This document shows, piece after piece, positions 1 to 64,000 of a DNA stretch of 64,000 bases (within the stretch, counting starts at the first letter, position 1; every line of letters starts with the position of its first letter). Source of the stretch: a virus; the IMG/VR virus record IMGVR_UViG_3300009506_000003, positions 62,001 through 126,000 of that record; one strand, given 5' to 3'. A program made the position numbers and the translations under genes. Under the pieces are notes generated by a model. That model saw only the letters and a program-made list of their open reading frames with translations, had not been told where the DNA came from and searched no databases.

Positions 1-342
1 TCCGTAGACGGACTGAATTGCGGATCTCACTTTGATGAGCTCAGACTTCCTCTCCGCAGTGAGATCGTCGAGCTGCTTCTTCTTCAACTGCATCTGAGCC
101 AGCTTCTCATTGGCCTTGCGCTGGTACTCGGTAGCGTCGTGCCCCATGAGACGGGCTGCTTGCTCCGCGTTGACGAACTTGAACTGGGCGAGCTCGAGCA
201 CCTGCATGTCCTGCTTGGAGAAGTGCTTCATCCCGTCGACCATGATGGGTCCTTTGAGCTCCACTCCACAGACAACGGAAACTGCTGGGTCTTTGGACCC
301 GTTGCTCTTCGCTGCCACCTTCTTTTTTCGTCCTCTTGTCAT
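1..342 (-). CDS. Partial small basic/coiled protein, C-terminus outside window
   Basis: The first 113 or so codons of a gene that runs off the left edge. The ATG at 342 follows AAAGGGAG at a good distance. The N-terminus is very basic (MTRGRKKKVAAK). A segment around residues 45-60 (QDMQVLELAQFKFVNAEQ) leads into a Lys/Glu-rich helical stretch (KANEKLAQMQLKKKQLDDL) that looks coiled-coil. It is the last visible gene of the leftward virion block. I do not recognise the family; a structural or assembly role is inferred only from position. Confidence 0.75.
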   Translation of the reverse strand, partial: MTRGRKKKVAAKSNGSKDPAVSVVCGVELKGPIMVDGMKHFSKQDMQVLELAQFKFVNAEQAARLMGHDATEYQRKANEKLAQMQLKKKQLDDLTAERKSELIKVRSAIQSVYG

Positions 343-388
343 TTTGGTCTCCCTTTAGGTTACCCCTGCTGAGTCAGCAAGGGAAGAT

Positions 389-823
389 TTAGCCAAGCCT
401 CTTGATGATCGAGTAGTCTGGGTTGACTAACACCCGGTCCGTGCTGATGGCAATCCCCATAGATTGTATGTATGCGAGCTCCCCAACCCCAGGCATGACC
501 GGCAAATGGTTCAGTGTCCCATCCGAGTAGACGAACACCACCTTGCCTGGAGTGAGCCCCGACACGACGCCGATCATTTCTCCGCTGGCCTGAACGCGGC
601 AGGTGGTCGGTGTTGGTTTCTCGATGATGATGCCCATGGCCGGCATCTTGAGCGCACCGTTCAAAGGGTCCGCAGTGCTCACCTGGTAGACGTCCCCACT
701 TGCAGGGCCCGTAATGTAGACGCAGTTCCCGACTGCGTCGGAGGACAGACAGGTGGCGGCGAATCTTGTCCTGGGAAAGAGCTGGAACGCTCTCGCTATG
801 GACAGTTGGTTCAGTAGATCCAT
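389..823 (-). CDS. Beta-rich virion protein (decoration/fibre-like domain)
   Basis: 144 aa, no membrane segment. The pattern VQASGEMIGVVSGLTPGKV, then SDGTLNHLP, then a G-x-A-x-S-x-D-R-VLVNPD ending resembles the small beta domain found in tail-fibre and capsid-decoration proteins, where a GLTPG turn precedes a strand and a VGxAxSxTxLLVNP strand closes the fold. It lies in the leftward virion block, ending about 47 bases before the edge gene. The domain assignment is from pattern memory, the exact role unknown. Confidence 0.75.
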   Translation of the reverse strand: MDLLNQLSIARAFQLFPRTRFAATCLSSDAVGNCVYITGPASGDVYQVSTADPLNGALKMPAMGIIIEKPTPTTCRVQASGEMIGVVSGLTPGKVVFVYSDGTLNHLPVMPGVGELAYIQSMGIAISTDRVLVNPDYSIIKRLG

Positions 824-839
824 GGCCGCCTACCATCGC

Positions 840-1091
840 TCATCGCTCTTCGTCCGGACCAAACGCGATGAACTCATCGATCTCTGTCTGCAACAAAGAG
901 GCGGCCTCGTCCAGAGCTGTTGTGCCAGCTTTGTCGGAGCCGGTGCGACCCTTGAGAACCGCTCGCATGAACTTGACCTCGTTCTCGAGGCGATCCTGCT
1001 CCTTCTTGCCCCAGTCCTTCACTGCATCGGACAGCGCCTGTAGGTTCTCGTCGCGTTCGTCCTTGGTGGGTGGTCTCTTTGAGCCTGCCAT
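840..1091 (-). CDS. Small helical hypothetical protein
   Basis: 83 aa, almost wholly helical and charged (DERDENLQALSDAVKDWGKKEQDRLENEV), ending in an acidic tail. It sits between the sigma factor gene and the beta-rich virion protein, with 7 bases to the upstream stop, so it is probably co-translated. No family recognised. A role as a small virion or regulatory partner of the sigma factor is possible but only positional. Confidence 0.75.
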   Translation of the reverse strand: MAGSKRPPTKDERDENLQALSDAVKDWGKKEQDRLENEVKFMRAVLKGRTGSDKAGTTALDEAASLLQTEIDEFIAFGPDEER

Positions 1092-1098
1092 GCCGTCC

Positions 1099-1848
1099 TC
1101 AGTAGTACTTCTTGATCTTGTCAGTGATGGAGTTGCGCAGGCGAGACACCTTTGACGGGCTCATGTTCAACTGGCGGGCTATCTCTCCAGGGCGTAGTTG
1201 CTGCTTTCCTCCTTCTCCCGTCGTGTACTCCCATACCAAGAGCTCTTCCGGGGAGAGCTCGGGCTTGATGAACCGGGCAACCTCTGTTGCCCGAGACGGC
1301 ATGTTGGTAGCCGGGTCCAGCCCGAACGGTGTTGATGATGTGTAGAGTGCCTTCCTCGACTCAGACTGCGCGCGTTCTATCTCCGGTACCGACCACCCCA
1401 AGTACTCGGAGAGTTCCTGAGAAGTAGGCTCTCGACCATACTGGTCATCGAGCGTGGCGACAGCATTGTCGAACTTGCCCTTCTGAGCGCCCGTTCTGGT
1501 CTCTACGATTCGGGCAGGGTTCTGGTAAGTGGTCAGGAAGCGCTGTGGGGCTTTCTTCAAGTGGTTGCCCACCCAGGTGCCCAACTTCCCTTTGTCCGGG
1601 TCGAACGTTCGGAGAGCTCGAAGGAACTGTTTGTTGTGCTCCGCCTTGATGACCGCAGGCGGCATGTCGATACCCGACCACCGCCCAGTGTTCTGACGAA
1701 TCATCCCCCGGAACTGGTGCAGAAGAGGCCTCAGCTTATCGGGGTCCTCTTCGCTGTCCCTCCACTCGTTCCAGAGCTGGAGATCTTGGAGTTCACGCTC
1801 CTGTTTGGAGGCCTCCTTCTCCAGGTCAATGCTTGCAAGGCTCGACAA
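1099..1848 (-). CDS. Phage sigma-70 family factor
   Basis: 249 aa. Residues about 75-105 (ALRTFDPDKGKLGTWVGNHL) match the region 2 core of sigma-70 proteins, where a helix with F-D-P-x-K-G-x-L-x-T-W is typical. Residues 128-165 (ATLDDQYGREPTSQELSEYL) look like region 3. The C-terminus (LSPEELLVWEYT, then GEIARQLNMSPSKVSRLRNSI) is a region 4 helix-turn-helix with a perfect recognition-helix pattern. Region 1.1 is absent and the size is that of group 3 (alternative) sigma factors. It would direct host RNA polymerase to phage promoters. Two promoter motif families are present in this window as candidate targets. It lies in the virion block, so it is probably made late or carried in particles (inference). 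Confidence 0.85.
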   Translation of the reverse strand: MSSLASIDLEKEASKQERELQDLQLWNEWRDSEEDPDKLRPLLHQFRGMIRQNTGRWSGIDMPPAVIKAEHNKQFLRALRTFDPDKGKLGTWVGNHLKKAPQRFLTTYQNPARIVETRTGAQKGKFDNAVATLDDQYGREPTSQELSEYLGWSVPEIERAQSESRKALYTSSTPFGLDPATNMPSRATEVARFIKPELSPEELLVWEYTTGEGGKQQLRPGEIARQLNMSPSKVSRLRNSITDKIKKYY

Positions 1849-1870
1849 GATGCCACCTCCGTAGCCCCTG

Positions 1871-3286
1871 CTACAAGCCGAGCACGCGGTCTACAACACC
1901 CGGGTCGTAGGTGTGGTCCTTCTCGGTGTGCTTCTTCCGAACGCCCTCAGTGTTGTCGAAGTGGGACTTCGTCTCTGCGTGCATGAGACCCCGAACTTTG
2001 GACTCCAACTCCTTCGGAGGACACGGGCATTCCGACGCTTGTTCCTTCTCCTCCTTGCCCTTGGGCATGTCGGAGATGTTGGCCTCGAGCTGCCCATCCT
2101 TTTGAGCCTGCTTCTGGAGGTACAGCACCAGAGGATCAGAGGATACTGGGTCCATGAGGTCACCTGCTTTCTTGACCAGGTTGTGAACGCGAATAGGTCG
2201 CTTTCCTTTCCTGGTCTGCTGATAGGGAGCCGCTTTTGTCGAGGCTGCGCTCTTGTACTTCGGAACGATGTCCTCGATTTTGGCGCCCTTCGTCGATGGT
2301 TGAACAGGACCGACTTCGGCACTCGACATGGAGAGCTGTTTGTCAGCGAACGCCTTGCTGTCCTGAGTGGGGGGTTTGACCCCTCCCATGACAGGCAGTC
2401 GAAGGTCTTGGCCAGACATCGACGCCTTCTTCTCTTGGTCCTTCTTGTAGGGGCTGCCTCTCATTTGCTGGATCGCCCCAACCGTCCCGCCGGTCAGAAG
2501 CCCTCCACCCACGCCGCCGGCGGCAGCCGTGCCGGCAGGGATCAGAAACTTGAGCAGTGATTGCTCAGTGGCCGGGTCCGTGACCATCCCCCGAGGGAAC
2601 TTGTTCGCGATGTGCTGCATCAGCCGAGGGGTGAGCCCCTTCTTCTTGGCCAGTGCAAGCAGAGCGACAGTGCCCAAAGGGGCACCAATGAACGCCGCAC
2701 GACGAGCGATGTCCTCCGAGCGCATCTTCCTGCCTCGAGGAGCTATCCCTGCCGCGGTGTGCCCGCTCAACGCGCGCCCAGCCCCCAAGCCAACACCAGT
2801 GCCGGCGAGCAGAGCTGCCGACTCAGGTGACATAGCGAAGCCTTGCAGGCGCTCTGCGGCGCCCATGAACGAGCCCAACTTCTTGAGCCGGTCTTTCAAT
2901 GGGTCTGGTTTGGTAGCCATGGCGATCTCCGCAGGCTTAGCAACCTCCAGAGCCTTTTGCCCAGAGATGCGTGACTTGGCCTTCTCAATGTTGGACTGAG
3001 CCAGCATGTGCTGGATGGCAGGCAGAGCTCCACCTGCCAGCGCCCCGGCCGCCACCTGAGCAGGGATCCACCTTTTCAGGGGTGCCCAGGGGGAGACCTT
3101 GCCGTGCGAGATGAGGTTCGTGAGGCCTGAAAAGACAGGCGTGACCCCAGCGCCTAAAGCGGCGAACTGGAGCGCCTGCCTTCTCTTCTCACCCTCAGTG
3201 AGCTGCACACCTTCTTTGACAAGGCCCCGGTATTTTTTCCAGGGGGAACTCACTTGACTACGCCGATCCTCTTGAAGCGATCCCAC
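1871..3286 (-). CDS. Large Gly/Ala-rich virion protein, probable internal or ejection protein
   Basis: 471 aa from a GTG at 3286; a second GTG at 3253 overlaps the stop of the upstream gene (GTGA) and is equally plausible. Several Gly/Ala-rich hydrophobic stretches resemble glycine-zipper membrane segments (residues about 45-110, 160-225, 235-275), separated by basic loops. The C-terminal 190 residues are charged and low in complexity. Such a layout is common in proteins stored in the particle and inserted into the host membrane during DNA ejection. No specific family recognised. Confidence 0.8.
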   Translation of the reverse strand: MGSLQEDRRSQVSSPWKKYRGLVKEGVQLTEGEKRRQALQFAALGAGVTPVFSGLTNLISHGKVSPWAPLKRWIPAQVAAGALAGGALPAIQHMLAQSNIEKAKSRISGQKALEVAKPAEIAMATKPDPLKDRLKKLGSFMGAAERLQGFAMSPESAALLAGTGVGLGAGRALSGHTAAGIAPRGRKMRSEDIARRAAFIGAPLGTVALLALAKKKGLTPRLMQHIANKFPRGMVTDPATEQSLLKFLIPAGTAAAGGVGGGLLTGGTVGAIQQMRGSPYKKDQEKKASMSGQDLRLPVMGGVKPPTQDSKAFADKQLSMSSAEVGPVQPSTKGAKIEDIVPKYKSAASTKAAPYQQTRKGKRPIRVHNLVKKAGDLMDPVSSDPLVLYLQKQAQKDGQLEANISDMPKGKEEKEQASECPCPPKELESKVRGLMHAETKSHFDNTEGVRKKHTEKDHTYDPGVVDRVLGL

Positions 3287-3393
3287 TTCTCTCTCGTCAT
3301 CATCTTCTTCGCCTTGCGCTCCACACGCCTCTTCTGGTTCTTGCCAGAGATCGATGTGGTGACGGGCTTCACGTACTCGCGGCTCTCTGCCAT
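3250..3393 (-). CDS. Small very basic protein
   Basis: 47 aa: starts MAESREYVKPVTTSISG and continues with a run of Lys/Arg (about 17 of 47 residues). The ATG at 3393 has a strong AGGAGAG site. Its stop overlaps a possible GTG start of the next virion gene, suggesting coupling. A nucleic-acid-binding or scaffold role is possible; nothing specific is recognised. Confidence 0.7.
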   Translation of the reverse strand: MAESREYVKPVTTSISGKNQKRRVERKAKKMMTREKWDRFKRIGVVK

Positions 3394-3402
3394 GGTGCTC
3401 TC

Positions 3403-3612
3403 CTATGTTGTGGCCCGAGTTACCACCTCGGGCTCATCTGAATCCAACGTGTTTGGGTTTCCATCATCGACAGGCTCCTCGTCCTGCGTGAGCATGCTCG
3501 AGAACGGCCTGTCGTTGGTCATGTCCATGTGCTTTTCCTTCTCCGCCTGCTGCTCGGAAAGAATACCGCTCAGCTCGTCGAAGAAAGATTTGGTTGAGTC
3601 TGCAAACGACAT
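3403..3612 (-). CDS. Small acidic virion-block protein with F-DEL motif
   Basis: 69 aa. The ATG at 3612 shares bases with the upstream stop (TGATG), which decides the start. The N-terminus MSFADSTKSFFDELSGIL carries the F-x-DEL-x-x-I motif also seen at the start of the genes at 4070, 4296, 51654 and 52155. The rest is acidic and probably disordered. Probable virion-associated or assembly protein by motif and position. Confidence 0.75.
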   Translation of the reverse strand: MSFADSTKSFFDELSGILSEQQAEKEKHMDMTNDRPFSSMLTQDEEPVDDGNPNTLDSDEPEVVTRATT

Positions 3613-4070
3613 CAGTCTGCCTTGTCCTTCCCCGCTTTGTAGGCGCGGATGTGTTTGCATTCATACCCCAAGTTGATGCTTCCTTTGTACCTCCAATCGC
3701 CACATTGACAACCAAGCCTTCCGCCCGGAAGTTTTCGGATCTCATACGACTTTCCAGGAAGGGTGCTGCTCTTGACCTTGCCCACAGGTGGGGCGTTGGT
3801 GAGGTCACCCATGGACTTGGCGTGGAGAATGAGCTTGTCGTCCGCGTCCGGGTGAGTGGCCAATGCTTTGACGAACTTCGGGTCTGCTGCGTTGTTCACC
3901 AGCTTGCGCCACTTGTCGCTGCTGGAGTTGGGGGAAAAGTGGTAGTCGACTCTCCGCTGAATCTTCTCGTCCTTCGACCGAAAGAGATCGAGGAAGCCCT
4001 GCCATAGGTCACCCAGGCCGGCTATCTTCTCGAGCTCGTCCGAGAAGGCTTCGAGAGAGACTTGGTCCAC
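3612..4070 (-). CDS. SWIM-type zinc-finger protein with F-DEL motif
   Basis: 152 aa. N-terminal motif EAFSDELEKIAGL, then a helical middle. The C-terminus has C-x-C-x(15)-C-x-H (CQC around residue 121, then YECKH), the SWIM zinc-finger pattern, a domain known to bind DNA or protein. It is coupled to the next gene by TGATG and lies one base from the upstream gene. A particle-associated nucleic-acid-binding protein is a reasonable guess. Confidence 0.8.
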   Translation of the reverse strand: MDQVSLEAFSDELEKIAGLGDLWQGFLDLFRSKDEKIQRRVDYHFSPNSSSDKWRKLVNNAADPKFVKALATHPDADDKLILHAKSMGDLTNAPPVGKVKSSTLPGKSYEIRKLPGGRLGCQCGDWRYKGSINLGYECKHIRAYKAGKDKAD

Positions 4071-4071
4071 A

Positions 4072-4296
4072 TCAACCCCCTGCTTGCTGCATGCGCTCGT
4101 AGACCTGCCGCCCCAGAAGGTACTTGTCCAGCTCCTTCTTTCCGAAGTGCATGCCGGCCGCGCCGGCGCCGATGAGGCTGAGAGGCTTCCAATGCTGGGC
4201 CGCTGTGGTCAGACCCTTGCCGGCCAGATTCATCAGTGCCCCTTGGGCCTGCTTGATCTTGACCAGCTCGTCTGCGAATGAGGTCATGTTGATCAT
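4072..4296 (-). CDS. Small hydrophobic virion-block protein with F-DEL motif
   Basis: 74 aa. The ATG at 4296 has AGGAG 7 bases upstream; an internal ATG (residue 4) would give MTSFADELVKIKQ directly. The F-ADEL-x-K-I motif is followed by an Ala/Gly-rich hydrophobic stretch (SLIGAGAAGMHFG) that could enter a membrane. Probable minor virion or ejection protein, by likeness to the protein at 51658-52155. Confidence 0.75.
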   Translation of the reverse strand: MINMTSFADELVKIKQAQGALMNLAGKGLTTAAQHWKPLSLIGAGAAGMHFGKKELDKYLLGRQVYERMQQAGG

Positions 4297-4305
4297 GCCA
4301 ATCTC

Positions 4306-7300
4306 CTATGAGCTCAACAACCCACGACTGATTTTGAGCTCTTCGACGTACGCCCGGACGCGCCCTCGAGCTCGACCGCGCGGGTCAAACTCTGGTCTGA
4401 TAGCAGACTTCTTCTCGTCTTTGCCAATGACCGCAGGCCGTTTTACGCTTCCGGGGTTCGATTCTCCTTCCATCAAGGCGCCCAAAGGTTTGGTTCCTGC
4501 CGCTGCAGGGCCATCCCTATCGGGCATCTTCACGTCTGTATTGTAGTCTCCGTAAGCCCGGCTATGGAAGCCTTCAATCATGGTCTTGGGGTCGGCCACT
4601 TTTCCGTTGTCATCGAACTCCAGGTTTTGGCTCCCCAAGATGTCGATGATGTTGGCAATCGGCCTACGGGTAAACGTCCTGATGAAATCATGAACGTTCC
4701 CTCCCCGCTCCTTGATCATGCCGTACACGATGGACAACCCGTCGATGCTTTCCTCCACGCTGCCCTGGACTACCGTGTAGACGAACTTGTCGTCCCCCAC
4801 ACTCTCTACCGCTACGGTACCTTCCCCCTGAGACCTACCACCGGGGTCGGTACCTGAAGCCGCCTCGATGGTCAGCGGGGAGAACTCCACGCGCTTTACC
4901 TGGTTCTCTTTCCACCGCTTCAGGAGCTCGTCCTGTGCATCCTGCCCGATGCTCTTGTCATCAGTGACCGCCATAGTCCCCAGTAGGGGTTTGTAAACAG
5001 CCTCCGTGATGTTCTCGTTCTTCCAAACGTCTTCAGAGATCCATTCCGGTCGGATGGCATCTTCCATGGCCACATCAGACCGCTCGAATCTTCCAGTCCC
5101 ATAGATGACTGTGTACTTGAGGTTCAACTGCGAGGGCAGGATGATCACGTTCACAGCTACGTTGGCCCGAACGTCGCGCGGTGAAACCAGCTTTGCCTCT
5201 TGGGCAGTCATGAGCTTGCTGTTGTCATCGAACGCCTTGTCTGAGATGCCCAGGAATCGTTGAGCGGCTGTTTTTGTGAAGAAGAGGTCATCCCCAATCT
5301 CGTCCACCTTCTTCACCTTGCCGAGACCCGGCACCTTCACTGGAGCCTTCAACTTCTTCTCTGCGTACATCCTCAAGATCTGCTTCTGGAGCTCGAGCTT
5401 GGCTTTGTGCTCTGCGTAGATCTGATACTGACCGAGGTTCTGTTCCTTTGCCTCCTCAATGGAGATCCCCTGCAAGGCGAGCTCGAGGTTTGACTCAGCA
5501 GTGTCTGTTCCACGAACGAAAGAGGACACGACAATCTTGTAGTCCTTCTGCTTCGACTCCTCCATGATCTCTTTGGTCAGCACCCCCAGGAACTCATCAT
5601 CGAGCCCTCGATGAGTGCGCGCGTAGGCGAGCTGCACGCTCGTACTGCCGCCATCCTGACTGATGGAGTGCGTGTACGAATAGATCTTCCCCAGAAACTG
5701 GGTCGGGAGCATCCTGCGCCGCAAGGTCTTCTCAAGCTGCTCCACCACTGCAGGGGAAGGAGATGCTCTGTTCAACACAGCGGATGGCAGCCCGGCCACA
5801 ATGTTCGGATTGAAAACCCCCGTCAGAGAGAGCTGCCTTGCGGACCACCTGTGCAAATAGAACTGAAAGTCCGCCAGACGTTGCAGGTAGTGAATCTTCT
5901 GGGTCTTCTTGACCTCGCTGAGGGTACCAGCGTCGTTTGCAGCTTTGACACCCCACCTATGCCCGTCCGTCACCCAGGAAAACTTCGGGATGATCCCAGA
6001 GTGGACCTCGTGCTGCAGGATGACCCGAGAGCCTTGAGACATGGAGGCCACCAACAGCTTCCCTTGCACATCCCGGATTTTGGGAGCTAGGTAGAACCGG
6101 CTGAAGAGCTTGGCGCCCTGCCTGCCCCCACCGAGCATTCCAAGACCGCCCTGCATCGCCAGACGACTCACCTCCCGCATAAAGTTGCGGCTGAAGTTGA
6201 GCTCGAAGTACTGGTCTGGAAAAATGATGTTGCAGCGAGGAGGGGAAACGAAAAATGTCTCGGGGAGGAAGAGCTGCGTGTAGAGCTTGGCTGAAGACGG
6301 TATGTCCGTGAAGACCGTACGGAAGCGGGTAGACTCCAACGTGAACAGGTCGTCCAGTGCATCCGCCGCTCCGTTGATCTTGTCCCTGGTCTCTTGAACC
6401 CTCTGTTTGATCTTCCCTCCTCGGGAGTTGGTGTCCTTGTACGCCTCAATGCGTTGCTCCTGCACCACGGCAGGGAAGTTGTCTCTCGCGTCGGACACAT
6501 CCGCGCGGATGTCTCGGAGCTTCTGCACTACGTCCTTGGCGTCCGAGGCCTTGGTCGACTCGATGATGGGGATTTCCGTCGCCAGGATGTCGTCTGCATC
6601 CCGCATGGCGTAATAGACCGCATTGAAGTCAAACCGTTCAGTACCTCCTCGAGCCGCTCGGACGGGTACGTCTCCGTCAGGCCCCAACCGGTCGAGGGTG
6701 AGAAGAATCTTGTCCATCTCACCGATGGCGAGGTTGAGCGCCTTGAGCGCCTTGAGCAGCGCCTTCTTGGAGCCCTCTCCAACCGTGGTGTCGACCACGT
6801 TCACCGTCCCAGCCTTTTTGCGCTCGGGCTTCTGGGTGGTCCCGCCTGGGACGTACATGGCAGACGGGTTCGGGTAGATGTTGTGGAAGATGTACCTGTT
6901 GAGGTGGTTGAGGATGTCTCGGAAAGACACAAGCGTCCCAATGGAGGTCATGCCGTTCCGAATCCACTGGTTGAACGCCTTGCTGGCGTAGAGCTTCGAA
7001 GAGGTCTTGTCCGCCTGGATCGCTCCAAGCTGCCCCAACAAGTTGTACCGGAGTTCAGCAATCGAGAAGAAGTCGTTGATGCCCTTGAAGCCCTTGAAGT
7101 CTTTGCTCCGGTACTTGAGCCCTCCCACCGCCTCGAGCAGATGGATGAGCCCACCAAGCAACCCTTCCGTCTCTTGGTACTCGGGAGACCTTGGGCGCGT
7201 GTTGATGAGTCGAGAGATGACCCACTGATGCCCACCAAAGTTGTCGAAGAGCCCCTGCCCTGCACCAACGAAGTTGTGGTGCTTGTCTGTGAGCCCGCTT

Positions 7301-7758
7301 CCTCCAGCGGAGTAGTCGGCAAAGAACTGGTAGCAGGTGTCCCAGTACGACGACAGGTCCATGCACTGCAGAATCAGTTGCCGCCCGGTAGGGGTCTTTC
7401 GGAAGTTGAACCCGATGACCTCCCCTGTGTAGAGCAACTTGTACGCGAAGTCGGACACCTCGTACCGGTTTAGGTCCTGCTCCTCAAAGACAGGCATCTT
7501 CCGCACGGAGCCCAATCCGCTGTGCTGCTCCAAGGCCGTCTTGGCTTTGGCTACCTCGTCGTCTGTCAGTGCCTCATCCAAGTAGAACAGATGAACCAGG
7601 GTCCTCGGTAGCAAGTGCATACCCATGTCTGTAGGGATGATCTGAATCGCGGCTGTGGCAGGAGTATCTGGCTGCACCGTTACCGATGCAGAGATGACGG
7701 GGACTTCAATGCCCTCCAGAAAGAGCCGAAGCCCGAGTGGCGCAACCTTGACGCTCAT
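4306..7758 (-). CDS. Baseplate hub-like tail protein
   Basis: 1,150 aa, the second largest protein here. The N-terminal 170 residues (LFLEGIEVPVISASVTVQPD, PRTLVHLFYLD, LLYTGEVIGFNF, LILQCMDLSSYWDT) resemble the first beta domain of phage hub proteins of the gp27/GpD type, where a tail-tube-like barrel begins with such strands. The middle is helical, and the last 90 residues are charged and basic. The start overlaps the stop of the upstream tail gene (ATGA). Hub assignment rests on pattern and on position downstream of the tape measure. Confidence 0.75.
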   Translation of the reverse strand: MSVKVAPLGLRLFLEGIEVPVISASVTVQPDTPATAAIQIIPTDMGMHLLPRTLVHLFYLDEALTDDEVAKAKTALEQHSGLGSVRKMPVFEEQDLNRYEVSDFAYKLLYTGEVIGFNFRKTPTGRQLILQCMDLSSYWDTCYQFFADYSAGGSGLTDKHHNFVGAGQGLFDNFGGHQWVISRLINTRPRSPEYQETEGLLGGLIHLLEAVGGLKYRSKDFKGFKGINDFFSIAELRYNLLGQLGAIQADKTSSKLYASKAFNQWIRNGMTSIGTLVSFRDILNHLNRYIFHNIYPNPSAMYVPGGTTQKPERKKAGTVNVVDTTVGEGSKKALLKALKALNLAIGEMDKILLTLDRLGPDGDVPVRAARGGTERFDFNAVYYAMRDADDILATEIPIIESTKASDAKDVVQKLRDIRADVSDARDNFPAVVQEQRIEAYKDTNSRGGKIKQRVQETRDKINGAADALDDLFTLESTRFRTVFTDIPSSAKLYTQLFLPETFFVSPPRCNIIFPDQYFELNFSRNFMREVSRLAMQGGLGMLGGGRQGAKLFSRFYLAPKIRDVQGKLLVASMSQGSRVILQHEVHSGIIPKFSWVTDGHRWGVKAANDAGTLSEVKKTQKIHYLQRLADFQFYLHRWSARQLSLTGVFNPNIVAGLPSAVLNRASPSPAVVEQLEKTLRRRMLPTQFLGKIYSYTHSISQDGGSTSVQLAYARTHRGLDDEFLGVLTKEIMEESKQKDYKIVVSSFVRGTDTAESNLELALQGISIEEAKEQNLGQYQIYAEHKAKLELQKQILRMYAEKKLKAPVKVPGLGKVKKVDEIGDDLFFTKTAAQRFLGISDKAFDDNSKLMTAQEAKLVSPRDVRANVAVNVIILPSQLNLKYTVIYGTGRFERSDVAMEDAIRPEWISEDVWKNENITEAVYKPLLGTMAVTDDKSIGQDAQDELLKRWKENQVKRVEFSPLTIEAASGTDPGGRSQGEGTVAVESVGDDKFVYTVVQGSVEESIDGLSIVYGMIKERGGNVHDFIRTFTRRPIANIIDILGSQNLEFDDNGKVADPKTMIEGFHSRAYGDYNTDVKMPDRDGPAAAGTKPLGALMEGESNPGSVKRPAVIGKDEKKSAIRPEFDPRGRARGRVRAYVEELKISRGLLSS

Positions 7759-9845
7759 ACCACTGGGTCAATCGAAGCATCCTCGTCCTCTGTGGACGTG
7801 ATCCCCGACGTGTCCTCTGACTGAGACTGGGCCAAATTGCTGACGTAGGTGTTGCTGCCGTAAGCTGCCTCGAGCAGTGCGGCACGTTCTTCATCGCTGG
7901 GCTCGGTGTTCTCGATAGTACCCTCCTGACCGTAGACCTCTTCGATAGTGGAGGGGTCATCTCGACCCTCCCCGTACGACGCGCTGTCAGTGTTGCCGTA
8001 GACCTCGTCCAAAGAGTCCTTCACTTTGTCCGCGTTGGGCTCGGTACGGTCGACGTCATCAGGCAGGTCACCTTCTGCTGCCAGCGTCTCAGCATCTTGA
8101 GCCTCTTGGCTGTTGATGAGGTTCGTGTAGTCGTTGCTCCCGTACGCCATTTCGTAGGCGTAGCTCTCACTCATGGGAACGCCGCCGAACAGCCGAGCCT
8201 TCTGGGACTCAGGGATGTACTCGTTGCTGTTGTAGACGTCACCAATCTTGGCTTTGCCCACCGACGTGACCCCTTGAGAGAACAAGTCGTGGACATCCTG
8301 GCTAGCTACTCGATCTTTCCATCGAGCCCAGCTATCCAATGCGTTCTTCCCAACGTACTCGCTGATACCGGGGATGAACTGGCCTTGAGCAAAACCCTCC
8401 CCGATGTATTTGATGTTCTGCGGCGTCAGACCGAGTGCAGACGACGCCACCCCCAAAGGATTCTCCACGAAGTTCCTGGCGGTCATGATCGCGCCGTACC
8501 CTGTACGCAGCGCCTGGACCACTCCAGCAATGTCTTGCAGAATCCCGCCGGCGGCAGCGATGACATTGAAGTTCGCCAACATGGCCTTGTCCGCGTCGGC
8601 CTTCTGCTTCTTCGCCTCGAGGCGGCCCTGCAGGGCTTGCCACTGATCTTCCGTCATCAGGTCCTTGAGGCTGGCGGGCTGACGGCGAGTTGGGTACTCG
8701 TCGTAGTTCTCGTAGATCATGCCTCGAGAGGTACCAGTCACCTCAGACACCCAGGAGGGAACGAACTTGACGGGCCCCAGAACACGGAGTTTGGTTCCGG
8801 GCACCGGAACGAGAACCCCGTTGACGTCCACCTTGATGGTGGATTGTCTCTGCCCTTCTGCATTGAGGGTAGTGAGAGCTGTAGTGGTGATCGAAGATGG
8901 AGCCAGCTCTGCAGTCGAGTTCGCAGCAATGGCTGCAGCGGCTCCAATAGGCATCCTCAAAGTACGCCCACCCATCAGCCGGTTGGCGATGTCGAGTTTG
9001 TCCCCCAGCCACACCTGAGCTGAGTTCCAGTAGGAGACACCCTTCCTCATCAAGCCGAGGACGCTGTTCTCTTTCGGGATCTGCTTGGAGGTTGCAGCAT
9101 TCATGTTGGCTTCCCGAACTGCTACGCCTGTCGACGTGAAGGACTTCCTTCTCTTGTCGAGCTCGTCGTTCAAGATGTCCAATGACTGAGCTTCAACCCC
9201 AGGGAATCTCATCGCTCCCACGTTGGAGTACTCATGGTAGTTGGTCATGAGCATCGTCATCGTGAAAGGCACTGTGTACGGGTCGTCCGCCGTGTCGATA
9301 GCAGTAGCGTTGATCGGGTAGCCCTCAACAACGATGGTGTCGTACGCGATGTAGCACCGCGCGTTTCTCTCCACGAGCTTGCTACCACGAAGGTACCTCT
9401 CGTAGTTGAGCCAGAACTGGGCCCGCCAGTTGAAGTCCTCCGTGTTCATCAAGAGCCCTTGGAACGTGACGAACCGCGGCTTCTCCCCAAAGAAGTAGGC
9501 GAAGGACTCACCGAACGTGGGGATGACTTGCGTCTTCTCTTCTCGGCTCTCCTCCACTCTCTGAAGGATGAAGTCGGAGTATTCAGCCACCGCCCCTTGA
9601 GCGGTGATGTTCTTCTTCGGGTCGGATGTCTGGTCTACGGCCGAGCTCGACACGAGCGGGATCGAGAACCCATCGGGGGTCCTCACAGAAATGACGGCGT
9701 ACGTGTCCTTCTTGATTTGGATGCCACGGTAGGGACGACGGATGGCTGCCCACTCCGCTCCCCGACCCGTCTGGTTTGTGAGGGTAGAGGACCCGCTCTT
9801 ACGGCTCCGAGCTTCGAAGTGGTCTGACTCAAGAAAGATGAACAT
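7755..9845 (-). CDS. Tail/baseplate structural protein with repetitive acidic C-terminus
   Basis: 696 aa. Residues 110-215 (FGESFAYFFGEKPRFVTFQG, FNWRAQFWLNYERYLRGSKL, GYPINATAIDTADDPYTVPF) match a fold seen in tail-tube-initiator or Dit-like proteins, where an L-G-x-L-x-N strand, a W-x-x-x-W-x-x-Y helix and a V-x-GY strand recur. The last 150 residues are acidic and repeat AYGSN/VYGN-type units. Start and stop overlap both neighbours by 1-4 bases, so translation is coupled with the hub-like protein. Confidence 0.75.
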   Translation of the reverse strand: MFIFLESDHFEARSRKSGSSTLTNQTGRGAEWAAIRRPYRGIQIKKDTYAVISVRTPDGFSIPLVSSSAVDQTSDPKKNITAQGAVAEYSDFILQRVEESREEKTQVIPTFGESFAYFFGEKPRFVTFQGLLMNTEDFNWRAQFWLNYERYLRGSKLVERNARCYIAYDTIVVEGYPINATAIDTADDPYTVPFTMTMLMTNYHEYSNVGAMRFPGVEAQSLDILNDELDKRRKSFTSTGVAVREANMNAATSKQIPKENSVLGLMRKGVSYWNSAQVWLGDKLDIANRLMGGRTLRMPIGAAAAIAANSTAELAPSSITTTALTTLNAEGQRQSTIKVDVNGVLVPVPGTKLRVLGPVKFVPSWVSEVTGTSRGMIYENYDEYPTRRQPASLKDLMTEDQWQALQGRLEAKKQKADADKAMLANFNVIAAAGGILQDIAGVVQALRTGYGAIMTARNFVENPLGVASSALGLTPQNIKYIGEGFAQGQFIPGISEYVGKNALDSWARWKDRVASQDVHDLFSQGVTSVGKAKIGDVYNSNEYIPESQKARLFGGVPMSESYAYEMAYGSNDYTNLINSQEAQDAETLAAEGDLPDDVDRTEPNADKVKDSLDEVYGNTDSASYGEGRDDPSTIEEVYGQEGTIENTEPSDEERAALLEAAYGSNTYVSNLAQSQSEDTSGITSTEDEDASIDPVV

Positions 9846-10078
9846 CAGCCTTGCCCCGCCGTGAACCGCTCAGTGAGCAGGAACTCCAAGAAGAGTGGCT
9901 CCACCTCTGACCCGACATCCGTGCCTGTCATCAAACGGTAGATCTCACGATTGATCAGATGCAGGAAGACGTCGTCCACGTTGATGCGGTCGATCAGCTT
10001 CATCGTGATCTTGCCGCGCTCGTTCGTGGTGATCGAGACTTCTTGCTCGAAACGTCCGCCTTCCTCTCCGTTTGCCAT
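9845..10078 (-). CDS. Small tail-region protein
   Basis: 77 aa between tape measure and tail structural protein, overlapping the latter by one base. Content is mixed beta then helix (EQEVSITTNERGKITMKLIDRI, NREIYRLMTG). In many phages a small gene directly after the tape measure encodes a tail or baseplate connector; that is the only basis for a role here. Confidence 0.75.
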   Translation of the reverse strand: MANGEEGGRFEQEVSITTNERGKITMKLIDRINVDDVFLHLINREIYRLMTGTDVGSEVEPLFLEFLLTERFTAGQG

Positions 10079-10087
10079 GAGTCCTCC

Positions 10088-13000
10088 TTACGTCTCCTGA
10101 GCCACCGGGTTGCTCTGTTTGACCTTCATCGCCTCGTCTTTGATTTTGTCTCCCAGGACAGAGCCTACCGCAAACACGAACCGCTCGTTGGCGGCGGCGT
10201 ACTTGGTCAACATGTCCGTCAAGCTCTGGTTCTGAGACTTCCGGGCTCCGGGACCTTCACCCAACGCGGCGCCTGATACACCACGAAGCATGTCCTTGAG
10301 CTCTCCCACGTCTCTGCCCTTGATGCCTCCCTTCAGGAGCTCGTTCAACCTCTCCTGATCCACCCCAGTGAAGAGGTCCACTCCTCCTGCGCGCATCCGC
10401 TGGCGGAACTTGCGGACACCGGCCTCGTCCATCTCCCCCATCTGCTCGATGAGGCCGAGACGACCTGCCTGCCGACCTACCTCTCCCGCGCGGCCTTGCA
10501 GAAGGAGGTCGATCTCTTTCTGGCTCAAGTCTCCGCTTTTGGCCACTTCCCCCAAGAGCTGACGACCGCCTGTGAGGTCCTCTTTGGCAAACGCCTGACG
10601 AGCTCGCTCGAGCGTGGAGCGGAGGCCTTCGTCCTTGATCCCCTGAATGCCTGTGATTGGACCCTGCGACTTCGCAACGTCCCGCATCCGGGTCTTCTTT
10701 TCCTTCCACATCTGGGCCTGCTGAACAGCACTACTCGTGCCCAGCTCTTTCGCCAAGGCATCCTTGGTGTCCTGGCTGGAGCCCTGCAGAAGCTCCATGA
10801 CCCTCTTTGCGTTCGTGTCCCCTCTGTTGGCAGCCTCGGTGAATCGATTCCCCTCTGCCGCCTTGCCACTGATGTAGTCGGAAATGTCCTGAGGGGAGAA
10901 CTCCTCTGATGACAGGATGCCAGCCCATTCGTCTTCCGAAATCTGCTCGCCGGCAGCCATACCTCCAGCCACACCCAACCCGAGGCCTCCGAGGATGCCA
11001 CCTACGATTCCGCCGGCGACGGTACCGAGCACAGGTACCACAGAGCCGATAACGGCCCCCATGGCTGCACCGGCGACCGCCCCGCCTATCGCCCCACCTG
11101 CTGTGGAGACCATGCCCTCGCTGATGTCTGCGAGCTTGCCAAGATTCTCCTCGTGGATCTTGTCCAGGTCGCCTTCGGTCATGACGCCAACCTCGCGCGC
11201 CATCCGGTCATAGTCGACGGCCAGGTCGCTCTGCTTGTACTTGAGCTCGCCCTGGGCGACGGCCAAGACGTCCAGCTTGCCCTCCATCGTGCCCTCACCT
11301 CCAGGAGTACCCTTGGTGAGCTCACGCATTGCCGCTCGAGCCTCGCTGTCGCCCTCCAGCATGCGAAGCACTTCTCTTCCGTACTCCCGAGGGCTGGCGT
11401 CTTTAGCATTCTGCAAGCGGTCTCGAGAGTCCTTGCTGTTGAACATTTCCCTGACCCGGCGTTTGACCGTGTCCATCGCTTGGCGCTTCTTTTGAGTCTC
11501 CCCACCCAGCAGGCCGCCCATCGTGGCGTCCATGCTGCGCATCATAGTGCGACGAGAGATTCGACGAACATCCTCCGACTTGGCGCTCCTGCCTCCCCCC
11601 AGGTTGACCTCAGACGCTCCCGCCGGGCCAGCCTGTGTCTCCAACCCGGCCTCAACCAAAGACCGAGCTCGAGGCGTCATCATGGAGAGCTCGTAGCCGC
11701 TCATGCCCATCGCTCCCCCGCCCATCCAAGCCAAGGGGTCTATTCCCACGGCGCCCATCGTTGCGCCGGCGAGCCCGCCAAGAGCAGTACCCCACGGCCC
11801 AATCATGGAGCCGGCAGCGGCACCCATCGCGCCGTATCCTGCTACGCGGCCGAGGAAACCGGCACCTTGCTCTCTCATCTGCATCGTCATGTTGCCGAGG
11901 ATGCCCGGGTCTACAAAGCCCTGTCCCACGTTTGCAGCACCCAACATCTGAGGGGTGATCTCTCTGTCCATGGCACCAGCAGCAGCCATGTGCATCTGCT
12001 GACGCATGCTGAGCTTTGGCAGTCGACGGGTACGTCCTGTCATCCACCTTCCGACCTTGTCCATTGTGGACCCGATCTCCGTGGCGAGGTTCTCCCCAAG
12101 CTCCTGCAAGGGACGCTCTACTGCTTCCTCCCACACGCTGCCAACCGCATCCTTGAATCCCGCCCAGCTCTGGTTCCTTCGCTGCTCGATGTTCCTGAAA
12201 CTGTCCTCGAGCGCAGCCTCCATGCGGCGCTCGTTGTCGGCGGTGATGCGAGGCATCTCCTGAATCATCTTCTGGATGACGTCCGCTTGGCGCTGGTTCG
12301 CTCCAGTCAGGAGCTGAATGAACCTGTTCTGAATGGGCTCCGACGCAGCACCGTACCCCGCACGGTTCATGGCCTGTTGGATGCCCATCGACATAGCCTC
12401 GACGCCACCCTGCGCGGCCATGCTCTGACCCATCTGGTCTGCACGATTGAAGAACGACACGGCCAAGGACTTGTTGCTGACTCGTTTTCGCCCCTGCGCC
12501 TGAAGCTGACCGATGGTTACCTCCCCCCTTTGGAACTTCGCAAGGAGCTCCGGGTCCATCCGTCCTGTGAATTGGCCTCCCTCGATCTCTCCTAAACCAG
12601 CCATCATGAGCCGGCCCATAGCGGTCTGACCCATTCCGGACATGACCTGCTGCAAGGAACCAGCAACCATCTGACGACCTTCAGCGCCGGTGACACCTCC
12701 AGTGAAGTTTCGAATGTCTTCTCGACTCAAGACGCCTGTGTGAACAGCACCAGACACCTGAGTGAATAGCTCTCTGCCCAAGCGTGCCCCAGCTCGGAGC
12801 GTGCCTCCCATCGCGTGGGACATCTGCGCTCCGGTCTGCATCGCACCCATCAGGGCTGCTCCGCCTCCGGGCCCCGCAGCTTTTCCTGCTACCGCAGTAC
12901 CCATGACGTCGGCCGCTGACCACAGCCCCATCTTGTTCAGGTTCTGGACGAGGGGCATCGCCTCGTCGAGGGTAGTACCAAGGATCTGAGCCACGGCCTT

Positions 13001-13825
13001 GGTCTTCCCAACGATGTCTCTGAATCGTCGTTTGAACTGATTGACGTCACCGACACCCTCGAGCATTCCAGATTGACCAGCTCGGTCCATTAGGCGGCGC
13101 ATGTCCTGCATGCTGGTCATCACGTCCTCACCTGCCATCTCGTGCAAGAATGACGTGACGTTCTTGATCATTCCTCTGCCAGGCCCGCCACCCATTCCTG
13201 CGCCACCTTGTCCCCATTGAGGCTCGAAGTACTGCGTCGCCATGCGACCAACGTCTTTGACGTTCTGCGCACCTTGAAAGATGTTCGTCCCAACAGTCTC
13301 GATAGCCTTGCCAGCGATGTAGTAGGGGATCGCAGCAGCGGCAGCGCCAGCCAAACCTCCAGCAAGTACACCCGCCCCCGCTCGCAGTCCTCCGGAAGCG
13401 AACGCGCGCCCAACGTTGCCGAAGCCGTGCATGAGGCCCATGCCAGACTCTCCGGCCATTACGCCCATGCGGCCTATTCCAGTGGCGGACGATACACCTG
13501 TACCAGCTCCGAACGCTCTACTGATCCCCGTGAATGGATCCAACAGACCGAGCGGGTTCCGGTACCCGAGCAGACCTGCCGCCATGGTGCCGCCGGCGGC
13601 GATACCTGGAAGAGCCATGCCGAGCCCGCCAGTGATGCGAGCTCCCATGTTGGGATCAAATGGCTCAGACACTCGGTAGGACGGAGAGGGGTACGGGTTC
13701 TGCATCTGAGGGGCAGGAGCCATAGCGTAGCCGCCTCCCACTGCCTGGGAGAACGCATGCTGATTGGCGAACATCACTTGCTGTCCACCAACCAGACCTG
13801 ACACCTGCTCGCTCGTAAACGGCAT
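10088..13825 (-). CDS. Tape measure protein
   Basis: 1,245 aa, the longest gene. The ATG at 13825 follows GGAGG; a TTG one codon earlier is less likely. The protein is Gly/Ala/Met-rich with hydrophobic blocks at residues about 70-190, 640-720 and 930-990 and long amphipathic helices rich in Q, M and R, typical of tape measures. At about 0.15 nm per residue it would specify a tail near 190 nm. It precedes tail and hub genes, the usual order. Confidence 0.85.
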   Translation of the reverse strand: MPFTSEQVSGLVGGQQVMFANQHAFSQAVGGGYAMAPAPQMQNPYPSPSYRVSEPFDPNMGARITGGLGMALPGIAAGGTMAAGLLGYRNPLGLLDPFTGISRAFGAGTGVSSATGIGRMGVMAGESGMGLMHGFGNVGRAFASGGLRAGAGVLAGGLAGAAAAAIPYYIAGKAIETVGTNIFQGAQNVKDVGRMATQYFEPQWGQGGAGMGGGPGRGMIKNVTSFLHEMAGEDVMTSMQDMRRLMDRAGQSGMLEGVGDVNQFKRRFRDIVGKTKAVAQILGTTLDEAMPLVQNLNKMGLWSAADVMGTAVAGKAAGPGGGAALMGAMQTGAQMSHAMGGTLRAGARLGRELFTQVSGAVHTGVLSREDIRNFTGGVTGAEGRQMVAGSLQQVMSGMGQTAMGRLMMAGLGEIEGGQFTGRMDPELLAKFQRGEVTIGQLQAQGRKRVSNKSLAVSFFNRADQMGQSMAAQGGVEAMSMGIQQAMNRAGYGAASEPIQNRFIQLLTGANQRQADVIQKMIQEMPRITADNERRMEAALEDSFRNIEQRRNQSWAGFKDAVGSVWEEAVERPLQELGENLATEIGSTMDKVGRWMTGRTRRLPKLSMRQQMHMAAAGAMDREITPQMLGAANVGQGFVDPGILGNMTMQMREQGAGFLGRVAGYGAMGAAAGSMIGPWGTALGGLAGATMGAVGIDPLAWMGGGAMGMSGYELSMMTPRARSLVEAGLETQAGPAGASEVNLGGGRSAKSEDVRRISRRTMMRSMDATMGGLLGGETQKKRQAMDTVKRRVREMFNSKDSRDRLQNAKDASPREYGREVLRMLEGDSEARAAMRELTKGTPGGEGTMEGKLDVLAVAQGELKYKQSDLAVDYDRMAREVGVMTEGDLDKIHEENLGKLADISEGMVSTAGGAIGGAVAGAAMGAVIGSVVPVLGTVAGGIVGGILGGLGLGVAGGMAAGEQISEDEWAGILSSEEFSPQDISDYISGKAAEGNRFTEAANRGDTNAKRVMELLQGSSQDTKDALAKELGTSSAVQQAQMWKEKKTRMRDVAKSQGPITGIQGIKDEGLRSTLERARQAFAKEDLTGGRQLLGEVAKSGDLSQKEIDLLLQGRAGEVGRQAGRLGLIEQMGEMDEAGVRKFRQRMRAGGVDLFTGVDQERLNELLKGGIKGRDVGELKDMLRGVSGAALGEGPGARKSQNQSLTDMLTKYAAANERFVFAVGSVLGDKIKDEAMKVKQSNPVAQET

Positions 13826-13864
13826 CAAACCTCCGACTTCGTTCCGTACCTCCTCTAGTACACC

Positions 13865-13891
13865 GAAATCTTTCTACAGACTACGATATAA
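13865..13891 (+). promoter_or_regulatory. Candidate + strand promoter, GAAA-N15-CGATATAA
   Basis: GAAA at 13865-13868, 15 bases, then CGATATAA at 13884-13891. This exactly fits the bipartite motif found before other + operons. It points rightward, antisense to the small - strand genes, about 740 bases before the first + gene at 14632. Confidence 0.4.
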
Positions 13892-13892
13892 G
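13874..13892 (-). promoter_or_regulatory. Candidate - strand promoter before tape measure
   Basis: On the - strand this reads CTTATATCGTAGTCTGTAG, sharing TTATATnTAG with sites upstream of the - strand genes at 14595, 20686, 29147 and 63649. It lies about 50 bases before the tape measure start. Confidence 0.4.
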
Positions 13893-14029
13893 AGTCCTGC
13901 TGGTAAACCGTGGATGAGAGACGCGGGTCCGGTCAGTGCCACAAACACAACCAACAAGACACGCCCGAACCACGCAGAGTCCACCGCGGGCTCGGCGCCC
14001 AATGTGAAGGGGCCCCGGGAGCTGGGCAT
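13874..14029 (-). CDS. Possible 51-aa membrane protein
   Basis: ATG at 14029, 8 bases after the stop of the upstream gene. One hydrophobic stretch (VLLVVFVALTGPASLI) could span the membrane. There is no good ribosome site, and the sequence overlaps candidate promoters, so it may be chance. If real it would be a small membrane protein next to the tape measure. Confidence 0.35.
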   Translation of the reverse strand: MPSSRGPFTLGAEPAVDSAWFGRVLLVVFVALTGPASLIHGLPAGLLYRSL

Positions 14030-14036
14030 CCAGTTT

Positions 14037-14330
14037 TTACTTACCCCCGAGGAATCTCTTTTTCTCGGGCTGCTTCGGAGGGTCAATGGGGGTCACGTTG
14101 CCTTCAGGTGGAGCCACTTGATCGTCTGCTTTCTTGGCGATCCGTTCGTAGTACCCACGCACCGCGCTTCGACAGCGCTTGCAGAGGTCTTCGAACGAAC
14201 AGAGCTCTCCATGGAAATTGACAGTCACCTCGAACTTCATCTCACCCTTGCGGGCAACTTCTCCGGAGTGCTGAGTTTCGACCCGACCGCAACGGTCACA
14301 GGTCACTTCGACAACATCTCGTCGTGCCAT
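14037..14330 (-). CDS. Small zinc-ribbon protein
   Basis: 97 aa. ATG at 14330 behind GAGGAGGGG, which decides the start. CDRC near the N-terminus and CKRC about 46 residues later can bind one zinc ion. The C-terminus is Pro/Lys-rich and disordered (PPKQPEKKRFLGGK). Its start is one base from the upstream stop. Role unknown. Confidence 0.75.
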   Translation of the reverse strand: MARRDVVEVTCDRCGRVETQHSGEVARKGEMKFEVTVNFHGELCSFEDLCKRCRSAVRGYYERIAKKADDQVAPPEGNVTPIDPPKQPEKKRFLGGK

Positions 14331-14331
14331 C

Positions 14332-14595
14332 TTACCCCTCCTCAGGAAGGTGATTGGTCGGAGTCTTCTCATCAACGTGCCCACGCAGCTTCTGGTAGAG
14401 GTACCCCTCTACCGCAAACCGCTCTATCTTGACGAGCCCGTCTGAGTAGTCCGGGTGTCCTCTGAGACCTTCCTCGAAACGAGAGACCTCTTTTTGACAT
14501 AAGGCTCGTAGAGGATCCGCGTTCCCCTTTCGGGCCTCTTGCAAGGCCGAGTTCATTTCGTCTTCTGACCAAGGCAGTGTGATCTCGATTTGCAT
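14332..14595 (-). CDS. Small acidic hypothetical protein
   Basis: 87 aa (begins MQIEITLPWSEDEMNSAL), helical, no recognised family. First gene of a leftward operon that continues into the zinc-ribbon protein and tape measure. It diverges from the + operon starting at 14632, and a candidate + promoter lies inside it in antisense. Confidence 0.75.
   Translation of the reverse strand: MQIEITLPWSEDEMNSALQEARKGNADPLRALCQKEVSRFEEGLRGHPDYSDGLVKIERFAVEGYLYQKLRGHVDEKTPTNHLPEEG
14476..14507 (+). promoter_or_regulatory. Candidate + strand promoter of the 14632 operon
   Basis: GAAA at 14476-14479, 15 bases, then TGACATAA at 14495-14502, followed by GGCTC. This exactly matches the motif family. It lies within the divergent - gene and about 130 bases before the first + start codon. 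Confidence 0.5.
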
Positions 14596-14603
14596 GGACT
14601 CAA

Positions 14604-14620
14604 CCTACATATTTTCTATG
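14604..14620 (-). promoter_or_regulatory. Candidate - strand promoter, class 2
   Basis: Read on the - strand: CATAGAAAATATGTAGG, almost identical to CATAGAAGATGTGTAGG before the gene at 63649. It lies just upstream of the 14595 start in the divergent gap. Confidence 0.45.
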
Positions 14621-14631
14621 GGGTCATCAAT

Positions 14632-14895
14632 ATGGCGCAAGAGAAAAGAAGAGCCAAGCCGAAAAAGCCTGGTCGAAGCAGGATCCCCGAGTACCTCGTC
14701 CACTGTGGCGACGCTTGGAACCTCTTCGCGTACGGAGGAAAGTGGAAGGTCACCCACCTGACGAACAAGCTCAACGAGCTGCTCGCCAGAATCGACTTCT
14801 TGCCGGGGCTAGTGCTCCGGGATGAAGAAGGCAAGTTGCTGAAACCTGTCCTTCAGGTACACCTCGTGCCTGTGGACACACCGGAGGAAAGATGA
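14632..14895 (+). CDS. Small basic hypothetical protein
   Basis: 87 aa from ATG 14632 (MAQEKRRAKPKKPG), with a basic N-terminus followed by a compact domain (YLVHCGDAWNLFAYGGKWKV). It ends in an ATGA overlap with the next gene. First gene of a rightward operon of small proteins that includes the DNA ligase. No family recognised. Confidence 0.75.
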   Translation: MAQEKRRAKPKKPGRSRIPEYLVHCGDAWNLFAYGGKWKVTHLTNKLNELLARIDFLPGLVLRDEEGKLLKPVLQVHLVPVDTPEER

Positions 14896-15233
14896 GCGTA
14901 CCAAAAACTGGACCTGGCTCAGTCATAGAACCATTGGTTCTAAACGGGCCCATGATGAAGTGCCCGAAGTGTGAAGGAACCACCAACCTGTGGAGGAACG
15001 AGACAGTCCCCCGCATGATTGGTATCAAGCCCCTGCCCGAAGGTGGATTCGATTGGGACAACGAAGCCCGAGACGAGTTCATCGACGAGGCCAGCGTGAA
15101 GAGCTCAGAGGAGCCTGAGTTCTTCTGCCGCGATTGTGATGTCTACTTTGAGGCTCCAGAGATCGCTGAAATGGACGGCAATGCCGACCGGAAAGGACAC
15201 GACGGACATGCGCAGGTTCATCAAGGAGCCTAA
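14892..15233 (+). CDS. Zinc-ribbon protein
   Basis: 113 aa. CPKC at about residue 24 and CRDC at about residue 79 form a split zinc ribbon with an acidic insert. The start overlaps the upstream stop (ATGA). The C-terminal part overlaps the ligase start by up to 50 bases. Function unknown; coupling suggests co-expression with the ligase. Confidence 0.75.
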   Translation: MSVPKTGPGSVIEPLVLNGPMMKCPKCEGTTNLWRNETVPRMIGIKPLPEGGFDWDNEARDEFIDEASVKSSEEPEFFCRDCDVYFEAPEIAEMDGNADRKGHDGHAQVHQGA

Positions 15234-16620
15234 GGGCAAGGCCGCCCAAATCTGGGAGATCGTGGTGGCAAAGAACACGGTCTCCATCATGCACGGCCAG
15301 CTCGGCGGGAAGATGCAGGACACCTTGCAGGAGTTCGAGGGGAAGAACCTCAGCAAGAAGAACGAGAAGAGCCCAGAGCAAGTGGCTCAGGAATGGGCGG
15401 AGAACCAGATCAAGAAGAAGGTGAAGCAGGGCTACTTCGAGGTGAACATCAGTACGGGGAAGCCCATCGGAGACAAGGCCGCCGGTGACATCCTCACGTA
15501 CGTCCAGCCGCCGACCAACTTCACCATCTACAAGCCGCAGCACAGTCTCTCGAAAGCGCTCGAAAAGGCGCTGAGGGGCGGGCAAGCACTCGTCGGGAGA
15601 AAGCGGGACGGGTACATGCACTACCTGGTCACGGATGAGCACGGCTACACGAGGCTGTTCTCATCGAAGTGGGAGCCGGCCCACAACCTGGAGATGAAGG
15701 AGATGGTCCCTTGGATGGAACGGTACCCTCACATCGAGAGGGACGTTCAGAGACTCGGCTTGCCGCCGATGTCCATCGTCGTAGGGGAACTCTGCGCATC
15801 TCCAGAGTGCGGAAGAGACTCTTCTGGGTTCACCATAGACGACTTCGAGTACGTTGGAGGGGTCATCAAGTCCCTGACCCCCAGGGCACTCGACATGCAG
15901 CAAGAGCAAGGCCGACTCGAGTTCTGCATTTGGGACATCGCCATCTGGGGAGGGGAGCCCTACGCGAAAGAGATGACCGTCGGCGCTCGGTATGACCACA
16001 TCTACCACCTGATTGGTAGGACTGGGGTGGAGTTCATCACCATGCCTGAGCTGATCGAGCTCTACAACGACGGGTTCAAGGTCACGTCCCACCGTGCCGG
16101 CGAGCTCGAGCTCGAGTACGACCATGAGGATGTGGTCCATGACTTGCTCGAGTATGCAAAGAATCTCGGGTGGGAAGGTTACGTAGTGGTCAATCCCCAC
16201 GAGAAGTACGGGGACAAGGCGTTCAACTTCCGAGGCAAGAACGACCGTCCGGTCTGTTGCGGGAAGCTGAAGCCCGACTACGAGGCTGACTTCGTGGTCA
16301 TGTGGGATCCCGACAACAAGATCGGGGAGTGGGGCACCGGAAAGAACAAGAAGGGCGTCGGGTCTGTCCAGGCGTACCTCTACGACGACAATCTCTGCGA
16401 GCTCGTCCCGGTCAGCAAGGTTGGTGGGGGCATCACCGACGAGCAGTGCAAGAAGTTCGCGGATCCAAAGCTGTACCCCATGGTGTGGCAGGTCGTGTTC
16501 AAAGGATGGACCGCCAAGGGTTCTCTCCGTCATCCGTCCTTGTTCCGAGTGCGAGATGACAAGAAGCCAGAAGAATGCAGCATTGCCCAGAACCCAAGAT
16601 GGAGAGGAGCCGAGCAATGA
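15208..16620 (+). CDS. ATP-dependent DNA ligase with N-terminal WGR domain
   Basis: 470 aa from ATG 15208 (AGGA 9 bases upstream; ATG 15181 is an alternative). Residues 1-80 fit a WGR domain (AQIWEIVV, MHGQLGGKMQDTLQEF), a module known from PARPs and some ligases that binds DNA ends. Then come the nucleotidyltransferase motifs: KRDG at 132-135 (AMP-accepting lysine K132), VVGEL near 192, EGYVVV at 323-328 and KLKP at 353. It seals nicks with ATP in phage replication and recombination. The following gene starts inside its stop (ATGA). Confidence 0.9.
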   Translation: MRRFIKEPKGKAAQIWEIVVAKNTVSIMHGQLGGKMQDTLQEFEGKNLSKKNEKSPEQVAQEWAENQIKKKVKQGYFEVNISTGKPIGDKAAGDILTYVQPPTNFTIYKPQHSLSKALEKALRGGQALVGRKRDGYMHYLVTDEHGYTRLFSSKWEPAHNLEMKEMVPWMERYPHIERDVQRLGLPPMSIVVGELCASPECGRDSSGFTIDDFEYVGGVIKSLTPRALDMQQEQGRLEFCIWDIAIWGGEPYAKEMTVGARYDHIYHLIGRTGVEFITMPELIELYNDGFKVTSHRAGELELEYDHEDVVHDLLEYAKNLGWEGYVVVNPHEKYGDKAFNFRGKNDRPVCCGKLKPDYEADFVVMWDPDNKIGEWGTGKNKKGVGSVQAYLYDDNLCELVPVSKVGGGITDEQCKKFADPKLYPMVWQVVFKGWTAKGSLRHPSLFRVRDDKKPEECSIAQNPRWRGAEQ

Positions 16621-16886
16621 AGCAGAGACGATTCATTCTCTGGGACTGCAAGGACAACTACCGACCGATGACTGATGAGGAAGGGAACCAAATCATCAGC
16701 GATGGGGTTCTCGGGAGGTTGTCCTTGGACAATGTCTACCTGACCACCTACGCCCGCTACCCAGGTGAGCTCCGGCCGGCTGACCTCGAGGTCGGGGAGT
16801 GCATCAAGGCTGTAGGGTTTCACCTGAGCGGGGAGCATGGGGTCTACGACATCTACCGCGTCGAGGACGCATCGGAGGCCCCATGA
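16617..16886 (+). CDS. Small hypothetical protein after ligase
   Basis: 89 aa; ATG at 16617 overlaps the ligase TGA. Sequence begins MKQRRFILWDCKDNYRP and looks mixed alpha/beta with a VGECIKAVGFHLS strand pair. No family recognised. Co-translated with the ligase. Confidence 0.75.
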   Translation: MKQRRFILWDCKDNYRPMTDEEGNQIISDGVLGRLSLDNVYLTTYARYPGELRPADLEVGECIKAVGFHLSGEHGVYDIYRVEDASEAP

Positions 16887-16954
16887 GCTACTGCATGCCG
16901 ATGGGGCGCGGATGTCCGTGTCCAGAGTGTGAAGAGAGGGAGTCTGATGATTGA
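16883..16954 (+). CDS. Cysteine-rich micro-protein
   Basis: 23 codons: MSYCMPMGRGCPCPECEERE plus SDD. Four cysteines (C, then C-P-C-P-E-C) could bind one metal ion. It overlaps the stop of the gene before (ATGA) and the start of the gene after, so it is positioned like a genuine coupled gene despite its size. Confidence 0.55.
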   Translation: MSYCMPMGRGCPCPECEERESDD

Positions 16955-17195
16955 CTACATCACTGAGTTCAAGATGAACCAGTCACGAGGACACCAACTG
17001 AAGTACCGGGACATCAACGACCCAGACTTCTCGAAAGAGTGGGGGCGTCCTGAAGCCATCATCCCCGACAAGGAAGTGACTTTGGAGCTCCACCTTCACC
17101 TCATCTACGACGCGGAGCACTCCCACTTGGTGAGGGACCTCACGGTGGCAGTGAGCAAAATCAACCAGGCTATCGCCCAGGAGAGAGGACAATGA
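16947..17195 (+). CDS. Small hypothetical protein
   Basis: 82 aa from ATG 16947, with GAGGGAG upstream. Contains VTLELHLHLIYDAEHSHLV, a strand followed by a helix, ending in a hydrophilic helix. ATGA coupling to the MazG-like gene. No family recognised. Confidence 0.75.
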   Translation: MIDYITEFKMNQSRGHQLKYRDINDPDFSKEWGRPEAIIPDKEVTLELHLHLIYDAEHSHLVRDLTVAVSKINQAIAQERGQ

Positions 17196-17557
17196 GCTAC
17201 TTCGAAGACGTAGTGCGCTGGCATCGAAAAGTGGGGCACCCGGTCGCCCCCAACATTATGGCCGCGCAAGAGGCGATGCACGGCGGGCTCGGCTGGAAGT
17301 TGGTGGTGGAAGAGTTCAAGGAGCTCTGCGATGCCACCAACATCGAGGAGTACGCCGATGCTATCGGTGACCTCATCTGGGTGCTCTGCGGCGACGCCGC
17401 ACGGAAAGGAATCCCGCTGGACCGAGTCTGGGCTGAGATCCGAAGAGCCAACTTCGACAAGCTGGGCGGGCCTGTCAGAGAGGACGGCAAGATTCTGAAA
17501 CCGGAAGGATGGCGCCCGCCCGACATCACTTCCGCATTGAAGGAGGAAATAGGATGA
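17192..17557 (+). CDS. MazG/PRA-PH-like all-alpha NTP pyrophosphohydrolase
   Basis: 121 aa. The EEFKEL helix and the AIGDLIWVL helix (E-x-x-E and D motifs that bind magnesium in this superfamily) are followed by RRANFDKLGG and PEGWRPPDI, the usual tail of phosphoribosyl-ATP-pyrophosphohydrolase-like phage proteins. Likely hydrolyses (d)NTPs or a nucleotide alarm signal. Which substrate cannot be told. Coupled by ATGA on both sides. Confidence 0.85.
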   Translation: MSYFEDVVRWHRKVGHPVAPNIMAAQEAMHGGLGWKLVVEEFKELCDATNIEEYADAIGDLIWVLCGDAARKGIPLDRVWAEIRRANFDKLGGPVREDGKILKPEGWRPPDITSALKEEIG

Positions 17558-17868
17558 GCAGGCCTTGGTCTGTGAACCCAGAGAACTGGGACCAGTGCAT
17601 CAACTACCTGTTCCCCAAGTGGCTCAAAGAGCGTGGCGGCATCGTAGTCTACGAGAACCATATGTTCGACAGCAGCAGCTTGGGAGACAAGACGTTCATG
17701 CCGGCCAGGTACATCGCAGAGGACAACCAGATGCACGACGCGCCAGAGGAGCACCGCCCGAACGGTGGGGTCCCCAGCATGCGTCAGCAGAAGGTAGACC
17801 ACATCCGCCTCGAGGACTTCTCGACGCTGGAAGACGCGCTGGAGTGCTTCGAGAAGGAGGCCGCATGA
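17554..17868 (+). CDS. Small conserved-type phage protein
   Basis: 104 aa, starts MSRPWSVNPENWDQCINYLF at an ATGA overlap. Aromatic, compact, ends in an acidic helix (EDFSTLEDALECFEKE). Function unknown. Confidence 0.75.
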   Translation: MSRPWSVNPENWDQCINYLFPKWLKERGGIVVYENHMFDSSSLGDKTFMPARYIAEDNQMHDAPEEHRPNGGVPSMRQQKVDHIRLEDFSTLEDALECFEKEAA

Positions 17869-18032
17869 AGCGCTGTGGGAAGTGCGAGAACTGCAAGAAG
17901 CTGGAGAGAGTAAAAGCTCGGGTCTTGGCCTGCGCCAACCCTCCCTTCAGCCATGCAGACGACGATGTCGTGAACTTGTGGAACACAGAGCTCAAACGAC
18001 TTCCATGTCAGGAGAATCCCAATGCTCAATGA
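17865..18032 (+). CDS. Small cysteine-rich zinc protein
   Basis: 55 aa. CGKCENCKKLERVK at the N-terminus, then LACANPPFSHADDDVVNLWN and LPC: five or six cysteines in a pattern I have seen in many small phage proteins. Metal binding likely, function unknown. ATG at 17865 overlaps the upstream TGA. Confidence 0.75.
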   Translation: MKRCGKCENCKKLERVKARVLACANPPFSHADDDVVNLWNTELKRLPCQENPNAQ

Positions 18033-18291
18033 CGCCCACCGGGCCAACTTCGAGACGCTCGAGCGGGCGTTCTCTGAGGGGGACGTATGCCTCCTCGAAT
18101 GCGTAGACAAGGATACTGGAAAACCGATCCCTGTCATTTGTGCAGTTCAACCTTCCGGGGACGAGGCAGCGCCGATTGAGTTTGTGCCGTTTGCCAAGTT
18201 GTTCCTGGGCAACCCTTACGAGGAGGTAGATCCCCCTCAGGAGATGGATACACATGAGCCAAGCGATTGTGCTGTCGGGGAACCCGAGTGA
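18022..18291 (+). CDS. Small conserved-type phage protein (DUF6117-like)
   Basis: 89 aa. MLNDAHRANFETLERAFSEG, LLECVDKDTGKPIPVICAV and FVPFAKLFLGNPYEEV follow the plan of a widespread short phage protein with no known function. Overlaps the neighbours on both sides by 11 and 38 bases. Confidence 0.75.
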   Translation: MLNDAHRANFETLERAFSEGDVCLLECVDKDTGKPIPVICAVQPSGDEAAPIEFVPFAKLFLGNPYEEVDPPQEMDTHEPSDCAVGEPE

Positions 18292-18748
18292 GGGTTTCAC
18301 AGCCGTCGGCCCATTTGACGACTTTGACGAGGCCGCCGACTGGGCCGACAGCCAGGTCACCATCGGCAACACGTGGGTGATGACCGTCGTCAGCCCCGCC
18401 AACTACGAGGAGTCGGAAGTGAGTGGGATGGATGCAGTCAAGAAGCTGATCACCGACCTCGGGCTCGATGAGCCTGGGGCCCCCAATCTGGACGGCCACA
18501 CAGAAGACGACCTGCGACAGTTCGTGCAGGTGGCTTCTCGTTGTCCTGGACAGCTCGGGGCTGTTCTCTTCGGGGAGCAGGAAGACCGTGAAGCCCGCCG
18601 GCGCGCGGTTGACACGCTCTGCACCTATGCCCAACTCCGACTGCAGGCGTCGAGCCTGCGTCTGGTGGGCCGCATCGACGAGGCTATGGCTGTGGAAGCC
18701 ACGATGGAGCGGCTCTACGGCATCCTGCCTGAATGGGGGCGGTGGTAG
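18254..18748 (+). CDS. Two-part small phage protein
   Basis: 164 aa. The first 50 residues (IVLSGNPSEGFTAVGPFDDF, then DSQVTIGNTWVMTVV) match a short domain often encoded alone in phages. The rest is helical and ends with a 45-residue helix pair (LQASSLRLVGRIDEAMAVEA). It looks like a fusion of two small genes: an in-frame ATG at the junction (about 18428) would start the second part. No function known. Confidence 0.7.
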   Translation: MSQAIVLSGNPSEGFTAVGPFDDFDEAADWADSQVTIGNTWVMTVVSPANYEESEVSGMDAVKKLITDLGLDEPGAPNLDGHTEDDLRQFVQVASRCPGQLGAVLFGEQEDREARRRAVDTLCTYAQLRLQASSLRLVGRIDEAMAVEATMERLYGILPEWGRW

Positions 18749-18822
18749 ACGACGTCTTCACCACCTCTCCGCCCGAACAACAAACACTGTGACACATTGA
18801 TGGGTATCGAAAGGAGACACCC

Positions 18823-19077
18823 ATGGTACACCCAGATCACGCAATGCTGGCAGACTCCAAAGAGCCACTGGTCGACGCCAAGAAGCTCGCCGAGTTTCTG
18901 TCAGTCCGCAAGGAGTACATCTATGTCTTGATGCGTCAGGGGATGCCCCACTACCGCATCGGGAACCGGAAGTACGTCCGCTTCGTCAAGTCGGAAGTAC
19001 TCGACTGGATCAAGACCAACCCCTTCCAAGAGGAGAACGATGCCACACCTGAAGGCGCAGATTCTCGGCCCCACTGA
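18823..19077 (+). CDS. Excisionase-type helix-turn-helix DNA-binding protein
   Basis: 84 aa. KKLAEFLSVRKEYIYVLMRQ, then PHYRIGNRKYVRFVKSEVLD is the HTH_17 (MerR-like winged helix) pattern of excisionases and AlpA-type regulators: helix, turn, recognition helix, then the basic wing. Start ATG 18823 after GAAAGGAG. In a phage without an integrase in view it is more likely a transcription regulator. Confidence 0.8.
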   Translation: MVHPDHAMLADSKEPLVDAKKLAEFLSVRKEYIYVLMRQGMPHYRIGNRKYVRFVKSEVLDWIKTNPFQEENDATPEGADSRPH

Positions 19078-19627
19078 TTGGTGGAAGGTCGAGACGACAA
19101 ACGGCACCTGCTGGGTGCTATGTGAGGACCTCGGCGTGCGAGAGGTCAAGGCAGAGGATCTTCTCGATCTCCTGCCGTCTGACAACTACGACACGCAGGA
19201 CATCATCCAGTGGGAGTACTACCGGGGGTACGGCGTCAGGCTGACAGAGCCGGACGAGACGCCCTGGGAGGTCTACGACTCGGAGTACGATGCCAAGATC
19301 TACTTCTCGGATGAGCACCAAGAGCTCTGCCCAATCTGTCTGACAGAGTTGGACGGGGATGGAACATGCGCAGCGTGCGTCCGAGACCTAGACCACGAGA
19401 CGTTTCTCGACGCGCTTGGTACCGTGCTTCAAGGAGTGACGGTCAACGAGATCCTGCACACTGTGCCGGGCATCTACGAGATCATCGCGGAGGAGTACAA
19501 CAACGAGGCCTTGAATCAGGCCTACGAGGACATGAGGCTACGGTATGAAGCCAAAGATCCGGATGCCCAAAGGGCAGACGAGGCCCAAGCCCGAGACGGT
19601 ACGGGCACAGGCCAAGCCCCAGCGTAA
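19040..19627 (+). CDS. Hypothetical protein with zinc knuckle
   Basis: 195 aa. Beta-rich N-terminal half (WWKVETTNGTCWVLCEDLGV), CPIC and CAAC knuckles at about residues 97-116, helical region after, and a low-complexity Ala/Gly/Asp tail. It overlaps the HTH gene by 38 bases and the next gene by 83 bases. Confidence 0.7.
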   Translation: MPHLKAQILGPTDWWKVETTNGTCWVLCEDLGVREVKAEDLLDLLPSDNYDTQDIIQWEYYRGYGVRLTEPDETPWEVYDSEYDAKIYFSDEHQELCPICLTELDGDGTCAACVRDLDHETFLDALGTVLQGVTVNEILHTVPGIYEIIAEEYNNEALNQAYEDMRLRYEAKDPDAQRADEAQARDGTGTGQAPA

Positions 19628-19787
19628 AGCCAGGGCTTCACCGAAGCGGGGAGACCCCTACATGGATAAGGTGGTCGACCTGAAAGACGCGAACGGCAAT
19701 GTCATCTTCCGAGGGACCAGAAGGGAATGTGTGGTGTACGCGCACGAGACCTTCGAGGAGCGACACTTCCGTAGAGCATCATGGTGA
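19545..19787 (+). CDS. Small basic protein with nucleotide-like beta motif
   Basis: 80 aa; the first 38 residues are Lys/Arg/Pro-rich (MKPKIRMPKGQTRPKPE), the rest a small domain (VVDLKDANGNVIFRGTRREC). The N-terminal 83 bases overlap the upstream gene. Last gene of the operon; a 9-bp hairpin follows the stop. Confidence 0.65.
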   Translation: MKPKIRMPKGQTRPKPETVRAQAKPQRKARASPKRGDPYMDKVVDLKDANGNVIFRGTRRECVVYAHETFEERHFRRASW

Positions 19788-19898
19788 GAGTCTGCGGGAT
19801 CCGTACACGGTCCCGCAGACAGGACACCTCTGAACGGTTTGCCGTGTCGCGGGGTCAACCCGCGGCACGGTCTTCCGATGGCACTTCCTGCACATCAT
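19779..19898 (-). CDS. Mini zinc-ribbon protein
   Basis: 39 codons starting MMCRKCHRKTVPR; CRKC and CPVC 19 residues apart form a compact zinc ribbon with a GTVYGSR ending. Only weak ribosome site (AAGAG). Nested at the end of the upstream gene in another frame. The good cysteine spacing argues for a real gene. Confidence 0.55.
   Translation of the reverse strand: MMCRKCHRKTVPRVDPATRQTVQRCPVCGTVYGSRRLSP
19791..19819. terminator. Hairpin between convergent operons
   Basis: Perfect 9-bp stem TCTGCGGGA/TCCCGCAGA with an 11-base loop, directly after the + stop at 19787 and inside the end of the facing - gene. No T run follows, so termination is only probable. Confidence 0.45.
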
Positions 19899-20412
19899 GC
19901 TCTTGGCCTTCCCCGGTGTCTTCGGGGAGTTCTTCGCTAGGGACCGCGTCCCTGTGATCACTCGTGGCATCTGCCTCTCCTTCTTTAGCTTGGGGTTCTG
20001 GCGGTGGAGGCAGCTTGTCGAGCGCGACGCCCAGCATCCACTCCATCATGTGGTCTCGAAAGTCTGGGCGAGCTCGGAATGAGGCCCAGTCCTTGAACAG
20101 TGTCTCGATGTCGTCGGCCTCGATACGCTCGTCAGCCCCGACCTTCTCCAACAGCAAGTTGATGCCCATGACGGCCATCCTGGTGGAGACAGCAAACTGC
20201 TCGTCGAGCAAGTTCTGCGACTTGGTCAGCTCCTTCTGGTTGGCCCAGATGGTCTGGTTGGAACGCGCCATCACCTGGATGGTAGCGTCGAGCTGATTGA
20301 CCCTCTTACTCAGCCGCTCCTCGAGCTGCTGGAGGGACCGCTCTAATTCCTTGTGGGTTTTTTTTCGTGGGTTTGGGCCTCGTGGCCCGCTTGCCTTTCG
20401 TGCTCTTGTCAT
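19855..20412 (-). CDS. Coiled-coil hypothetical protein
   Basis: 185 aa. Basic start (MTRARKASGPRGPNPRKKTH), long coiled coil (LERSLQQLEERLSKRVNQLD, NQKELTKSQNLL), then a compact helical domain and an acidic tail. Its first 107 bases overlap the upstream gene in the +1 frame across a run of eight A (on the - strand), so a frameshift product is conceivable. Unknown function; lies in an assembly-type block. Confidence 0.7.
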   Translation of the reverse strand: MTRARKASGPRGPNPRKKTHKELERSLQQLEERLSKRVNQLDATIQVMARSNQTIWANQKELTKSQNLLDEQFAVSTRMAVMGINLLLEKVGADERIEADDIETLFKDWASFRARPDFRDHMMEWMLGVALDKLPPPPEPQAKEGEADATSDHRDAVPSEELPEDTGEGQEHDVQEVPSEDRAAG

Positions 20413-20686
20413 CTTTCTTGGTCTCCACTACCTCGAGATTCTCCAAGGACTCGATCTCCTCTTCGAGAGGAGCAATTTTCTCGGCCTCAATCCCTCGGAC
20501 GATCTCAGTGATGATCTCCTGGCTGACGAGCTTTGCAACGCAGCCCTCAGCAGGGATCCCATGTTGTGCCTCTCGAACCTCCGTGTCCACAAACTTGATG
20601 AGCGTGTCCACGACCTGGTGCCAAACAGCGCGATGCTGCCTACTCTCTTCGAGCTTTTGAAGTGCTTCAATGAACGAGAGCGCCAT
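20306..20686 (-). CDS. Helical hypothetical protein with Lys-rich tail
   Basis: 126 aa. Helical body (FIEALQKLEESRQHRAVWHQ, IAPLEEEIESLENLE) then a Lys/Pro-rich tail that overlaps the next gene. Starts with a class 2 promoter-like site 20-35 bases upstream. Function unknown. Confidence 0.7.
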   Translation of the reverse strand: MALSFIEALQKLEESRQHRAVWHQVVDTLIKFVDTEVREAQHGIPAEGCVAKLVSQEIITEIVRGIEAEKIAPLEEEIESLENLEVVETKKDDKSTKGKRATRPKPTKKNPQGIRAVPPAARGAAE

Positions 20687-20703
20687 GCAAATCCTCCAAC
20701 GAG

Positions 20704-20721
20704 CTAGGTATAAGCCCTATG
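20704..20721 (-). promoter_or_regulatory. Candidate - strand promoter, class 2
   Basis: Read on the - strand: CATAGGGCTTATACCTAG, sharing CATAG and TTATAnnTAG with the sites before 14595 and 29147. It stands just before the start at 20686. The 150-base gap around it (20687-20843) also has a TTCTTTTAGCCC element on the + strand and no gene. Confidence 0.4.
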
Positions 20722-20843
20722 TTGGCCCTCATGGCAGAGGAGTGGCTCCCTCGCCAGAGCCGGTTCGAGGAGAACCAGCCGGGGCTGCAGCGGTGCCGAT
20801 TGTCGGTCGAGCGAGCAGCTCCGTTCTTTTAGCCCTCCAAGAG

Positions 20844-21572
20844 TCATGCCGTTATCATAGCAAGAAAACGTGCCTTCAGGTCAGCCCCATTGGCCAAGTC
20901 CTTTCGGATCGCTTTCAGTGTGTAGATCAACGGCTGCCTCTGTACCCTAGCCTTCTCCAGCTTGTCTATGTCTGCCGTTGTCTCGTGCAGGGCGTCGTAC
21001 CGAATCTCGTATGGTGAGTACTTCAGATAGACGTCCGCGTCGCCCTCGAGTGCATACCAGGTCTTGACCAAAAGCTCTGCGAGGTTCGGAGGTGTGAGGT
21101 TCGCCAGCTTCTCCCCCACAACATACGGTAGCCTCTCCAGCCCGTCCGATCTTCGGTTCTCCTTCCGAAGGGATGAGACGTGAGCTCCTTTCGCAGCCGG
21201 GTCCAAGAACAACTCCCGTTGGCAGTGTCGGCAGACCGTGTGCATGTAGGCGAAGTCATCTGACGAGATCGGCTTCCCGCAGTCATTGTAGCCGCACCAG
21301 TACATCTTCTGGTCGCCACCACCATGCAGCCTCTTCCCCGACTCCCAGATCTGGAGCATGAGCGGTGAAGGCTTGTGAGCCAAAGACGACCGATGTCGAC
21401 TGAACATGACCTCGATCTTGTACTTGGCCTTGTCGAGCTCCCTCTGACGTACTGCCTCAAGATCCTCCTTCGTGAGCTTCACCTGGGTCTCCCCAGATAT
21501 GCTCCCGCCCCGAGGACGACCTACGGCCACCTCAGCAGGAAGAGCCGTGATTTTGTCGTCTGGCAGACTCAT
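20844..21572 (-). CDS. Conserved-looking virion-block protein with zinc ribbon
   Basis: 242 aa. The middle has YWCGYNDCGKPI and TVCRHCQREL, two C-x(4)-C / C-x-x-C pairs that can bind zinc. Helical segments on both sides (LTKEDLEAVRQRELDKAKYK; ELLVKTWYALEGDADVYLKY). Three bases separate it from the upstream gene. It could be a packaging or structural accessory; no family recognised. Confidence 0.75.
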   Translation of the reverse strand: MSLPDDKITALPAEVAVGRPRGGSISGETQVKLTKEDLEAVRQRELDKAKYKIEVMFSRHRSSLAHKPSPLMLQIWESGKRLHGGGDQKMYWCGYNDCGKPISSDDFAYMHTVCRHCQRELFLDPAAKGAHVSSLRKENRRSDGLERLPYVVGEKLANLTPPNLAELLVKTWYALEGDADVYLKYSPYEIRYDALHETTADIDKLEKARVQRQPLIYTLKAIRKDLANGADLKARFLAMITA

Positions 21573-21575
21573 GAG

Positions 21576-22091
21576 CTACCTCACTGGCGCAGCGCCCTTG
21601 CGCCCGCCTTTGCCCTGAGACCCCATGGGAGTGCCAGGGCCGGTGAGGGGAGACTCCATCACCTCGAACTTCGGGATGGCAGGAGCGATGGCCTCACAGA
21701 TTGCATGTGCGGCTGCCCGAAGGTCATTCGAGGCAAACGAGATCGTCCAAGCGAACTTCGTGCGCTTGTGCTTTCTCAAGTACTGCTTGCACAAGTGACC
21801 TTCGCAATCTTGGTGCACCTCGATGGCCTCGAGGACAGGGGTGATGATCTTGTCGACGAACGCCCCCTCGTTGTCTGCCTTCACCCTTCCGAGCAAATGT
21901 ACCTGACCCGGGCTGGCCTTCACTTCTACCACCTCGAACAGCTTGGTGGCCTGGAAGGCGCCGGCGGTCTGCTGAGCGGTGTGCTCGGCATACTCCTGAG
22001 CGGAAATGTCGGGTGCCTCAAACTCGCTGATGTCCTGGTCGGACTCATTCCTGCCGCGAGTACGGAACTCACTCTCCACTGATGCTGTCAT
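21576..22091 (-). CDS. Hypothetical protein
   Basis: 171 aa. A disordered acidic start (SEFRTRGRNESDQDISEFEA), a mixed domain with VEVKASPGQVHLLGRVK and FVDKIITPVLEAI, and a Gly/Lys-rich tail (GTPMGSQGKGGRKGAAPVR). HQDCEGHLCKQYLRKH may bind a metal. Start overlaps the upstream gene by 23 bases. Confidence 0.7.
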   Translation of the reverse strand: MTASVESEFRTRGRNESDQDISEFEAPDISAQEYAEHTAQQTAGAFQATKLFEVVEVKASPGQVHLLGRVKADNEGAFVDKIITPVLEAIEVHQDCEGHLCKQYLRKHKRTKFAWTISFASNDLRAAAHAICEAIAPAIPKFEVMESPLTGPGTPMGSQGKGGRKGAAPVR

Positions 22092-22365
22092 GTTTTTTCT
22101 CCAATGCCACGACGTTGTCCGGAAGGTCCATCTCCTCCAGGTGACGCCGGTAGTCTTCTAGTAAACCCTCACAACGAACAATCGCGATGATGAGGCCGTT
22201 GTCTACGACCTTCATTGCGGGCCAGTCCGCCAACATGCTCTGACGTTCCGGCTTGTCGTCCAACTCTCGCATGCGCGTGTAGAGGACGTCCCTCGCCACC
22301 TTGAACGCATGAAGGTCTCGCTCGACCTCGGTGACCTCAGCAATGATCTCCTCACGAGTCGGCAC
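22069..22365 (-). CDS. Small helical protein
   Basis: 98 aa, two long helices (REEIIAEVTEVERDLHAFKV; CEGLLEDYRRHLEEMDLP). Probably a helical hairpin. No family recognised. Overlaps both neighbours, consistent with coupled translation. Confidence 0.7.
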   Translation of the reverse strand: MPTREEIIAEVTEVERDLHAFKVARDVLYTRMRELDDKPERQSMLADWPAMKVVDNGLIIAIVRCEGLLEDYRRHLEEMDLPDNVVALEKKHDSISGE

Positions 22366-22711
22366 GTGATCCTCCTACCAGGTCGTAGATGGGGCACTCG
22401 GTGCCGCACGCGGGGCAATCAACTCCGGCGGTCTTCTCCACCGTCCGGTCCTCTTCTTCCCACACCAAATGCTTGCACGGCTGACCACCAGAGATACTCG
22501 GCATGGGAGCACCGCCGGGCTCACCACCTTCCCTTGGAGTGGCACAACAAGCTGCCACGTCGCAGGAACAGGTTCCCTCCCTCTCCCCACTCGGAAAGGT
22601 GTACGTGCACTCCGGAGGCAGGTAGTTGTCCACCTTCGGGTACTCCACGCAGACCTTCGGCTTCCGGTCGTGGATGGCGCAGCGCCCTATGAGCCTCTTC
22701 TCAGTTGTCAT
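22352..22711 (-). CDS. Cysteine-rich YkgJ-like protein
   Basis: 119 aa from ATG 22711 (MTTEKRLIGRCAIHDRKPKV). C-A-I-x-x-x-KPxVCxxYP, a PPECTYTFPSG turn, CSCDVAACC and a final CPACGTEC give ten or more cysteines. The C-x(4)-RP-x-x-C-x-x-YP pattern is that of YkgJ-type zinc/iron-chelating domains. Function in phages unknown. Confidence 0.7.
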   Translation of the reverse strand: MTTEKRLIGRCAIHDRKPKVCVEYPKVDNYLPPECTYTFPSGEREGTCSCDVAACCATPREGGEPGGAPMPSISGGQPCKHLVWEEEDRTVEKTAGVDCPACGTECPIYDLVGGSRADS

Positions 22712-22892
22712 GGCGTGTGGTCTTGAAGATGCGGGTGATGGCCCCATGCTTGCGAACCAACCCCGAGTAGTCTGGGCCCTTCACTCCCTCCCAAAACGGA
22801 CGGCCGGTTCTGGTTTCACGAAAAGGGATCCCGAGAGCGACATCCTCAGCCGTGATCTCCTCGACGAACAAGCTCTTGATCCACTCGAGCAT
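22701..22892 (-). CDS. Small hypothetical protein
   Basis: 63 aa from ATG 22892, with AAGGGAG upstream. Starts MLEWIKSLFVEEITAEDVAL. Overlaps the YkgJ-like gene start by 11 bases. Function unknown. Confidence 0.65.
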   Translation of the reverse strand: MLEWIKSLFVEEITAEDVALGIPFRETRTGRPFWEGVKGPDYSGLVRKHGAITRIFKTTRHDN

Positions 22893-22893
22893 C

Positions 22894-23361
22894 TCAGCTC
22901 CCTTCTGGTGATTCCACGTAGATGACCAGAGCAACCACGGAGTCACCTTCGTAGCGCTGCTCTTTCTTCACCACCTTGCGTTCCCCCACACCATCGCGGA
23001 GGTCGACCTTGGTGAGGGTCACCCACGGCATTTCGTTCGGGACCACCAGGCGGCCGAGGCGGTCGATGAGTACGTCGTCCTCCCCGTTGAACGTCTCGTT
23101 CTCGAACTCCAGGAAGATGTTCCTGTAGCCGCCTGGATGGTCCAATTCGGTCTCCCGGATTTCGGCCATGTCGCTGGTGATGGCTTCCCCGAGCTCGCGC
23201 ACGAAGTTGTCCACCTCCGCGCGATCATCCGTGTTCAGCGGGCGGCTTCCATGGGACTGTTCGTAGTCCTCTGGTAGTAAGCGCCAGTTGACCAACTGTT
23301 GAATCGCGTTCTTGGGGATGACTCCCGCTTCCACCAACATCTTTGCTGTCTGCTGAGCCAT
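22894..23361 (-). CDS. Hypothetical protein
   Basis: 155 aa. ATG 23361 follows GAGGAGAAG. Helical first half (KMLVEAGVIPKNAIQQLVNW, DNFVRELGEAITSDMAEI) and beta-rich second half (GRLVVPNEMPWVTLTKVDLR). The first 137 bases also code the end of the upstream gene in another frame. Confidence 0.7.
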   Translation of the reverse strand: MAQQTAKMLVEAGVIPKNAIQQLVNWRLLPEDYEQSHGSRPLNTDDRAEVDNFVRELGEAITSDMAEIRETELDHPGGYRNIFLEFENETFNGEDDVLIDRLGRLVVPNEMPWVTLTKVDLRDGVGERKVVKKEQRYEGDSVVALVIYVESPEGS

Positions 23362-23896
23362 GACTTCTCCTCGTCAGGTCTACCGCGGTCTTCACCGCGA
23401 AAGAGATTTCAGATGGGTCCGCACTCGGATGCTTCGAACAACAGAGGATCAGGGTCTCCTCTGGGATGGATTTGACTCTGTGGATAGGCAGACCCAAGAG
23501 GCTATCCACGCTTCGGACGGGCAGGCCTCTCTCCTCCACCTCAAGCCACTTCCAAATCAGGTTCTCGTTGTTGGGCCCACTGACCCAGCAAGTTGCGTTG
23601 AGCCCCTCTCCGTGAGCCAGAAGCATCATGTCTACGAGCACCTGGTACGAAGTGGCCCCGTCGCTGTAGTACTCCGCGATGTCAGGCAGGTTGCGCAAGG
23701 CACCGTCCCACGTGACCTCGTCTTCTTGAAGGCCGTCCCCCTCAACCCATCGTTGAGCCCTGACGTACGTGTCATCGTTGTCGAGCTCCACACGCTTCAC
23801 GTGACCACCATTCAAGATCTCTCGAATGAGAGAACAGATGCCGTCCACCGTTCCGGGAAGCTCGAACTTCTCCGTGCGTATGCTAGATTTGCTCAA
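23225..23896 (-). CDS. Hypothetical protein, TTG start
   Basis: 223 aa from TTG 23896, which has AAAAGGGG 8 bases upstream and sits 11 bases before the stop of the upstream RHH gene. Body alpha/beta (GTVDGICSLIREILNGGHVK, NLPDIAEYYSDGATSYQVLV, ENLIWKWLEVEERGLPV, ETLILCCSKHPSADP). The last 46 residues overlap the next gene and look like read-through of a lost stop codon. Function unknown. Confidence 0.65.
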   Translation of the reverse strand: MSKSSIRTEKFELPGTVDGICSLIREILNGGHVKRVELDNDDTYVRAQRWVEGDGLQEDEVTWDGALRNLPDIAEYYSDGATSYQVLVDMMLLAHGEGLNATCWVSGPNNENLIWKWLEVEERGLPVRSVDSLLGLPIHRVKSIPEETLILCCSKHPSADPSEISFAVKTAVDLTRRSHGSADSKDVGGSGSHPQERDSTVGQLALTTRGLRTVPWKPPAEHG

Positions 23897-24098
23897 CGTC
23901 AGGCCCCTTTTCCCGTTCGAGAAGGTCCACGAAGTGGTCCGTAATGATCGTCGAGAGAGACTTGTGATGCCGCTTCGCATAGGCGTGCATGTCCCGCTTC
24001 AGCCGTGGCTCGATCATCAGATTGAGCCGAGCCGTGCGCAGAGGCTCTCTCCCGTTGGGCCGCTTCTTGGCCTTCTTTTTGGTCTTCGCAGTAGCCAT
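23883..24098 (-). CDS. Ribbon-helix-helix DNA-binding protein
   Basis: 71 aa. After a Lys-rich arm (MATAKTKKKAKKRPNGRE), TARLNLMIEPRLKRDMHAYA-KRHHKSLSTII-TDHFVDLL is a typical RHH fold: one strand and two helices with the S-x-S-x-x-I turn. Such proteins (Arc/CopG/ParD type) dimerise and bind operators. It is a candidate regulator of this leftward operon. Confidence 0.8.
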   Translation of the reverse strand: MATAKTKKKAKKRPNGREPLRTARLNLMIEPRLKRDMHAYAKRHHKSLSTIITDHFVDLLEREKGPDVEQI

Positions 24099-24101
24099 CG
24101 T

Positions 24102-24398
24102 CTACCCCACAGGCGTCTCCTCATCCGGCCTGAGATGCGAGTACCCCTCCAGGAACTCCCGAAGGCCCGGTATCGGGTACTTCTTCAGGATCAGGTTGAT
24201 GACCTGCTGGTGCATCTGCTCCAGGAGCTGGTTCATTGAGGGCTCTTCCCCCTCGAGCATCGTTCCCTTGAACGCCTTGGTCATTTCCTGGTCGACGAAC
24301 TTGTGAAGCTCCAAGTCTGCAGCCAAAAAGTGAGGCAGCCACATCCAGGCCACTTCCCACCGCCCGTCTTGCGCCTTCTTTTCATGGATGAGGTACAT
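24102..24398 (-). CDS. Small hypothetical protein
   Basis: 98 aa; starts MYLIHEKKAQDGRWEVAWMW and continues helical (DQEMTKAFKGTMLEGEEP, LLEQMHQQVINLILKKYP). Between the chaperonin and RHH genes. No family recognised. Confidence 0.7.
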   Translation of the reverse strand: MYLIHEKKAQDGRWEVAWMWLPHFLAADLELHKFVDQEMTKAFKGTMLEGEEPSMNQLLEQMHQQVINLILKKYPIPGLREFLEGYSHLRPDEETPVG

Positions 24399-24430
24399 GG
24401 AGCCTCCAAGTCCGCAGTGCCAGGGTTGCG

Positions 24431-24718
24431 CTACTCTTCCACTCCGAGCAGCTCGTCTTCTTTCAGGATGAGATGCACCTCACCACCGATTTTGAGTTCG
24501 GTGCCTGAGTACTTCCCGAAGAGGACCACGTCCCCTTCCTTCACGCTGACTTTGGCGGTGTAGCCGTCCTCGAGCAGCTTCCCGTCTCCCACGGACACCA
24601 CCACCCCCTTGTTGGGCTTTTCCTGAGCCCCATCTGGAATGATGATCCCTCCCTCGGTCACCGTGTCAGAGTCGACACGCTTCACGAGGACTCGGTCTTG
24701 TAGTGGTCTGAACGCCAT
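24431..24718 (-). CDS. groES: GroES-type co-chaperonin
   Basis: 95 aa, the normal Cpn10 length. [20 protein letters not shown] opens the fold. The mobile loop region with [16 protein letters not shown] contacts Gro[24 protein letters not shown] and the C-terminal [11 protein letters not shown] complete the family pattern. It would cap host GroEL to fold phage proteins. Directly next to a second, divergent GroES-like gene. Confidence 0.95.
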
Positions 24719-24727
24719 GTGGTCTCC

Positions 24728-25078
24728 CTAGTTGTCGTATGGGAGGGCGAGGTCGAGCTCGTCTCCCTCGTCGAGAACCCCAATGAGGTCTCGCAGGTGC
24801 ATGAAGCAGTGGGCAATGCCCACCCGGTTGGCCTCTTTCAGGTGACCGCGAAAAACGACTCGATCTCCTGGGGCGATGGTTGGCTTGATGAACTTCACCT
24901 TGCCGTTTACCTCGTCGAAGTAGCCCTTGCCGACAGACAAGACTCGACCGACGACGTGGCCCAGCCGTTCGTAGAGATTGCCGTCAGGGATGTAGAGTCC
25001 GCTGTCGGTTCTCTTCTTCGGCGTCTCGGGCTTCACCAAAACCCAAGGGCCGTTAGCCCTCACTCGTTCGGCGTCCAT
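24728..25078 (-). CDS. Second, divergent GroES-like protein
   Basis: 116 aa. WVLVKPETPKKRTDSGLYIP, GHVVGRVLSVGKGYFD, APGDRVVFRGHLKEANRVGI and FMHLRDLIGVLDEGDEL follow the Cpn10 fold with a shorter mobile loop (DSGLYIPDGN) and an inserted strand (VNGKVKFIKPT). It overlaps the upstream gene by one base. It may replace GroES for a special client such as the capsid protein, as T4 gp31 does, or pair with the neighbour in one heptamer (both inferred). Confidence 0.85.
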   Translation of the reverse strand: MDAERVRANGPWVLVKPETPKKRTDSGLYIPDGNLYERLGHVVGRVLSVGKGYFDEVNGKVKFIKPTIAPGDRVVFRGHLKEANRVGIAHCFMHLRDLIGVLDEGDELDLALPYDN

Positions 25079-25407
25079 CAGAGTGACTCCGCCCCGTCGT
25101 CGGCTCCCTCGCCTTCGAGGCCGAGCTTCTGGAGCTTCGCCGAGAGAGCTTTGTTGAACCAGCCGTTGCCGGCGGTGGCAACGAACGACCCCTGGATCTT
25201 CTCGTTGAGGATGAAAGCGGTCTCAGAGTCGGGCGCCTTGAACACCAGGCGGACGCTCTTTTGACCAGCCCCGTCCGTGTACTGGACCAGGTAGGTGTTG
25301 ATCGGAAGGGCACCGATAACCTTGTTCGGGCCGCCCTCTTCTCCGGCCTTTCCGAAGACGAAGCCGGCGGTGTTCGGACCATGCTCTGGGGTAGGAATGC
25401 TGCTCAT
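25078..25407 (-). CDS. Hypothetical protein
   Basis: 109 aa. Beta strands LPINTYLVQYTDGAGQKSVR, LVFKAPDSETAFILNEK, then SFVATAGNGWFNKALSAKLQ and an acidic tail. Upstream of and coupled to the GroES-like gene. Family unknown. Confidence 0.7.
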   Translation of the reverse strand: MSSIPTPEHGPNTAGFVFGKAGEEGGPNKVIGALPINTYLVQYTDGAGQKSVRLVFKAPDSETAFILNEKIQGSFVATAGNGWFNKALSAKLQKLGLEGEGADDGAESL

Positions 25408-25408
25408 G

Positions 25409-25678
25409 TCACTCTCCTTGTGGGTTCAAAGACACAACGACGGGTTCACACCCGCACATCCGCACCGGGACCTGTGTTCCCGTCTGCGGGTCGATCAGAT
25501 TTTGGTACATCACTGGTTGCTGGCACAGCGGGCACGCCCCCTGACTCGGGACGTTCAGAGGCTGTGGCCTGGGTGGCACTGCCGCCCCGGACTGGGACGC
25601 AAGAGGCAGTACGAGCTTCAACAACTCGTCCAGCTTTTTTTCGATCCGTATCAGCGCTTTCGCCACGATGTTGTTCAT
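25409..25678 (-). CDS. Zinc-ribbon protein with N-terminal helix
   Basis: 89 aa. ATG 25678 after GGAGG. N-terminal amphipathic helix (IVAKALIRIEKKLDELLKLV), Pro-rich linker, then CPLC and CGC forming a zinc ribbon. The whole first 230 bases overlap the upstream gene in the +1 frame, with a run of seven A in the overlap. Confidence 0.7.
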   Translation of the reverse strand: MNNIVAKALIRIEKKLDELLKLVLPLASQSGAAVPPRPQPLNVPSQGACPLCQQPVMYQNLIDPQTGTQVPVRMCGCEPVVVSLNPQGE

Positions 25679-26117
25679 CGAAAACCTCCAAGCACGAGGG
25701 GCCGGGCTCCTCGATGTAGTAGCAACAGGCGCCCTTGCTCGAGGAGTCGAAGTGCAACCTGGTTCCGTCTTCCATGACCAGACGTTTGAGGATGACCCTC
25801 TCAGGCTGCCCCGTCGGTTCTGCGTGAACCTCCATCACCTTCTTTGTGGTGATGAGCTCACGGAACCTGTTGACCGTGGCAGCGCTCCCGTCAGGCGCTC
25901 CAAAGCCATGAACGGCACGGTAGAACGTCTGAAGAGGTATCTCCTTCTGAGTGAATCCGCGCGCATGCCCCTTCACCTGCATGACTCGACCCTCACACAA
26001 CGGGGTAGGGCAGTGTGCAGACTCTCGCTCCACGAGCTCAGACATGCTGTGGAGCTCTTCGAGCGTCCCCGCTAGCTGATACGAGGTCTTGCAGGTAGGG
26101 CAGGCGTAGAACCTCAT
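25446..26117 (-). CDS. Zinc-ribbon protein with overlapping tail
   Basis: 223 aa. CPTC near the N-terminus and a CPTPLC pair make a zinc ribbon; then a domain with TVNRFRELITTKKVMEVHAE and GTRLHFDSSSKGACCYYIEE. From about residue 147 on it overlaps the next gene and is low in complexity. The true functional end may be near residue 147, or the tail may be joined to the downstream frame by +1/-2 shifting. Confidence 0.65.
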   Translation of the reverse strand: MRFYACPTCKTSYQLAGTLEELHSMSELVERESAHCPTPLCEGRVMQVKGHARGFTQKEIPLQTFYRAVHGFGAPDGSAATVNRFRELITTKKVMEVHAEPTGQPERVILKRLVMEDGTRLHFDSSSKGACCYYIEEPGPSCLEVFDEQHRGESADTDRKKAGRVVEARTASCVPVRGGSATQATASERPESGGVPAVPATSDVPKSDRPADGNTGPGADVRV

Positions 26118-26527
26118 AGCGATGCCACCCCCGTCGCTGGGTCGTTATACTCTTCGCCAGGTTCTGCCCCTTCCTCTTCGTAGTCCCCCTCTTCAGGAAG
26201 GTCGACTACACTGGCCATTCGAGGCCCGGTCACCGGCTGTCGTTCAGGTTCGAACACCTGCTGATGAACCTGTGGCTCTGACTCCGGTACCACTACCGGC
26301 TGTGGTTTTCCGGTACCCGGAATCGGAACCTGAGCAACCTTTGAGACTGTAGAAGCGTTACGGGTCTCTTGGGCCTCAGCCATCATGGCAATGACTGCCA
26401 TTGCGGTGTCGTCGTCGACATAGATCGGAAACTCTCGGACCCCGTTGGACAGAACCAATGCTTTGGGGATCGCATCCCCTGTTTCCAAGTCGTAGCTTTC
26501 TCCAGCTACCCGGACTACGCGAATCAT
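26114..26527 (-). CDS. Hypothetical protein with acidic Pro/Glu-rich tail
   Basis: 137 aa. A short beta domain (MIRVVRVAGESYDLETGD, NGVREFPIYVDDDTAMAVIA) and a long disordered acidic half (VVVPESEPQVHQQVFEPERQ, GDYEEEGAEPGEEYNDP). ATGA overlaps with both neighbours. Role unknown. Confidence 0.7.
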   Translation of the reverse strand: MIRVVRVAGESYDLETGDAIPKALVLSNGVREFPIYVDDDTAMAVIAMMAEAQETRNASTVSKVAQVPIPGTGKPQPVVVPESEPQVHQQVFEPERQPVTGPRMASVVDLPEEGDYEEEGAEPGEEYNDPATGVASL

Positions 26528-26718
26528 GTGACCTCCGGTGGCGGAGCACTCACAGGGTGCCTCACCGTCATGGTTTTTCCTGTAAGCAAGTCATGAAGTC
26601 CCGTGACGGCGGCCAACAAAGCGCACTTCGGCTTCCCACCTGCTATGTCCGGGCCACCTGAGTGAGCGATGCACTCCCCCTGACAGGTCCGGTCCTTGTC
26701 CAAAAAGCATTGTGCCAT
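26524..26718 (-). CDS. Small cysteine-containing protein
   Basis: 64 aa; CFLDKDRTCQGECIAH at the start has a metal-binding look, and CALL follows. Its start overlaps the end of the tail chaperone extension. Unknown function. Confidence 0.7.
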   Translation of the reverse strand: MAQCFLDKDRTCQGECIAHSGGPDIAGGKPKCALLAAVTGLHDLLTGKTMTVRHPVSAPPPEVT

Positions 26719-27158
26719 CAGATCCTCATGTGCCTACGTGTCTTCCTCATCGCCTCCGCCTTGCGTGTCCGCTCTTCGCTTCTACGCAACTGCGACTGCA
26801 ATCTCCGCACTCTCGAGTCGTTCGCCATCCAGAGCGGCTTGACACGGAATGCAACGTGAGAGGCCCACTGCTTGAGAGCAGCCTTGGCCAACTCGGACCT
26901 CTTGCCCTTCTCCGCCTCGAGGAAGGGGAACATCGTGTTCTTGTAGTTGAGGAGAGCTTTCTCGATGCCCTCCATATTGTCCTTCGCTGAGCCCACAACG
27001 GACGCGACGATGGCCTCCGTCTGGAACAGCTCGGCCTCCCGCCTCCGGGTAGCGATCAACAGGAAGATTGACTCCAGCAGACTTCCCGGCTCCGGAGGCG
27101 AAGTAGCCAGGTCGTAGAGCATGTGGGCTCGTGCCCATCCTGATGGAGTCTCTATCCA
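26718..27158 (-). CDS. Tail assembly chaperone, frameshift extension (GT-type)
   Basis: About 146 residues read only after a -1 shift from the upstream gene: the frame is open from the slippery site through WIETPSGWARAHMLYDLATS, a helical body (SLLESIFLLIATRRREAEL, NMEGIEKALLNYKNTMFPFL) to a basic end (KAEAMRKTRRHMRI). The only internal ATG (27122) has no ribosome site. Like lambda GT and analogues, the fused form would bind the tape measure while the short form coats it. Confidence 0.8.
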   Translation of the reverse strand, partial: WIETPSGWARAHMLYDLATSPPEPGSLLESIFLLIATRRREAELFQTEAIVASVVGSAKDNMEGIEKALLNYKNTMFPFLEAEKGKRSELAKAALKQWASHVAFRVKPLWMANDSRVRRLQSQLRRSEERTRKAEAMRKTRRHMRI

Positions 27159-28342
27159 TTTTTTAGGACATCCACCGTGAAGAGTTTGTCGACACGATCT
27201 TGGAACCAGATGGACTGCACCGAAAAGTCAGCCACCAACTGCACCGGGAACGACGCGATGTGGAACATCTTCTTCTCGAAGTCTTCCTTCACGATGTCCT
27301 CGGTCATCTTCCCGACATCTTTGCGATGGTCGGGTAGGTACTTCCCGTTGATGGCCACGATACCGCACGTCAAGCGGCAGGTGTTGACGAGCTCCTGCGT
27401 GTAGAGAGCGGAACCCGGGTAGTCGTAGATGTACTTCAAGATCCAGATGTTCTCCCTCTGGTTGAAAGTACGAAGGGTGACTGAGAGCTTCCCCGGGATG
27501 ATGGGGATTTCTTGCTGGATCTCTTTCTTCATGACCATGTCGGTGATGTCGAGATCCTTGAGACGCTTCTCGATTGCCTCTCGGCGCTCCTTGCTCATCA
27601 GGCCAGTACGGATGTCGGCAATGGTTGCCATGTCCATACCGTCCAACGGTGAGTCCGGCTCGAAGTCGAGCTCAGCCTCGGCGAGCTCGTCTCTTGTCTC
27701 CTCGGCCACGGACTTCTTGCTGCTGCCGGCGGTAGGGCCGGGCTCTTCCCCGCGGTTGTCCAGTGGTGGTGCTTCTTCATGCTGGGCGGCGTCAACGTTC
27801 TCTTGTGCCATTTTCAATGCCTGTACTGTCTCGGGTGAAAAGTTGGACCTCGCCTGCGCCATGTCGTTGGCCTGACGCAGGGAGATCGGACCATTTGTCT
27901 GACCTCGAGCCATTGCCTGGTTGCCCGGGTACGCCGACCCCACGCCTGTTGGAGGTTTGGGGTTCGGTTTCGGCTTCAAGTCAGGGGGCTCACGCATGTC
28001 CTCTGGCACGCTCTCAAAGAACTGAGGCTGTGCCATCCCTCCGTGGAGACCAGCGATGGCTTCCATCTTCTCGCTCGAGGGGGACTCCACATGGCCCAAT
28101 GGGGGAGCCTTGCCTTTCAGAGCAGAGGCCTTCTTCTTGTTGGCCACCCGCTGCTGGATGCGCGCCGCGTAGGACCGCGCGCCGGGGTCCGTGATCGGTT
28201 GGTTCACCTCAGGGTTGAACTCGTTGTCAGCTTCCATCCCCATGATCCTCTGAACGTCCGCGCTCGGGTTGAGCTCGGCGATCTCTTTCTTGGTGAGCGT
28301 CGGCTGTGTTCCAGTCCCGACTTTTGGCCTGTCTATCTTCAC
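27152..28342 (-). CDS. Tail assembly chaperone, short product (G-type)
   Basis: 396 aa from GTG 28342 behind AGGAGGGG. The first 240 residues are disordered, Pro/Gln-rich. The last 150 (MVMKKEIQQEIPIIPGKLSV, TLRTFNQRENIWILKYIYDY, NTCRLTCGIVAINGKYLPD) look like a tail-chaperone domain. It ends a few codons after a canonical slippery heptamer that leads into the next open frame. Upstream of the tape measure on the same strand, as usual for this gene pair, although here a reversed operon lies between. Confidence 0.75.
   Translation of the reverse strand: MKIDRPKVGTGTQPTLTKKEIAELNPSADVQRIMGMEADNEFNPEVNQPITDPGARSYAARIQQRVANKKKASALKGKAPPLGHVESPSSEKMEAIAGLHGGMAQPQFFESVPEDMREPPDLKPKPNPKPPTGVGSAYPGNQAMARGQTNGPISLRQANDMAQARSNFSPETVQALKMAQENVDAAQHEEAPPLDNRGEEPGPTAGSSKKSVAEETRDELAEAELDFEPDSPLDGMDMATIADIRTGLMSKERREAIEKRLKDLDITDMVMKKEIQQEIPIIPGKLSVTLRTFNQRENIWILKYIYDYPGSALYTQELVNTCRLTCGIVAINGKYLPDHRKDVGKMTEDIVKEDFEKKMFHIASFPVQLVADFSVQSIWFQDRVDKLFTVDVLKNG
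27158..27164 (-). other. Programmed -1 frameshift site A AAA AAT
   Basis: On the - strand the codons CTA AAA AAT GGA TAG give the heptamer A AAA AAT in the right phase. A -1 slip yields AAA AAA then TGG ATA GAG and enters the frame of 26718-27158, avoiding the TAG at 27152. This is the canonical tail chaperone arrangement. Confidence 0.8.
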
Positions 28343-28351
28343 TCGCCCCTC

Positions 28352-28696
28352 CTAGTTCCCTTCAGGTAGCTCATCGAATGCCATGTTCCAGTCTGGCTCC
28401 ACGAGCGTGTGTTTGCTGAATCCTCGTGGTACCGCAGATGGAGTCTCCGGACGCAGAGGGCTGTTAGTGATTGGCCAATGAATCTTGCACGGCCCGCAGT
28501 GAACATTCACACCAAGGCGATTTGACACAACACGGCCTTCCCGCCCGCACTTCGGGCAGAGCCGAGCCTTGTCGACGTTGGCGTCCAACTTCGAGACAGC
28601 TTCGAGTGGAGTGGTAGGTATTTCTGGAAGGCTCTCAGGGCCTGTCTTCGGCTTCGGCAGCCCAGTGGGCTTTTGCTTGATGGTCGGCTTAGTCAT
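28352..28696 (-). CDS. Zinc-ribbon protein
   Basis: 114 aa. Disordered Pro/Lys-rich start (KPTIKQKPTGLPKPKTGP), then LCPKCGREGRVVSNRLGV and HCGPCKIHWPI: a classic two-knuckle zinc ribbon. Ends in an acidic tail. Overlaps the upstream gene by 8 bases. May bind nucleic acid or a virion partner. Confidence 0.75.
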   Translation of the reverse strand: MTKPTIKQKPTGLPKPKTGPESLPEIPTTPLEAVSKLDANVDKARLCPKCGREGRVVSNRLGVNVHCGPCKIHWPITNSPLRPETPSAVPRGFSKHTLVEPDWNMAFDELPEGN

Positions 28697-29147
28697 GGAG
28701 GCCCCACTGCTGCTTGGCAGAAAAGGTGAAGACTCCTTGCCCCACCTCTGCCACCTTCGTGGAGAGAGGGCCTATCAGACGTACCGTCGGTTTGTCTTTA
28801 CGAAGACGCACAACCATGCCAGCCAACTCTCGGATCATGTCGTCCAAGAGTTTGGGCCAAAGAGTGTCCGTCCAGTTCTCCGCAAGGTTGAGTGTCACCG
28901 AGCTCATGACGACCCAAACCGGTAGAGCGGTGCTGTCCCCCGGGAGGAGCATCTTCACCTCCCCGCTCTCCGTGAGCAGCTTCCTGAAGGAACGCTTCGA
29001 GCATCGGGCGAAGACGTTCTCTGCAACCTCTTTGCTGTGCTGGAGCGCCTCGAACACCTGAGAAAAGTCGTACTTGTCCTCGGTCTTTTCCGCTGCGGCC
29101 TCGTCCAGAGGGTCAGATTCGAATGTGGTGACGACCTTCGTTGTCAT
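28689..29147 (-). CDS. Hypothetical protein
   Basis: 152 aa. Helical first part (FSQVFEALQHSKEVAENVFA), then strands (PVWVVMSSVTLNLAENWTDT) and a helix (MIRELAGMVVRLRKDKPT). Could be a tail or neck completion protein by position upstream of the chaperone, but no family is recognised. Preceded by a TTGACA/TATATGTAG promoter-like site. Confidence 0.7.
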   Translation of the reverse strand: MTTKVVTTFESDPLDEAAAEKTEDKYDFSQVFEALQHSKEVAENVFARCSKRSFRKLLTESGEVKMLLPGDSTALPVWVVMSSVTLNLAENWTDTLWPKLLDDMIRELAGMVVRLRKDKPTVRLIGPLSTKVAEVGQGVFTFSAKQQWGLHD

Positions 29148-29157
29148 AAAGGAAGGT

Positions 29158-29183
29158 CTACATATAAACTACATAGGTGTCAA
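29158..29183 (-). promoter_or_regulatory. Candidate - strand promoter, class 2
   Basis: On the - strand: TTGACA, 11 bases, then TATATGTAG, ending 10 bases before the ATG at 29147. The same TTGAnn-11-ATATGTAG arrangement occurs before 14595. Confidence 0.45.
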
Positions 29184-29431
29184 GACACACCCTTCGCAGG
29201 TTTTCCGGTAGGCAATTTTTGCTTCTGGGACTGGGGTGCGGCAATCTTCCCCGCAGCGTCGAAGCGGCTCCCACAAGCAGCACACGAGAATTCGTTCCCG
29301 TCCTTGGTCACGAGCTCTGGCTCAGAGTTCATGCAGACAGGACACTGAGCTCTCCAGCCTTTCCGTCGGCACCAGTAGCATCCTTGGCCTTGGCACTTGG
29401 GGCACTTCTGTTGTCCGTCTTGCAAACGCAT
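29180..29431 (-). CDS. Double zinc-ribbon protein
   Basis: 83 aa. CPKCQGQGCYWC is reminiscent of a DnaJ-type knuckle; CPVC and CAAC follow, for six to eight ligands. ATG 29431 lies directly at the end of a terminator T run and has no ribosome site, so either it is leaderless or the start is wrong. Tail is Lys/Gln/Pro-rich. Confidence 0.65.
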   Translation of the reverse strand: MRLQDGQQKCPKCQGQGCYWCRRKGWRAQCPVCMNSEPELVTKDGNEFSCAACGSRFDAAGKIAAPQSQKQKLPTGKPAKGVS

Positions 29432-29460
29432 GGCTAAAAAGAGAGCCCGTGTGGACTCTC
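29432..29460 (-). terminator. Terminator after recA-like gene
   Basis: On the - strand GAGAGTCC-ACAC-GGGCTCTC is followed by TTTTTAGCC. It follows the RecA-like stop by a few bases and abuts the next start codon. The TTTTTAGCC tail matches that of several + strand terminators here. Confidence 0.7.
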
Positions 29461-29467
29461 TTGAGGC

Positions 29468-30379
29468 TTACGCCCGTTGCTGGACCTCGTCAAGGATGAC
29501 TCTTGCGAGCTCCGGATTCATCTCCAAGATCGCAGTCGCTTCTCCTTCTCCTCTTCCAAGGCTCTCGTCTCCCCACATGTACCAAGGACCAGCCTGCACA
29601 ATGACCCCGGCGTCACGCGCGACTCGAATGAGGTCTCGAAGAGTGTCCACTCCCGATCCTTTCACGAAGGGCAACGAGATGATCGATGCTGGCCTCGAGT
29701 AGACGTTGGCTACTACGTTCACCTGCATCGTGAACGTGTGGTCTGTGACTTCCGTTCTGCTCAGCTCCAGGCGAGTACTGAACCTGTCGATGATCTTCCG
29801 GGCAGCGGAATCGATGTCCCCGTCCACGAAGAACTTGTCGGGCTTGATGCTTCTCCGAGTCCGAATCTGGTTCGTCATCACGATGCACGACCCACGTCCC
29901 AAGAAAGGAAGCGCCACCTCCAAAAAGGTGTCCACCATCAAGTTCCATTCACCAAACTCGTCTTCCTTGGGCCGCATGGACGTAGCTGAATCGATTGCCA
30001 AGATGCAAGGCACGTCCTGGTGGAGCTCCAAGAACTTGCAGGCTCCAGCGAGTACGTCCTCCCCGTAGTTCCCTGTGATGAGGAGCAGCCGATTGAGGTC
30101 GATGTCGAAGACCCTCATGTACGGAATGTCCAAGTACTCGGTTGGGCACAAGGCCGCAGCCAACCCAGCGCGTTGAGCGGTACCGACGATCTCGTACAAC
30201 AAGGACGTCTTCCCTGCTGAAGCCGGGCCGTAGATCTCAATGGCGCCGGCAGGAAGGGCCCCACCAATCTCTCTGTCCAGGCTCACGATTCCAGTAGCGG
30301 TGCTGAAGTCCAATGCTGGAGACCGCTTCACTCCCCAAGCCTTCACGACGTCCTCGATACCCTCATCAACGATGCCCAT
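29468..30379 (-). CDS. recA: RecA/UvsX-like recombinase
   Basis: 303 aa, shorter than bacterial RecA (about 350). Walker A GPASAGKTS at residues 51-59; a Walker B strand with CILAIDSAT near 125-132; a MTNQIRTRR loop near 169-177; and GDESLGRGEGEATAILEMNP at the C-terminal end like the G-x-G-x-x-x-A region of RecA. It would carry out strand exchange in phage replication and repair. It has its own promoter of the CATAAG type facing the + operon at 30502. Confidence 0.9.
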   Translation of the reverse strand: MGIVDEGIEDVVKAWGVKRSPALDFSTATGIVSLDREIGGALPAGAIEIYGPASAGKTSLLYEIVGTAQRAGLAAALCPTEYLDIPYMRVFDIDLNRLLLITGNYGEDVLAGACKFLELHQDVPCILAIDSATSMRPKEDEFGEWNLMVDTFLEVALPFLGRGSCIVMTNQIRTRRSIKPDKFFVDGDIDSAARKIIDRFSTRLELSRTEVTDHTFTMQVNVVANVYSRPASIISLPFVKGSGVDTLRDLIRVARDAGVIVQAGPWYMWGDESLGRGEGEATAILEMNPELARVILDEVQQRA

Positions 30380-30403
30380 GGCTAATCCTCCAAGTTCGGT
30401 TCG

Positions 30404-30421
30404 CCACTCTTATGCCGAAAG
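30404..30421 (-). promoter_or_regulatory. Promoter of recA-like gene (CATAAG class)
   Basis: - strand CTTTCGGCATAAGAGTGG, with GAAA 13 bases upstream of the CGGCATAA box. It is back to back with the + promoter at 30417-30443, and the same box occurs on both strands, supporting a real promoter pair. Confidence 0.6.
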
Positions 30422-30448
30422 ACCAACGACTTTCTCGTCATAAGGGTC
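30417..30448 (+). promoter_or_regulatory. Promoter of 30502 operon (CATAAG class)
   Basis: GAAA at 30417-30420, 15 bases, CGTCATAA at 30436-30443, then GGGTC. Exact fit to the consensus. A CAGGCAGAA leader element follows at 30480-30488, 14 bases before the start codon. Confidence 0.65.
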
Positions 30449-30501
30449 CTGAAGGTATCCGTCTATCTTCACTAACCCTCAGGCAGAAAGAAAGGTCCCA
30501 C

Positions 30502-31053
30502 ATGGAAGCTGAGAAAATTCAAGCGTTGCTATCAGTATCACCAACCAAGCTCGAGAAGGTGGCCGAGCGAATCGAGATTCCCCTACCCCTGGCCAGGGAG
30601 ATGCGTGTCCAAGCATTGAATCTGATGCTGGGGAAGTGCGTGCTGTGTGAAACGCCCACCCCGATGGGTCTTTGCACGTCCTGCAGAAGGAACACAGGAG
30701 GGAAGCCCATCCTGCGGACCACTCGGGAGAAGATTCTCCGCAAGCTCGACCCGAAAGCGGTCCTCATTCGACGTCCGTGCGCCACGTGCGGCAACGAGTT
30801 CACTCAGACTGTCGACGCCATCATTCGCAACCTGCTCAACTTTGGCCGACCTCACATCGCGAAGAGCTGCAGGAAGTGCAGAGGCAAGAAGAGGAAGATG
30901 TCGGCGCTCGATCAACCGAAAGAAAGGAGGAAGAGGAAGCCCGCCGGCGACGGCCATATCGTCAATCAACCGTTCGCAGAGAGCGAAGTGCTCGCTCAGA
31001 TGCGTTCCAACCTGCAGTCGCAGGAAAACCCCGGAAACAAAGCGAAAAAGTGA
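30502..31053 (+). CDS. Zinc-ribbon protein with basic tail
   Basis: 183 aa. Helical start (EKIQALLSVSPTKLEKVAER), CVLC...CTSC knuckles, later CATC...CRKC with KKRKMS after it, then a Lys-rich linker (KERRKRKPAGDG). Eight cysteines suggest two zinc sites. Nucleic-acid binding is plausible given the basic tail. Starts 14 bases after a CAGGCAGAA element. Confidence 0.75.
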   Translation: MEAEKIQALLSVSPTKLEKVAERIEIPLPLAREMRVQALNLMLGKCVLCETPTPMGLCTSCRRNTGGKPILRTTREKILRKLDPKAVLIRRPCATCGNEFTQTVDAIIRNLLNFGRPHIAKSCRKCRGKKRKMSALDQPKERRKRKPAGDGHIVNQPFAESEVLAQMRSNLQSQENPGNKAKK

Positions 31054-31079
31054 AAAAACACGCTCCTACCTGTGGATAA
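31052..31079 (+). promoter_or_regulatory. Candidate promoter (CATAAG class, GATAA variant)
   Basis: GAAA at 31052-31055, 16 bases, GTGGATAA at 31072-31079, then GAATTG. Followed by a short palindrome (AGGTCG/CGACCT) and a CAGGCAGAA element about 30 bases before the 31163 start. Confidence 0.5.
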
Positions 31080-31162
31080 GAATTGTGGTGGAAAAGGAAC
31101 GCAGGTCGGCGACCTTTGAAGCCAAGTCTCTGTCAGGCAGAAGCCAGAAAACGAGGTCTAAG

Positions 31163-31444
31163 ATGTTCACTCAGCAGCAAGTCCAGGAAGTGATGGACAA
31201 GTACTACACCGCCAACGACGCCAAGGGGCAGGCCGAGGTCTTGAAGAACAACAAGGAGTTGCTCAAGGCCGCCAACCTCCGCGACCGCAAGCTCGGCCGC
31301 GTCGGGTTGCCGTTCTCGACCAAGCTCGACGACCGGACGGACGAGATCCCGTTCCTCGCCGGCCTCAAGAAGGCCGTGGTCTACATCGGGTCGGGTGTCG
31401 GCACCGTCCTCGGCGTGACGAAGCTCGTCCGCTGGATCTTCTAG
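31163..31444 (+). CDS. Small protein with C-terminal membrane segment
   Basis: 93 aa; helical soluble part (QQVQEVMDKYYTANDAKG, EVLKNNKELLKAANLRDRK), a loop with FSTKLDDRTDEIPF, then one membrane helix (AVVYIGSGVGTVLGVTKLVR). Could be a tail-anchored inner-membrane protein. The leader upstream carries a promoter and a CAGGCAGAA element. Function unknown. Confidence 0.75.
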   Translation: MFTQQQVQEVMDKYYTANDAKGQAEVLKNNKELLKAANLRDRKLGRVGLPFSTKLDDRTDEIPFLAGLKKAVVYIGSGVGTVLGVTKLVRWIF

Positions 31445-31476
31445 GAAGACTCAACACACAGTACTGGCCGTTGGCC

Positions 31477-31500
31477 CTCGTCAGGCGGAAGCCTGGCGAG
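31477..31500 (+). terminator. Hairpin after 31163 gene
   Basis: CTCGTCAGGC-GGAA-GCCTGGCGAG, 10-bp stem with one mismatch; a T-rich stretch follows only after 22 bases. Probable terminator of the short operon. Confidence 0.5.
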
Positions 31501-31513
31501 GCCCTTCGGGTAA

Positions 31514-31545
31514 AAAATCAGGTTTTTCTTTTCGGTATAAGAATC
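31514..31545 (+). promoter_or_regulatory. Promoter (CATAAG class)
   Basis: AAAA at 31514-31517, 15 bases, CGGTATAA at 31533-31540, then GAATC. It precedes a leader with two tiny open frames and a hairpin before the gene at 31750. Confidence 0.55.
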
Positions 31546-31574
31546 TTGGAAGCTAGGAGTACCCCTTCTCGTTC

Positions 31575-31690
31575 ATGGCCAAAAAAAGAAGACTGAAGAG
31601 CTACGAGAAGGAGGGACCTCATGAGCTTTCTGCCTGAGAGCGGGTAGGGTCGAGCTTCGGCTCGGCCCTACTCCAGGCAGGCACGATTGT
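31575..31690 (+). promoter_or_regulatory. Leader with mini-ORFs and hairpin (attenuator-like)
   Basis: Two small frames: 20 codons from 31575 (MAKKRRLKSYEKEGPHELSA) and 8 codons from 31621 (MSFLPESG), the latter behind AAGGAGGG. The second stop (31645) enters a 12-bp hairpin GTAGGGTCGAGC-TTCG-GCTCGGCCCTAC (31644-31671), and a T run begins at 31688. The order leader peptide, hairpin, T run resembles attenuation, but no regulated codon is obvious. Confidence 0.4.
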
Positions 31691-31749
31691 TTTTTAGCTC
31701 CCGCGCTTCTAGTATGGGTGAAGGCCACGTACTCGAACGGGAGACTGTG

Positions 31750-32010
31750 ATGAAGATAGAGCCTACCCAGGACGCGCCGCTGGTGCTCAACATGAATGCG
31801 GTCCAGCGCGTCTACCAGAATGTAGTGGTAGACGATGAAGTCGATGAGGACGACAACGAAGTCGTGCTCAAGATGCAAGCCACCAAGGATTTCAAGAAGA
31901 AGCTCAACGCAGTTGCACATCGGCTCCTCACCATCAGCATCCAACGAGCAGTAGAAGACGGAAGGAACACAATCTGGGTGGAAGACCTGCCCGAGATACA
32001 GGAGGTGTGA
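31750..32010 (+). CDS. Small acidic protein with histone-fold-like C-terminus
   Basis: 86 aa from ATG 31750 (GGGAG upstream). Acidic N-terminal half (VVVDDEVDEDDNEVVLK) and a helical end, FKKKLNAVAHRLLTISIQRA, followed by EDGRNTIWVEDLPEI. A long helix, a G-R-x-T-I strand and a D-L/I helix start are the pattern of the second half of a histone fold. This is suggestive only; the first helix is not clear. Confidence 0.7.
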   Translation: MKIEPTQDAPLVLNMNAVQRVYQNVVVDDEVDEDDNEVVLKMQATKDFKKKLNAVAHRLLTISIQRAVEDGRNTIWVEDLPEIQEV

Positions 32011-32011
32011 C

Positions 32012-32359
32012 CTGAGCGAGTGGAAAGCGTGCTCGGGGACGATGTCAGACGGTCGCCGGCACTGCTACTACCGCGCAGTCACACAGCTCAACGGTAGATG
32101 GTACTGCAGGAAGTGCTTCCGCCAACGGATAGCCAAACCCAAGCCGTCTCCCAAGCCAAAGAAAAAGTCAGCAGTCATCAACCCCGCCGGGCGCATTCCC
32201 GACAAAGACTTGCTGAAGCTCTACAGGAACGTTCGTCGATACCAGGAGTCCGGAGGCACCATGGATGTCTACAGCTCCAAAGTCCTCATCAACGAAATCG
32301 TTCCTGCCCTGCTACTCGAAGTGATGCGGCTTCGAGGTATCGAACTGCCAGAGGGTTGA
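32012..32359 (+). CDS. Zinc-finger protein, possible CTG start
   Basis: From CTG 32012 with GGAGG 6 bases upstream the protein begins (M)SEWKACSGTMSDGRRHCYYRAV and adds the cysteine needed to pair with HC and YCRKC into a C-x(10)-C...C-x-x-C finger; ATG 32042 is the conventional alternative (105 aa). A basic Pro/Lys linker and a helical domain (LLKLYRNVRRYQESGG, LINEIVPALLLEVMRLRG) follow. Function unknown. Confidence 0.65.
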   Translation: MSEWKACSGTMSDGRRHCYYRAVTQLNGRWYCRKCFRQRIAKPKPSPKPKKKSAVINPAGRIPDKDLLKLYRNVRRYQESGGTMDVYSSKVLINEIVPALLLEVMRLRGIELPEG

Positions 32360-32417
32360 GGTATGCCTCTCAGGCAAGGAGTCCAACATGCCTTTTCACA
32401 TTTGAGCAAACGAGATC

Positions 32418-32591
32418 ATGGCGGTCGCCATGACACTTCCGTTCATCGGGTGGATCTTCCATTGGGTCCGTCACAAACTGAAAGGACAAAAGCCATGTTC
32501 CGATTTGGAAAACGAGGGATCGTGTTCGTTGGGTCAGTGCGAGCATTCCGAAGAGCACTCCGAGATCTACGATCCGCTCGACCCGGGATGA
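32418..32591 (+). CDS. Small probable membrane-anchored protein
   Basis: 57 aa, MAVAMTLPFIGWIFHWVRHK then an acidic part with C-S-x-x-QCEHSEEHSE. The N-terminus could anchor in the membrane. A 5-codon mini-ORF (MPFHI, 32388-32405) with a good AAGGAG precedes it, perhaps feeding ribosomes to this weak start. Alternative overlapping frame from 32505 is less convincing. Confidence 0.5.
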   Translation: MAVAMTLPFIGWIFHWVRHKLKGQKPCSDLENEGSCSLGQCEHSEEHSEIYDPLDPG

Positions 32592-32609
32592 CGCTGCTCG
32601 AGTACTGCA

Positions 32610-32948
32610 ATGAGCACACTTCCTGAAGGCTACTCTCCTGAGTCCTGCCACTGGTGCTACCAGGGAGACATGCTTGTCGGAGAGTCATCCTTCCACCGGC
32701 AGGAATGGTGTGTTCAGTGCGGTACGGTTCGCGTCTGGTTCGACAGGACAGGGTGGTCCTACCAGGTATCTGACCTGGCCCGCGCGCACCCATGCGCCGG
32801 TGAGGGTCAGTTCCTGAGTGAGGTGCCCTCCCGAGCTCTACCTCCCCTCCGCAAGAGGAGACTTGGCAGAGGCCTCAAGGATCTGCTGCCACATGCAGGG
32901 TCCACTGTCATTCGAGGGCTCTTCCCTATTCCAGGAAAGAAGCCCTGA
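32610..32948 (+). CDS. Zinc-ribbon protein
   Basis: 112 aa. CHWC and CVQC 21 residues apart form a ribbon with aromatic strands (QEWCVQCGTVRVWFDRTGWS). The C-terminus is Arg/Leu/Pro-rich. Ends just before the next promoter. Unknown role. Confidence 0.7.
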   Translation: MSTLPEGYSPESCHWCYQGDMLVGESSFHRQEWCVQCGTVRVWFDRTGWSYQVSDLARAHPCAGEGQFLSEVPSRALPPLRKRRLGRGLKDLLPHAGSTVIRGLFPIPGKKP

Positions 32949-32970
32949 CCCTCTTTTCGTCATAAGAATC
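32939..32970 (+). promoter_or_regulatory. Promoter (CATAAG class)
   Basis: GAAG at 32939-32942, 15 bases, CGTCATAA at 32958-32965, then GAATCATGG. A strong leader hairpin follows (GTGGGG..CGGCTGCT pairing with AGCAG..CGGCCCCAC, about 33004-33045), then CTCAGGAGAAC before the start. Confidence 0.6.
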
Positions 32971-33065
32971 ATGGAGCGGGATTGGACACCCCGCGCCATA
33001 ACTGTGGGGTCGGCTGCTGCTTTGGCTATGAGCAGTCGGCCCCACGCAACTCTCAGGAGAACATC

Positions 33066-33278
33066 ATGGATGCAGAAGTCCAAGCGGCAGTTGACTCTGC
33101 CAGAAGTGCACAGAAACGCTCGTTGGAAACCACGAAGGCTCAGGTAGCAGAGGCTCTCGAAGCTCTGCCCTCGAGGATCCGAACGTACCGCTCCATCGAC
33201 CTTGCCCACGAGCTCGACCGCGTGTCCGATCTTCTCAAGAAGCAACACTGGGCCAAGGAATGGCTGAGGGAGGAATAG
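33066..33278 (+). CDS. Small helical protein
   Basis: 70 aa, wholly helical (EVQAAVDSARSAQKRSLETT, IDLAHELDRVSDLLKKQ). ATG 33066 behind TCAGGAG. Overlaps the AcrVA2-like gene start by 19 bases. A gene preceding a possible counter-defence gene could be its partner, but nothing proves it. Confidence 0.75.
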   Translation: MDAEVQAAVDSARSAQKRSLETTKAQVAEALEALPSRIRTYRSIDLAHELDRVSDLLKKQHWAKEWLREE

Positions 33279-34684
33279 CTGTGGAGTTCACCCACTTCGA
33301 ACGGGTCATGAAGGATACCCTGCGGTACGACCAGGAAGGTCGCGCGTTCGCTCGCAAGGCCGTCGCGGAAGGCAAGCCGTCGGAGATGTTCTACGACTTC
33401 TTGAAGGGGCACAAGGATCGGTTGAGGGAAGCGGCCAAGTCCGAGGCCGCCCTCATCCGAACACTTTTACCCCTCAACGGTCGGGCAATGATGATCGCCC
33501 ATCACATCACCAAGGAGCTGCTCAAGCTCCAGGAGGACGAGTACTCTTTCGAGGAGCTGACCAAGCACCCCGACTACGCCACCGTGGTGGGGATCGCCAG
33601 CGTCTCCAAGGATGAGCTCGTCATCAACTCCTCGGGCAACATGTACTTCCACATGGCCGCGCACGACAAAGCGGGCCTCAAAGTCTACGAGCCGAGCGTC
33701 GGGTTGGCAGAACAGCTTCGGCACACGGAGCTCCGAGGCCTTGAAGTCGATAACCTCGAGCTACCCCACCGAAGCATCTACCTGAAGGTCCCCTCCTCAG
33801 CAGACCTGAAGATCTGGAACGACGAGTCCGGGTGGCACTCCGTCATTGGGATATACGTGGTGGAGGAGCGCAGAGAAGGTACCCGTTCATGGAGGTTCTT
33901 GGTCTGCGGGGAGACGAAACCCATCAAGGTGGCGCAGGGTATCTACGATGACAACGACGCCCTGGTCTACTTCAACGTTCCGCTTCCAGAGGGGATGCGA
34001 CTCGACGAGGCTCTCGCCACCACCCAAGAAGAGGTCATCCGAAATGTCGAGGACCTAAGAAAAAGAGGCAAGGACAGTTTCGGTCCCATGCTCGACGAGT
34101 GGCAGGACATCTTCCGGTGGGCAATGAACGTCATGCTCTACCTGACGCTGGACTCTGCAGAGGTCGAGGAGGTCATCACCAACAAGGAGGCGCGGCAGCT
34201 CCTCGAGCGCATCAAGAAGCTGGACCCAAGGTCCAAGAAGCGTCGGAACTTGAATGGGAGGCTCGGCAAGATCCGCCCGTACAAGCGCATCATCCTGGGA
34301 CGCTCCATCGCCCGCCGGGGCGGCTGGGAGCTCATGGTACGTGTCCAAGTCCGAGGGCACTGGAGAAACCAACCTCACGGTCCTGGGCGCATGTACCGGC
34401 GCCTTCAGTGGATCGAGCCGTACTGGAAAGGACCCGAAGATGGCTCATTGGCAGGAACAACTACCGAAGTGGCATCCGCTGCATCGGAGAAAGGAACAAG
34501 AGATGATCAGTCCCGGAACGGAGAGGGCTCTCCAGTCTTTGAGCGAACGGCTACCCTCCCAACTGAAGGGGTTGACCGAGGCGATCACTACGTTGTCCGA
34601 ACTGGTAAAACAGGCAGCGGACAAGGCAGCTCTCGACTTCGAGACCCCAGGCGCCAAGCCAGTGGTGCTGCATCTGACGAGTGA
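33260..34684 (+). CDS. AcrVA2-like protein with overlapping C-terminal extension
   Basis: 474 aa. Helical N-terminal domain; then LPHRSIYLKVPSSADLKIWN, SVIGIYVVEERREGTRSWRF and DALVYFNVPLPEGMRLDEAL; a helical DIFRWAMNVMLYLTLDS; and the C-terminal RVQVRGHWRNQPHGPG-x-x-YRRLQWIEPYWKGP. This order matches the plan of AcrVA2 (H-W-x-x-x-x-G-x-G...RWVPP..) and its many phage relatives. AcrVA2 of Moraxella lowers Cas12a production; whether distant relatives do so is unknown. The last 80 residues overlap the next gene and look like tail read-through. Confidence 0.75.
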   Translation: MAEGGIAVEFTHFERVMKDTLRYDQEGRAFARKAVAEGKPSEMFYDFLKGHKDRLREAAKSEAALIRTLLPLNGRAMMIAHHITKELLKLQEDEYSFEELTKHPDYATVVGIASVSKDELVINSSGNMYFHMAAHDKAGLKVYEPSVGLAEQLRHTELRGLEVDNLELPHRSIYLKVPSSADLKIWNDESGWHSVIGIYVVEERREGTRSWRFLVCGETKPIKVAQGIYDDNDALVYFNVPLPEGMRLDEALATTQEEVIRNVEDLRKRGKDSFGPMLDEWQDIFRWAMNVMLYLTLDSAEVEEVITNKEARQLLERIKKLDPRSKKRRNLNGRLGKIRPYKRIILGRSIARRGGWELMVRVQVRGHWRNQPHGPGRMYRRLQWIEPYWKGPEDGSLAGTTTEVASAASEKGTRDDQSRNGEGSPVFERTATLPTEGVDRGDHYVVRTGKTGSGQGSSRLRDPRRQASGAASDE

Positions 34685-34859
34685 CGAGTGGACTGAGTTG
34701 GTGGCGTCCATCGACTCCAAAGCGGCCTTGGCCGAGCGCGGGGACTACGGGGAAGAAGACCCTGAAGAAGACTTCGACCCGAAGAAGTGGTCCGAGGACC
34801 TTGAAGCCTTGAGCTCCAAGGTCCAAGAACAGCTCCACAGTCAGAACGTCAGTTTTTGA
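34440..34859 (+). CDS. Hypothetical helical/acidic protein
   Basis: 139 aa from ATG 34440 (AGGA upstream), or 118 aa from ATG 34503. Helical (ERALQSLSERLPSQLKGLTE, ITTLSELVKQAADKAAL), a strand region (VVLHLTSDEWTELVASID) and an acidic end. Overlaps the AcrVA2-like gene by about 245 bases in the +1 frame. Followed by a bidirectional terminator. Confidence 0.65.
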   Translation: MAHWQEQLPKWHPLHRRKEQEMISPGTERALQSLSERLPSQLKGLTEAITTLSELVKQAADKAALDFETPGAKPVVLHLTSDEWTELVASIDSKAALAERGDYGEEDPEEDFDPKKWSEDLEALSSKVQEQLHSQNVSF

Positions 34860-34861
34860 GT

Positions 34862-34896
34862 GAGAGGCCGGGGAGAGATCCCCGGCCTTCTCTTTT
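34862..34896. terminator. Bidirectional terminator between convergent operons
   Basis: GAGAGGCCGGGGA-GAGA-TCCCCGGCCTTCTC, with TTTTAGCCC following on the + strand. It serves the + operon ending at 34859 and the - gene ending at 34895. Confidence 0.8.
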
Positions 34897-35776
34897 AGCC
34901 CTTCACGTCCTTCACTGCATCCCTCAACAACTTCTTGTCCTCGTTCTCCTTCTCGATCACCCTGTCCACGAGCTCCTGGTCCGTGTGGATCTCGAGCACG
35001 TCCTCAATAATGTCTCGCAGCGCTGTCGGGGGCAGAGCATCAACCTCCCACGAGCTGTGCCCGTACTTCTCGACGAAGGCTTTCGCCCGGCTATCTGATA
35101 GCTTCGTGGGATTGGGAGGAGGATTGTACTGCTGGACTTGGTCCATGGTCAGAGCCAGCTTCCGGACTTCAGCGTAGGAGCCGAACATGCTCAACCTGTC
35201 CTGGATGTCCCGAACCATGTCCTCCCCAGAGGGGTCGAGGTCGCCCAGGTAGAAAATGATCGCGCACTCGGACCCATCCTCTGCCATCTCTCCTTCGATG
35301 CGCTTGGCAGACTCGTACATCGCGCTCGAGCTCGAATACCCACGGTTGACCATGAGGGTGATGTGGAACTTCCTCGCGATGGGGGCAAGCACACCGGCGA
35401 GAGCATCTTTCTCCACCCAGAGCTCGACGTAGAACTCCTGCCCCTTCCTACGGGGTAGCCGATACGCCCCCAGGGCTCCTTCAACAAGAGTTCGGATGTT
35501 GGGAAACTGAGGCGGCATCTGAGGCTGACGCATCCGGTCTTCGATAGCGTCCCAATCGATGAGCCCAGCGAGACGCCCTTTCGAGATGATGCTGCCCAGG
35601 TTCTTGTACGACTTCTCTTCGTTTGGAATGAGAGCTTTGGACACGAACTGGTAGTAGAGCTGCCTGAGCGTCAGGCGCAAACCTTGCCGGCTGTAGCTGT
35701 AGATGATGTCGTTTGCCTCGTCGATACGAGTCTGAGACTCCGACGAGAACTTCGTCTTCTTGAAGCACTCCTTCAT
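34895..35776 (-). CDS. Stand-alone Toprim-domain protein (Spo11/TopoVI-A-like)
   Basis: 293 aa. N-terminal DNA-binding-type helices (LTLRQLYYQFVSKALIPNEE, IDWDAIEDRMRQP), then ELWVEKDALAGVL, VNRGYSSSSAMYESAKRI and IIFYLGDLDPSGEDM: the E...DLDPSG acidic motif of Toprim domains with the VEKxAL start. Related stand-alone proteins are common in prophages and resemble topoisomerase VI subunit A; a nuclease or DNA-processing role is likely. Preceded by a TCATAA promoter-like box on the - strand. Confidence 0.75.
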   Translation of the reverse strand: MKECFKKTKFSSESQTRIDEANDIIYSYSRQGLRLTLRQLYYQFVSKALIPNEEKSYKNLGSIISKGRLAGLIDWDAIEDRMRQPQMPPQFPNIRTLVEGALGAYRLPRRKGQEFYVELWVEKDALAGVLAPIARKFHITLMVNRGYSSSSAMYESAKRIEGEMAEDGSECAIIFYLGDLDPSGEDMVRDIQDRLSMFGSYAEVRKLALTMDQVQQYNPPPNPTKLSDSRAKAFVEKYGHSSWEVDALPPTALRDIIEDVLEIHTDQELVDRVIEKENEDKKLLRDAVKDVKG

Positions 35777-35824
35777 GACTGGTCTCCCTGTTCAAGGTGG
35801 TGGCCTCCACCCATATGTGTTGGG

Positions 35825-35842
35825 TTATGACGAAACGTGCGG
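35825..35842 (-). promoter_or_regulatory. Candidate promoter of Toprim gene
   Basis: - strand GTTTCGTCATAACCCA: the TTTCGTCATAA box of the CATAAG class, about 50 bases before the start at 35776. The GAAA element is not clear. Confidence 0.45.
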
Positions 35843-36433
35843 CAAAGTGTAAACCGACCGGAGGAACTCAGCGTCTTTCTCCGTGATCACGTACTGGTCA
35901 GGTACGGCTGCAGAGTACATCACGCTGTTCCGAATCCCGTCGTGAGCCAAGCCCAGGCAATGCCCGAGCTCGTGGCAGAAAGCCCTGCCAAGAATGGAGT
36001 CCGAGTAGGACTCCCACCCAGGCATCAAGTAGATCGCGGCTCGAGCAAGAGCGCCTTCTCCGTCGAGAGCGTACCGGGTGTAGGCCACTGCGTGCTCGTG
36101 CTCATCGAAGTCCAGAGGAGCAGGCATGATGGGAATGACGTGACCATCGGCGGGTACGTCCTGAGGGCCGGCGAAGAGCTGGAGCCCACTCTTCATATTC
36201 CAATATCGGGCGCCCTCTTTCACCGCGTCCAGAATCCTCTGCTCGCCGGCAAGGAGGTCGGTGTCTACGATGAGCATGAGGGGTGGCCAGGTGACCTTCC
36301 AAGACCTGATGTTCGGCAGGCCGAGCATGTCCAACGCATCTTTGCGTTTCTTGTCCGTGGCGATGCCGTAGATCAGGAGAACGAGGACTACCGCCCCAAA
36401 GACTGCACCCAGCACTATCCAGACGGTGTTCAT
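35825..36433 (-). CDS. Membrane-anchored metzincin metalloprotease
   Basis: 202 aa. One N-terminal membrane helix (VWIVLGAVFGAVVLVLLIYG) then a catalytic domain with HELGHCLGLAHD at residues 154-165 (H154, E155, H158, H164 as zinc ligands and base) and the Met-turn NSVMYS at 169-174. This is the matrixin/metzincin signature. With the helix as anchor the protease would face the periplasm or outside. Possible jobs are lysis, superinfection control or modification of a host surface protein. Rare in phages. Confidence 0.85.
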   Translation of the reverse strand: MNTVWIVLGAVFGAVVLVLLIYGIATDKKRKDALDMLGLPNIRSWKVTWPPLMLIVDTDLLAGEQRILDAVKEGARYWNMKSGLQLFAGPQDVPADGHVIPIMPAPLDFDEHEHAVAYTRYALDGEGALARAAIYLMPGWESYSDSILGRAFCHELGHCLGLAHDGIRNSVMYSAAVPDQYVITEKDAEFLRSVYTLPHVSS

Positions 36434-36723
36434 TTGAGTTCCCTACTCCCAATAGACACCGAGGACATGAATTTTGATAACACCTGCCGGTGAAGATTCT
36501 CCACCTCGACGGTGTAGTCATCTGGAGGAATAGGAATGGAGAAGACCTTGCCGTCCGCTGTCATTTCCCCAGGACGGATGAGCTGGCCTTGCCGAATGAC
36601 GATCTTCGTCTTTCTTCCATCCACCTTCTTCCGCTCACCGAAGGTTTCCGTGTGCCCCGCTTTGTAGGCGAGCTCGAGCTTCTTGTCGAACTGACGCCGA
36701 TTGCTACCTTTTCCATTCGCCAT
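36430..36723 (-). CDS. Small basic protein upstream of metzincin
   Basis: 97 aa from ATG 36723 (MANGKGSNRRQFDKKLELAY). Basic helix first, then strands (RKTKIVIRQGQLIRPGEM, GKVFSIPIPPDDYTVEVENL). Ends in an ATGA overlap with the protease, so the two are coupled. No family recognised. Confidence 0.7.
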   Translation of the reverse strand: MANGKGSNRRQFDKKLELAYKAGHTETFGERKKVDGRKTKIVIRQGQLIRPGEMTADGKVFSIPIPPDDYTVEVENLHRQVLSKFMSSVSIGSRELK

Positions 36724-36750
36724 GGGAGGTCGCCTTTCCCAAGTATTGGT

Positions 36751-36836
36751 GTGGCGGCGGCCGGGGGCGACCCAACAGGTTGAACCCTCACGGAGTCGAA
36801 ATGACCAAGCAAGAACTGTTGGACCCGACCCCGCCA
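36751..36836. repeat. Imperfect inverted repeat in divergent gap
   Basis: Outer arms GTGGCGG/CCGCCAC and inner arms GGGGGCGACCCAACAG versus CTGTTGGACCCGACCCC enclose about 40 bases between the divergent starts at 36723 and 36937. Could be an operator pair or a terminator for leftward read-through. Confidence 0.45.
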
Positions 36837-36869
36837 CGTGAGCCGTCACCGTACAGGAGAGGGCTGACA

Positions 36870-36900
36870 AAAATCAACCGCTTGCATTCGGCATAAGACC
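36870..36900 (+). promoter_or_regulatory. Promoter (CATAAG class)
   Basis: AAAA at 36870-36873, 15 bases, CGGCATAA at 36889-36896, then GACC. CAGGCAGAA follows immediately (36905-36913). Confidence 0.6.
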
Positions 36901-36936
36901 TTTGCAGGCAGAAAACTCTTTGTCCGGAGGTCTTTC

Positions 36937-37032
36937 ATGAAGCAGGTCTACTTCAAGCCAAAAGTCTTGGCGGTCATTTTCGTGTTCGTTGGTGGTATCC
37001 TCGGATTCATGTACGGCTTCTGCACCGTCTGA
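36937..37032 (+). CDS. 31-aa membrane micro-protein
   Basis: MKQVYFKPKVLAVIFVFVGG then ILGFMYGFCTV, a single membrane helix. ATG 36937 has CGGAGG 8 bases upstream and follows a clear promoter, so a real gene is likely. Could be a small membrane-protein modulator or a lysis accessory. Confidence 0.65.
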   Translation: MKQVYFKPKVLAVIFVFVGGILGFMYGFCTV

Positions 37033-37044
37033 TAGGAGGGAGTC

Positions 37045-37434
37045 ATGCTGGGTTCAGAGGTCCTCAACGAACTGCGCCTGAACCTCCTCGATGCCATCAA
37101 GGAGGGGAAGGTCCTTTTGCTGTTCCACTACAAGGACGGCACTCCCCTGCACGCGGCCATCAGAAGAAAGATCGCCGGCATGGAGAAGATGGTACAGGGT
37201 GTTGAGATCATCAACGCCGGCGGTACCGCTTACGACGTGTGCGCTGCCATCGACGAGGTGATTGCGGCCATCGAAGACGTCATCAACCTCTCGCACTGCC
37301 AGAACTGCGCGGAGCCAGTCTACGCAGAGCGTGCGGCTTTCATGGGCATGAGGGCAAAGTTCCTGAAGCTCGAGGAGATGATGACGGTTGGGGAGGTACC
37401 GATGAAAGACGAGGGCGACGTTGTCCTCAACTGA
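37045..37434 (+). CDS. Helical hypothetical protein
   Basis: 129 aa. Helices EVLNELRLNLLDAIKEGK, AAIRRKIAGMEKMVQGVE, DEVIAAIEDVINLS; an HCQNC pair in the middle. ATG 37045 after AGGAGGGAG. Followed by a terminator. Function unknown. Confidence 0.75.
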   Translation: MLGSEVLNELRLNLLDAIKEGKVLLLFHYKDGTPLHAAIRRKIAGMEKMVQGVEIINAGGTAYDVCAAIDEVIAAIEDVINLSHCQNCAEPVYAERAAFMGMRAKFLKLEEMMTVGEVPMKDEGDVVLN

Positions 37435-37438
37435 TTTG

Positions 37439-37467
37439 GAGAGGCCCCGTGAGGGGCCTTTCTTTTA
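37439..37467 (+). terminator. Rho-independent terminator
   Basis: AGGCCCC-GTGA-GGGGCCT followed by TTCTTTTA, five bases after the stop at 37434. Confidence 0.8.
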
Positions 37468-37480
37468 CTCGGAGAATCGA

Positions 37481-38113
37481 ATGTCGAATGTGAAGACGGT
37501 CCAGATGGACCCGCCGTGGCCCGAGCAGGGTGCAGGCAAGATCAAGCGTGGCGCCGACAGGCACTACAAGCTCATCAAGAGGCGAGAGGACATCTTGAAG
37601 GTCATTCTGCAGTCTGGTGTCTGGCCGGATTGGGAGAAGGACGAGAGTGCTCACCTCTACATGTGGGTCACGAACAACTACCTCGAGTGGGGACTGTGGC
37701 TCATGGATGCCTTGGGGTTCACCTACAAGACGAACGTCGTCTGGGTGAAGACCAAAGCCGACTGGCCCGACATCATCGACGAGCTCATCGACGAGAATGG
37801 TGGGCTCACTCTGAACCCGCTGACCTGGATGAAGATCTTGGCGGCGGCCATCCGTATCGGCATCGGCCAGTACTTCCGTGGCAGCCACGAGCTCTGCCTC
37901 TTCGGGGTGCGGGGCAAGGCCATGATGCCGAAGAAGGCCCTCCCTTCTGTCTTCCATGCTCCTCGAGAGAAGGGTGAGGACGGCAAGGAGAAGCACTCCA
38001 AGAAGCCGACCCGTGCGTACGAGATCATCGAGGCTACAAGCCCAGGACCTTACCTCGAGATCTTCGCACGGTCAGAACGCAAGAACTGGGCATCCTGGGG
38101 AAACGAAATCTGA
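37481..38113 (+). CDS. MT-A70 family adenine methyltransferase
   Basis: 210 aa from ATG 37481 (GGAG upstream). MDPPWPEQ at residues 9-16 holds the catalytic DPPW; SAHLYMWVTNNYLEWGLWLM and TYKTNVVWVKTK are core strands; GSHELCLFGVRGKA and ARSERKNWASWGNEI complete the MT-A70 pattern. It should methylate adenine N6 in DNA (or RNA), perhaps protecting phage DNA. It starts a run of coupled small genes leading to the tmRNA. Confidence 0.9.
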   Translation: MSNVKTVQMDPPWPEQGAGKIKRGADRHYKLIKRREDILKVILQSGVWPDWEKDESAHLYMWVTNNYLEWGLWLMDALGFTYKTNVVWVKTKADWPDIIDELIDENGGLTLNPLTWMKILAAAIRIGIGQYFRGSHELCLFGVRGKAMMPKKALPSVFHAPREKGEDGKEKHSKKPTRAYEIIEATSPGPYLEIFARSERKNWASWGNEI

Positions 38114-38114
38114 C

Positions 38115-38408
38115 ATGAACCACAAGTGGAAAAAACTCGGGGGAAGGTCTGTCAAAGCAGAACTCGGTCGAAAGGTATGTGTGAACTGCAAACTTCAGTG
38201 GAGGCGCATTCGTTGCGGGGGCGCGGAACCACACAAAGGATGGACTGAATCTCAGTACCGGTCGGGTAAAGGTACCTGGCAAAGGTACCCCAGCGGCAAA
38301 GTGCCTCCTTGCAACCACTGTAGGGAGTGCCCGACCTGCAACGGTACAGGTCTCATCACTAGAGAGAAGCACTTGGAGATGAAGTTGGAGGCGAAGAATG
38401 CCACGTAG
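38115..38408 (+). CDS. Zinc-binding small protein
   Basis: 97 aa. VCVNCKLQWRRIRCGG, PPCNHCRECPTCNGTG: seven cysteines including a C-x-x-C-x-x-C-x-x-C run like the DnaJ knuckle. Basic. ATG one base after the methyltransferase stop. Function unknown. Confidence 0.7.
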   Translation: MNHKWKKLGGRSVKAELGRKVCVNCKLQWRRIRCGGAEPHKGWTESQYRSGKGTWQRYPSGKVPPCNHCRECPTCNGTGLITREKHLEMKLEAKNAT

Positions 38409-38622
38409 GCCAGCAGTCATCATCGAAGAGGCCGACTGCACCTTGTGCCGCGGCAAGAACAAGATCGTGACCGGGCGCGTCGCCGGCGACAGCGGCGGGT
38501 ACCGGCTCACGGAAGGGTGCAAGGCCACCTTCGGAGTCAACTGGCGGCGTGTCACCGACCGCAAAGCTCGAGCACCCTGGGTGAAGAAGTACTGGGAGCT
38601 CGTGGAGGAAAGAGGGCAATGA
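38398..38622 (+). CDS. Small cysteine-containing protein
   Basis: 74 aa; EADCTLCRGKNKIVTGRVAG then a GVNWRRVTDRKARAPW stretch. CTLC plus a later Cys might bind zinc. Overlaps both neighbours. Unknown. Confidence 0.65.
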   Translation: MPRRPAVIIEEADCTLCRGKNKIVTGRVAGDSGGYRLTEGCKATFGVNWRRVTDRKARAPWVKKYWELVEERGQ

Positions 38623-38798
38623 CTCTCGAGGACATCAGAGACCGAATTGCTGACGTCATGAAGTGGAAGCGGGAAGACGTTGACAAGTTCAGCCTCCCCA
38701 CGCTTCGCGCCTTCGTCAGAGGGAAAGACAAAAACTTGGACAGGATCCTGACCGACGTCATCGACTCTGGGCAGCACCTGTTCATCAAGGAGAGATGA
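38619..38798 (+). CDS. Small helical protein
   Basis: 59 aa, starts at ATGA overlap (MTLEDIRDRIADVMKWKRED), helical with a FVRGKDKNLDRILTDVIDSG end. Probable small DNA- or protein-binding unit; family unknown. Confidence 0.65.
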   Translation: MTLEDIRDRIADVMKWKREDVDKFSLPTLRAFVRGKDKNLDRILTDVIDSGQHLFIKER

Positions 38799-39019
38799 TG
38801 GAGACATTCCTGACACCTGTTGAGCTCACGAGGCTCGACGCCATTCGGTACGCCAAGGAGCGCACCGAGCGCGACGGCAGAACTTTCGTTGCCCGGACTG
38901 ATGGGCACAAGTTCTACGTCGTCCCTCTCTATGAGGCCGGGTCTGAAGAGCCTGGGAGGTTCCCCAAGATTGACGCTGGCTACGCAGCCATCGGAACTCT
39001 CTTGGAGGACAAGCCATGA
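38795..39019 (+). CDS. Small hypothetical protein
   Basis: 74 aa; LTRLDAIRYAKERTERDGRT then FVARTDGHKFYVVPLYEAG. A helix followed by a strand pair. ATGA coupled to both sides. Unknown. Confidence 0.65.
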   Translation: MMETFLTPVELTRLDAIRYAKERTERDGRTFVARTDGHKFYVVPLYEAGSEEPGRFPKIDAGYAAIGTLLEDKP

Positions 39020-39219
39020 GGCACTTCGTCGTCGCTCTGGACGAGGCTGGGAGCCCCATCCGGAACATGGACATCACCACTACAGATGGCGAGCCAAAAG
39101 ACTCCACAGAGGACCACCAAGAGGCCCTCACTTTTTGTGGGATGCTGAACCACTACTACGAGCACGGCGAACTGCTGGACGGCAGAGTCGTTGGCGGGTA
39201 TGAAGTGGTGTCTGAGTAG
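39016..39219 (+). CDS. Small hypothetical protein before tmRNA
   Basis: 67 aa (MRHFVVALDEAGSPIRNMDI), acidic, with a GMLNHYYEHGELLDG segment. Last coding gene before the tmRNA, eight bases upstream of its 5' end, so the tmRNA may be cut from the same transcript. Confidence 0.65.
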   Translation: MRHFVVALDEAGSPIRNMDITTTDGEPKDSTEDHQEALTFCGMLNHYYEHGELLDGRVVGGYEVVSE

Positions 39220-39226
39220 TTCACAC

Positions 39227-39588
39227 GGGCCCGACAGGTTTCGACGTGGACACGGAAGGAAGTGGGAGCGTGCCGCTGATGTATCGCAACAGCGTCAAAA
39301 AGCGATGCAACCTTCAACTGCCAACGACAACGTTGAGCAGGTCGCCCAGCGCCTCGCGGCGTAACAGCGACACCGAGAGCAGACGCCTGCTATGCTCTCG
39401 GCGCCAAAAGCAGGATGCTGTCTTCATGAGGATGTCCGTCTTCGCATGAGGGCTCAAGACCAAACGGCTGGACAAGGGGTGTCGACCTGTCGGCGGGTAC
39501 GGCGCACCGATAAAGAACACCGAATACGCACGTAGAGCTCACTCTGGAAGGTTTGCGGACCCCGGTTCGATTCCGGGCGGGTCCACCA
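39227..39588 (+). ncRNA. ssrA: tmRNA (transfer-messenger RNA)
   Basis: 362 nt. The 5' GGGCCCG pairs with CGGGTCC at 39578-39584, including the G3-U70 wobble (39229 with 39582) that alanyl-tRNA synthetase needs, followed by A and an encoded CCA. The T arm CCCGG-TTCGATT-CCGGG is at 39561-39577 and the 5' side has the conserved TTTCGAC. The tag frame starts at GCC 39320 and reads ANDNVEQVAQRLAA, then TAA at 39362, ending in the LAA that host ClpXP-type proteases see. Complete, so probably active in ribosome rescue. Confidence 0.93.
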
Positions 39589-39945
39589 TTCGAAGTTTGC
39601 TGAGGCGCATGAGAAGTCGGGTAGCAACCGGCTCGAAATCCTGGATAACCGTTGCTCTCTAAAGACGCGGCATCCCAGGCACTCAGCAATGCTCGAGGAA
39701 GTGAGATGGGCAGGCAGCGAGGGTGAGGTTCCGACCTTCGTCACTCCCAGGGCGGGAAAAGGCCAAGACCGAGAGCGAGGTGTACCTCAACACCGTTCGA
39801 GCTCCGACAAGTGACCAGACCACCAGAAGGCAAGCCCTGGCCTCGAGCCAATTCTATGGCCTGCCCCGAGGACATACTGGCGAGCGCAGCAGCGCTCGTT
39901 CGTCGCCAACCTCGGGGCGGGCCACCCTTTCATCGGAGGAATAGC
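39589..39945 (+). other. Gene-free stretch after tmRNA
   Basis: About 350 bases without a convincing gene. A D-arm-like GTCGGGTAGCAACC (about 39616) and a T-arm-like CGGCTCGAAATCCTGG (about 39633) appear but do not fold into a complete tRNA. Weak hairpins only; no T-run terminator found. May be a processed 3' trailer. Confidence 0.4.
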
Positions 39946-40170
39946 ATGGGGGATCCCCTACCGACGGGCTGCCGTGCCCGTTACGAAGCAATCTATGAGA
40001 AGGCCAACATCCTTCTCGACCAGTTCTACTACGGCAACCGAAAGCGCGTGCAGGAGGAGCTCTCTGAGCTTCCTCCTCTCGCTGCCGCCGCAGTCGTGAC
40101 AATCATGCTGCGGGCAGCTCAACCTGAAACCCAAAAGTTGCTGGAGCAGTGGCTCCGGGAGGTGGCGTGA
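39946..40170 (+). CDS. Small helical protein
   Basis: 74 aa from ATG 39946 with GGAGGAATAGC upstream. MGDPLPTGCRARYEAIYEKA then helical. TGATG coupling to the next gene. Family unknown. Confidence 0.7.
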   Translation: MGDPLPTGCRARYEAIYEKANILLDQFYYGNRKRVQEELSELPPLAAAAVVTIMLRAAQPETQKLLEQWLREVA

Positions 40171-40364
40171 TGCCGATCTACGATGTCGTTACGTCCTTCG
40201 GCGTGATCCAGTACGAAGCTGACAACATCAAGGAAGCGCGGACATGGGCGAAGAAAGCTCACAAGGTGGGCCCAAGCTCAGTGTCTCGACAAGTCAACTA
40301 CAAGCACTGCGAGCAGTGTGACTGCAAACCATGCTGCTGCCCAGAAAGGAAACCAGATGCCTAG
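40170..40364 (+). CDS. Small protein with cysteine-rich end
   Basis: 64 aa. A beta-alpha unit (YDVVTSFGVIQYEADNIKEA) and a C-terminus HCEQCDCKPCCCPE, six cysteines in twelve residues, surely metal-binding. Unknown function. Confidence 0.7.
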   Translation: MPIYDVVTSFGVIQYEADNIKEARTWAKKAHKVGPSSVSRQVNYKHCEQCDCKPCCCPERKPDA

Positions 40365-40542
40365 CCCCACCACAAAGAACAGTCTCTGGCCCGAGCCCGT
40401 CGAGGAAGAACCCAGCATTGAACAGCTCCAAGAGTGGTCCTTCGATGGGATTGCAGAAGCCACCGACGGTTGCAGAGTTGAGCCCGATGGCGTTTGCGAG
40501 CACGGGTACCCCTCATGGCTCATTCATCTGGGGGTGATCTGA
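40357..40542 (+). CDS. Conserved-type small phage protein
   Basis: 61 aa. WSFDGIAEATDGCRVEPDG then VCEHGYPSWLIHLGVI is a pattern widespread in small phage proteins (DGC-x-VEPDG-x-C-x-HG-x-PSWL). Function unknown. ATG 40357 behind AAAGGAAACC. Confidence 0.75.
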   Translation: MPSPTTKNSLWPEPVEEEPSIEQLQEWSFDGIAEATDGCRVEPDGVCEHGYPSWLIHLGVI

Positions 40543-40766
40543 TGCCGAAGATTCACGAGAGGGAAAGCCTTGTCAAAAGCGCCGAGCTGCAGCTCAGGGA
40601 AGCCATCGTCGAGATGATGAAGAGCTGGGACCTGACCACGTTCGAGACTATCCAGGTCTTCAACAAGGTCATGTCCGAGGAGATCGCGTCGGTCGTGAAG
40701 TACCAGATCCGCTTTGAACGTCACGGCAACTACGACACCCCAGGAGGGTGGGCAAAGGGGGAGTGA
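40542..40766 (+). CDS. Small helical phage protein
   Basis: 74 aa, TGATG coupled. ESLVKSAELQLREAIVEMMK and LTTFETIQVFNKVMSEEIAS form helices. Seems to travel with the preceding small gene. Function unknown. Confidence 0.7.
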   Translation: MPKIHERESLVKSAELQLREAIVEMMKSWDLTTFETIQVFNKVMSEEIASVVKYQIRFERHGNYDTPGGWAKGE

Positions 40767-41716
40767 TGAGATCCATCGACAGCCTGGACGGGACGAAGCG
40801 CCCGCATGGTACGCGCTCTCGTTACGTCTCCGGCTGCCGGTGCGGTGAGTGCAAAGAAGCCAACCGACTGGCGTACCATGAACGTCAGCAACGCGCGAAG
40901 GAGGCCGCTGCCGAAATCACCGAGACCAAAGAGGGCGCCCCTCAGCAATGGACGGACCCTCGGACTGGGAAGACCTACACGCGCATCTACAAGCGGGCGT
41001 GCCCGGGGGTGAACGGAGACCCGTGCGAGTGGGGCTCTCATCTTCGCTCGGATTCGAAAGGCAGCGTGTGTGGTCGATGTCGGCTCAAACTCACATGGAA
41101 CGGCCTCGTTCCTTCTGACCGGGCTCGGGACCACATCCATGCACTCAGTCGCCGCGGGGTAGGGTACAAGCAGGTAGCGGACGCCGCCGGCGTCGCCGAG
41201 TCCATTGTGGCCAAGATCCGTTCCGGGGAGCGAAAGAACATCCGGGCCCAAGCGGAGAAGAGGATCCTGGAGGTGGACATCGGTGCTCGAGCAGACCACG
41301 CTCTGGTACCGGCCGGTCCCTCGTGGAAGCTCCTCAACAAGCTCCTCAAGAAGTACTCCAAGGCGGAGCTCGCCCGCCGGCTCGGGTCCGAGGCCAAGAA
41401 CCCAGCCCTGCAGGTGTCGAAGAAAGAAGTGACGGTCAAGAAGGCCCACCAGATTCAGAAGCTCTACAACGATTGCATGGAAGAGCAGAAGTTCATCGAC
41501 ACCTACGTTCCCATCTGTACTCGATGTGGCTACTCGCACAAGAAGCCGGAACGTCTGGCTCGACTCAAGAGAGCACTGCCGGCAAGGGCGCACGACATCA
41601 GGGACTGGTGGCCGTGCACCTACGGTATCCACCCTGACCCAGTTGGGGAGAGACGGCTCTACCGAGACCTTCACGATCTCGGCGCCGTGTTGGTGAATGG
41701 CATCTGGAGGCTCTGA
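40766..41716 (+). CDS. DNA-binding protein with zinc motifs and HTH
   Basis: 316 aa from ATG 40766 (TGATG overlap). HGTRSRYVSGCRCGECKEAN at the N-terminus is a short zinc motif common in phage proteins; CPGVNGDPC, CGRC and CTRCGYSHKK add possible sites. RGVGYKQVADAAGVAESIVA, then IRSGERKNIRAQAEKRIL is a helix-turn-helix of the Xre-like kind, and KYSKAELARRLGSEAKN a second. Probable regulator or genome-associated protein. Confidence 0.75.
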   Translation: MRSIDSLDGTKRPHGTRSRYVSGCRCGECKEANRLAYHERQQRAKEAAAEITETKEGAPQQWTDPRTGKTYTRIYKRACPGVNGDPCEWGSHLRSDSKGSVCGRCRLKLTWNGLVPSDRARDHIHALSRRGVGYKQVADAAGVAESIVAKIRSGERKNIRAQAEKRILEVDIGARADHALVPAGPSWKLLNKLLKKYSKAELARRLGSEAKNPALQVSKKEVTVKKAHQIQKLYNDCMEEQKFIDTYVPICTRCGYSHKKPERLARLKRALPARAHDIRDWWPCTYGIHPDPVGERRLYRDLHDLGAVLVNGIWRL

Positions 41717-41746
41717 AAAGGGGTAACGCTTTTTGGCATAAGGGTA
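41715..41746 (+). promoter_or_regulatory. Promoter (CATAAG class)
   Basis: GAAA at 41715-41718, 15 bases, TGGCATAA at 41734-41741, then GGGTAATG. Exact fit. The leader contains AAAGCTCAAAGGCAGGAGAG before the start at 41793. Confidence 0.65.
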
Positions 41747-41792
41747 ATGTCGGAAAGCAATTACCTCAAAGCTCAAAGGCAGGAGAGAAGAC

Positions 41793-42341
41793 ATGTCCGA
41801 AATCACAATCACAGAGGCACTAGCCGAGATCAAAACCATCGGCAAGCGCCTCTCGAAGCGTCGCCAGTTCGTCATGGACCATCTGGTCCGAGTCGACCGG
41901 ATGAAGGATCCGCACGAGGACAAAGGCGGCTCCAAGAAGGTCATCGAGCAGGAGCTCCAGGGCATCAAAGACCTGGAGGGCCGCATCGTTGGCATTCGGT
42001 CGGCCATCAACAAGGCCAACCAGACGACCGAGCTCACCATCGGCAAGATCACCCGCAGCATCGCGGACTGGATCATCTGGCGGCGGGAGGTGTCCGCCGG
42101 CGAGAAGCAGTTCCTCAGCGTGATGCGGGAGGCCATCAACAAGACCCGGGGCCAGCGCATCGGCCTCCAGATGCCCATCCGGGCGGCGGGGTCGCCAGCC
42201 GACATCCAGGAGTCGGGGTTCGAGATCAACCTCGACGAGAAGCACCTGGCCGAGGACATCGAGGCCATCGAAGAGGTCCTGGGATCTCTGGACGGGAAGC
42301 TGTCGCTCTTGAACGCGACAACGACCATCCAAGTGGAGTAG
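41793..42341 (+). CDS. Coiled-coil phage protein
   Basis: 182 aa. TISEALAEIKTIGKR-like start (ITEALAEIKTIGKRLSKRRQ), then KDPHEDKGGSKKVIEQELQG and TRSIADWIIWRREVSAGEK. I have seen this plan in other phages, always without known function. Possibly structural for DNA or cell-surface roles. It has its own promoter, and a gene-free transcript tail of about 350 bases follows. Confidence 0.75.
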   Translation: MSEITITEALAEIKTIGKRLSKRRQFVMDHLVRVDRMKDPHEDKGGSKKVIEQELQGIKDLEGRIVGIRSAINKANQTTELTIGKITRSIADWIIWRREVSAGEKQFLSVMREAINKTRGQRIGLQMPIRAAGSPADIQESGFEINLDEKHLAEDIEAIEEVLGSLDGKLSLLNATTTIQVE

Positions 42342-42690
42342 ACTCAAGTTGCCTTCAACAGCGAAGCGGGAAAAGGATCGGCAACCAACAAGCAACGGAC
42401 TACTAATCCGTGACGCTTGGCTTTGGAAGAGCCAAACAACATGAAAGCTCAGAGGTCATCAAGCTCAAAGCTCACCCCCGTGGAGGCGAGGTTCGCCTGC
42501 GAAGCGGGTCAAGAAAGCTCAATGCTCAGGCCTCAAAGCTACATGAAATCCGTCATCACCCTGACCCCGGCGGAGACGTCGGGGAAGCGCGTGTCGTTCA
42601 GCGTGTCCCCAGGTGGCGGCTGCTGACTGGAGGCTTCTCTTCAAGCACCCGGGACTCACTTCGTGTGGGTCTCGGGTGTTTTTTTACCCA
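42342..42690 (+). ncRNA. Possible non-coding RNA with terminator
   Basis: No open frame of note. Contains a perfect anticodon-arm-like hairpin ACGGA-CTACTAA-TCCGT (42395-42411), then TTGGCT/AGCCAA, and four to five copies of AAGCTCA between 42440 and 42535. It ends in a strong terminator. Not a complete tRNA, since no acceptor stem or CCA is found. Confidence 0.4.
42646..42685 (+). terminator. Strong Rho-independent terminator
   Basis: CACCCGGGACTCAC-TTCG-TGTGGGTCTCGGGTG followed by seven T. Ends the 41715 transcription unit. Confidence 0.85.
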
Positions 42691-42736
42691 CGCGACGGGA
42701 TACGTGATTTTGAGAACCGCTACGTGGGCACTCTCG

Positions 42737-42955
42737 TTATCCTACATCCCCTTCAAGCATGTCTGCTGCCTCCTCTGAGGACAGCTCTCCGAGCTGGACC
42801 ATGAGCTCGATGGTCTGGTGGGACGCCATCTGCCATCCCAGGCACCCTTCCTCTCCACACTTGCAGTGTACCGCATGGAGGCCGAGAGAGCGCAGGGTTT
42901 GGGTCGTCATTCCTGACCGCCGCGCGTAGGCTCTCTCGAACTCTTCCTTGGTCAC
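42737..42955 (-). CDS. Small phage protein, GTG start
   Basis: 72 aa from GTG 42955 sharing bases with the upstream stop (GTGA). TKEEFERAYARRSGMTTQTL and CKCGEEGCLGWQMAS form a common short phage family with a CxCGxxxCxGW motif. Function unknown. Confidence 0.75.
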   Translation of the reverse strand: MTKEEFERAYARRSGMTTQTLRSLGLHAVHCKCGEEGCLGWQMASHQTIELMVQLGELSSEEAADMLEGDVG

Positions 42956-43275
42956 TGAACTTCCTCCAGGCGCTTGATCACAGCTTCCGCGGCTGACTTG
43001 TGCGCTGCATGGAGAGCGCAGCAATGCTCTTCGGTCTGGCAGGAGTGCGGGGTGTTCCTGATGATGTGCTCGAGGTCCCGGCTCAGCTCTTTGGCCAGCT
43101 CCTTCCGCGCTTCGGACTTGAGCTGGTCGAGGAAAGGTACCAGAGCGTCGAAGAGCTCTTTGGTCAGGGCTCTGGCCTTCTCATGGTCCGCCCCTCGCTC
43201 CCCTCGGATGTAGAGCTTCGAGTGGAAGGGGAACCAGTTGATGAACCTCTCTGCCCAGTGGAGCTGCACTTTCAT
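42952..43275 (-). CDS. Small helical protein
   Basis: 107 aa. Starts MKVQLHWAERFINWFPFHSK; helical ALTKELFDALVPFLDQLKSE; HSCQTEEHCCALHAAHKS may bind metal. Overlaps the receiver gene by 4 bases. Confidence 0.7.
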   Translation of the reverse strand: MKVQLHWAERFINWFPFHSKLYIRGERGADHEKARALTKELFDALVPFLDQLKSEARKELAKELSRDLEHIIRNTPHSCQTEEHCCALHAAHKSAAEAVIKRLEEVQ

Positions 43276-43619
43276 AGGACGCCCTCCAATCTCTCAGCGA
43301 GGTCTTCTGCATCGCCTTTGATGATGTACCCGTCCGCCCCCGAGTCTTGGACCGCTCGAGCGAGCTTGTCAACGGAGCTGTTCGAGAAGAGGTACACCCT
43401 GGGCGCCGGGCGGTGCTTCTTGATGAGCTTGACGAGCTCGGAGCCATCCATGGCCGGCATGTGAAGGTCGACCAGCACGACGTCAGGCTTCTCCCGTAGG
43501 ACGAGCGCAGACGTCCCGAAGGGCGTTCTGGTAGTGATCACCTCGTGCCCCATGCCTTCAATCACCATCTGGGCGCACGTCAGCATCACGTGCGAATCGT
43601 CGACGATGAGGACCTTCAT
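43272..43619 (-). CDS. CheY-like response-regulator receiver protein
   Basis: 115 aa from ATG 43619, a complete receiver domain with no output domain. MKVLIVDDSHVML places acidic residues D7-D8; VVLVDLHMPAMDGSELV holds the phospho-acceptor D51; LFSNSS supplies S79; and GYIIKGD supplies K101. All catalytic residues are present, so phosphorylation by a host histidine kinase is possible. It might interfere with host signalling (motility, stress). ATGA coupled with the zinc-finger gene upstream. Confidence 0.9.
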   Translation of the reverse strand: MKVLIVDDSHVMLTCAQMVIEGMGHEVITTRTPFGTSALVLREKPDVVLVDLHMPAMDGSELVKLIKKHRPAPRVYLFSNSSVDKLARAVQDSGADGYIIKGDAEDLAERLEGVL

Positions 43620-43807
43620 CGCTTGGCCGCGCACGCCTTGTGCGCAATCCCCTCCCGAGGGAAGAGGCAGTAGTGATGCTGCCCCGCCATCGTGCTGACC
43701 GGGCGTCCACAGATGATGCACGGCGCCGAAGACTTCGAGCGGTCAACGAGAGGCCGCCGGCGATTGCCCTCACGGCCTGGTTTCGTTCTGGGTGCCTTGG
43801 TGTCCAT
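43616..43807 (-). CDS. Small zinc-finger protein
   Basis: 63 aa from ATG 43807 (TGATG overlap, GGAGG upstream). Basic start (DTKAPRTKPGREGNRRRP), then CIICGRPVSTMAGQHHYCL and KAC, a C2-HC-type cluster. Next to the receiver gene. Function unknown. Confidence 0.7.
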   Translation of the reverse strand: MDTKAPRTKPGREGNRRRPLVDRSKSSAPCIICGRPVSTMAGQHHYCLFPREGIAHKACAAKR

Positions 43808-44136
43808 CATATCCTCCGGAAGTTCCTGGTGGCCGTCGCCGTTCGCCGGCGCGTCGGCCGTTTTGCTCGAGCAACAGTTGGTACCGGCACAGGAGCTGGT
43901 GTGAGCTGGTGCAGGTTGGTGCTGAGCCACCCGACCGCCTCCAAGCTCTCCGCGCGTCGAAGCTCTCTCGTGATCGCCTTGAGCTCCTCTTCCTCATCCG
44001 GCGGGGGCGCCGGCGACCGAGGCAGTGAGGTGGTCGAGTACGTAGGGGTGCTGTTGACATAGATCGTGACCGTCGCGGTACCGTCGCCGGTCAAGTCACC
44101 GTTACCAAATGAATAGAATGGAGGGATCGCCGCCAT
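43807..44136 (-). CDS. Hypothetical Thr/Ser-rich protein
   Basis: 109 aa from ATG 44136 (GTG 44157 also possible). FGNGDLTGDGTATVTIYVNS gives beta strands, a Pro/Glu linker follows, then a helix (ELKAITRELRRAESLEAVGW) and a basic end. First gene of the leftward operon with the receiver. Family unknown. Confidence 0.65.
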   Translation of the reverse strand: MAAIPPFYSFGNGDLTGDGTATVTIYVNSTPTYSTTSLPRSPAPPPDEEEELKAITRELRRAESLEAVGWLSTNLHQLTPAPVPVPTVARAKRPTRRRTATATRNFRRI

Positions 44137-44191
44137 GGCGATCACTTTACTTGTCACAACGGGTGCGTGTCACCCATCTCAGGAGAAAGTC

Positions 44192-44596
44192 ATGAAGAAA
44201 CTCATCATCCTTCGGGGTCTGCCTGGTTCCGGGAAGTCCCGTCTCGCTCTTCAACACGAAGGGGCAGTCATCTGCTCTGCCGACCACCACTTCGAGAAGG
44301 AGGACGGCACCTACGACTTCAACCCCGCCGAGCTCGGCCGCGCGCACATGCTCTGCCAGTTCAAGGCGCTCGACGCGATGTCCTCTGGGGCGCCCGTGGT
44401 GGTCATCGACAACACCAACGTGCGCCACTGGGAGTACCTCATCTACCAGAGGATGGGAGACGTCTTCGGGTACCAGCAGGAGGTCCTGCCTGTCGGCGGC
44501 CGGTCCTACGACGACGTGCGTGAGTACGCCGCTCGCAACGTCCACGGGGTCCCCGAGATGAAGATCCTCGAGATGGCCTACCGATGGGAAGAGTGA
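44192..44596 (+). CDS. P-loop kinase-like protein (AAA_33 / N4BP2L type)
   Basis: 134 aa. KLIILRGLPGSGKSRLA is a Walker A (GLPGSGKS residues 9-16); CSADHHFEKEDGTYDFNPAE, VVVIDNTNVRHWEYLIYQRM and GVPEMKILEMAYRWEE match the NEDD4-binding-protein-2-like family of small P-loop enzymes related to polynucleotide kinase. Likely phosphorylates or repairs nucleic acid ends. TCAGGAGAAAG precedes the start. Confidence 0.85.
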   Translation: MKKLIILRGLPGSGKSRLALQHEGAVICSADHHFEKEDGTYDFNPAELGRAHMLCQFKALDAMSSGAPVVVIDNTNVRHWEYLIYQRMGDVFGYQQEVLPVGGRSYDDVREYAARNVHGVPEMKILEMAYRWEE

Positions 44597-44708
44597 GGGG
44601 TTGCTGCCCGTCCCTCCTATTGGATGTCCGCTTTTCGACACACCCTCCTCTGTGGAGGTTGCATGCTGCTCCCCCCTTTCGGTCGCCACGCAGGATAGGA
44701 GGATGACG

Positions 44709-45071
44709 ATGACGACATGGTGCACAGACTGCCTGGCCGAAGGGGTCGAGCTCTACCCTGTCAAGGTCCGCAGGCCCAATGGGGAGATGCGCTGGAACAA
44801 CATGTGCTTGGAGTGCAAGGAGAAGCGGGAGCGTGCTCGAGCACGAAAGCCTCTCACCCCGGACGAGCTCGAGGAGGAGCAGGCTCGGGATGCCCGTCTG
44901 GCCGAGCGCATGAAGAGCCGGTCGGCCATCCCCGTAGTGAAGGTAGGCCGAAATCGGACTACCTTCCACGAGTTCTCCATCACCCCTTCCATGGACACCT
45001 ACCAGTACATGACGTCGAAGGGCACCCAAGGGTACCGCTTCACATTCCTGGGGTGGAAGTCGAAGGAATAA
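44709..45071 (+). CDS. Zinc-ribbon protein
   Basis: 120 aa from ATG 44709, 6 bases after AGGAGG (ATG 44703 touches it). WCTDC and MCLEC knuckles, an Arg/Glu-rich helix (KEKRERARARKPLTPDELEE), then strands ending GYRFTFLGWKSK. Function unknown. Confidence 0.75.
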   Translation: MTTWCTDCLAEGVELYPVKVRRPNGEMRWNNMCLECKEKRERARARKPLTPDELEEEQARDARLAERMKSRSAIPVVKVGRNRTTFHEFSITPSMDTYQYMTSKGTQGYRFTFLGWKSKE

Positions 45072-45114
45072 GGGGGCGGCCTCCCCCTATCGTACTTGTG
45101 GTAGAGTCGGAGAT

Positions 45115-45402
45115 GTGAATCCTGCCAACCAAGACGCCGTTGGGATTGCTGCTGCAAGGCATGAAATCTGGCGTCTGGCAGGGGGACGGGTGGTCCTGGC
45201 GCAGGCGGAGGGCCTGGTTTGTACCCGTTGTGAGGTCAGGGTAGCCACCAAACTCAGGGTCCCTGCGGTGTGCGTGGTAACGGACACCGTGCGCTGCGCG
45301 CCTGCAGGCGTGTGCGGCACCGCGGGCCTGGGGGGAGCGAGAGACTTTGCATGTCCATGTCGGGTCTCTCGCTCCTCCTTTCTACTCGCAAAACCCCAAT
45401 AG
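45115..45402 (+). CDS. Possible cysteine-containing small protein
   Basis: 95 codons from GTG 45115 (GGAG upstream). NQDAVGIAAARHEIWRLAGG then CTRC and scattered cysteines. The last third runs through a perfect 12-bp terminator hairpin, which argues against it. Perhaps real only in the first half. Confidence 0.35.
   Translation: MNPANQDAVGIAAARHEIWRLAGGRVVLAQAEGLVCTRCEVRVATKLRVPAVCVVTDTVRCAPAGVCGTAGLGGARDFACPCRVSRSSFLLAKPQ
45334..45378 (+). terminator. Terminator hairpin, 12-bp perfect stem
   Basis: GGAGCGAGAGAC pairs with GTCTCTCGCTCC around an 18-base loop, followed by TCCTTTC. Stands between two + units. Confidence 0.65.
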
Positions 45403-45420
45403 AGATGGGGATAAGAGATA
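45389..45420 (+). promoter_or_regulatory. Promoter (CATAAG class, GATAA variant)
   Basis: CAAA at 45389-45392, 14 bases, GGGGATAA at 45407-45414. A 7-bp palindrome (CGCCTCG/CGAGGCG) and CAGGCAGAA (45471-45479) follow before the start at 45502. Confidence 0.55.
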
Positions 45421-45501
45421 CGTAGGAAAGATGACGCCTCGCCGAGGCGATTGAGCTTTCCTGTGTCTTTCAGGCAGAAACCATCCACAAGGAGATGTCG
45501 C

Positions 45502-46071
45502 ATGTCCAACGACAACCCCAAGATCGCGGTGTTCGATACGTCGAGCATCTTCACCGTCTGCCCCGAGAACTATCCTTGGGCGCAAGACAAAAAGTGCCAG
45601 CTCCCGGACGGGACGAAGGTCCTCAGTCTGGGCAAGCTCGAGCAGGCCCTCGAAGAGGGGTACACCTGCTTCGTTGCCAGCACCAGGGAGAAGCTGGGTG
45701 ACCACGACCAGTGGTGGGTCGAGCTCGTCGGAAAGGACAACGTGTTCCTCGCCGGCCAGCGCCCCGACAGCCCCTACTGGTGGGCCGACACCAACCGCAA
45801 CGAGCGAGTCAGCATGGGCTGGATCAAGCTCTTCGAGCGGCTCGGGATCGAGTACCCGCACGTGGACTACTCCGGAGTCGAGGTCGACGAGGAAGAGGAA
45901 CCGGCGGAGCCCCCGTTGGAGTTCTGGACCTCGGCGCGGCACGTGCTCTACGAAGACCACGGGATCCGTGAGGGCCGCAGCTTCAAGTGCAAGCAGGAGA
46001 AGCAGCACGACGCGCACATCGCCGCGCGGCGCAAGGACTTCAAGGAACGCCTGCAGAAAGCGCAGGTGTAG
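45502..46071 (+). CDS. Hypothetical protein
   Basis: 189 aa from ATG 45502 (AAGGAG upstream). Begins with a strand (KIAVFDTSSIFTVCPENYP), has GYTCFVASTREKLGDHDQWW and a charged helical end (CKQEKQHDAHIAARRKDFKE). The FD-x-SSI start suggests a Rossmann-like fold, but no family is recognised. Confidence 0.75.
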   Translation: MSNDNPKIAVFDTSSIFTVCPENYPWAQDKKCQLPDGTKVLSLGKLEQALEEGYTCFVASTREKLGDHDQWWVELVGKDNVFLAGQRPDSPYWWADTNRNERVSMGWIKLFERLGIEYPHVDYSGVEVDEEEEPAEPPLEFWTSARHVLYEDHGIREGRSFKCKQEKQHDAHIAARRKDFKERLQKAQV

Positions 46072-46073
46072 CC

Positions 46074-46211
46074 ATGATGTTCGACGCGCATGATCTGGCG
46101 AAGCGGATGCTCAAGGAGGGTGCCAAGACCGTCATCATCCTTGCGCTCGTATTTGGAACCCCACTTGGCATTGGCATCCTCCTCGGGATGTGGATGAGCT
46201 GCGGTGGCTGA
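46074..46211 (+). CDS. 45-aa single-pass membrane protein
   Basis: MMFDAHDLAKRMLKEGAKTV then a membrane helix IILALVFGTPLGIGILLGMW. Starts two bases after the previous stop and ends just before a terminator. Could be a small lysis or membrane regulator. Confidence 0.65.
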   Translation: MMFDAHDLAKRMLKEGAKTVIILALVFGTPLGIGILLGMWMSCGG

Positions 46212-46222
46212 CAGAGAAGCTC

Positions 46223-46263
46223 GGGCCGGGGTCTCCTTCGGGAGGCCCCGGTCCACCTTTTTA
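46223..46263 (+). terminator. Terminator
   Basis: CCGGGGTCTCC-TTCG-GGAGGCCCCGG then TCCACCTTTTTA. Confidence 0.75.
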
Positions 46264-46277
46264 CGATGAGGTGAATC

Positions 46278-46505
46278 ATGTCGATTGTTCGATACCCGAG
46301 ATGGCGCCCGCGCGCTCATCCGAAGAAGCCAGCAGGGGTGGTGCCGCTCGCAAAGGCGGCCGAGCTCCTGAAGAAGTCCGCGTCTTCCGTCCGGAGGTAC
46401 ATCCTCAAAGGCGAACTCGTTGCTCGCCAGGACGAAGAGACTCGCAAGATCTACATCACCAGGGAAAGCATCGAGGCCCTGAAGCTGAGCTGGAAGGGGG
46501 CATGA
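46278..46505 (+). CDS. Second excisionase-type HTH protein
   Basis: 75 aa. PLAKAAELLKKSASSVRRYI, then LKGELVARQDEETRKIYITR is HTH_17: helix, recognition helix S-x-S-S-V-R-R-Y and wing. Basic N-terminus (RYPRWRPRAHPKKP). Probably a transcription regulator of this + region. Confidence 0.8.
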   Translation: MSIVRYPRWRPRAHPKKPAGVVPLAKAAELLKKSASSVRRYILKGELVARQDEETRKIYITRESIEALKLSWKGA

Positions 46506-46972
46506 TGCTGCGATACCCGTACTACAAGCCCTCCCCTCATCCAGACCCCAGAGTCCAAGCCGAGCGCGAAAAGGTCCAACAAGAGATCGATGAGCTCCGG
46601 CGCTACTCCGACAAGCTGCACGACCGAGCCGAGGGCTGGCGGCAGACACAGGAGGGCAACGCCGAGCTCGAGGACCAGCTCGCGGCCGACGAGGCGTCCA
46701 ACGGTGACACTGAGCTCGATGACCTCAAAGACCTCATCGAGACGCAGTTCCCGGAGGACATGAAGCCCGAAGCCCGAGATCTCCTCCAGCGCCTGCGTGA
46801 GGCCAAAGAGATGATCGACGAGGTCGGGCCCTACCTCGAACAGCTCCACGCCGAAGATGCCGCTCGCAAGCAGGAGCTCAAGGATGAGCTGTCGGCCCGA
46901 ATCCGTGCTCGAGCAGAGGGTGAGACCATCGAAGCGCAGCTCGTCGAAGACGTCGAGCTCGAGGTGCACTGA
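46502..46972 (+). CDS. Coiled-coil protein
   Basis: 156 aa, ATGA coupled to the HTH gene. Long charged helices (AEREKVQQEIDELRRYSDKL, LEDQLAADEASNGDTELDDL, AEDAARKQELKDELSARIRA). May partner with the HTH protein. No family. Confidence 0.7.
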   Translation: MMLRYPYYKPSPHPDPRVQAEREKVQQEIDELRRYSDKLHDRAEGWRQTQEGNAELEDQLAADEASNGDTELDDLKDLIETQFPEDMKPEARDLLQRLREAKEMIDEVGPYLEQLHAEDAARKQELKDELSARIRARAEGETIEAQLVEDVELEVH

Positions 46973-47214
46973 TGTTCATCGACCACAAAGAAACGGAGGA
47001 CCACGCAATCGAAGCCTACCAAGGTCTCTGGGAGATGAGGACCGCCCTGGCAAAGATGAAGAAAGCCGGGACGGAGGAGAACATCATCCAAGACATGGAG
47101 GCCGCGGTGAAGAGGGTTGAGGACCGAGTGAAGCTCTACGACGAGTACTTCCCCGGCGACCTCAATCGACGTGTTCACGCGGCCAGGCTTCGCACTGGCT
47201 ACAGGAGTTCGTGA
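46972..47214 (+). CDS. Small helical protein
   Basis: 80 aa (MFIDHKETEDHAIEAYQGLW), helical. Start shares a base with the previous stop (TGATG). Unknown. Confidence 0.7.
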   Translation: MFIDHKETEDHAIEAYQGLWEMRTALAKMKKAGTEENIIQDMEAAVKRVEDRVKLYDEYFPGDLNRRVHAARLRTGYRSS

Positions 47215-47576
47215 TGGTCAGAACAGGAGGCGACTGCTACGAGGCGGCCGGCTCTCTGTTCATGGACCTCTGCTTTCGGGGTGGGGACCCTGACTTCTCC
47301 CGCGCCGAGCTCGTTCACGGAGTGCCGACTCTCCAGTGTGAGCCGTTCATCAAGTACGGCCACGCTTGGCTCGAGTTCGACAACCCAAAGCTCGGCGTCC
47401 GGATGGTCCGGGATCCCTCGAACGGTAGAGACGTCACGATGCCGAGGGACTACTACTACCAGCTTGGCAAAATCGATCCAGCGGAGTGCAGGCGCTACAA
47501 GTTTGGCGACCTGCGCCGCTGGGTCACAGAGACGGGCCACTGGGGTCCGTGGGAGGAAGGTGATGAAGGAGCGTGA
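47214..47576 (+). CDS. Papain/transglutaminase-like small protein (tentative)
   Basis: 120 aa from ATG 47214 (TGATG overlap). GGDCYEAAGSLFMD, ELVHGVPTLQ, YGHAWLEFD and RMVRDPSNGRDV give a C...H...D order typical of papain-like folds, with MPRDYYYQLGKID and HWGPWEE after it. The same plan is found in many phages; enzymatic activity is not established. Confidence 0.75.
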   Translation: MVRTGGDCYEAAGSLFMDLCFRGGDPDFSRAELVHGVPTLQCEPFIKYGHAWLEFDNPKLGVRMVRDPSNGRDVTMPRDYYYQLGKIDPAECRRYKFGDLRRWVTETGHWGPWEEGDEGA

Positions 47577-47751
47577 CATCCAAACGCTCATCGAACAGAT
47601 CGTCCCGAAGGCTCATCCGCAGCAAGTCACCGAGCTCGTGGCAGCGGTGATGAGCGCCGGCCTCGGAAAACAGTGGACCTCAACCAACGGAGATTGGAGC
47701 GATGCGGGCTGCGTGCTGCAAAGCGCGGCGGCTGGAATCAAGGACGAGTAG
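47563..47751 (+). CDS. Small helical protein
   Basis: 62 aa (MKERDIQTLIEQIVPKAHPQ), ATG 47563 inside the previous gene behind GGAGGAAGG. Followed by a strong terminator. Unknown. Confidence 0.65.
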   Translation: MKERDIQTLIEQIVPKAHPQQVTELVAAVMSAGLGKQWTSTNGDWSDAGCVLQSAAAGIKDE

Positions 47752-47778
47752 TTGGCGCCCACGAGGCGCCGGTTGTAG

Positions 47779-47826
47779 GAGAGACGCGGGGTTCCCTCCC
47801 CCCAAGACGCCCCGCGTCTCTCTTTC
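47779..47826 (+). terminator. Terminator, 13-bp perfect stem
   Basis: GAGAGACGCGGGG pairs with CCCCGCGTCTCTC, then TTTCTCCC. Confidence 0.85.
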
Positions 47827-47832
47827 TCCCTG

Positions 47833-47864
47833 CAAAACTGGGACGCAGCCTGTGCATAAGAAAC
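47833..47864 (+). promoter_or_regulatory. Promoter (CATAAG class)
   Basis: CAAA at 47833-47836, 15 bases, GTGCATAA at 47852-47859. The leader is bracketed by ATGACGGG (47866) and CCCGTCAT (47933), an 8-bp long-range stem, and then CAGGCAAACAGGAG. Confidence 0.6.
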
Positions 47865-47964
47865 ATGACGGGAAGAGAACGCCTTGTCCGGGAAGTTCTC
47901 GTCCGAGCTCTCGCAGACCGCGCCTGCTCGGGCCCGTCATCTCTCAGGCAAACAGGAGTGTCCC

Positions 47965-48306
47965 ATGTTGGCTCGCATCTACAGCATTCGTGACGCGATC
48001 ATTGATGCCATCTTCCCGCCCCCCAATCCGAGCTCGGTCCCGCCGGTCGAAGCGGTCTTCACCAAGATCGCGTGGGAGCTCAAGGGCATGACGACGTTCA
48101 AGCGGGAGTTGGTGACCAGTACCAAGTTCCGCTTCGCTCTGCTCCTGAGCACCATCCTCACGGCCGGCGACTTCCTGGCGCTCGAGCGCTTCGAGAAAGA
48201 GGTCGGTGAGGTCGAGGCCAACAGGCGCATGTGCGAGGCCCTGTCGTCGTCCGGCTACTTCCTCTGGCACGAGGAGACCGATGAGGTCCAGGCGGTGTCG
48301 TCATGA
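47965..48306 (+). CDS. Hypothetical helical protein
   Basis: 113 aa from ATG 47965. ARIYSIRDAIIDAIFPPPN, IAWELKGMTTFKRELVTST, and a LLLSTILTAGDFLALERFEK segment that is partly hydrophobic. ATGA coupled to next. Unknown. Confidence 0.7.
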   Translation: MLARIYSIRDAIIDAIFPPPNPSSVPPVEAVFTKIAWELKGMTTFKRELVTSTKFRFALLLSTILTAGDFLALERFEKEVGEVEANRRMCEALSSSGYFLWHEETDEVQAVSS

Positions 48307-48764
48307 CCGCCGCGGAGCTGAACGAAGTCCTGTCCGGTACCGTTGACCGAGGGGAGTTCAAGAAGGTCCTCCAAGAGAGGCCGAAGCTCCCGGGCGGCTT
48401 GCCGCTCGTCTTTCGGTTCATGGACGCCATCTCCGACGCTCGAGCTCGGGTCCGCAAAGCCGAGCTCGAGCAGGCCTGGGGTCAGAGGACCAAGGAAGGC
48501 CTGGAGCGGCACCGGCAGACGGCCCGGGAGCGCCGGGAACAGGTGGCGGTGGAGCGCAGGCTCCACCTGTCCATCGCCTGCCCGGTGTGCGGGGCGTTCG
48601 AAGGGCAGCTCTGCGTGACCATGGAAGGCGCCTTCCCCGGTCGGGAGTGTTACACTGCCCACGCGGGCAGGAGAAGGGCGTCCAAGGCCAAGCAGAAGGC
48701 CGAGATGGAAGCCCGGAACCTGGAAGCGGGCATCAAGGCCGTCGAGGCGGCTCAGGAGAAGTAG
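48303..48764 (+). CDS. Zinc-finger DNA-binding-like protein
   Basis: 153 aa. After a helical part, CPVCGAFEGQLCVTMEGAFP, RECYTAHAGRRRASKAK shows the CPxCxAxxGxxC...H-x-x-R pattern of short phage zinc fingers that are thought to bind DNA. Basic tail. ATGA coupled. Confidence 0.75.
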   Translation: MTAAELNEVLSGTVDRGEFKKVLQERPKLPGGLPLVFRFMDAISDARARVRKAELEQAWGQRTKEGLERHRQTARERREQVAVERRLHLSIACPVCGAFEGQLCVTMEGAFPGRECYTAHAGRRRASKAKQKAEMEARNLEAGIKAVEAAQEK

Positions 48765-48765
48765 C

Positions 48766-48984
48766 ATGAGCAAGATGCTCGACGAGATGTTCAAGCGGCT
48801 CCCCAAGAGGCGGCTGGCCAAAGAGCCGTCCAGGGGGTCGCTGGCGGAGAAGCGGAAGCTGTTCCCGCCGGCGATCCTGGACCCGAGGGTCAGCGAGGCG
48901 CTCAGGGGGTTGCCAGAGCAGTACCGCCGGTTCTACTGGTGGCGCTGGCCCTACCAATCCTTGAAGAAGGAGAAACAGGCCTGA
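48766..48984 (+). CDS. Small basic protein
   Basis: 72 aa (MSKMLDEMFKRLPKRRLAKE), Arg/Lys-rich, ending RRFYWWRWPYQSLKKEK, strongly aromatic. One base after the previous stop and followed by a terminator. Unknown. Confidence 0.7.
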   Translation: MSKMLDEMFKRLPKRRLAKEPSRGSLAEKRKLFPPAILDPRVSEALRGLPEQYRRFYWWRWPYQSLKKEKQA

Positions 48985-49009
48985 GCTAATAGGGGCTCAG
49001 GTCGGGGAG

Positions 49010-49045
49010 GCACCAGGGTTCGTCCCTGGTGCTTTCTTTTAGCCC
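49010..49045 (+). terminator. Terminator with TTTTAGCCC tail
   Basis: CACCAGGG-TTCGT-CCCTGGTG then CTTTCTTTTAGCCC. A second small hairpin CTGAGC/GCTCAG lies just before it. Confidence 0.8.
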
Positions 49046-49077
49046 GTGAGGTATGCTTCGAGCTCAGGAGGTGTCTC

Positions 49078-49272
49078 ATGCCCAACCGCTCTGTCTGCAG
49101 CCACTGCGGGGCTCCCTACGACGGCCCCAAGCCTCACGATGAAGTTGAAGGCCTCGACCACAAGGGGTGCGCCTACAACGGAGCCTACGTGGACGAGAAG
49201 GTCTACAAGAAGCTCGACAAGGACGACATCATCGCCAGGGAAGCTGTTCAGCGCCAGCCGCCGGCGGAGTAG
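49078..49272 (+). CDS. Small zinc protein
   Basis: 64 aa; VCSHCGAPYDGPKPHDEVEG, LDHKGC: C-x-x-C...H...C metal site. ATG 49078 behind CAGGAGGTG. Monocistronic between a terminator and a convergent gene. Unknown. Confidence 0.7.
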   Translation: MPNRSVCSHCGAPYDGPKPHDEVEGLDHKGCAYNGAYVDEKVYKKLDKDDIIAREAVQRQPPAE

Positions 49273-49273
49273 G

Positions 49274-49363
49274 TCACCCGCAGAGCTGCCAGCCGATGAG
49301 CACGTACAGGACTGCCAGCCCCATGCAGACGTAACCCCAGTTCCTGACTGCTCTCGGTGTCAT
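49274..49363 (-). CDS. 29-aa membrane micro-protein
   Basis: MTPRAVRNWGYVCMGLAVLY then VLIGWQLCG, one membrane helix on the - strand, ending next to the + gene stop. Ribosome site is only moderate. Comparable to the micro-proteins at 36937 and 46074. Confidence 0.5.
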   Translation of the reverse strand: MTPRAVRNWGYVCMGLAVLYVLIGWQLCG

Positions 49364-49396
49364 TCCGGGCCCCGGAATCCCTTCGAGAACCCTCGC

Positions 49397-49789
49397 CTAC
49401 CGATTCTCATCGCCTAGACCAACATCCTTGCTGGTCACGTTGAGCAAAACGAGGACCGCCACGTCATCCACGGGGCTGTAGCTGGCCTGAATATCGGGCC
49501 ACCCGATGTCAAAAGAGCCATCTGCGCAGTCTTGGACCTTCCGTGCCTCCTCGAAGTTGAGCCCATGCTGCTCGATGAGGCTCTTGAGGCGTCTGCTCTC
49601 TGAGACCATCCCTTCGGGGCGGACAAGAATGGCGACCATGGGGTGCTCAGGGGCACATGCCATCCCTTGGGCGTGGTTGGAGCCGTCCCCCGAGTCGGTA
49701 GTCTCGAAGCCGGCCTCGTTGAGCATGATGACCAGGTCTCGGATGCCGGGGCTGAGCCCGTCGATGACCTCTTGGCTGAGCGGGGTCAT
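49397..49789 (-). CDS. Conserved-type phage protein
   Basis: 130 aa. IRDLVIMLNEAGFETTDSGD, then GSNHAQGMACAPEHPMVAIL, and SYSPVDDVAVLVLLNV follow a plan seen in other phages: a helix, a TDSGDG loop and a final strand pair. Function unknown. Confidence 0.75.
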   Translation of the reverse strand: MTPLSQEVIDGLSPGIRDLVIMLNEAGFETTDSGDGSNHAQGMACAPEHPMVAILVRPEGMVSESRRLKSLIEQHGLNFEEARKVQDCADGSFDIGWPDIQASYSPVDDVAVLVLLNVTSKDVGLGDENR

Positions 49790-49790
49790 G

Positions 49791-50117
49791 TTAGCTCACG
49801 AGGTTGGCGCTCAGGACGTTGGTCACGATGACGCGCGCCATGACTTGGGCGGGGTTCATGTAGACCTCGACGAGCGGCCTGTTGGAGTCGTTGAGGTCGT
49901 TCGAGAAGTACACCCCTTTGGACGCCAGCCGCTCGAAGATGCGGTGGTAGTGGTCCAGTAGGGTAGGCTCGTCAGTCAGTCCCACATAGGCCACAACCAT
50001 CCCGCCGTCTGCCTCTGTTGCGCTGACGAGCTGGTAGCCTTCGTTGGCGATCTCCTGCGCCACGGCCTTGATGTCCTCGTGCAGGTTGTCGATGTCTTCT
50101 TGGGTCATGAGTTGCAT
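49791..50117 (-). CDS. Hypothetical protein
   Basis: 108 aa. QEDIDNLHEDIKAVAQEIAN helix; GYQLVSATEADGGMVVAYV strands; LLDHYHRIFERLASKGVYF. Alpha/beta, one base upstream of the next gene. Unknown. Confidence 0.7.
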   Translation of the reverse strand: MQLMTQEDIDNLHEDIKAVAQEIANEGYQLVSATEADGGMVVAYVGLTDEPTLLDHYHRIFERLASKGVYFSNDLNDSNRPLVEVYMNPAQVMARVIVTNVLSANLVS

Positions 50118-50847
50118 GGCTCACCTCCAGCGCCCACCATAATCTGGGTACACAAAAAAATCCACCAGTGAGATGGGGACCCGTCAGGCGTGAACCAACA
50201 TTGGGTATGAAGGAAATTACCCCAGCGAGATGGGGACCTCTGTCCATGAGCTACGGGTCCCATCCACGAGGCATCTCTCCATAGTTGTCGTGAGAGCTGT
50301 CACCTCAGTGGCGCTCAGCAATGCGTGCAACACTTGACCGCGCCCTTGACGTTGGCTCATTGAGAGCGCACGCTATCTGCGAGCGCCTCGGTGGCTCGAC
50401 TGAGTATCCCTCCCCCCACAGTCGTCCCCACTGGGGCGCTCACCTCAGCGCATCCCAATGACTCATCCCCGAGGGCGGGCCTATGATGTCGGCCCTGCTC
50501 TGTGCAGACAACCCACAACGGTAACAGCCCTGAACCCAACGAAGGGTGGGAGCGGGGGCATTGTGTGTCACACCGAACACAGAGGGCTATGAGGGAGGGC
50601 CCTAAGGGAGGGGTCTGCTGTGAGACTGCCTGCATGGCCCTTGGCTCCACATGAGATTGGCCATCTGCTGAGAATCACCATACGGGGGTCTGCACAGTGG
50701 GCACCACTCACTTGAGTGGTACTGGTACATGGTCAGGTGCTGGTGTCTCTCTATGTGGGGCTTCACCTTCCCGCTATTACTGGGCCGCGCCCGAAGGGCT
50801 CGTTGTGAGGAAAGGCTGGGTGCGAGGGTACTGCTGTGCAAAGGGCT
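50118..50847. other. 730-base gene-free region
   Basis: No credible open frame on either strand, the longest such gap here. Two direct repeats CCAG(T/C)GAGATGGGGACC at 50165-50181 and 50222-50238 are 57 bases apart; an A run (50154-50160) precedes them. A perfect hairpin ACCACTC-ACTT-GAGTGGT lies at 50703-50720. Several GCGCTCA-like words recur. Candidates are a replication origin, a genome end, or a regulatory region. Confidence 0.5.
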
Positions 50848-51654
50848 TCAGCCCCTGATCTTGGCTACGTCGAGGATGAAGCTGAGCGAGGGCTCTTTGG
50901 CTCCTGTGAACAGCTCCTCTGCTCTCTGCTTGGGCAGCATAGATGGGGCGCTCTCTTGCTCGAGTCGTTTGGCCGCATCGAGGACCTTCTGGGTATTGGT
51001 CTTGGGCAACATGGCCTTCAACCTGGTGCCCGCCGCTTCGATGGCCTCACCCACGGGCATGTGCAAGACGTCTGCAGCTTGGGGCTTGAGAGACACTCCT
51101 CCGATGACATCGGTGTGCGCTTTGAAGGCCTTGGCCAGTTCCGGTGCCCGGAAAGCGAGCTCTTCACTGAGGCCTCTGGCTGCAGCACGTGTGCGCAGAA
51201 GGCCAACGGGCCCGAGCTTTGCTCCTGCCTGGTAGCCAGCTTCGTAGAGCTTGACTGCAGAGGGGTCACCGAGGATGGCTACGATCTCTCTGATAGGCCT
51301 GCTGATCATTGGTTGCCCGGCTGCTCCTGCTCGAGCACCGAAGCCAATCGCTCTGCGCGCTCCGGCTGCCATGAGGTCCTTGACGAGCGGGATCTTCATC
51401 CCATGCCTCTGCAGCGCATTGAAGAGAGCCAGCTTCCCTGTGACAGCAAGCCCGGCTGCAGTCATGGGGTCCATGCCTTGCTTCTGCAGCATGGGCAGCG
51501 TGGGCACTTGCTTGGGCACCTTCGGAATGTCCTCGATCCTCATGATGGGAGCGTTGGGGTCACCCGCAAGCCTCATCCTCGAGCGCAGCAGGATGGGAGG
51601 CATTGCTTCCTTCTGAATGGATGTGAGCTCGCTCTTGAAGGCCTGCAGGTCCAT
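50848..51654 (-). CDS. Virion-type protein with F-x-SEL motif
   Basis: 268 aa. MDLQAFKSELTSIQKEAMPP opens with the same kind of motif as the other virion proteins. Hydrophobic and basic segments alternate (MTAAGLAVTGKLALFNALQR, LMAAGARRAIGFGARAGAAG). Looks like an internal or ejection protein. Paired with the gene at 51658. Confidence 0.7.
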   Translation of the reverse strand: MDLQAFKSELTSIQKEAMPPILLRSRMRLAGDPNAPIMRIEDIPKVPKQVPTLPMLQKQGMDPMTAAGLAVTGKLALFNALQRHGMKIPLVKDLMAAGARRAIGFGARAGAAGQPMISRPIREIVAILGDPSAVKLYEAGYQAGAKLGPVGLLRTRAAARGLSEELAFRAPELAKAFKAHTDVIGGVSLKPQAADVLHMPVGEAIEAAGTRLKAMLPKTNTQKVLDAAKRLEQESAPSMLPKQRAEELFTGAKEPSLSFILDVAKIRG

Positions 51655-51657
51655 TGA

Positions 51658-52155
51658 CTACTCCCTGGGCTGAACTGCAGGTGCATTCATCAGCCGCCGG
51701 TGGGCGAGGTATTGACCAACGCCACCGCCGAGAGCGCTGCCAGCGAGCCCGCTGCCGAGGATGCCCAGGCCGCTGGCGAGCAGGCCGAGCTTTCCTCCGC
51801 GCGGAACGACATGACGCATGAGAGCCAGGCCTCCACCGGCGCCTACTGCAGCACCACCGAGAGAGCCAATGCGTGACTCCATTTGGTGTCGGCGCAGGTT
51901 GCCACCCATCATGCGAGTGCCGGCCAGCCGTGACTGCCTGGTGGCCTGATAGAGACCGCCAGGTGTAGCTGTGGTGCCCTTGGGCGTGTAGACCCTGAAC
52001 GTGCCTGGCATCGAGCCGCTACCAATGCCGAGTACTCGGTCTTTGCCTTGACCTGGGATCCTCTCGATGAGTGGCCCACGACTCACAGGTTGAGCTGCAG
52101 GCTCTTCAGCCAGCTTCACTACTTCGTCAACAAAGGCTGCGATTGAAGCGTCCAT
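51658..52155 (-). CDS. Virion-type glycine-zipper protein with F-DE motif
   Basis: 165 aa. MDASIAAFVDEVVKLAEEPA opens with the motif. The C-terminal half has GAAVGAGGGLALMRHVV and LLASGLGILGSGLAGSALGG, glycine zippers able to enter membranes. Probable ejection or membrane-penetrating virion protein. Confidence 0.75.
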   Translation of the reverse strand: MDASIAAFVDEVVKLAEEPAAQPVSRGPLIERIPGQGKDRVLGIGSGSMPGTFRVYTPKGTTATPGGLYQATRQSRLAGTRMMGGNLRRHQMESRIGSLGGAAVGAGGGLALMRHVVPRGGKLGLLASGLGILGSGLAGSALGGGVGQYLAHRRLMNAPAVQPRE

Positions 52156-52194
52156 GAGGTCTACCTTACCCCACTGGACACTTTGTCGGAAGAG

Positions 52195-52614
52195 CTAGTG
52201 TCCGTGGTTGAAGCCGAAGGCAAAGCGTCTGCCTGAGCGGTAGTGATGGAGCTCGAAGTCTCGAGAGCCACAGCAGCCGCTCTCACGCTGCTCCTTGTGG
52301 CGGCCAACAGCTTCCCACGCCGCCGGCGAGAAACGTTGCGGGCCAGTGGGCAGCTCGACGATGCTGAAGTTGTCCATGCAGTCTTCGACGTAGGGCTTGA
52401 CGAGCTTTCCTATCCGCCGAGCGAGCCAGTTGCCCATCTCTTCCCCGAACTGCTCCACGAGCCTGTCACGCATCTCGTGCCACATCGTGCGCCGTGGCTT
52501 GAGGACCACTGCCACATAGGGTTGCTCACCGTTGCAGAGCCCGGCATGGCCTCGCTGCTTGCCACATCTGCAGCGCCCCACATGGGCAGGAAGGTTGGTT
52601 GCTCGCAGTGCCAT
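52195..52614 (-). CDS. Hypothetical protein with cysteine motifs
   Basis: 139 aa. RCRCGKQRGHAGLC near the start could be a zinc knuckle; helical middle (EMRDRLVEQFGEEMGNWLAR); SGCCGSRDFELHHYRSG at the end. First gene of the leftward group. Unknown. Confidence 0.7.
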   Translation of the reverse strand: MALRATNLPAHVGRCRCGKQRGHAGLCNGEQPYVAVVLKPRRTMWHEMRDRLVEQFGEEMGNWLARRIGKLVKPYVEDCMDNFSIVELPTGPQRFSPAAWEAVGRHKEQRESGCCGSRDFELHHYRSGRRFAFGFNHGH

Positions 52615-52653
52615 GGGGTCACTCTACCAGGACTTCACCCTTGTGTGAATTGC

Positions 52654-52723
52654 TTCTTCACGAAAGACGTGAAGAACGTTCCTCGAAGAGGCCTTCAAGT
52701 GTGAAATGCGAGCTCCACACTTG
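52654..52723. promoter_or_regulatory. Two perfect inverted repeats (operator candidates)
   Basis: TTCTTCACG-AAAGA-CGTGAAGAA at 52654-52676 and CAAGTGTG-12 bases-CACACTTG at 52696-52723. The second overlaps the promoter spacing region at 52703-52729. Confidence 0.55.
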
Positions 52724-52734
52724 GGATAAGGAGC
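52703..52734 (+). promoter_or_regulatory. Promoter (CATAAG class, GATAA variant)
   Basis: GAAA at 52703-52706, 15 bases, TGGGATAA at 52722-52729, then GGAGC. Precedes the glycosylase-like operon. Confidence 0.6.
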
Positions 52735-52765
52735 ATGGAGGCACAACACTTTCCCTGGAGGTCGA

Positions 52766-53212
52766 ATGCAGACGTTTCTTCCCTATGAGGACTTCGAGTC
52801 ATCGGCTCACGTCCTCGACTACCAGAGGTTGGGCAAGCAGCGCCTCGAAGCCAAGAGCATCTTGCGCATCAATCTCGGGGAAGCTGAAGGCGGCGCATGG
52901 AGGAATCACCCTGCTGTGGTGATGTGGAAAGGCTTCGAGCCCATGCTTGCTTTCTATGGCCTGGTCATCACGAGCGAGTGGTGCCGGCGTGGTTATCGAG
53001 ACCAGCAGTACGAGTTCTTTCTGGGCACGCTCCAACAGTTGGGTTGGGGTGGGCACAACGAAGAGCCACTACCCCGTCCTTCTTGGCTTGGCCGAGAGGA
53101 CTTTCATCGTTCACATCGGGCCAACCTTCTGCGCAAGGCGCCCAACCACTACGGCCGGTACTGGAGCGAAGACCCATCGCTACCGTACGTTTGGCCGTCA
53201 AAGGAGAGTTGA
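52766..53212 (+). CDS. Pyrimidine dimer DNA glycosylase-like protein (MSMEG_6728 family)
   Basis: 148 aa. MQTFLPYEDFESSAHVLDYQ, RLGKQRLEAKSIL, NHPAVVMWKGFEPMLAFYGL, EWCRRGY, PSWLGREDF, SHRANLLRKAPNHYGRYW and YVWPS match this family almost throughout; it is annotated as related to the DenV-type dimer glycosylase. Likely base-excision repair of UV damage. Promoter and palindromes upstream suggest regulated expression. Confidence 0.85.
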   Translation: MQTFLPYEDFESSAHVLDYQRLGKQRLEAKSILRINLGEAEGGAWRNHPAVVMWKGFEPMLAFYGLVITSEWCRRGYRDQQYEFFLGTLQQLGWGGHNEEPLPRPSWLGREDFHRSHRANLLRKAPNHYGRYWSEDPSLPYVWPSKES

Positions 53213-53601
53213 TGTCCGTTCCCAATAGCATCACCTTCCACCCGCTGTGGCCTGAGCTGCAGCCATACGTGAAGGACGAGCCTGCCCCAGACGCCAAGGG
53301 GAGAAAGTCTAGGGTTCGCCTCGAGCTGGTTGGTCTCCCAGACCATTTGGCTCGCAAGGCGCTGAAGATGGAAGTCGCCTGTGTCTCTTGCGGGCAGCCC
53401 ATCTTTCCAATTCGGGCTCGGAGGGGCGCTCCCAAGCGAGGAGAGGAAGAGCACGCGCCGGGCATCCCCAAGCATCTTTACATTGCCGTCGCCTGCCCCT
53501 TGCAGGTCAGCATTGGATGCAGCAGAGGCCGCGCGGCCTCGGTCGAGTACAGCCGCATCGAGAACCACATGATCGTCTACAGAGCGAAGAAAGGAGAATG
53601 A
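53212..53601 (+). CDS. Zinc-ribbon protein
   Basis: 129 aa, TGATG coupled. CVSCGQPIFPIRARRG, then HLYIAVACPLQVSIGCSRGR, ending in strands. Cys pairs suggest one zinc site. Unknown function. Confidence 0.7.
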   Translation: MSVPNSITFHPLWPELQPYVKDEPAPDAKGRKSRVRLELVGLPDHLARKALKMEVACVSCGQPIFPIRARRGAPKRGEEEHAPGIPKHLYIAVACPLQVSIGCSRGRAASVEYSRIENHMIVYRAKKGE

Positions 53602-53602
53602 G

Positions 53603-53932
53603 ATGGAATGGATCAAGTTCAGGAACGAGTTGGCTGAGCAACGCTTCGACGAGTGCAAGGCCGTGGCCGAGAAGCACGAGCACCTGAAGCCGAGCTGGGC
53701 CCGGTGCCTTGAGGTGCTCAAGAACCTCAGCACGAACTACAAGGGCGTGGTGGAGCTCTACAATGACTTCAGCCCGCTCAGCTTCAACTGGGGGATCATT
53801 CGTGGAGACGGTACGTGTCCCTTCAATGGTGGCATGATCTTCCATGGCCCCCACGACGGCTTTGGCAGCGGTGAGGCGCCCACGTTCAGCGTGTGCCTCA
53901 ACCCAGAGCACGGTTGGAGCCTGCACACATGA
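53603..53932 (+). CDS. Conserved-type phage protein (DUF4120-like)
   Basis: 109 aa. FNGGMIFHGPHDGFGSGEAP, then TFSVCLNPEHGWSLHT is the C-terminal signature I know from DUF4120-like proteins. N-terminal helices. Function unknown. Confidence 0.75.
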   Translation: MEWIKFRNELAEQRFDECKAVAEKHEHLKPSWARCLEVLKNLSTNYKGVVELYNDFSPLSFNWGIIRGDGTCPFNGGMIFHGPHDGFGSGEAPTFSVCLNPEHGWSLHT

Positions 53933-54156
53933 AGGTCGTGGTCACATTCAAGACGCCCGACGCTCTTGCCCAAGCTGTGCGTGACATCGTGGATCAACAG
54001 CACCACGAGGACAGCCAGACCTGGGACGAGTACGAAGCTGAAGAGCGTGAGCACGAGCTCATGAAGAAGTTCGAGCGGTGGGTGGCTTGGGGCGAGGTCA
54101 TCACGATAGAGTTCGACCTCGAAGCGGGTACAGCCACCGTCAAGGAGAGAGGATGA
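53932..54156 (+). CDS. Small acidic protein
   Basis: 74 aa; MKVVVTFKTPDALAQAVRDI followed by an acidic helix and a strand. ATGA coupled on both ends. Unknown. Confidence 0.7.
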   Translation, partial: KVVVTFKTPDALAQAVRDIVDQQHHEDSQTWDEYEAEEREHELMKKFERWVAWGEVITIEFDLEAGTATVKERG

Positions 54157-54518
54157 GCGACGACCCAGAAAGAGGATGTCTCAAGGAGGTCTACCGTGGG
54201 CACGAGCTCGAGGTGAAGCGTGAGCAAGCCATGGGTGGCTGGGACAACCTCTACTACTCGGCCTACCGGGTGAGAGATGGCTACGGAGCCATCGACAGCT
54301 TCACCTCTGACGAGAGCCCGCTCGCTGACTTCATGAAGGAGCTGAAGGAGATGCTCGATGAGCGCATGAAGGAGGTGAAGGAGGCCTACCCTGATGGTCA
54401 TTGCATCTGCGGGGAGACCATCCCTGAAGATGCGACCAGCGAAAGCGATTGTGAGAAATGCGGTCACGAGTTCTGCAGCTTCGCTGAAGATGCAGACGAT
54501 GTTGACCTGCTAGACTGA
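54153..54518 (+). CDS. Protein with C-terminal zinc ribbon
   Basis: 121 aa. Helical middle (LADFMKELKEMLDERMKEVK), then CICG...CEKCGHEFC, a zinc ribbon. Followed by a terminator. Unknown. Confidence 0.7.
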   Translation: MSDDPERGCLKEVYRGHELEVKREQAMGGWDNLYYSAYRVRDGYGAIDSFTSDESPLADFMKELKEMLDERMKEVKEAYPDGHCICGETIPEDATSESDCEKCGHEFCSFAEDADDVDLLD

Positions 54519-54521
54519 ACT

Positions 54522-54550
54522 GAGCGACCTTCGGGTCGCTCTTTTAGCCC
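54522..54550 (+). terminator. Terminator with TTTTAGCCC tail
   Basis: GAGCGACC-TTCG-GGTCGCTC then TTTTAGCCC. Confidence 0.85.
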
Positions 54551-54581
54551 TGCTGAGGTAGAAGACGTTTGGAGGTGAGCG

Positions 54582-55850
54582 ATGGCTATTGACACTGGTG
54601 CACTGAGGACTGCCACTGAGGCAGCTCTTGATACCAACATGCAGACCAACATGCCTGACTCGGGACCAGACCACCGGGAGGTCATGAAGAAGGTGGTTGC
54701 AGAAGCAGCCGTCCAGGCAGCTATCGCCCACAACGCTGATGCAGGTGGGGTTCCTGCACACACCCATGTTGAGGCTGACATCACAGACCTAGACCACACC
54801 GACCCGAGCGCCATCCACAACAACGTGGCCGGGGAGATCAACGCCATCACGGAAAAGACCACTCCGGTTGGCGCTGACATCATAGCCATCGAGGACTCTG
54901 AGGCGTCCTTTGCCAAGAAGAAGCTCACCCTCACCAACTTGATGACTCTTGCTCCCGCCGGCGGCGGAGGTGGAGGCGGTACCGTCGTTGATGGCGCAGC
55001 GTCTGTGACACCTCTTTCTCAGTCCATCTCCTCCTCAGTGGCCACGTACATGCTCGACAGCTCTATGTATTCGGCATGGGTGGAGAACACGAACTGGAAG
55101 AGGAACATCCCAGACTCAGGGGACGTGGCCTACGACGGAAGTAAGTACATCGTGGTCAGCGCCACAGGAAGGTACCGAGTCTACGGCACGGCCTACATCT
55201 ACGGTGGCTCGGGCATTGCGGTACTTGACTTGCTGATCAATGGTGGCTCGGTGTGGACTGCTTCCCCCTATGTCCACGGCTCAGTCGACCCAGTAGAGCG
55301 CTCCTTCTCAGTCCTTTTGAATCTGACCGCCGGCGACACGATTGAAGTACGCATGGATGGCACGGTCAACATGGCCTGGGACGCTGGGTGCTCACTCAAC
55401 GTGGAGCGCGCGGACCCTGTCCCTGTTCTGAAGAAAGTGCTGTACGGGGCGCAGTACTCATCCACAGCGTCGAACGCTTCCAGCTATCCCTACACGTACT
55501 GGGTTTCGTTCTTCGACTACAGCTACTTCTACGCCAGCTCGGTTTCCTACGAAGACTGCAGGAAAGTGCCCATTCCAGGCCCCGGCAACATAGTGAAGGT
55601 GTTCGTCAAAACGGCTCAGACTTCCTACCCAAACACCAAGACTGCCCCTACTGACTTCCAACTACGGAAGAACGGGGCGGACGTGGCCGGGGCTTCATTC
55701 TCTGTGCCTGCAGGTGCCCCAGCGGACACCATCTACGAAGTCACAGGGTCTTGGCCGTACAACGACGGTGACGAGATGTGCCTCAAGGCGGACACAGGCT
55801 CCACTGGGAACTGCTACATCAAGACAGTGGGCTTGGTCGTAGAAGTCTGA
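54582..55850 (+). CDS. Tail-fibre/adhesin-like virion protein
   Basis: 422 aa. Helical N-terminal part (TATEAALDTNMQTNMPDSGP), then a DITDLDHTDPSAIHNNVAGE and DIIAIEDSEASFAKKKLTL stretch common near the ends of phage fibres, a GGGGGGG linker (about residues 127-133), a C1q/TNF-like beta domain (KYIVVSATGRYRVYGTAYIY, SFSVLLNLTAGDTIEVRMDG) and a second beta domain to the end. Probable receptor-binding protein, alone between a terminator and the next promoter. Confidence 0.8.
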   Translation: MAIDTGALRTATEAALDTNMQTNMPDSGPDHREVMKKVVAEAAVQAAIAHNADAGGVPAHTHVEADITDLDHTDPSAIHNNVAGEINAITEKTTPVGADIIAIEDSEASFAKKKLTLTNLMTLAPAGGGGGGGTVVDGAASVTPLSQSISSSVATYMLDSSMYSAWVENTNWKRNIPDSGDVAYDGSKYIVVSATGRYRVYGTAYIYGGSGIAVLDLLINGGSVWTASPYVHGSVDPVERSFSVLLNLTAGDTIEVRMDGTVNMAWDAGCSLNVERADPVPVLKKVLYGAQYSSTASNASSYPYTYWVSFFDYSYFYASSVSYEDCRKVPIPGPGNIVKVFVKTAQTSYPNTKTAPTDFQLRKNGADVAGASFSVPAGAPADTIYEVTGSWPYNDGDEMCLKADTGSTGNCYIKTVGLVVEV

Positions 55851-55859
55851 TCCTCCTGC

Positions 55860-55890
55860 GAAAGCGCTTTCACTTCTCGTCATAAGGGTT
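55860..55890 (+). promoter_or_regulatory. Promoter (CATAAG class)
   Basis: GAAA at 55860-55863, 14 bases, CGTCATAA at 55878-55885, then GGGTT. CAGGAGG follows at 55917. It drives the long operon to 63457. Confidence 0.6.
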
Positions 55891-55930
55891 GTGGACGGCA
55901 CTTTTGCCGGCGCTTTCAGGAGGAATACCA

Positions 55931-57007
55931 ATGTCCAACGAAAAGGATGAGCTGAATCTCCAGCTCCAGATCAACCTCACCTACGACCTTGATGGCGCAA
56001 GCCGCAAAGACATCATCAGGATGCTCGAGGGCGTGGCCGAACGGATGGCTGGCATGGGAGGCTTCACTGACGACTCCCCGGCCACCGTGCGCTGCTACGA
56101 CTCCCAAGTCTTCGTGTGGGACGAAGAAGAGAAGACGCAGGATGCCTACTACGTAGAGTGCGATCAATGCGCCCGCTACGCTACGGATAAGGCCCCTGGT
56201 GACCCATGCGATCACTGCCCCGGAGAGATGTTCAAGCCGGCGGACCACATCAAGGTCCAGCCCGTCTTGCACGCTGAAGCTGAAGATGAATGCCCGAACT
56301 GCAAGTGTGGCACCTTGGGGCACGAGGGCGAGGACCTCGTGTGCAGGGGGGAATGCGGAGCTGTTTTTCCTTCCCCTATCGAAGGAGAGAAGATGCTCTC
56401 CCGAGGTAGTGAGCTCTTGAGCACCATCGAAAACGAGCTCAACAACCAGAACGACTGGTGCTTCAATGGCGCTCGAATCGAAGTGGCGGTGGCCGAAGAG
56501 AGGACACTCTTTGTGCGCTTTGAAGACGGCTCAGGACTATCGCTTCGAGCTAGAGCCTTCCCAGAGGTCTACGAGCCTGACTGGGAGAAGCTCAACGGAA
56601 GCACATGCGATGACGGAGGTTGCCCTGGGTGGGTGATCGACGCAGAGACAAATGAGATCCAACGCTGCGACACGTGCCAGCGGTTCGACTCAGACGACTC
56701 GGCTTTGGCCTACGTCCACAACCTGTGGACGATGGATGTTGGAAGACATCTCAAGCACAACGAGGAATCTCTTCCTCAATGGCTGAAGAGTCACATTCAG
56801 TTCCCGAGGCTGCTGAGTGAGCTGTTGGCTCACATGGAAGTGTCGGAGGACACAGAGACAATGAACGAGCAGGGGTACATGAGCGTGAAGATCTCAGACC
56901 TCTGTGACTCAATGGACCTCGGATGGACCTTGGTGCTCGAGCTGCTGCATCGAGCCGATGCCATCTGGGAACACGAGAAGGCTTTGACCTTCAGAAGGAG
57001 GCCGTGA
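55931..57007 (+). CDS. Multi-zinc-motif protein
   Basis: 358 aa. Cys clusters: CDQCARYATDKAPGDPCDHC, CPNCKCG...CRGEC, CDDGGCPGW, CDTC. They alternate with helical and strand parts (SELLSTIENELNNQ; ERTLFVRFEDGSGLSLRARA). Three or four zinc sites possible. First gene of the operon. Unknown function. Confidence 0.75.
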   Translation: MSNEKDELNLQLQINLTYDLDGASRKDIIRMLEGVAERMAGMGGFTDDSPATVRCYDSQVFVWDEEEKTQDAYYVECDQCARYATDKAPGDPCDHCPGEMFKPADHIKVQPVLHAEAEDECPNCKCGTLGHEGEDLVCRGECGAVFPSPIEGEKMLSRGSELLSTIENELNNQNDWCFNGARIEVAVAEERTLFVRFEDGSGLSLRARAFPEVYEPDWEKLNGSTCDDGGCPGWVIDAETNEIQRCDTCQRFDSDDSALAYVHNLWTMDVGRHLKHNEESLPQWLKSHIQFPRLLSELLAHMEVSEDTETMNEQGYMSVKISDLCDSMDLGWTLVLELLHRADAIWEHEKALTFRRRP

Positions 57008-57933
57008 TGGCACTACCCGACTCTGCATTGAAGAACCTGTATGAGCCCGACTACGCCACCTCGGCTTTCCGCTTCATGGAAGCCAGCCGTGAGGGGCCTT
57101 GCCACTACTGTGGCGAGCACCTCAAGCGGGGATCGATGATCGCAGGGAACTATGGAATCTTGTGGGGTCACCAAGCCTGCGTCATTGCTGCCTGGCAACG
57201 CTGCGAGCTCATCCTCTCTCCCAACAACTCCGATCAGAGAGACACACAGCTTGAGGCGTGCGCCAACAGGCGCTACTGGGGAAACAAGGTGATCGCACTC
57301 ACTGATGCCGAGCTCGAGGTTCGAGGAGAAGGGGTTCTGGATTCTTTCTTGGAGGCCGCGCGTCTCTGCAAGAGAATGAGGGACGAAGGAATCACCATCG
57401 ACCATCGGTCGTTGGAGCGCAGGGTCTTCGAAGATGGAGCCCACAAATGGCCCAACCTCGCAGCGGCTGACGCAGAGGCGTTGAAGGAGCTTGCTGAGAA
57501 GATCAACGAGCCCCTCATCATCTCCCAACAGGTGCCTGAGGGTATCCCTCGGAAGTTTGCCAAGAAGGGAAGGCACCCCTTCCCAGAGTTCTCCAAGAAC
57601 CCGTTGGAATACCTCGACAGGCCTCATTCCTGCGAGCACTTCCAAGCGGAGCTCATCCAGATCGTGACGATGCCGACGAGCATGCGCCCGTCCAAGCACG
57701 TCATCAAAGAGTTCGAGATGTGCCCCGAGACCTTGGAGGAAATCGTAGAGCGCATGTGGAAGGAATACTTGCAGGCGAGGTTCGCAGAGTGGAAGCGCAC
57801 TCAGCGCACCCTGCCTGCTTGCCCGTTCCACAGGTGGGTTCCCAAGGTTGAGCTCGAGGTCACCGTGACCAAGCTCGACGAGTTTCCCTGGAAGCGTGCC
57901 CTGTGGTGGCGCTGTCAAGGAGGTGACGAATGA
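57007..57933 (+). CDS. Protein with N-terminal zinc finger
   Basis: 308 aa, TGATG coupled. CHYCGEHLKRGSMIAGNYGI, LWGHQAC is a C-x-x-C...H-x-x-C finger. Helical rest with PKVELEVTVTKLDEFPWKRA at the end and further Cys/His (CPFH). Function unknown. Confidence 0.7.
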   Translation: MALPDSALKNLYEPDYATSAFRFMEASREGPCHYCGEHLKRGSMIAGNYGILWGHQACVIAAWQRCELILSPNNSDQRDTQLEACANRRYWGNKVIALTDAELEVRGEGVLDSFLEAARLCKRMRDEGITIDHRSLERRVFEDGAHKWPNLAAADAEALKELAEKINEPLIISQQVPEGIPRKFAKKGRHPFPEFSKNPLEYLDRPHSCEHFQAELIQIVTMPTSMRPSKHVIKEFEMCPETLEEIVERMWKEYLQARFAEWKRTQRTLPACPFHRWVPKVELEVTVTKLDEFPWKRALWWRCQGGDE

Positions 57934-58322
57934 GCCAGTCTACCGACGCTCTCCTCTACTACGGCATCAACATCGCCCACGACGAGGAGGGGGACTACCC
58001 TGACAAGTTCATCGCTCTCGAAGATGATGCTCCGGACTTCTTCGAATGGCTTGAGAGCCAGGTGAAAGACTTCAACAAGGAGCACAGCACCGAGTTCGAG
58101 GCGGCTTTTCACTGCTGCACGAACTGCCAGGGCTACTACATTACGCTGGGCGGAATATACCAATTCCGAGCATGGCGTGGTGAGCCCAGAAAGCTGGACG
58201 GAGTGTGGCCTGAAGTTGGGGCGACGGCTATCACGTATCTTCTCCAGCTCGCTTTGGAGATGGGAGTTGATGACCCCGCCTCCAAGATTGGCTGGTGGCT
58301 CGCTAGCTACGGAGAGATGTGA
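57930..58322 (+). CDS. Conserved-type phage protein
   Basis: 130 aa, TDALLYYGINIAHDEEGDYP start is a phrase seen in other phages; FHCCTNCQGYYITLG may bind zinc. ATGA and TGATG couplings. Unknown function. Confidence 0.7.
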   Translation: MSQSTDALLYYGINIAHDEEGDYPDKFIALEDDAPDFFEWLESQVKDFNKEHSTEFEAAFHCCTNCQGYYITLGGIYQFRAWRGEPRKLDGVWPEVGATAITYLLQLALEMGVDDPASKIGWWLASYGEM

Positions 58323-58606
58323 TGGCTTGTGCAGATCCAGGGCTCTTCTCGAAGGATGGTCGGTTCGACATCATCGAGGCTTGGTACGTTTGGCTCTGCA
58401 CGCACCACAATGGTCAGGGCGCCCATCGGGGTAGCCCTGACTGGTGGTGCAGCTACTCCAATCTCTCCACCATGGAGACTCGCTTCAGGTTCCGGCCTCG
58501 GCCGAACCTGAGGTACGAAACCCTCTCCGAAAGAGGAAAGGAGATACACGACAACCTGTGCAGGCGCTGTGGATTCTGCGACTGCTTGGAGAATGACAAT
58601 GGCTGA
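58322..58606 (+). CDS. Small conserved-type phage protein
   Basis: 94 aa. IIEAWYVWLCTHHNGQGAHR, then WCSYSNLSTMETRFRFRP and CRRCGFCDC. The first part is a known short phage family of unknown function; the end may bind zinc. TGATG coupled. Confidence 0.7.
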   Translation: MACADPGLFSKDGRFDIIEAWYVWLCTHHNGQGAHRGSPDWWCSYSNLSTMETRFRFRPRPNLRYETLSERGKEIHDNLCRRCGFCDCLENDNG

Positions 58607-59024
58607 TACAAAGAAGCTCGAAGAGCACTTCGAGAAACTCACCGAGATCCTGAAGAAGGGAATGGCTGCGCTGGAAGGCTTCGATGAAGACAACGACGAA
58701 GCTGATGGCGTACAGGCATCCATTCAACGATTGGCTGACACCCTGCACCAACGTGTGGCCAGTATCCCCAAAGACGCTCAGTACGTGAGGCTGTCAAAGC
58801 TGAACGCATTTCTATTGGTGGAGGTCATGTGCGGGTGGGCCAAGGCGCTGGAAGGCGTGGGGGAAGAGTTCAGGAGCCTGGCCGAAGAAGCAGGCAAGGC
58901 TATCAGTGCTTTGGACGAAGCCAACGAGGAGTTTGACTCCGAGAAGGAGAAGCTCCTCGAGCTACTCGAAGAGCATGCCCCCGAGCTCGACATCACAAGC
59001 GACCTACGGGAGGCAGAAAGGTAA
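58599..59024 (+). CDS. Coiled-coil protein
   Basis: 141 aa from ATG 58599 (GGAG 8 bases upstream). Helical throughout (KKLEEHFEKLTEILKKGMAA, ISALDEANEEFDSEKEKLLE). Could form dimers or trimers. Unknown. Confidence 0.7.
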   Translation: MADTKKLEEHFEKLTEILKKGMAALEGFDEDNDEADGVQASIQRLADTLHQRVASIPKDAQYVRLSKLNAFLLVEVMCGWAKALEGVGEEFRSLAEEAGKAISALDEANEEFDSEKEKLLELLEEHAPELDITSDLREAER

Positions 59025-59029
59025 CCTCA

Positions 59030-59248
59030 ATGAGGAACCATCCTCGCAGACATCGAATAGAGGCGGCCATGCGGTCCTTTGAACGGGCCAATCGGCGCCC
59101 CTACTACTTCTGCGCCTGCGGGGCTGAGTTCCTCAAAGGCGAACGGGCTCGGTACTACGCTCACAAGAGCAGGTGCGAGCCCAAGGAAGACAACACCAAA
59201 CATCAGCCCACTCAGCTCGGGCTGTTCAGAGAGGAAAAGGCATGCTGA
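59030..59248 (+). CDS. Small C2HC-type zinc-finger protein
   Basis: 72 aa. Basic start (RNHPRRHRIEAAMRSFERAN), then YFCACGAEFLKGERARYYAH, KSRC: C-x-C...H-x(3)-C. Looks DNA-binding. Unknown. Confidence 0.7.
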   Translation: MRNHPRRHRIEAAMRSFERANRRPYYFCACGAEFLKGERARYYAHKSRCEPKEDNTKHQPTQLGLFREEKAC

Positions 59249-59550
59249 AAGCACACGAGTTGGTGGCCCTCGAAGCAAGAGGAGCCTTCCACTCAGCAGA
59301 AGAGCTCTTGGAATGTGCCAAGCAGCTCTGCCACCTTCACTCGAACTCCTTGGAGAGGATGAACATCAACAAGGACGACGTGGAAATGATGGTGGCGACA
59401 GCAGAGACTGCTCAGCTCACGTTGGGCAGGCTGCTCCAGACCAACAGGTTCCTCCACCACGCCTACCGGAGTCTCGTGGAACGGAAGCAAGACAACGACG
59501 GCCTGCTGACCTTGGCCTTTCCAACGGAGGACGACGATGGCGTTTCCTGA
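59242..59550 (+). CDS. Small helical protein
   Basis: 102 aa; HELVALEARGAFHSAEELLE, CAKQLCHLHSNSLERMNINK. Overlaps both neighbours. Unknown. Confidence 0.65.
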   Translation: MLKAHELVALEARGAFHSAEELLECAKQLCHLHSNSLERMNINKDDVEMMVATAETAQLTLGRLLQTNRFLHHAYRSLVERKQDNDGLLTLAFPTEDDDGVS

Positions 59551-59926
59551 GAGGGAAGTGTGGTTCGCATGGAAGGAGTTCTCCGTCGTTGACGGAGAGT
59601 CCACCCCCAGGCTGCTCATTCCGTGGGGCGACCCCATGGAGTACGAGCACCCTGCTGATGGCATCTTCGACACACCTGAGGAAGCTGAAGAGTGGAAGCA
59701 AGAGAACGCCCCCGATGAGGAGTGGGTTCTTTGCAGAGTGACGTACGAGCCCATCTCAGCGTGGCGGCAATGCCCCGACTGCAACGAGGTGAAGCTCTAC
59801 GATGCCAACGTGTGGCGCAACTACAGCAACAAGCCGGGAAGCGGAACCCGCTATGTGTGTGGAGAGTGCTTCCGAAGGGGGAACGATGAAGGTTCGTCTG
59901 AATCTGGCAGCGCTGACCAGGCTTGA
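59537..59926 (+). CDS. Protein with C-terminal zinc ribbon
   Basis: 129 aa. REVWFAWKEFSVVDGESTPR (beta start), CPDC and CGEC 34 residues apart at the end, then a Ser/Gly tail. Unknown. Confidence 0.7.
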   Translation: MAFPEREVWFAWKEFSVVDGESTPRLLIPWGDPMEYEHPADGIFDTPEEAEEWKQENAPDEEWVLCRVTYEPISAWRQCPDCNEVKLYDANVWRNYSNKPGSGTRYVCGECFRRGNDEGSSESGSADQA

Positions 59927-60110
59927 GTTCAGCAAGGAAGTCGAGGTTCCCGACAACATCACCTCTCACGAGCTCGACGACCTGGTCCGCAAGGCCTGGG
60001 ACGAGAGCGACTACGAGGACTTCTCTGAAGACCACGAGTACTTCGAGAAGGGGCACTGTTGGTGGGACAAGCTCGACGAGGACGGAGAAGTCACTTGCTC
60101 GTCATCATAG
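59886..60110 (+). CDS. Small acidic protein
   Basis: 74 aa (MKVRLNLAALTRLEFSKEVE), a strand pair then acidic helix and a DGEVTCSSS end. Overlaps the upstream gene by 41 bases. Unknown. Confidence 0.65.
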   Translation: MKVRLNLAALTRLEFSKEVEVPDNITSHELDDLVRKAWDESDYEDFSEDHEYFEKGHCWWDKLDEDGEVTCSSS

Positions 60111-60472
60111 CGGGCACGCGCCACAAGATTGACCCACAGCTCCTCGAGCAGGCTATCGCTGAGAGCGGCTTCGACATCACGTGTGTGATTTCGGGTGCCG
60201 CTCAAGGCGTAGACCTGCTAGGGGAGCGTTGGGCTCAGGACCGGGGGATCTGTGTGAGGTCCTTCCCGGCTGATTGGGAGAGGTACGGCCGAGGAGCCGG
60301 ACCTCGAAGGAACGAGGAGATGGCGTGCGTCGGGGAAGCTCTCATAGCCCTGCCGTGCGCTCACTCCAAAGGAACCAAGGACATGATCGAGCGGGCGCGC
60401 AGGCACCGGCTCAAGATCTTTCAGATGGAGGTACCATGTCAGAGCAAACCAAGAGTCCGGAAGAGGACCTAG
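60095..60472 (+). CDS. SLOG-family (YspA-like) nucleotide-binding protein, TTG start
   Basis: 125 aa from TTG 60095, with CGGAG at the right distance. LLVIIAGTRHKIDPQLLEQA, CVISGAAQGVDLLGERWAQD, FPADWERYGRGAGPRRNEEM and ALIALPCAHSKGTKDMIERA are the YspA/DprA-like SLOG motifs (GTR, SGxAxGVD, GRxAGxxRNxxM). It would bind a nucleotide or its derivative; such proteins are linked with ADP-ribose-type signalling. Confidence 0.85.
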   Translation: MLVIIAGTRHKIDPQLLEQAIAESGFDITCVISGAAQGVDLLGERWAQDRGICVRSFPADWERYGRGAGPRRNEEMACVGEALIALPCAHSKGTKDMIERARRHRLKIFQMEVPCQSKPRVRKRT

Positions 60473-61350
60473 ACGAGCTCGTCCACGAGGCGTGCTCGGA
60501 GATAGCTTCCAGCATCAACAACTCAGGTGAGGAGGCGCAGCGTGAGTTCCTGCGTGACGGAATCCCCCTGGTTGGTGACCGGCACGACCAGAGCAACCAC
60601 CTGATGGCAGCCATGTGCCGCCTCGAGCAATGCTACGATCAAGTGGCTCATGTGTATCGAGAGCTCTCTGGGCTCAACAAGTACCCGACCAATGTAAGTC
60701 AGGACTTGGCCCAGCTCATCTCGATGAGCCACCAACAGGCCAAGGCCAAGAAGTTCACCCCTCGGGTGCAGACCAACAGCCTGCGCAGTATTCCGGGTCG
60801 CGGTCTGGTCCTCGATTGCACCATTCTTGATGGCTCGCCGGCGGCGTCGTTCATCAATGAGAGCATCCGGTACAATGGCAAGCTCTACCGCATCACCAGA
60901 GCGGAAGTGAGCTCGGCTGCCAAGCACCGAGTAGGCTTTCAGGTCTTCGAAGAGGCAGAGCTGCCACCACGGCACGAGCCTGTGAACTACCGGTTCCAAT
61001 CCTCTGCCCCAGAGATGCAGTTCCTTCCCTCCCGGCCTGCGAGGGATGTCTTTGCCAGAGGCGTCCTGGACAAGGCGTGGGAGGAGCAGAAGAAGCGTCC
61101 CTGGACCATCCAGCACGACTACGCCGACCTCGAGCTCAGGGTGTTCGCTCTGGCGCTCAAGCAGATGGGCCTGGGCGAGTGGTACCACGAGCTCATAGAG
61201 ATGGTCTGCTTCCCCGACGTCGACGATCTCAACTACATCCGTGACCAGATCAAGGAGCACCTGAACGATGAGCGAGTCCGCTTCCTCCAGGAGCCCAAAG
61301 CCCCTGGAGAAGGGGATGAGGGTGTACCTGAAGACCGTCGAGATCGGTGA
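60436..61350 (+). CDS. Hypothetical protein
   Basis: 304 aa from ATG 60436. Helical first third (DELVHEACSEIASSINNSGE, NHLMAAMCRLEQCYDQVAHV), a beta middle (GRGLVLDCTILDGSPAASFI, YRITRAEVSSAAKHRVGFQV), helical end. Overlaps neighbours by 37 and 83 bases. Unknown. Confidence 0.7.
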   Translation: MSEQTKSPEEDLDELVHEACSEIASSINNSGEEAQREFLRDGIPLVGDRHDQSNHLMAAMCRLEQCYDQVAHVYRELSGLNKYPTNVSQDLAQLISMSHQQAKAKKFTPRVQTNSLRSIPGRGLVLDCTILDGSPAASFINESIRYNGKLYRITRAEVSSAAKHRVGFQVFEEAELPPRHEPVNYRFQSSAPEMQFLPSRPARDVFARGVLDKAWEEQKKRPWTIQHDYADLELRVFALALKQMGLGEWYHELIEMVCFPDVDDLNYIRDQIKEHLNDERVRFLQEPKAPGEGDEGVPEDRRDR

Positions 61351-61552
61351 GTCATTGGGCATCAAGCCCTTCAAGCAACGTGGTGGAGAGGCTGAGGTCG
61401 TCAGTATCTCTGAAGACAAGGAGGGTCAGCCTCTCTACTACGTCCGCCTGCTGAAGAATGGCAGGCAACGAATTGCCCGCCGTGAAGACCTCACGGTGCG
61501 GCGCAAGCAACCCAAACCAAGACCTGAGAAAGGAAAGAGACATGCTACCTGA
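61268..61552 (+). CDS. Small basic beta-rich protein
   Basis: 94 aa. MRVYLKTVEIGESLGIKPFK, EAEVVSISEDKEGQPLYYVR and a Lys/Arg-rich tail suggest an SH3-like small domain. Its first 83 bases overlap the upstream gene in another frame. Unknown. Confidence 0.65.
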   Translation: MSESASSRSPKPLEKGMRVYLKTVEIGESLGIKPFKQRGGEAEVVSISEDKEGQPLYYVRLLKNGRQRIARREDLTVRRKQPKPRPEKGKRHAT

Positions 61553-62405
61553 AAGCATGCCCCACTGCCCCTGCTCATACAAAGACTGGCGAGGTGGAGG
61601 TGGTTACGTTGGACCCGGCATGGCCTACACCAACTTTACCTGCGGCCACTGTGGCAGAGGAGCAATGGAAATCAGCGCCCACTACTCCGGCCCGCTAGTG
61701 CTCATCTCGAAGGTGGACCAAGCCATCAGCGACTACGCCAACAACCATTTGATCATCCAGTGGAGGGCAAAGGAGGACGAAGCCAGGGAGTACTACCGGA
61801 AGCACGAGAAGAAGTGGCTCACACCGCTGCCTCCTCGACTGCCTTCAGAGATTGACATCGTCTACCGGATGAATGGGAATGACGAGGAGGGCAACCCTCT
61901 CTGGATCCCAGTCACCCACGGTGAATGCTACGACATCACTACTCCCCCAGACCCCATTCGTGTTCGCCACGACGAGCACTGGAACGGAATCTGGAAGGAG
62001 CTGCATGACGCCGGCGTCATTCCTCATGATGTGGAGATCACCGAAGCGAAGAACGGCTACTACGACGACAAGGGCAAGGAGCCTTGGTACACGTTCGTTC
62101 TTCACGACACCACATTTCGGGTCGGGCCTCGCAAGCGCGTGGTAGCCATCCAAGCCGCGAGGGATGACCCGTTCGTTGTTGGCGCCATTGCTGAGCTCGC
62201 TCGGCAGGCCAACACGACCTACTACGCTGACGGCAACTGGCAGCCCTGGACGCTGCCCGTAGCTCGTGAGATAGAGGTCCATGCTTGGAAGCGTGAGGAC
62301 GTAATCCTCTATTTGACCACCATCATCAAAGACCTGTCGGGAGACCACCATGTCGGACAAGAAGCAAGAAGCGAAGAAGCCGGAAGAGAAGAAGCTCAGC
62401 CCTGA
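61542..62405 (+). CDS. Hypothetical protein with zinc motif
   Basis: 287 aa from ATG 61542. CPCSYKDW and CGHCGRG near the start, then a mixed domain (KVDQAISDYANNHLIIQWRA, RKRVVAIQAARDDPFVVGAI) and a charged tail overlapping the next gene. Unknown. Confidence 0.7.
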   Translation: MLPESMPHCPCSYKDWRGGGGYVGPGMAYTNFTCGHCGRGAMEISAHYSGPLVLISKVDQAISDYANNHLIIQWRAKEDEAREYYRKHEKKWLTPLPPRLPSEIDIVYRMNGNDEEGNPLWIPVTHGECYDITTPPDPIRVRHDEHWNGIWKELHDAGVIPHDVEITEAKNGYYDDKGKEPWYTFVLHDTTFRVGPRKRVVAIQAARDDPFVVGAIAELARQANTTYYADGNWQPWTLPVAREIEVHAWKREDVILYLTTIIKDLSGDHHVGQEARSEEAGREEAQP

Positions 62406-62943
62406 GGAAACCTTGAAAGCAGCCCGGAAGGACGTCGAGGCCATCCGAGCGAAGTTCAAGTCCGACCGGGCAGAGATGGAGAATGCTCGGAAAGAAAGCC
62501 TGCGGGAATCCGTGGGAACTCGAGGCCGGGAGCTCAACAAGTTGAAGGCTGCCTCTGACACAGAGAAGGCGAAGCACAACGACGTCTACCAGCAGACGAC
62601 GGCCAAGATCCAGCAGGAGTTCAAAGAGTCTTTGCAGATCTTGGAATCCGAACGGGATGACGCCATCGCCAAGGCGAAAGCCGAGAAGGAAGAAGCCTAC
62701 AAAGCCATCAATGCCAAGCTCCAGAAGGACTCGGAGCCCATCAAGGAGAAGCACAAGGCCGACGTGGCTGAGACCGAAGAGAGCTTCACTCTCGAGATGG
62801 GCAAGATCGACGAAGCTGAGTCCGAGGCCATGCAAGTCCTCAATCGGGAAATCGAGGTCCTCGAGAAAAAGGTCGAGAAGCGCAAGTCGAAGAAGCCCAA
62901 ACCCAAGAAGTCTGAGGCCGAGCCGGCGGGAGCTTCAGCATGA
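62350..62943 (+). CDS. Lys/Glu-rich coiled-coil protein
   Basis: 197 aa, almost all charged helix (KKQEAKKPEEKKLSPEETLK, RDDAIAKAKAEKEEAYKAIN, VLEKKVEKRKSKKPKPKKSE). Long coiled coil with a basic disordered end. Structural or spanin-like roles are possible, but no signal peptide is seen. Confidence 0.7.
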   Translation: MSDKKQEAKKPEEKKLSPEETLKAARKDVEAIRAKFKSDRAEMENARKESLRESVGTRGRELNKLKAASDTEKAKHNDVYQQTTAKIQQEFKESLQILESERDDAIAKAKAEKEEAYKAINAKLQKDSEPIKEKHKADVAETEESFTLEMGKIDEAESEAMQVLNREIEVLEKKVEKRKSKKPKPKKSEAEPAGASA

Positions 62944-63194
62944 GCGACGACCGAAACGAATACGTGAGCATCGAGTTCGACAAGCTCGTCCGGCAGTCCA
63001 AGCCTGGCAGCCACAACCAGGGCGCTTTCCTCATCGAGGTCGATGGGGATGAGTTCTGGGTGGCCAAGAGTCAGGTGGACAACGTGGACGAGCTCATGGA
63101 CGACCTCGAGCTCCCTGAGCATCGGCGTGAGGCTGATTCGATTGAGGTGCCAAAGTGGTTGGCTGTCGAAAATGGCTGGCTCGACGAAGACTGA
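62940..63194 (+). CDS. Small acidic protein
   Basis: 84 aa; YVSIEFDKLVRQSKPGSHNQ, then GAFLIEVDGDEFWVAKSQVD gives a small beta domain, and DELMDDLELPEHRREADSIE a helix. ATGA coupled. Unknown. Confidence 0.7.
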   Translation: MSDDRNEYVSIEFDKLVRQSKPGSHNQGAFLIEVDGDEFWVAKSQVDNVDELMDDLELPEHRREADSIEVPKWLAVENGWLDED

Positions 63195-63457
63195 GGCGCT
63201 TGTACGGGAGCTTGGAAGAATACCCTCCTACGCAGGTGGGACTCTCCAAGCTCCTGCATCACAACCTCCGGCTACTACATAGAGTCGAAGTTGTCACCGA
63301 AGCTCCGGGACTGGTCCGCTTCGGCCTCGTCTTCAGCTTTTGGGTGTTCTTCTTCACCTTCAACATCTACCCGTGGTGGGCGCGCAGACGTGCACAGACG
63401 TTGCTCACGCAATACGTTGCTGTCGGGACTGTCGTCACCACTGTGATTGTCGAATGA
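63155..63457 (+). CDS. Probable two-segment membrane protein
   Basis: 100 codons from GTG 63155 (GAGG 7 bases upstream; a TTG near 63200 is an alternative). Basic start (CRKWLARRRLRRLYGS), then hydrophobic VRFGLVFSFWVFFFTFNIYP and LLTQYVAVGTVVTTVIV. Holin-like in outline, last gene of the operon. Not certain. Confidence 0.6.
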   Translation: MVGCRKWLARRRLRRLYGSLEEYPPTQVGLSKLLHHNLRLLHRVEVVTEAPGLVRFGLVFSFWVFFFTFNIYPWWARRRAQTLLTQYVAVGTVVTTVIVE

Positions 63458-63472
63458 GGAGGCGCTAGAGGG

Positions 63473-63649
63473 TCAAGCGGCTACCTGGACTTTTGGGAGC
63501 CGCACCCTCACTCCCCAAGCCCTCATGAGCTGGCGCATGTGCGCCCTCAGCACAGGGTCATGGGTCGTTTTGAGCCTCTCTTTCAGTTTCCTCAGGTGCT
63601 CCTTCGGAGAATCACCTGAGGAGCCGATCTCGGTCGCGTTCCAGACCAT
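63473..63649 (-). CDS. Small basic protein
   Basis: 58 aa (MVWNATEIGSSGDSPKEHLR), Arg/Lys-rich helices to VRLPKVQVAA. ATG 63649 behind a strong GTAGGAGGAAG. Convergent with the membrane gene, divergent from 63774; class 2 promoter upstream. Confidence 0.65.
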   Translation of the reverse strand: MVWNATEIGSSGDSPKEHLRKLKERLKTTHDPVLRAHMRQLMRAWGVRVRLPKVQVAA

Positions 63650-63658
63650 GACTTCCTC

Positions 63659-63674
63659 CTACACATCTTCTATG
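63659..63674 (-). promoter_or_regulatory. Candidate - strand promoter, class 2
   Basis: - strand CATAGAAGATGTGTAG, two mismatches from the site before 14595 (CATAGAAAATATGTAG). It overlaps the left arm of a large inverted repeat. Confidence 0.45.
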
Positions 63675-63734
63675 TATTTTACCACAACGTCACATTTTTG
63701 GTTGTTGTTTCACAAAGTTGTGGTAGGAAGATGT
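63663..63734. repeat. Large inverted repeat in divergent promoter region
   Basis: ACATCTTC (63663-63670) and ACCACAAC (63681-63688) reappear inverted as GTTGTGGT (63717-63724) and GAAGATGT (63727-63734). The spacing of the two half-sites differs (10 and 2 bases). Could be paired operators or mirrored promoters for the two divergent genes. Confidence 0.6.
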
Positions 63735-63773
63735 CTCACATTCATTTCACCCTCAGATAGGGAGACCAGAGCA

Positions 63774-63971
63774 ATGACTCAGCAAGTGACCATCAACGAA
63801 GCCCAGAAGGCGGCTCTCAAGACCATCGTGGATGGTGGCCGTCAGTCTGCTGACACCTTCAACAAGCGGACCATCTTCGCCCTCGAGAACCGCGGTCTCG
63901 TCAAGACGACCGAGAACAAGAAGGGCATCTTCGTGGCCCCGACCGCGAAGGGGAAGAAGGCCCTCAACTAG
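63774..63971 (+). CDS. Small winged-helix-like protein
   Basis: 65 aa. EAQKAALKTIVDGGRQSADT, FNKRTIFALENRGLVKTTEN, then GIFVAPTAKGKKALN matches the winged helix of MarR-like regulators (helix, recognition helix, wing, T-x-x-G-x-x-AL end). Divergent from the 63649 gene over the inverted repeat, so it may regulate that region. The remaining 29 bases of the window show nothing. Confidence 0.7.
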   Translation: MTQQVTINEAQKAALKTIVDGGRQSADTFNKRTIFALENRGLVKTTENKKGIFVAPTAKGKKALN

Positions 63972-64000
63972 CCAACCGCCACGGCTTTGGTCATGGCGTA

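What the first reader, a model, noticed from the sequence alone, without database searches (positions are those of the whole stretch)
26718..28342. Canonical -1 frameshift joins two tail assembly chaperone frames
The upstream frame ends CTA AAA AAT GGA TAG. The heptamer A AAA AAT is in the correct phase, and a -1 slip enters the next open frame, which lacks its own ribosome site. This is the G/GT arrangement conserved among long-tailed phages. Here the pair lies about 13 kb from the tape measure, with a reversed operon in between.
Basis: partly seen in the sequence, partly recalled or inferred. Interest (0 to 1): 0.7.

Follow-up and report, generated by a model that had tools for sequence, protein, structure and literature searches.

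The report
Frameshifted phage tail-chaperone gene pair
A large uncultured phage makes a short and a long form of its probable tail-building helper protein because some ribosomes slip back one base at a seven-letter site; the same site recurs in about fifty distant relatives, so this known phage trick is very likely real here, in a protein family that the databases searched did not recognise.

Summary
On the minus strand a 396-codon frame (28342-27152) ends CTA AAA AAT GGA TAG. The in-phase heptamer A AAA AAT (27164-27158) leads by a -1 slip into an open frame (27158-26718) with no ribosome site of its own.

Neither frame matches Pfam or PHROGs. Relatives exist in IMG/VR contigs, many of 100-200 kb. 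All 52 non-duplicate loci (window included) break at the same aligned codon and carry only A AAA AAT (20) or G GGA AAT (32). A tree needs about 9 switches between the two (at least 5 on well-supported branches). No relative is fused in frame. No conserved downstream RNA structure was found.

The zero-frame C-terminal domain models well (pLDDT 89). Its best solved match is HK97 tail assembly chaperone 2ob9 (Z 6.2). Its named top matches among predicted viral structures are the chaperones of phages Finch and G, both annotated as joined pairs just before the tape measure. A probable tape measure lies downstream on the same strand in 17 of 19 relatives, 6-38 kb away.

Verdict: a new, very divergent member of the known G/GT class. 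One correction: the junction should mostly read LKN-W, not LKK-W.

The parts
27152..28342 (-). Zero frame ('G'-like): 396 aa, GTG start, TAG stop one codon after the heptamer
   Evidence: conserved in relatives
28348..28353 (-). AGGAGG Shine-Dalgarno of the zero frame, 5 nt before the GTG
   Evidence: Sequence
27155..27634 (-). Chaperone-like folded domain (C-terminal 160 aa of the zero frame)
   Evidence: Alignment A3; AlphaFold2 pLDDT 89.4, pTM 0.83; best solved match HK97 2ob9 Z 6.2; BFVD matches Finch and phage G chaperones
27635..28342 (-). N-terminal extension, Pro/Ala/Glu-rich, probably disordered (236 aa), with a short motif FSPETVQALKMA akin to LSxETVxGLxAL of relatives
   Evidence: Sequence; motif scan
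27158..27164 (-). Slippery heptamer A AAA AAT, in phase with the zero frame (CTA AAA AAT)
26718..27158 (-). -1 frame extension ('T'-like), 146 aa from W, TGA stop; begins WIETPSGWARAHMLYD; predicted all helical
   Evidence: AlphaFold2 pLDDT 77, pTM 0.42
10088..13825 (-). Probable tape measure protein, 1245 aa, Ala/Gly-rich, no Cys, glycine-zipper segments near 910-950
   Evidence: downstream on the same strand as the pair in 17 of 19 relatives
14632..19627 (+). Block of genes on the opposite strand between the pair and the tape measure; includes DNA ligase 15181-16620
   Evidence: a ligase on the strand opposite to the pair also lies downstream of it in L045, L052, L053, L057-L060

Best explanation
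This is a G/GT-type tail assembly chaperone locus. Most ribosomes read the zero frame and stop at TAG, giving the 396-aa 'G' protein. A minority reach CTA AAA AAT with tRNA-Lys in the P site and tRNA-Asn in the A site, slip back one base so that both re-pair with AAA, and go on at TGG. This gives a 541-aa 'GT' protein (395 + 146 aa, junction ...VLKN-WIETPSG...). By analogy with lambda, many G copies and a few GT copies coat the tape measure protein, and the T part brings in the tail tube subunit; both leave before the tail is finished. Shown here: the two frames, the in-phase heptamer, its strict conservation, the coding of both frames across the junction, and the fold match of the G domain. 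Inferred: that the shift happens, its (probably low) rate, the binding partners, and the tape measure label of the 10088-13825 protein.
For: Conservation: a search keyed on GWA[RKV][AG][NHQ].. inside the -1 frame, not on the junction, returned 19 relatives; all 19 have an in-phase X XXY YYZ heptamer at the aligned codon. A wider search gave 52 non-duplicate loci with the window: 20 A AAA AAT, 32 G GGA AAT, nothing else; the zero-frame stop follows one Gly codon later in 51 and two codons later in one.

Synonymous constraint: the residue before the heptamer varies (Leu, Val, Ile, Ala), but its third base is always A before AAA and G before GGA, and the Gly codon is always GGA although GGA is 13% of Gly codons in these genes; product of the synonymous choices 10^-82.6, ignoring relatedness. 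On a tree built without the heptamer residues the heptamer type changes about 9 times, at least 5 on starred branches, always landing on another valid heptamer.

-1 frame: homology starts at the first residue W, before any possible start codon. Differences between pairs of relatives are commonest at third codon positions in each frame.

Fold: HK97 chaperone 2ob9 Z 6.2 over 95 residues, next chain 4.1; Finch chaperone E 7.5e-4 and phage G gp181/gp182 E 4e-3 and 7e-3, all probability 1.00. These two loci are annotated as joined chaperone pairs right before the tape measure; their own junctions read CTG GGA AAA CTG TAA and TTA AAA AAC TAG. Profile comparison with Finch gp46: E 7.8e-5.

Order: the tape measure candidate is downstream on the same strand in all 17 relatives where it was found.
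Against: No direct evidence of the fused protein. No conserved downstream stem-loop (three pairs, no compensatory change) and no clear upstream SD-like stimulator (24 of 52 against a control mean of 10 but a control range of 0-31). Z 6.2 is modest, and Foldseek itself gives 2ob9 only E 2.3. The hhalign probability against Finch gp46 is only 62%, and against phage G gp181 there is no sequence support. Sequence families give at most weak hints (Phage_TAC_18 E 0.14 and phrog_2792 tail assembly chaperone E 0.046, one member each). The -1 extension has no known fold match. The pair is not adjacent to the tape measure, unlike in Finch and phage G.
Confidence: 0.9

Rival explanations
1. The frameshift is real and conserved, but the protein is not a tail assembly chaperone; it is another virion or assembly factor that uses the same recoding trick.
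For: No Pfam or PHROG assignment; structural matches are modest; neighbours include UvsX and a GroES-like protein rather than a recognised tail tube gene; the tape measure is 6-38 kb away.
Against: The informative structural matches are all chaperones of this class, two of them annotated as joined pairs; gene order (pair upstream of the tape measure on the same strand) is kept in 17 of 17.
Confidence: 0.08
2. The second frame is translated by its own start: re-initiation at the ATG in AAATGG (27159) or at the ATG at 27122.
For: An ATG overlaps the end of the heptamer (AAATGG) in all relatives; the window has a 125-codon frame from it, and ATG 27122 is in the -1 frame.
Against: The ATG at 27159 lies in the third frame, whose reading ends after 5, 9 or 15 codons in six of the relatives examined. 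The in-frame ATG at codon 13 is Val in many relatives and has no SD in any. Re-initiation would not require NNA AAA / NNG GGA matching.
Confidence: 0.02
3. RNA polymerase slippage on the A6 run, rather than ribosomal slippage, joins the frames.
For: The window's site is A6.
Against: 32 of 52 relatives have G GGA AAT, which holds no run longer than three, yet the frames are joined at the same codon.
Confidence: 0.02
4. Assembly or sequencing error, or a pseudogene with a broken frame.
For: The record is a metagenome assembly.
Against: The same break at the same aligned codon in 52 non-duplicate loci; both frames under protein-level constraint.
Confidence: 0.005

Closest known systems
Lambda gpG/gpGT tail assembly chaperones (slip site G GGA AAG)
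   Same: -1 slip at an X XXY YYZ heptamer close to the end of the first frame; short and extended forms; conserved across relatives although sequences differ (review PMC5009743).
   Different: Slip codon here is AAT (Asn), not AAG; long N-terminal extension; the pair is kilobases from the tape measure; no detectable sequence match to known families.
Rhodococcus phage Finch gp46/gp47 (MG962366; record has tail sheath and baseplate J genes)
   Same: Fold match at probability 1.00; weak profile match E 7.8e-5; junction CTG GGA AAA CTG TAA, heptamer plus one codon plus stop, as here.
   Different: Directly before the tape measure; only a short acidic N-terminus; slip codon AAA.
Bacillus phage G gp181/gp182 (JN638751)
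   Same: Fold matches at probability 1.00; annotated joined tail assembly chaperone; junction TTA AAA AAC TAG.
   Different: Adjacent to the tape measure gp183; no sequence similarity detected.
HK97 tail assembly chaperone (solved structure 2ob9)
   Same: Best solved structural match, Z 6.2 over 95 residues.
   Different: 7% identity; about 107 residues in the solved chain, no long N-terminal extension.

Membership tests
G/GT frameshifted tail assembly chaperones | Two overlapping frames, the second in -1 phase and without its own start | tested here: met
   same in all relatives
G/GT frameshifted tail assembly chaperones | In-phase slippery heptamer near the end of the first frame, conserved in relatives | tested here: met
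   52 of 52 non-duplicate loci; repeated switches between two heptamers
G/GT frameshifted tail assembly chaperones | Fold of the first-frame product resembles known chaperones | tested here: met
   2ob9 Z 6.2; Finch and phage G chaperones. Modest scores
G/GT frameshifted tail assembly chaperones | Located just upstream of the tape measure gene | tested here: inconclusive
   Upstream and on the same strand in 17 of 17, but 6-38 kb away, not adjacent; tape measure label inferred
G/GT frameshifted tail assembly chaperones | Fused product made, at a low ratio to the short one | not testable with these tools
   Needs proteomics or a reporter assay
G/GT frameshifted tail assembly chaperones | Products bind tape measure and tail tube and are absent from the virion | not testable with these tools
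   Needs biochemistry
Any Pfam or PHROG tail assembly chaperone family | Significant profile match | tested here: not met
   None for the window proteins; best among relatives Phage_TAC_18 E 0.14 and phrog_2792 E 0.046

The most novel reading that the evidence does not exclude
A chaperone family outside the profile libraries searched, in large uncultured tailed phages, in which the slip site is held to just two states (A AAA AAT and G GGA AAT) because the last base must be T to keep an invariant Trp in the -1 frame. The family has also moved away from its tape measure gene and gained a long N-terminal extension with its own short conserved motif, which may take over partner recruitment now that the genes are apart.
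Probability: 0.4. Interest if true: 0.45.

Novelty: new member of a known kind. Interest (0 to 1): 0.35.

Why it matters
It extends the G/GT frameshift to a clade of large (many 100-210 kb) uncultured phages whose chaperones had no profile assignment, and gives annotators a simple signature (NNA-AAA-AAT-GGN-stop or NNG-GGA-AAT-GGN-stop, followed by a frame starting KW[LI]xTPxGWA). The repeated switch between two heptamers at one site is a natural experiment on what bacterial ribosomes accept as a -1 site with an Asn codon in the A site. It also suggests that chaperone and tape measure genes need not be neighbours.

Tried and rejected
Single-sequence searches for relatives found nothing, nor did the phage collection; relatives came only through the DNA polymerase and then profile searches.

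Profile searches of solved-structure sequences gave only chance hits. Fold search with the -1 extension gave nothing.

RNA structure: single-sequence folds gave z-scores of -0.7 to -0.8 in the window and a few lower values in GC-rich relatives; the alignment fold shows no shared structure, so no stimulatory structure is claimed.

SD-like upstream stimulator: not above the control range.

Re-initiation, polymerase slippage and assembly error were considered and rejected.

Literature: the library papers found describe G/GT frameshifts and their usual sites; a search for GGGAAAT with phage and frameshift found no relevant paper.

A second possible site, G GGA AAC near the end of the + strand gene 37481-38113, was checked: its -1 frame closes within a few codons, so it is chance.

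Full report
What was claimed.

Observation. The window is bases 62001-126000 of a 132,593-base IMG/VR virus record. On the minus strand, GTG at 28342 is preceded by AGGAGG, and the 396-codon frame ends GAT GTC CTA AAA AAT GGA TAG at 27152. The -1 frame is open from 27227 to 26718. Its first ATG (27122) lies 12 codons past the junction with no SD motif. Among called genes of the record, in-phase XXXYYYZ occurs at 90 of 37,620 codon steps, and A AAA AAT occurs only here.

Relatives. Neither frame matches PHROGs or Pfam, even at E 5, and single-sequence searches of viral contigs and phage records found nothing. The DNA polymerase led to 24 related loci; six of these records encode relatives of both frames, with the second frame aligned from its first residue and overlapping the first by four bases. 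A profile of the -1 frame, searched by the motif GWA[RKV][AG][NHQ][MV][LIM]Y, gave 19 loci, all with a heptamer in phase. A wider profile gave 56 viral loci and one locus on a contig of a Deltaproteobacteria (Myxococcota) bin.

The slip site. After removing near-copies, 52 loci remain, the window included: 20 have A AAA AAT and 32 have G GGA AAT. The preceding codon is CTG, TTG, CTA, GTG, ATA, TTA, GTA or GCA: the amino acid varies, the third base always matches. GGA is 13% of Gly codons in these genes and AAA 10% of Lys codons. The zero-frame stop follows the heptamer after one Gly codon in 51 and after two codons in one. On a protein tree that leaves out the heptamer residues, the heptamer type changes about nine times, five at least on well-supported branches. 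Each such change needs three neighbouring bases to change, and always ends in another valid site. This is what selection for tandem -1 slippage predicts, and it is not explained by protein constraint in the zero frame, which tolerates Lys or Gly. The final T is explained by the invariant Trp (TGG) in the -1 frame. No relative has the frames fused. The wider search used a pattern that includes the Lys and Trp codons of the -1 frame, so it favours AAR TGG; the first three bases of the heptamer were not selected for, and the narrower search did not involve the junction at all.

Other joining mechanisms. The ATG inside AAATGG is in the third frame, which closes after 5, 9 or 15 codons in six of the relatives examined; the in-frame ATG at codon 13 is Val in many relatives. 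Polymerase slippage needs a homopolymer, which G GGA AAT lacks. Between pairs of relatives, differences are commonest at third positions in each of the two frames.

Stimulators. No shared RNA structure follows the site; single folds are unremarkable in the window. SD-like motifs upstream are not above the control range. The review PMC5009743 states that in E. [quoted passage not shown] A low shift rate is therefore the likeliest here, but this is inference.

What the proteins are. The last 160 residues of the zero frame model with pLDDT 89.4 and pTM 0.83. The best solved match by VIA-align is 2ob9, the HK97 tail assembly chaperone, Z 6.2, rmsd 4.2 over 95 residues, next chain Z 4.1; Foldseek alone ranks it second with E 2.3. 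Among predicted viral structures the named matches near the top are the Rhodococcus phage Finch chaperone and Bacillus phage G gp181 and gp182, all at probability 1.00. In their records these are annotated as joined chaperone pairs directly before the tape measure. Finch's junction is CTG GGA AAA CTG TAA and phage G's is TTA AAA AAC TAG, the same layout as here. The profile of our domain aligns to Finch gp46 with E 7.8e-5, probability 62%. The -1 extension is modelled as helices at moderate confidence with no fold match.

Position. The 1245-aa protein at 13825-10088 is Ala/Gly-rich, without Cys, with glycine-zipper segments near residues 910-950. Its PHROG matches (tape measure, lysin and unknown families) fall on and near that stretch, so they may reflect composition; the label tape measure is an inference. 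Relatives of it occur in 17 of 19 records, always on the same strand as the pair and downstream, 6 to 38 kb away. The opposite-strand block in between (14632-19627), with a DNA ligase, has counterparts in several relatives.

Verdict. It is a new, highly divergent member of a known class, interesting mainly for the heptamer switching, the distance from the tape measure, and the size of the clade.

Noticed in passing
window 27635-28342 and relatives: The long N-terminal extension of the zero-frame protein carries a short motif (LSxETVxGLxAL type) roughly 190-235 residues before the C-terminus in 17 of 52 loci against 0.05 expected from shuffles; the window has a variant, FSPETVQALKMA.
   Followed up: partly
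L128: A relative of the -1 extension, with A AAA AAT, lies on a 17.6 kb contig binned with a Deltaproteobacteria (Myxococcota) genome; a possible hint at hosts of this phage clade.
   Followed up: no
window 24728-25078 (-): GroES-like co-chaperonin gene a few genes downstream of the pair (phrog_3188, E 2.6e-8).
   Followed up: no
window 34895-35776 (-): 293-aa protein matching phrog_6247, DNA topoisomerase, over its whole length (E 2.3e-86).
   Followed up: no
window 37481-38113 (+): Called gene has an in-phase G GGA AAC heptamer 9 bases before the end of its frame, but the -1 frame closes within a few codons: probably chance.
   Followed up: yes
window 15181-16620 (+) and relatives: A DNA ligase on the strand opposite to the chaperone pair lies downstream of it in several relatives too (L045, L052, L053, L057-L060), so the opposite-strand block is partly conserved.
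   Followed up: partly

What the first reader, a model, noticed from the sequence alone, without database searches (positions are those of the whole stretch)
39227..39588. Phage-borne tmRNA with a complete alanine-type acceptor and its own tag
Both ends pair into a 7-bp acceptor stem with the G3-U70 wobble needed for alanine charging, followed by an encoded CCA. The T arm is canonical. The tag frame reads ANDNVEQVAQRLAA-stop, ending in LAA. Few phages carry ssrA. A phage copy could rescue ribosomes stalled late in infection, or change how tagged phage or host proteins are degraded. No SmpB gene is seen here, so it would use the host's.
Basis: partly seen in the sequence, partly recalled or inferred. 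Interest (0 to 1): 0.85.

Follow-up and report, generated by a model that had tools for sequence, protein, structure and literature searches.

The report
Phage-carried tmRNA (ssrA) gene
This uncultured large bacterial virus carries a complete, well-preserved gene for tmRNA, the RNA that frees stuck ribosomes and tags the unfinished protein; other phages are already known to carry such genes, so this is a new example of a known thing in an undescribed phage lineage.

Summary
Window 39227-39588 (+) is a complete one-piece tmRNA gene: ARAGORN calls it with exactly these ends and the tag ANDNVEQVAQRLAA*, and it matches the whole Rfam RF00023 model at 132.7 bits, E 1.1e-51. It has the 7-bp acceptor with G3-U70, an encoded CCA and a T arm, and four pseudoknots can be drawn by hand. 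The window lies in a 132,593-bp uncultured virus record with phage replication and tail genes and 17 tRNAs. A distant relative (G001, 202 kb; polymerase 59% identical) has a full tmRNA, 74% identical, with tag ANDDVEQLVPQLAAA*. In the acceptor, T stem and pseudoknot 1, 6 of 24 pairs changed on both sides and none broke, so the RNA looks to be under selection. No SmpB was found here or in 12 related records. The host is unknown, so whether the tag is the phage's "own" could not be tested; the RNA leans towards Myxococcota, where ANDNVELALAA tags occur. tmRNA in phages is known (402 of 18,146 genomes, 2.3%, PMC9004378). Verdict: real, probably functional, a new member of a known kind; interest is modest.

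The parts
39227..39588 (+). one-piece tmRNA gene (ssrA), 362 nt with encoded CCA
   Evidence: ARAGORN; RF00023 132.7 bits, full model
39227..39233 (+). acceptor stem 5' strand GGGCCCG (G3 of the G3-U70 pair)
   Evidence: pairs 7/7 with 39578-39584 CGGGTCC
39578..39588 (+). acceptor stem 3' strand CGGGTCC (U70) plus encoded ACCA
39561..39577 (+). T arm CCCGG-TTCGATT-CCGGG
39274..39308 (+). pseudoknot 1 (CGCTG/CAGCG and GTATCGC/GCGATGC)
   Evidence: 12 of 12 pairs in this sequence and in G001, with four two-sided changes between them; 4/500 shuffles
39320..39364 (+). tag reading frame, ANDNVEQVAQRLAA then TAA; resume codon GCC
   Evidence: ARAGORN coding part 94-138
39373..39415 (+). pseudoknot 2 (CCGAGAG/CTCTCGG and GCCTGCT/AGCAGGA)
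   Evidence: drawn by hand; 13 of 14 pairs
39422..39460 (+). pseudoknot 3 (CTTCATG/CATGAGG and GTCTT/AAGAC)
   Evidence: drawn by hand; 12 of 12 pairs, equivalent stems with different sequence in G001
39478..39510 (+). candidate pseudoknot 4 (GGTG/CACC and TCGG/CCGA), the weakest of the four
   Evidence: drawn by hand
39202..39226 (+). 25-nt leader that aligns with the leader of the G001 tmRNA (shared AGTAGTTC); overlaps the end of the upstream gene
   Evidence: blastn match starts 25 nt upstream of the gene; sequences printed
39016..39219 (+). short upstream gene in the same direction, ending 7 nt before the tmRNA (co-transcription inferred)
   Evidence: own gene caller; no Pfam or PHROG match

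Best explanation
It is a functional, phage-encoded one-piece tmRNA. It is probably co-transcribed with the short genes just upstream, trimmed at both ends by host enzymes, charged with alanine by host AlaRS (G3-U70), and delivered by host SmpB and EF-Tu to ribosomes stalled on broken phage or host mRNAs. The ribosome switches to the tag frame, adds the tag ANDNVEQVAQRLAA (its first Ala from the charged tmRNA precedes the encoded part), stops at TAA and is released; the tagged chain ends in LAA and is expected to go to host ClpXP-type proteases. The benefit to the phage would be to keep ribosomes and amino acids available during lytic growth. Shown here: gene integrity, conserved structure with compensatory change, conservation in a distant relative, and no smpB found. 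Inferred: expression, processing, charging, use of host SmpB, tag degradation and fitness benefit.
For: Full-length RF00023 match; ARAGORN call with intact tag. A full tmRNA in relative G001 is 74% identical overall, with 6 two-sided pair changes, no one-sided change and no broken pair in the acceptor, T and PK1 stems, and G3-U70 kept. The DNA match is confined to the tmRNA and a 25-nt leader while the neighbouring genes do not match, as expected for selection on the RNA itself. The tag frame is kept (ANDNVEQ.../ANDDVEQ..., ending in LAA or LAAA). Precedent: the tmRNA of mycobacteriophage Wildcat is its most highly expressed lytic gene, 15-fold above the virion structural genes (PMC7474061).
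Against: No expression data. No promoter or terminator pattern was found near it on its strand, though the scan covers only sigma-70-type promoters. The closest relative by polymerase among large records (G003, 192 kb, 67% identical) has no tmRNA over the cut-off, so the gene may be dispensable in this lineage. Host unknown, so compatibility with host SmpB and proteases is untested.
Confidence: 0.85

Rival explanations
1. A decoy: the phage RNA binds host SmpB, AlaRS or stalled ribosomes and inhibits host trans-translation, without productive tagging.
For: The tRNA-like domain alone can strongly inhibit tmRNA, as discussed for phage DS6A (PMC4131195). No smpB is found in the phage.
Against: Here the mRNA-like part is also kept: an open tag frame with resume codon and stop, and PK1 conserved with compensatory changes. 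A decoy would not need these.
Confidence: 0.05
2. A tag switch: the main benefit is that chains get a tag different from the host's, which changes which protease or adaptor handles them.
For: The tag ANDNVEQVAQRLAA is unlike the bacterial tags seen here (Myxococcota: ANDNVELALAA, ANDNAVALAA, ADDNYALAA) in the residues before LAA, and G001 ends in LAAA.
Against: The host tag is not known. LAA at the end is kept, which argues for ordinary ClpXP recognition (established knowledge). Some bacterial tags are equally long and end in RLAA (ANDNVDMREVRLAA in Methylobacteriaceae MAGs).
Confidence: 0.08
3. A passenger copy of a host ssrA picked up by imprecise excision or at an integration site, not maintained by selection.
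For: ssrA genes are common integration sites, as noted in PMC9004378 and PMC12656738.
Against: The gene is complete, has a diverged counterpart in G001 with six compensatory changes, and its best DNA matches to bacterial genomes in three phyla are short and mostly about 80% identical, so it is not a recent host fragment of any genome sampled. No integrase was seen among the proteins scanned (not exhaustive).
Confidence: 0.02

Closest known systems
tmRNA of relative IMGVR_UViG_3300037851_000570 (G001, 202 kb)
   Same: one-piece tmRNA, 74% identical over aligned positions, tag ANDDVEQLVPQLAAA*, no smpB found; shared replication and tail modules
   Different: different gene neighbourhood, and opposite strand relative to the replication genes; lies 0.9 kb from tRNA-Glu genes
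tmRNA genes of mycobacteriophages (Bxz1, Cali, Catera, Rizal, ScottMcG, Spud, ET08, Wildcat) and of Bacillus phage G (PMC4131195)
   Same: phage-encoded tmRNA; cluster C mycobacteriophages also carry about 30 tRNAs
   Different: a different phage lineage: no DNA match to INPHARED phages and no match of three structural proteins to it
Two-piece ssrA of methylophage Melnitz (PMC9004378)
   Same: phage-encoded tmRNA
   Different: Melnitz has a permuted two-piece RNA with an alphaproteobacterial relationship; this one is one-piece
Myxococcota ssrA (e.g. L073, L075, L080; tag ANDNVELALAA)
   Same: one-piece, shared ANDNVE start of tag, up to ~81% identity over the 3' part
   Different: phage tag has QVAQRLAA in place of LALAA; the tree does not place the phage RNA inside Myxococcota with support

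Membership tests
tmRNA (Rfam RF00023) | covariance-model score over the gathering threshold, full length | tested here: met
   132.7 bits vs 47, positions 1-374/374
tmRNA (Rfam RF00023) | tRNA-like domain with 7-bp acceptor, G3-U70, T arm, CCA | tested here: met
   7/7 and 5/5 pairs; CCA encoded
tmRNA (Rfam RF00023) | tag reading frame with Ala resume codon, hydrophobic end and stop | tested here: met
   GCC...GCGGCGTAA, ANDNVEQVAQRLAA*
tmRNA (Rfam RF00023) | PK1 between tRNA-like domain and tag | tested here: met
   12/12 pairs in both relatives, four two-sided changes, 4/500 shuffles
tmRNA (Rfam RF00023) | PK2-PK4 downstream of tag | tested here: inconclusive
   stems drawn by hand in both relatives, not tested against a null; PK4 is weak
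tmRNA (Rfam RF00023) | trimmed ~362-nt RNA, alanylation, SmpB-dependent tagging | not testable with these tools
   needs experiment
phage-encoded ssrA | lies in a phage genome, not in host flank | tested here: met
   132.6-kb virus record with phage genes and a phage-type tRNA cluster beyond the tmRNA; relatives G001, G009, G014 also carry tmRNA
two-piece (permuted) tmRNA | permuted order, RF04321/RF01849 above threshold | tested here: not met
   RF04321 only 27.6 bits vs 47

The most novel reading that the evidence does not exclude
The phage's tag differs from its host's tag so that, during infection, rescued chains are handled by another adaptor or protease than host-tagged ones, making the phage tmRNA a reprogramming device and not just extra rescue capacity.
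Probability: 0.08. Interest if true: 0.6.

Novelty: new member of a known kind. Interest (0 to 1): 0.3.

Why it matters
It adds a tmRNA from a phage lineage with no match found among cultured phages, with a diverged counterpart that shows compensatory change, i.e. evidence that selection keeps a phage tmRNA folded and its tag frame open. The function of phage tmRNA is, as far as I know, not established experimentally in most systems; sets such as G000/G001 (with tmRNA) and G003 (without) are material for that question. By itself it is an ordinary, well-behaved example.

Tried and rejected
Host identification: a scan of bacterial genomes for the tag-start motif gave 7 genomes (Polyangiaceae, Methylobacteriaceae, a planctomycete and others). 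BLAST of the tmRNA gave a match of 50 bits or more in about 20 of 284 Myxococcota genomes, 2 of 199 in the planctomycete phylum and 2 of 299 in the proteobacterial phylum (my count). That is a lean towards Myxococcota, but other phyla (e.g. Actinomycetota) could not be sampled, and the maximum-likelihood tree leaves G000+G001 unplaced. Tape-measure and helicase searches in Myxococcota genomes found no phage relative (the first try failed). Cultured-phage relatives: none by DNA or by three structural proteins; polymerase matches are under 60% identity and generic. Permuted tmRNA: rejected. Integration-site remnant or recent host fragment: judged unlikely as above. The literature search for these tags found nothing.

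Full report
Observation. ARAGORN reports a single RNA gene in the 64-kb window, a tmRNA at 39227-39588 (+) with tag ANDNVEQVAQRLAA*. Rfam RF00023 matches the same coordinates over the full model at 132.7 bits, E 1.1e-51. The acceptor (GGGCCCG/CGGGTCC, G3-U70), the T arm and the encoded CCA are all present.

Pseudoknots. PK1 is clear: CGCTG/CAGCG and GTATCGC/GCGATGC; only 4 of 500 dinucleotide shuffles of that 50-nt stretch can make stems as long (21 of 500 for the G001 sequence). PK2, PK3 and a weak PK4 can be drawn by hand in this sequence and in its relative; those three were not tested against a null.

Context. The window is bases 62001-126000 of a 132,593-bp virus record. The record encodes a DnaB-like helicase, primase, RecA-like proteins, uracil-DNA glycosylase, a family-A DNA polymerase (matches), a topoisomerase, a sigma factor and a tape-measure/tail-lysin-like protein, a baseplate protein, and 17 tRNAs, 16 of them in one cluster at the right end. 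It is a tailed phage. Relatives reach 192-202 kb, so this record is probably incomplete. It has no DNA match among 50,697 phage records for the regions tested, and three structural-region proteins have no match there either.

Relatives. The replication module is syntenic in G001 and G003 and recognisable in G009 and G014. G001 (202 kb) has a full tmRNA with tag ANDDVEQLVPQLAAA*. G014 and G009, much more distant, have tmRNAs with tags AENQLPIAA* and ANNTNAFAPVALAA*. G003, G012 and G018, all over 100 kb, have none over the cut-off; records may be fragments. The trait is therefore recurrent but not fixed in this group.

Selection. G000 and G001 tmRNAs are identical at 249 of 338 aligned positions. 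In the acceptor, T stem and PK1, 6 of 24 pairs differ on both sides, none on one side, none is broken. At DNA level the match in that neighbourhood covers only the tmRNA and a 25-nt leader. This is good evidence, from two sequences, that the folded RNA is maintained.

SmpB. No SmpB match in the record or in 12 related records including G001; the same search found SmpB in 10 of the 14 control genomes, the bacterial ones. The phage would have to use the host's SmpB.

Tag and host. The tag shares ANDNVE with Myxococcota tags such as ANDNVELALAA and shares its length and RLAA end with ANDNVDMREVRLAA of Methylobacteriaceae MAGs, whose tmRNA is two-piece. Another 166-kb viral contig (L064) reads ANDNVEQAAYALAA. 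tmRNA BLAST leans towards Myxococcota, but the tree does not resolve it. I regard the host as unknown; 'its own tag' is therefore not shown to differ from the host's.

Known background. 402 of 18,146 phage genomes (2.3%) carry ssrA (PMC9004378); mycobacteriophages such as Bxz1 and Wildcat, and Bacillus phage G, are listed cases (PMC4131195); Bradyrhizobium elkanii phages carry one (PMC12656738); the Wildcat tmRNA is its most highly expressed lytic gene (PMC7474061).

Conclusion. A genuine, conserved, very probably functional phage tmRNA that most likely works by ordinary trans-translation with host SmpB. It is a new member of a known kind, in an uncultured phage lineage. Interest 0.3.

Noticed in passing
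window 39589-39945: 357-nt stretch without a convincing gene directly after the tmRNA; folds better than shuffles (z -2.57) and holds a long near-perfect stem GGCCUGCCCCGAGG.../...CCUCGGGGCGGGCC with a second hairpin inside; no Rfam match.
   Followed up: partly
L067, L068 (Polyangiaceae MAGs) and L061:9321-9698 (322-kb viral contig): tmRNAs whose tag frame has no stop after the usual AA end and runs on (e.g. ANDNVEAEEIFAVAALQSSPRGDVSKLVAS*); long tags or a misread frame.
   Followed up: no
L062:2252-2617 (viral contig IMGVR_UViG_3300009177_000052): two-piece (permuted) tmRNA in a viral contig, tag frame ANDNVDMAAYALAA.
   Followed up: no
L008 (record 126001-132593): cluster of 16 tRNA genes at the right end of the record, several isoacceptors each for Pro, Leu, Gln and Ser.
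   Followed up: no
window 29468-30379 (-) and L004:17518-18858 (+): two different RecA-like proteins in one phage record.
   Followed up: no
window 37481-38113 (+) and 35825-36433 (-): an MT-A70-type methyltransferase domain and a small matrixin-like (M10) metallopeptidase match.
   Followed up: no
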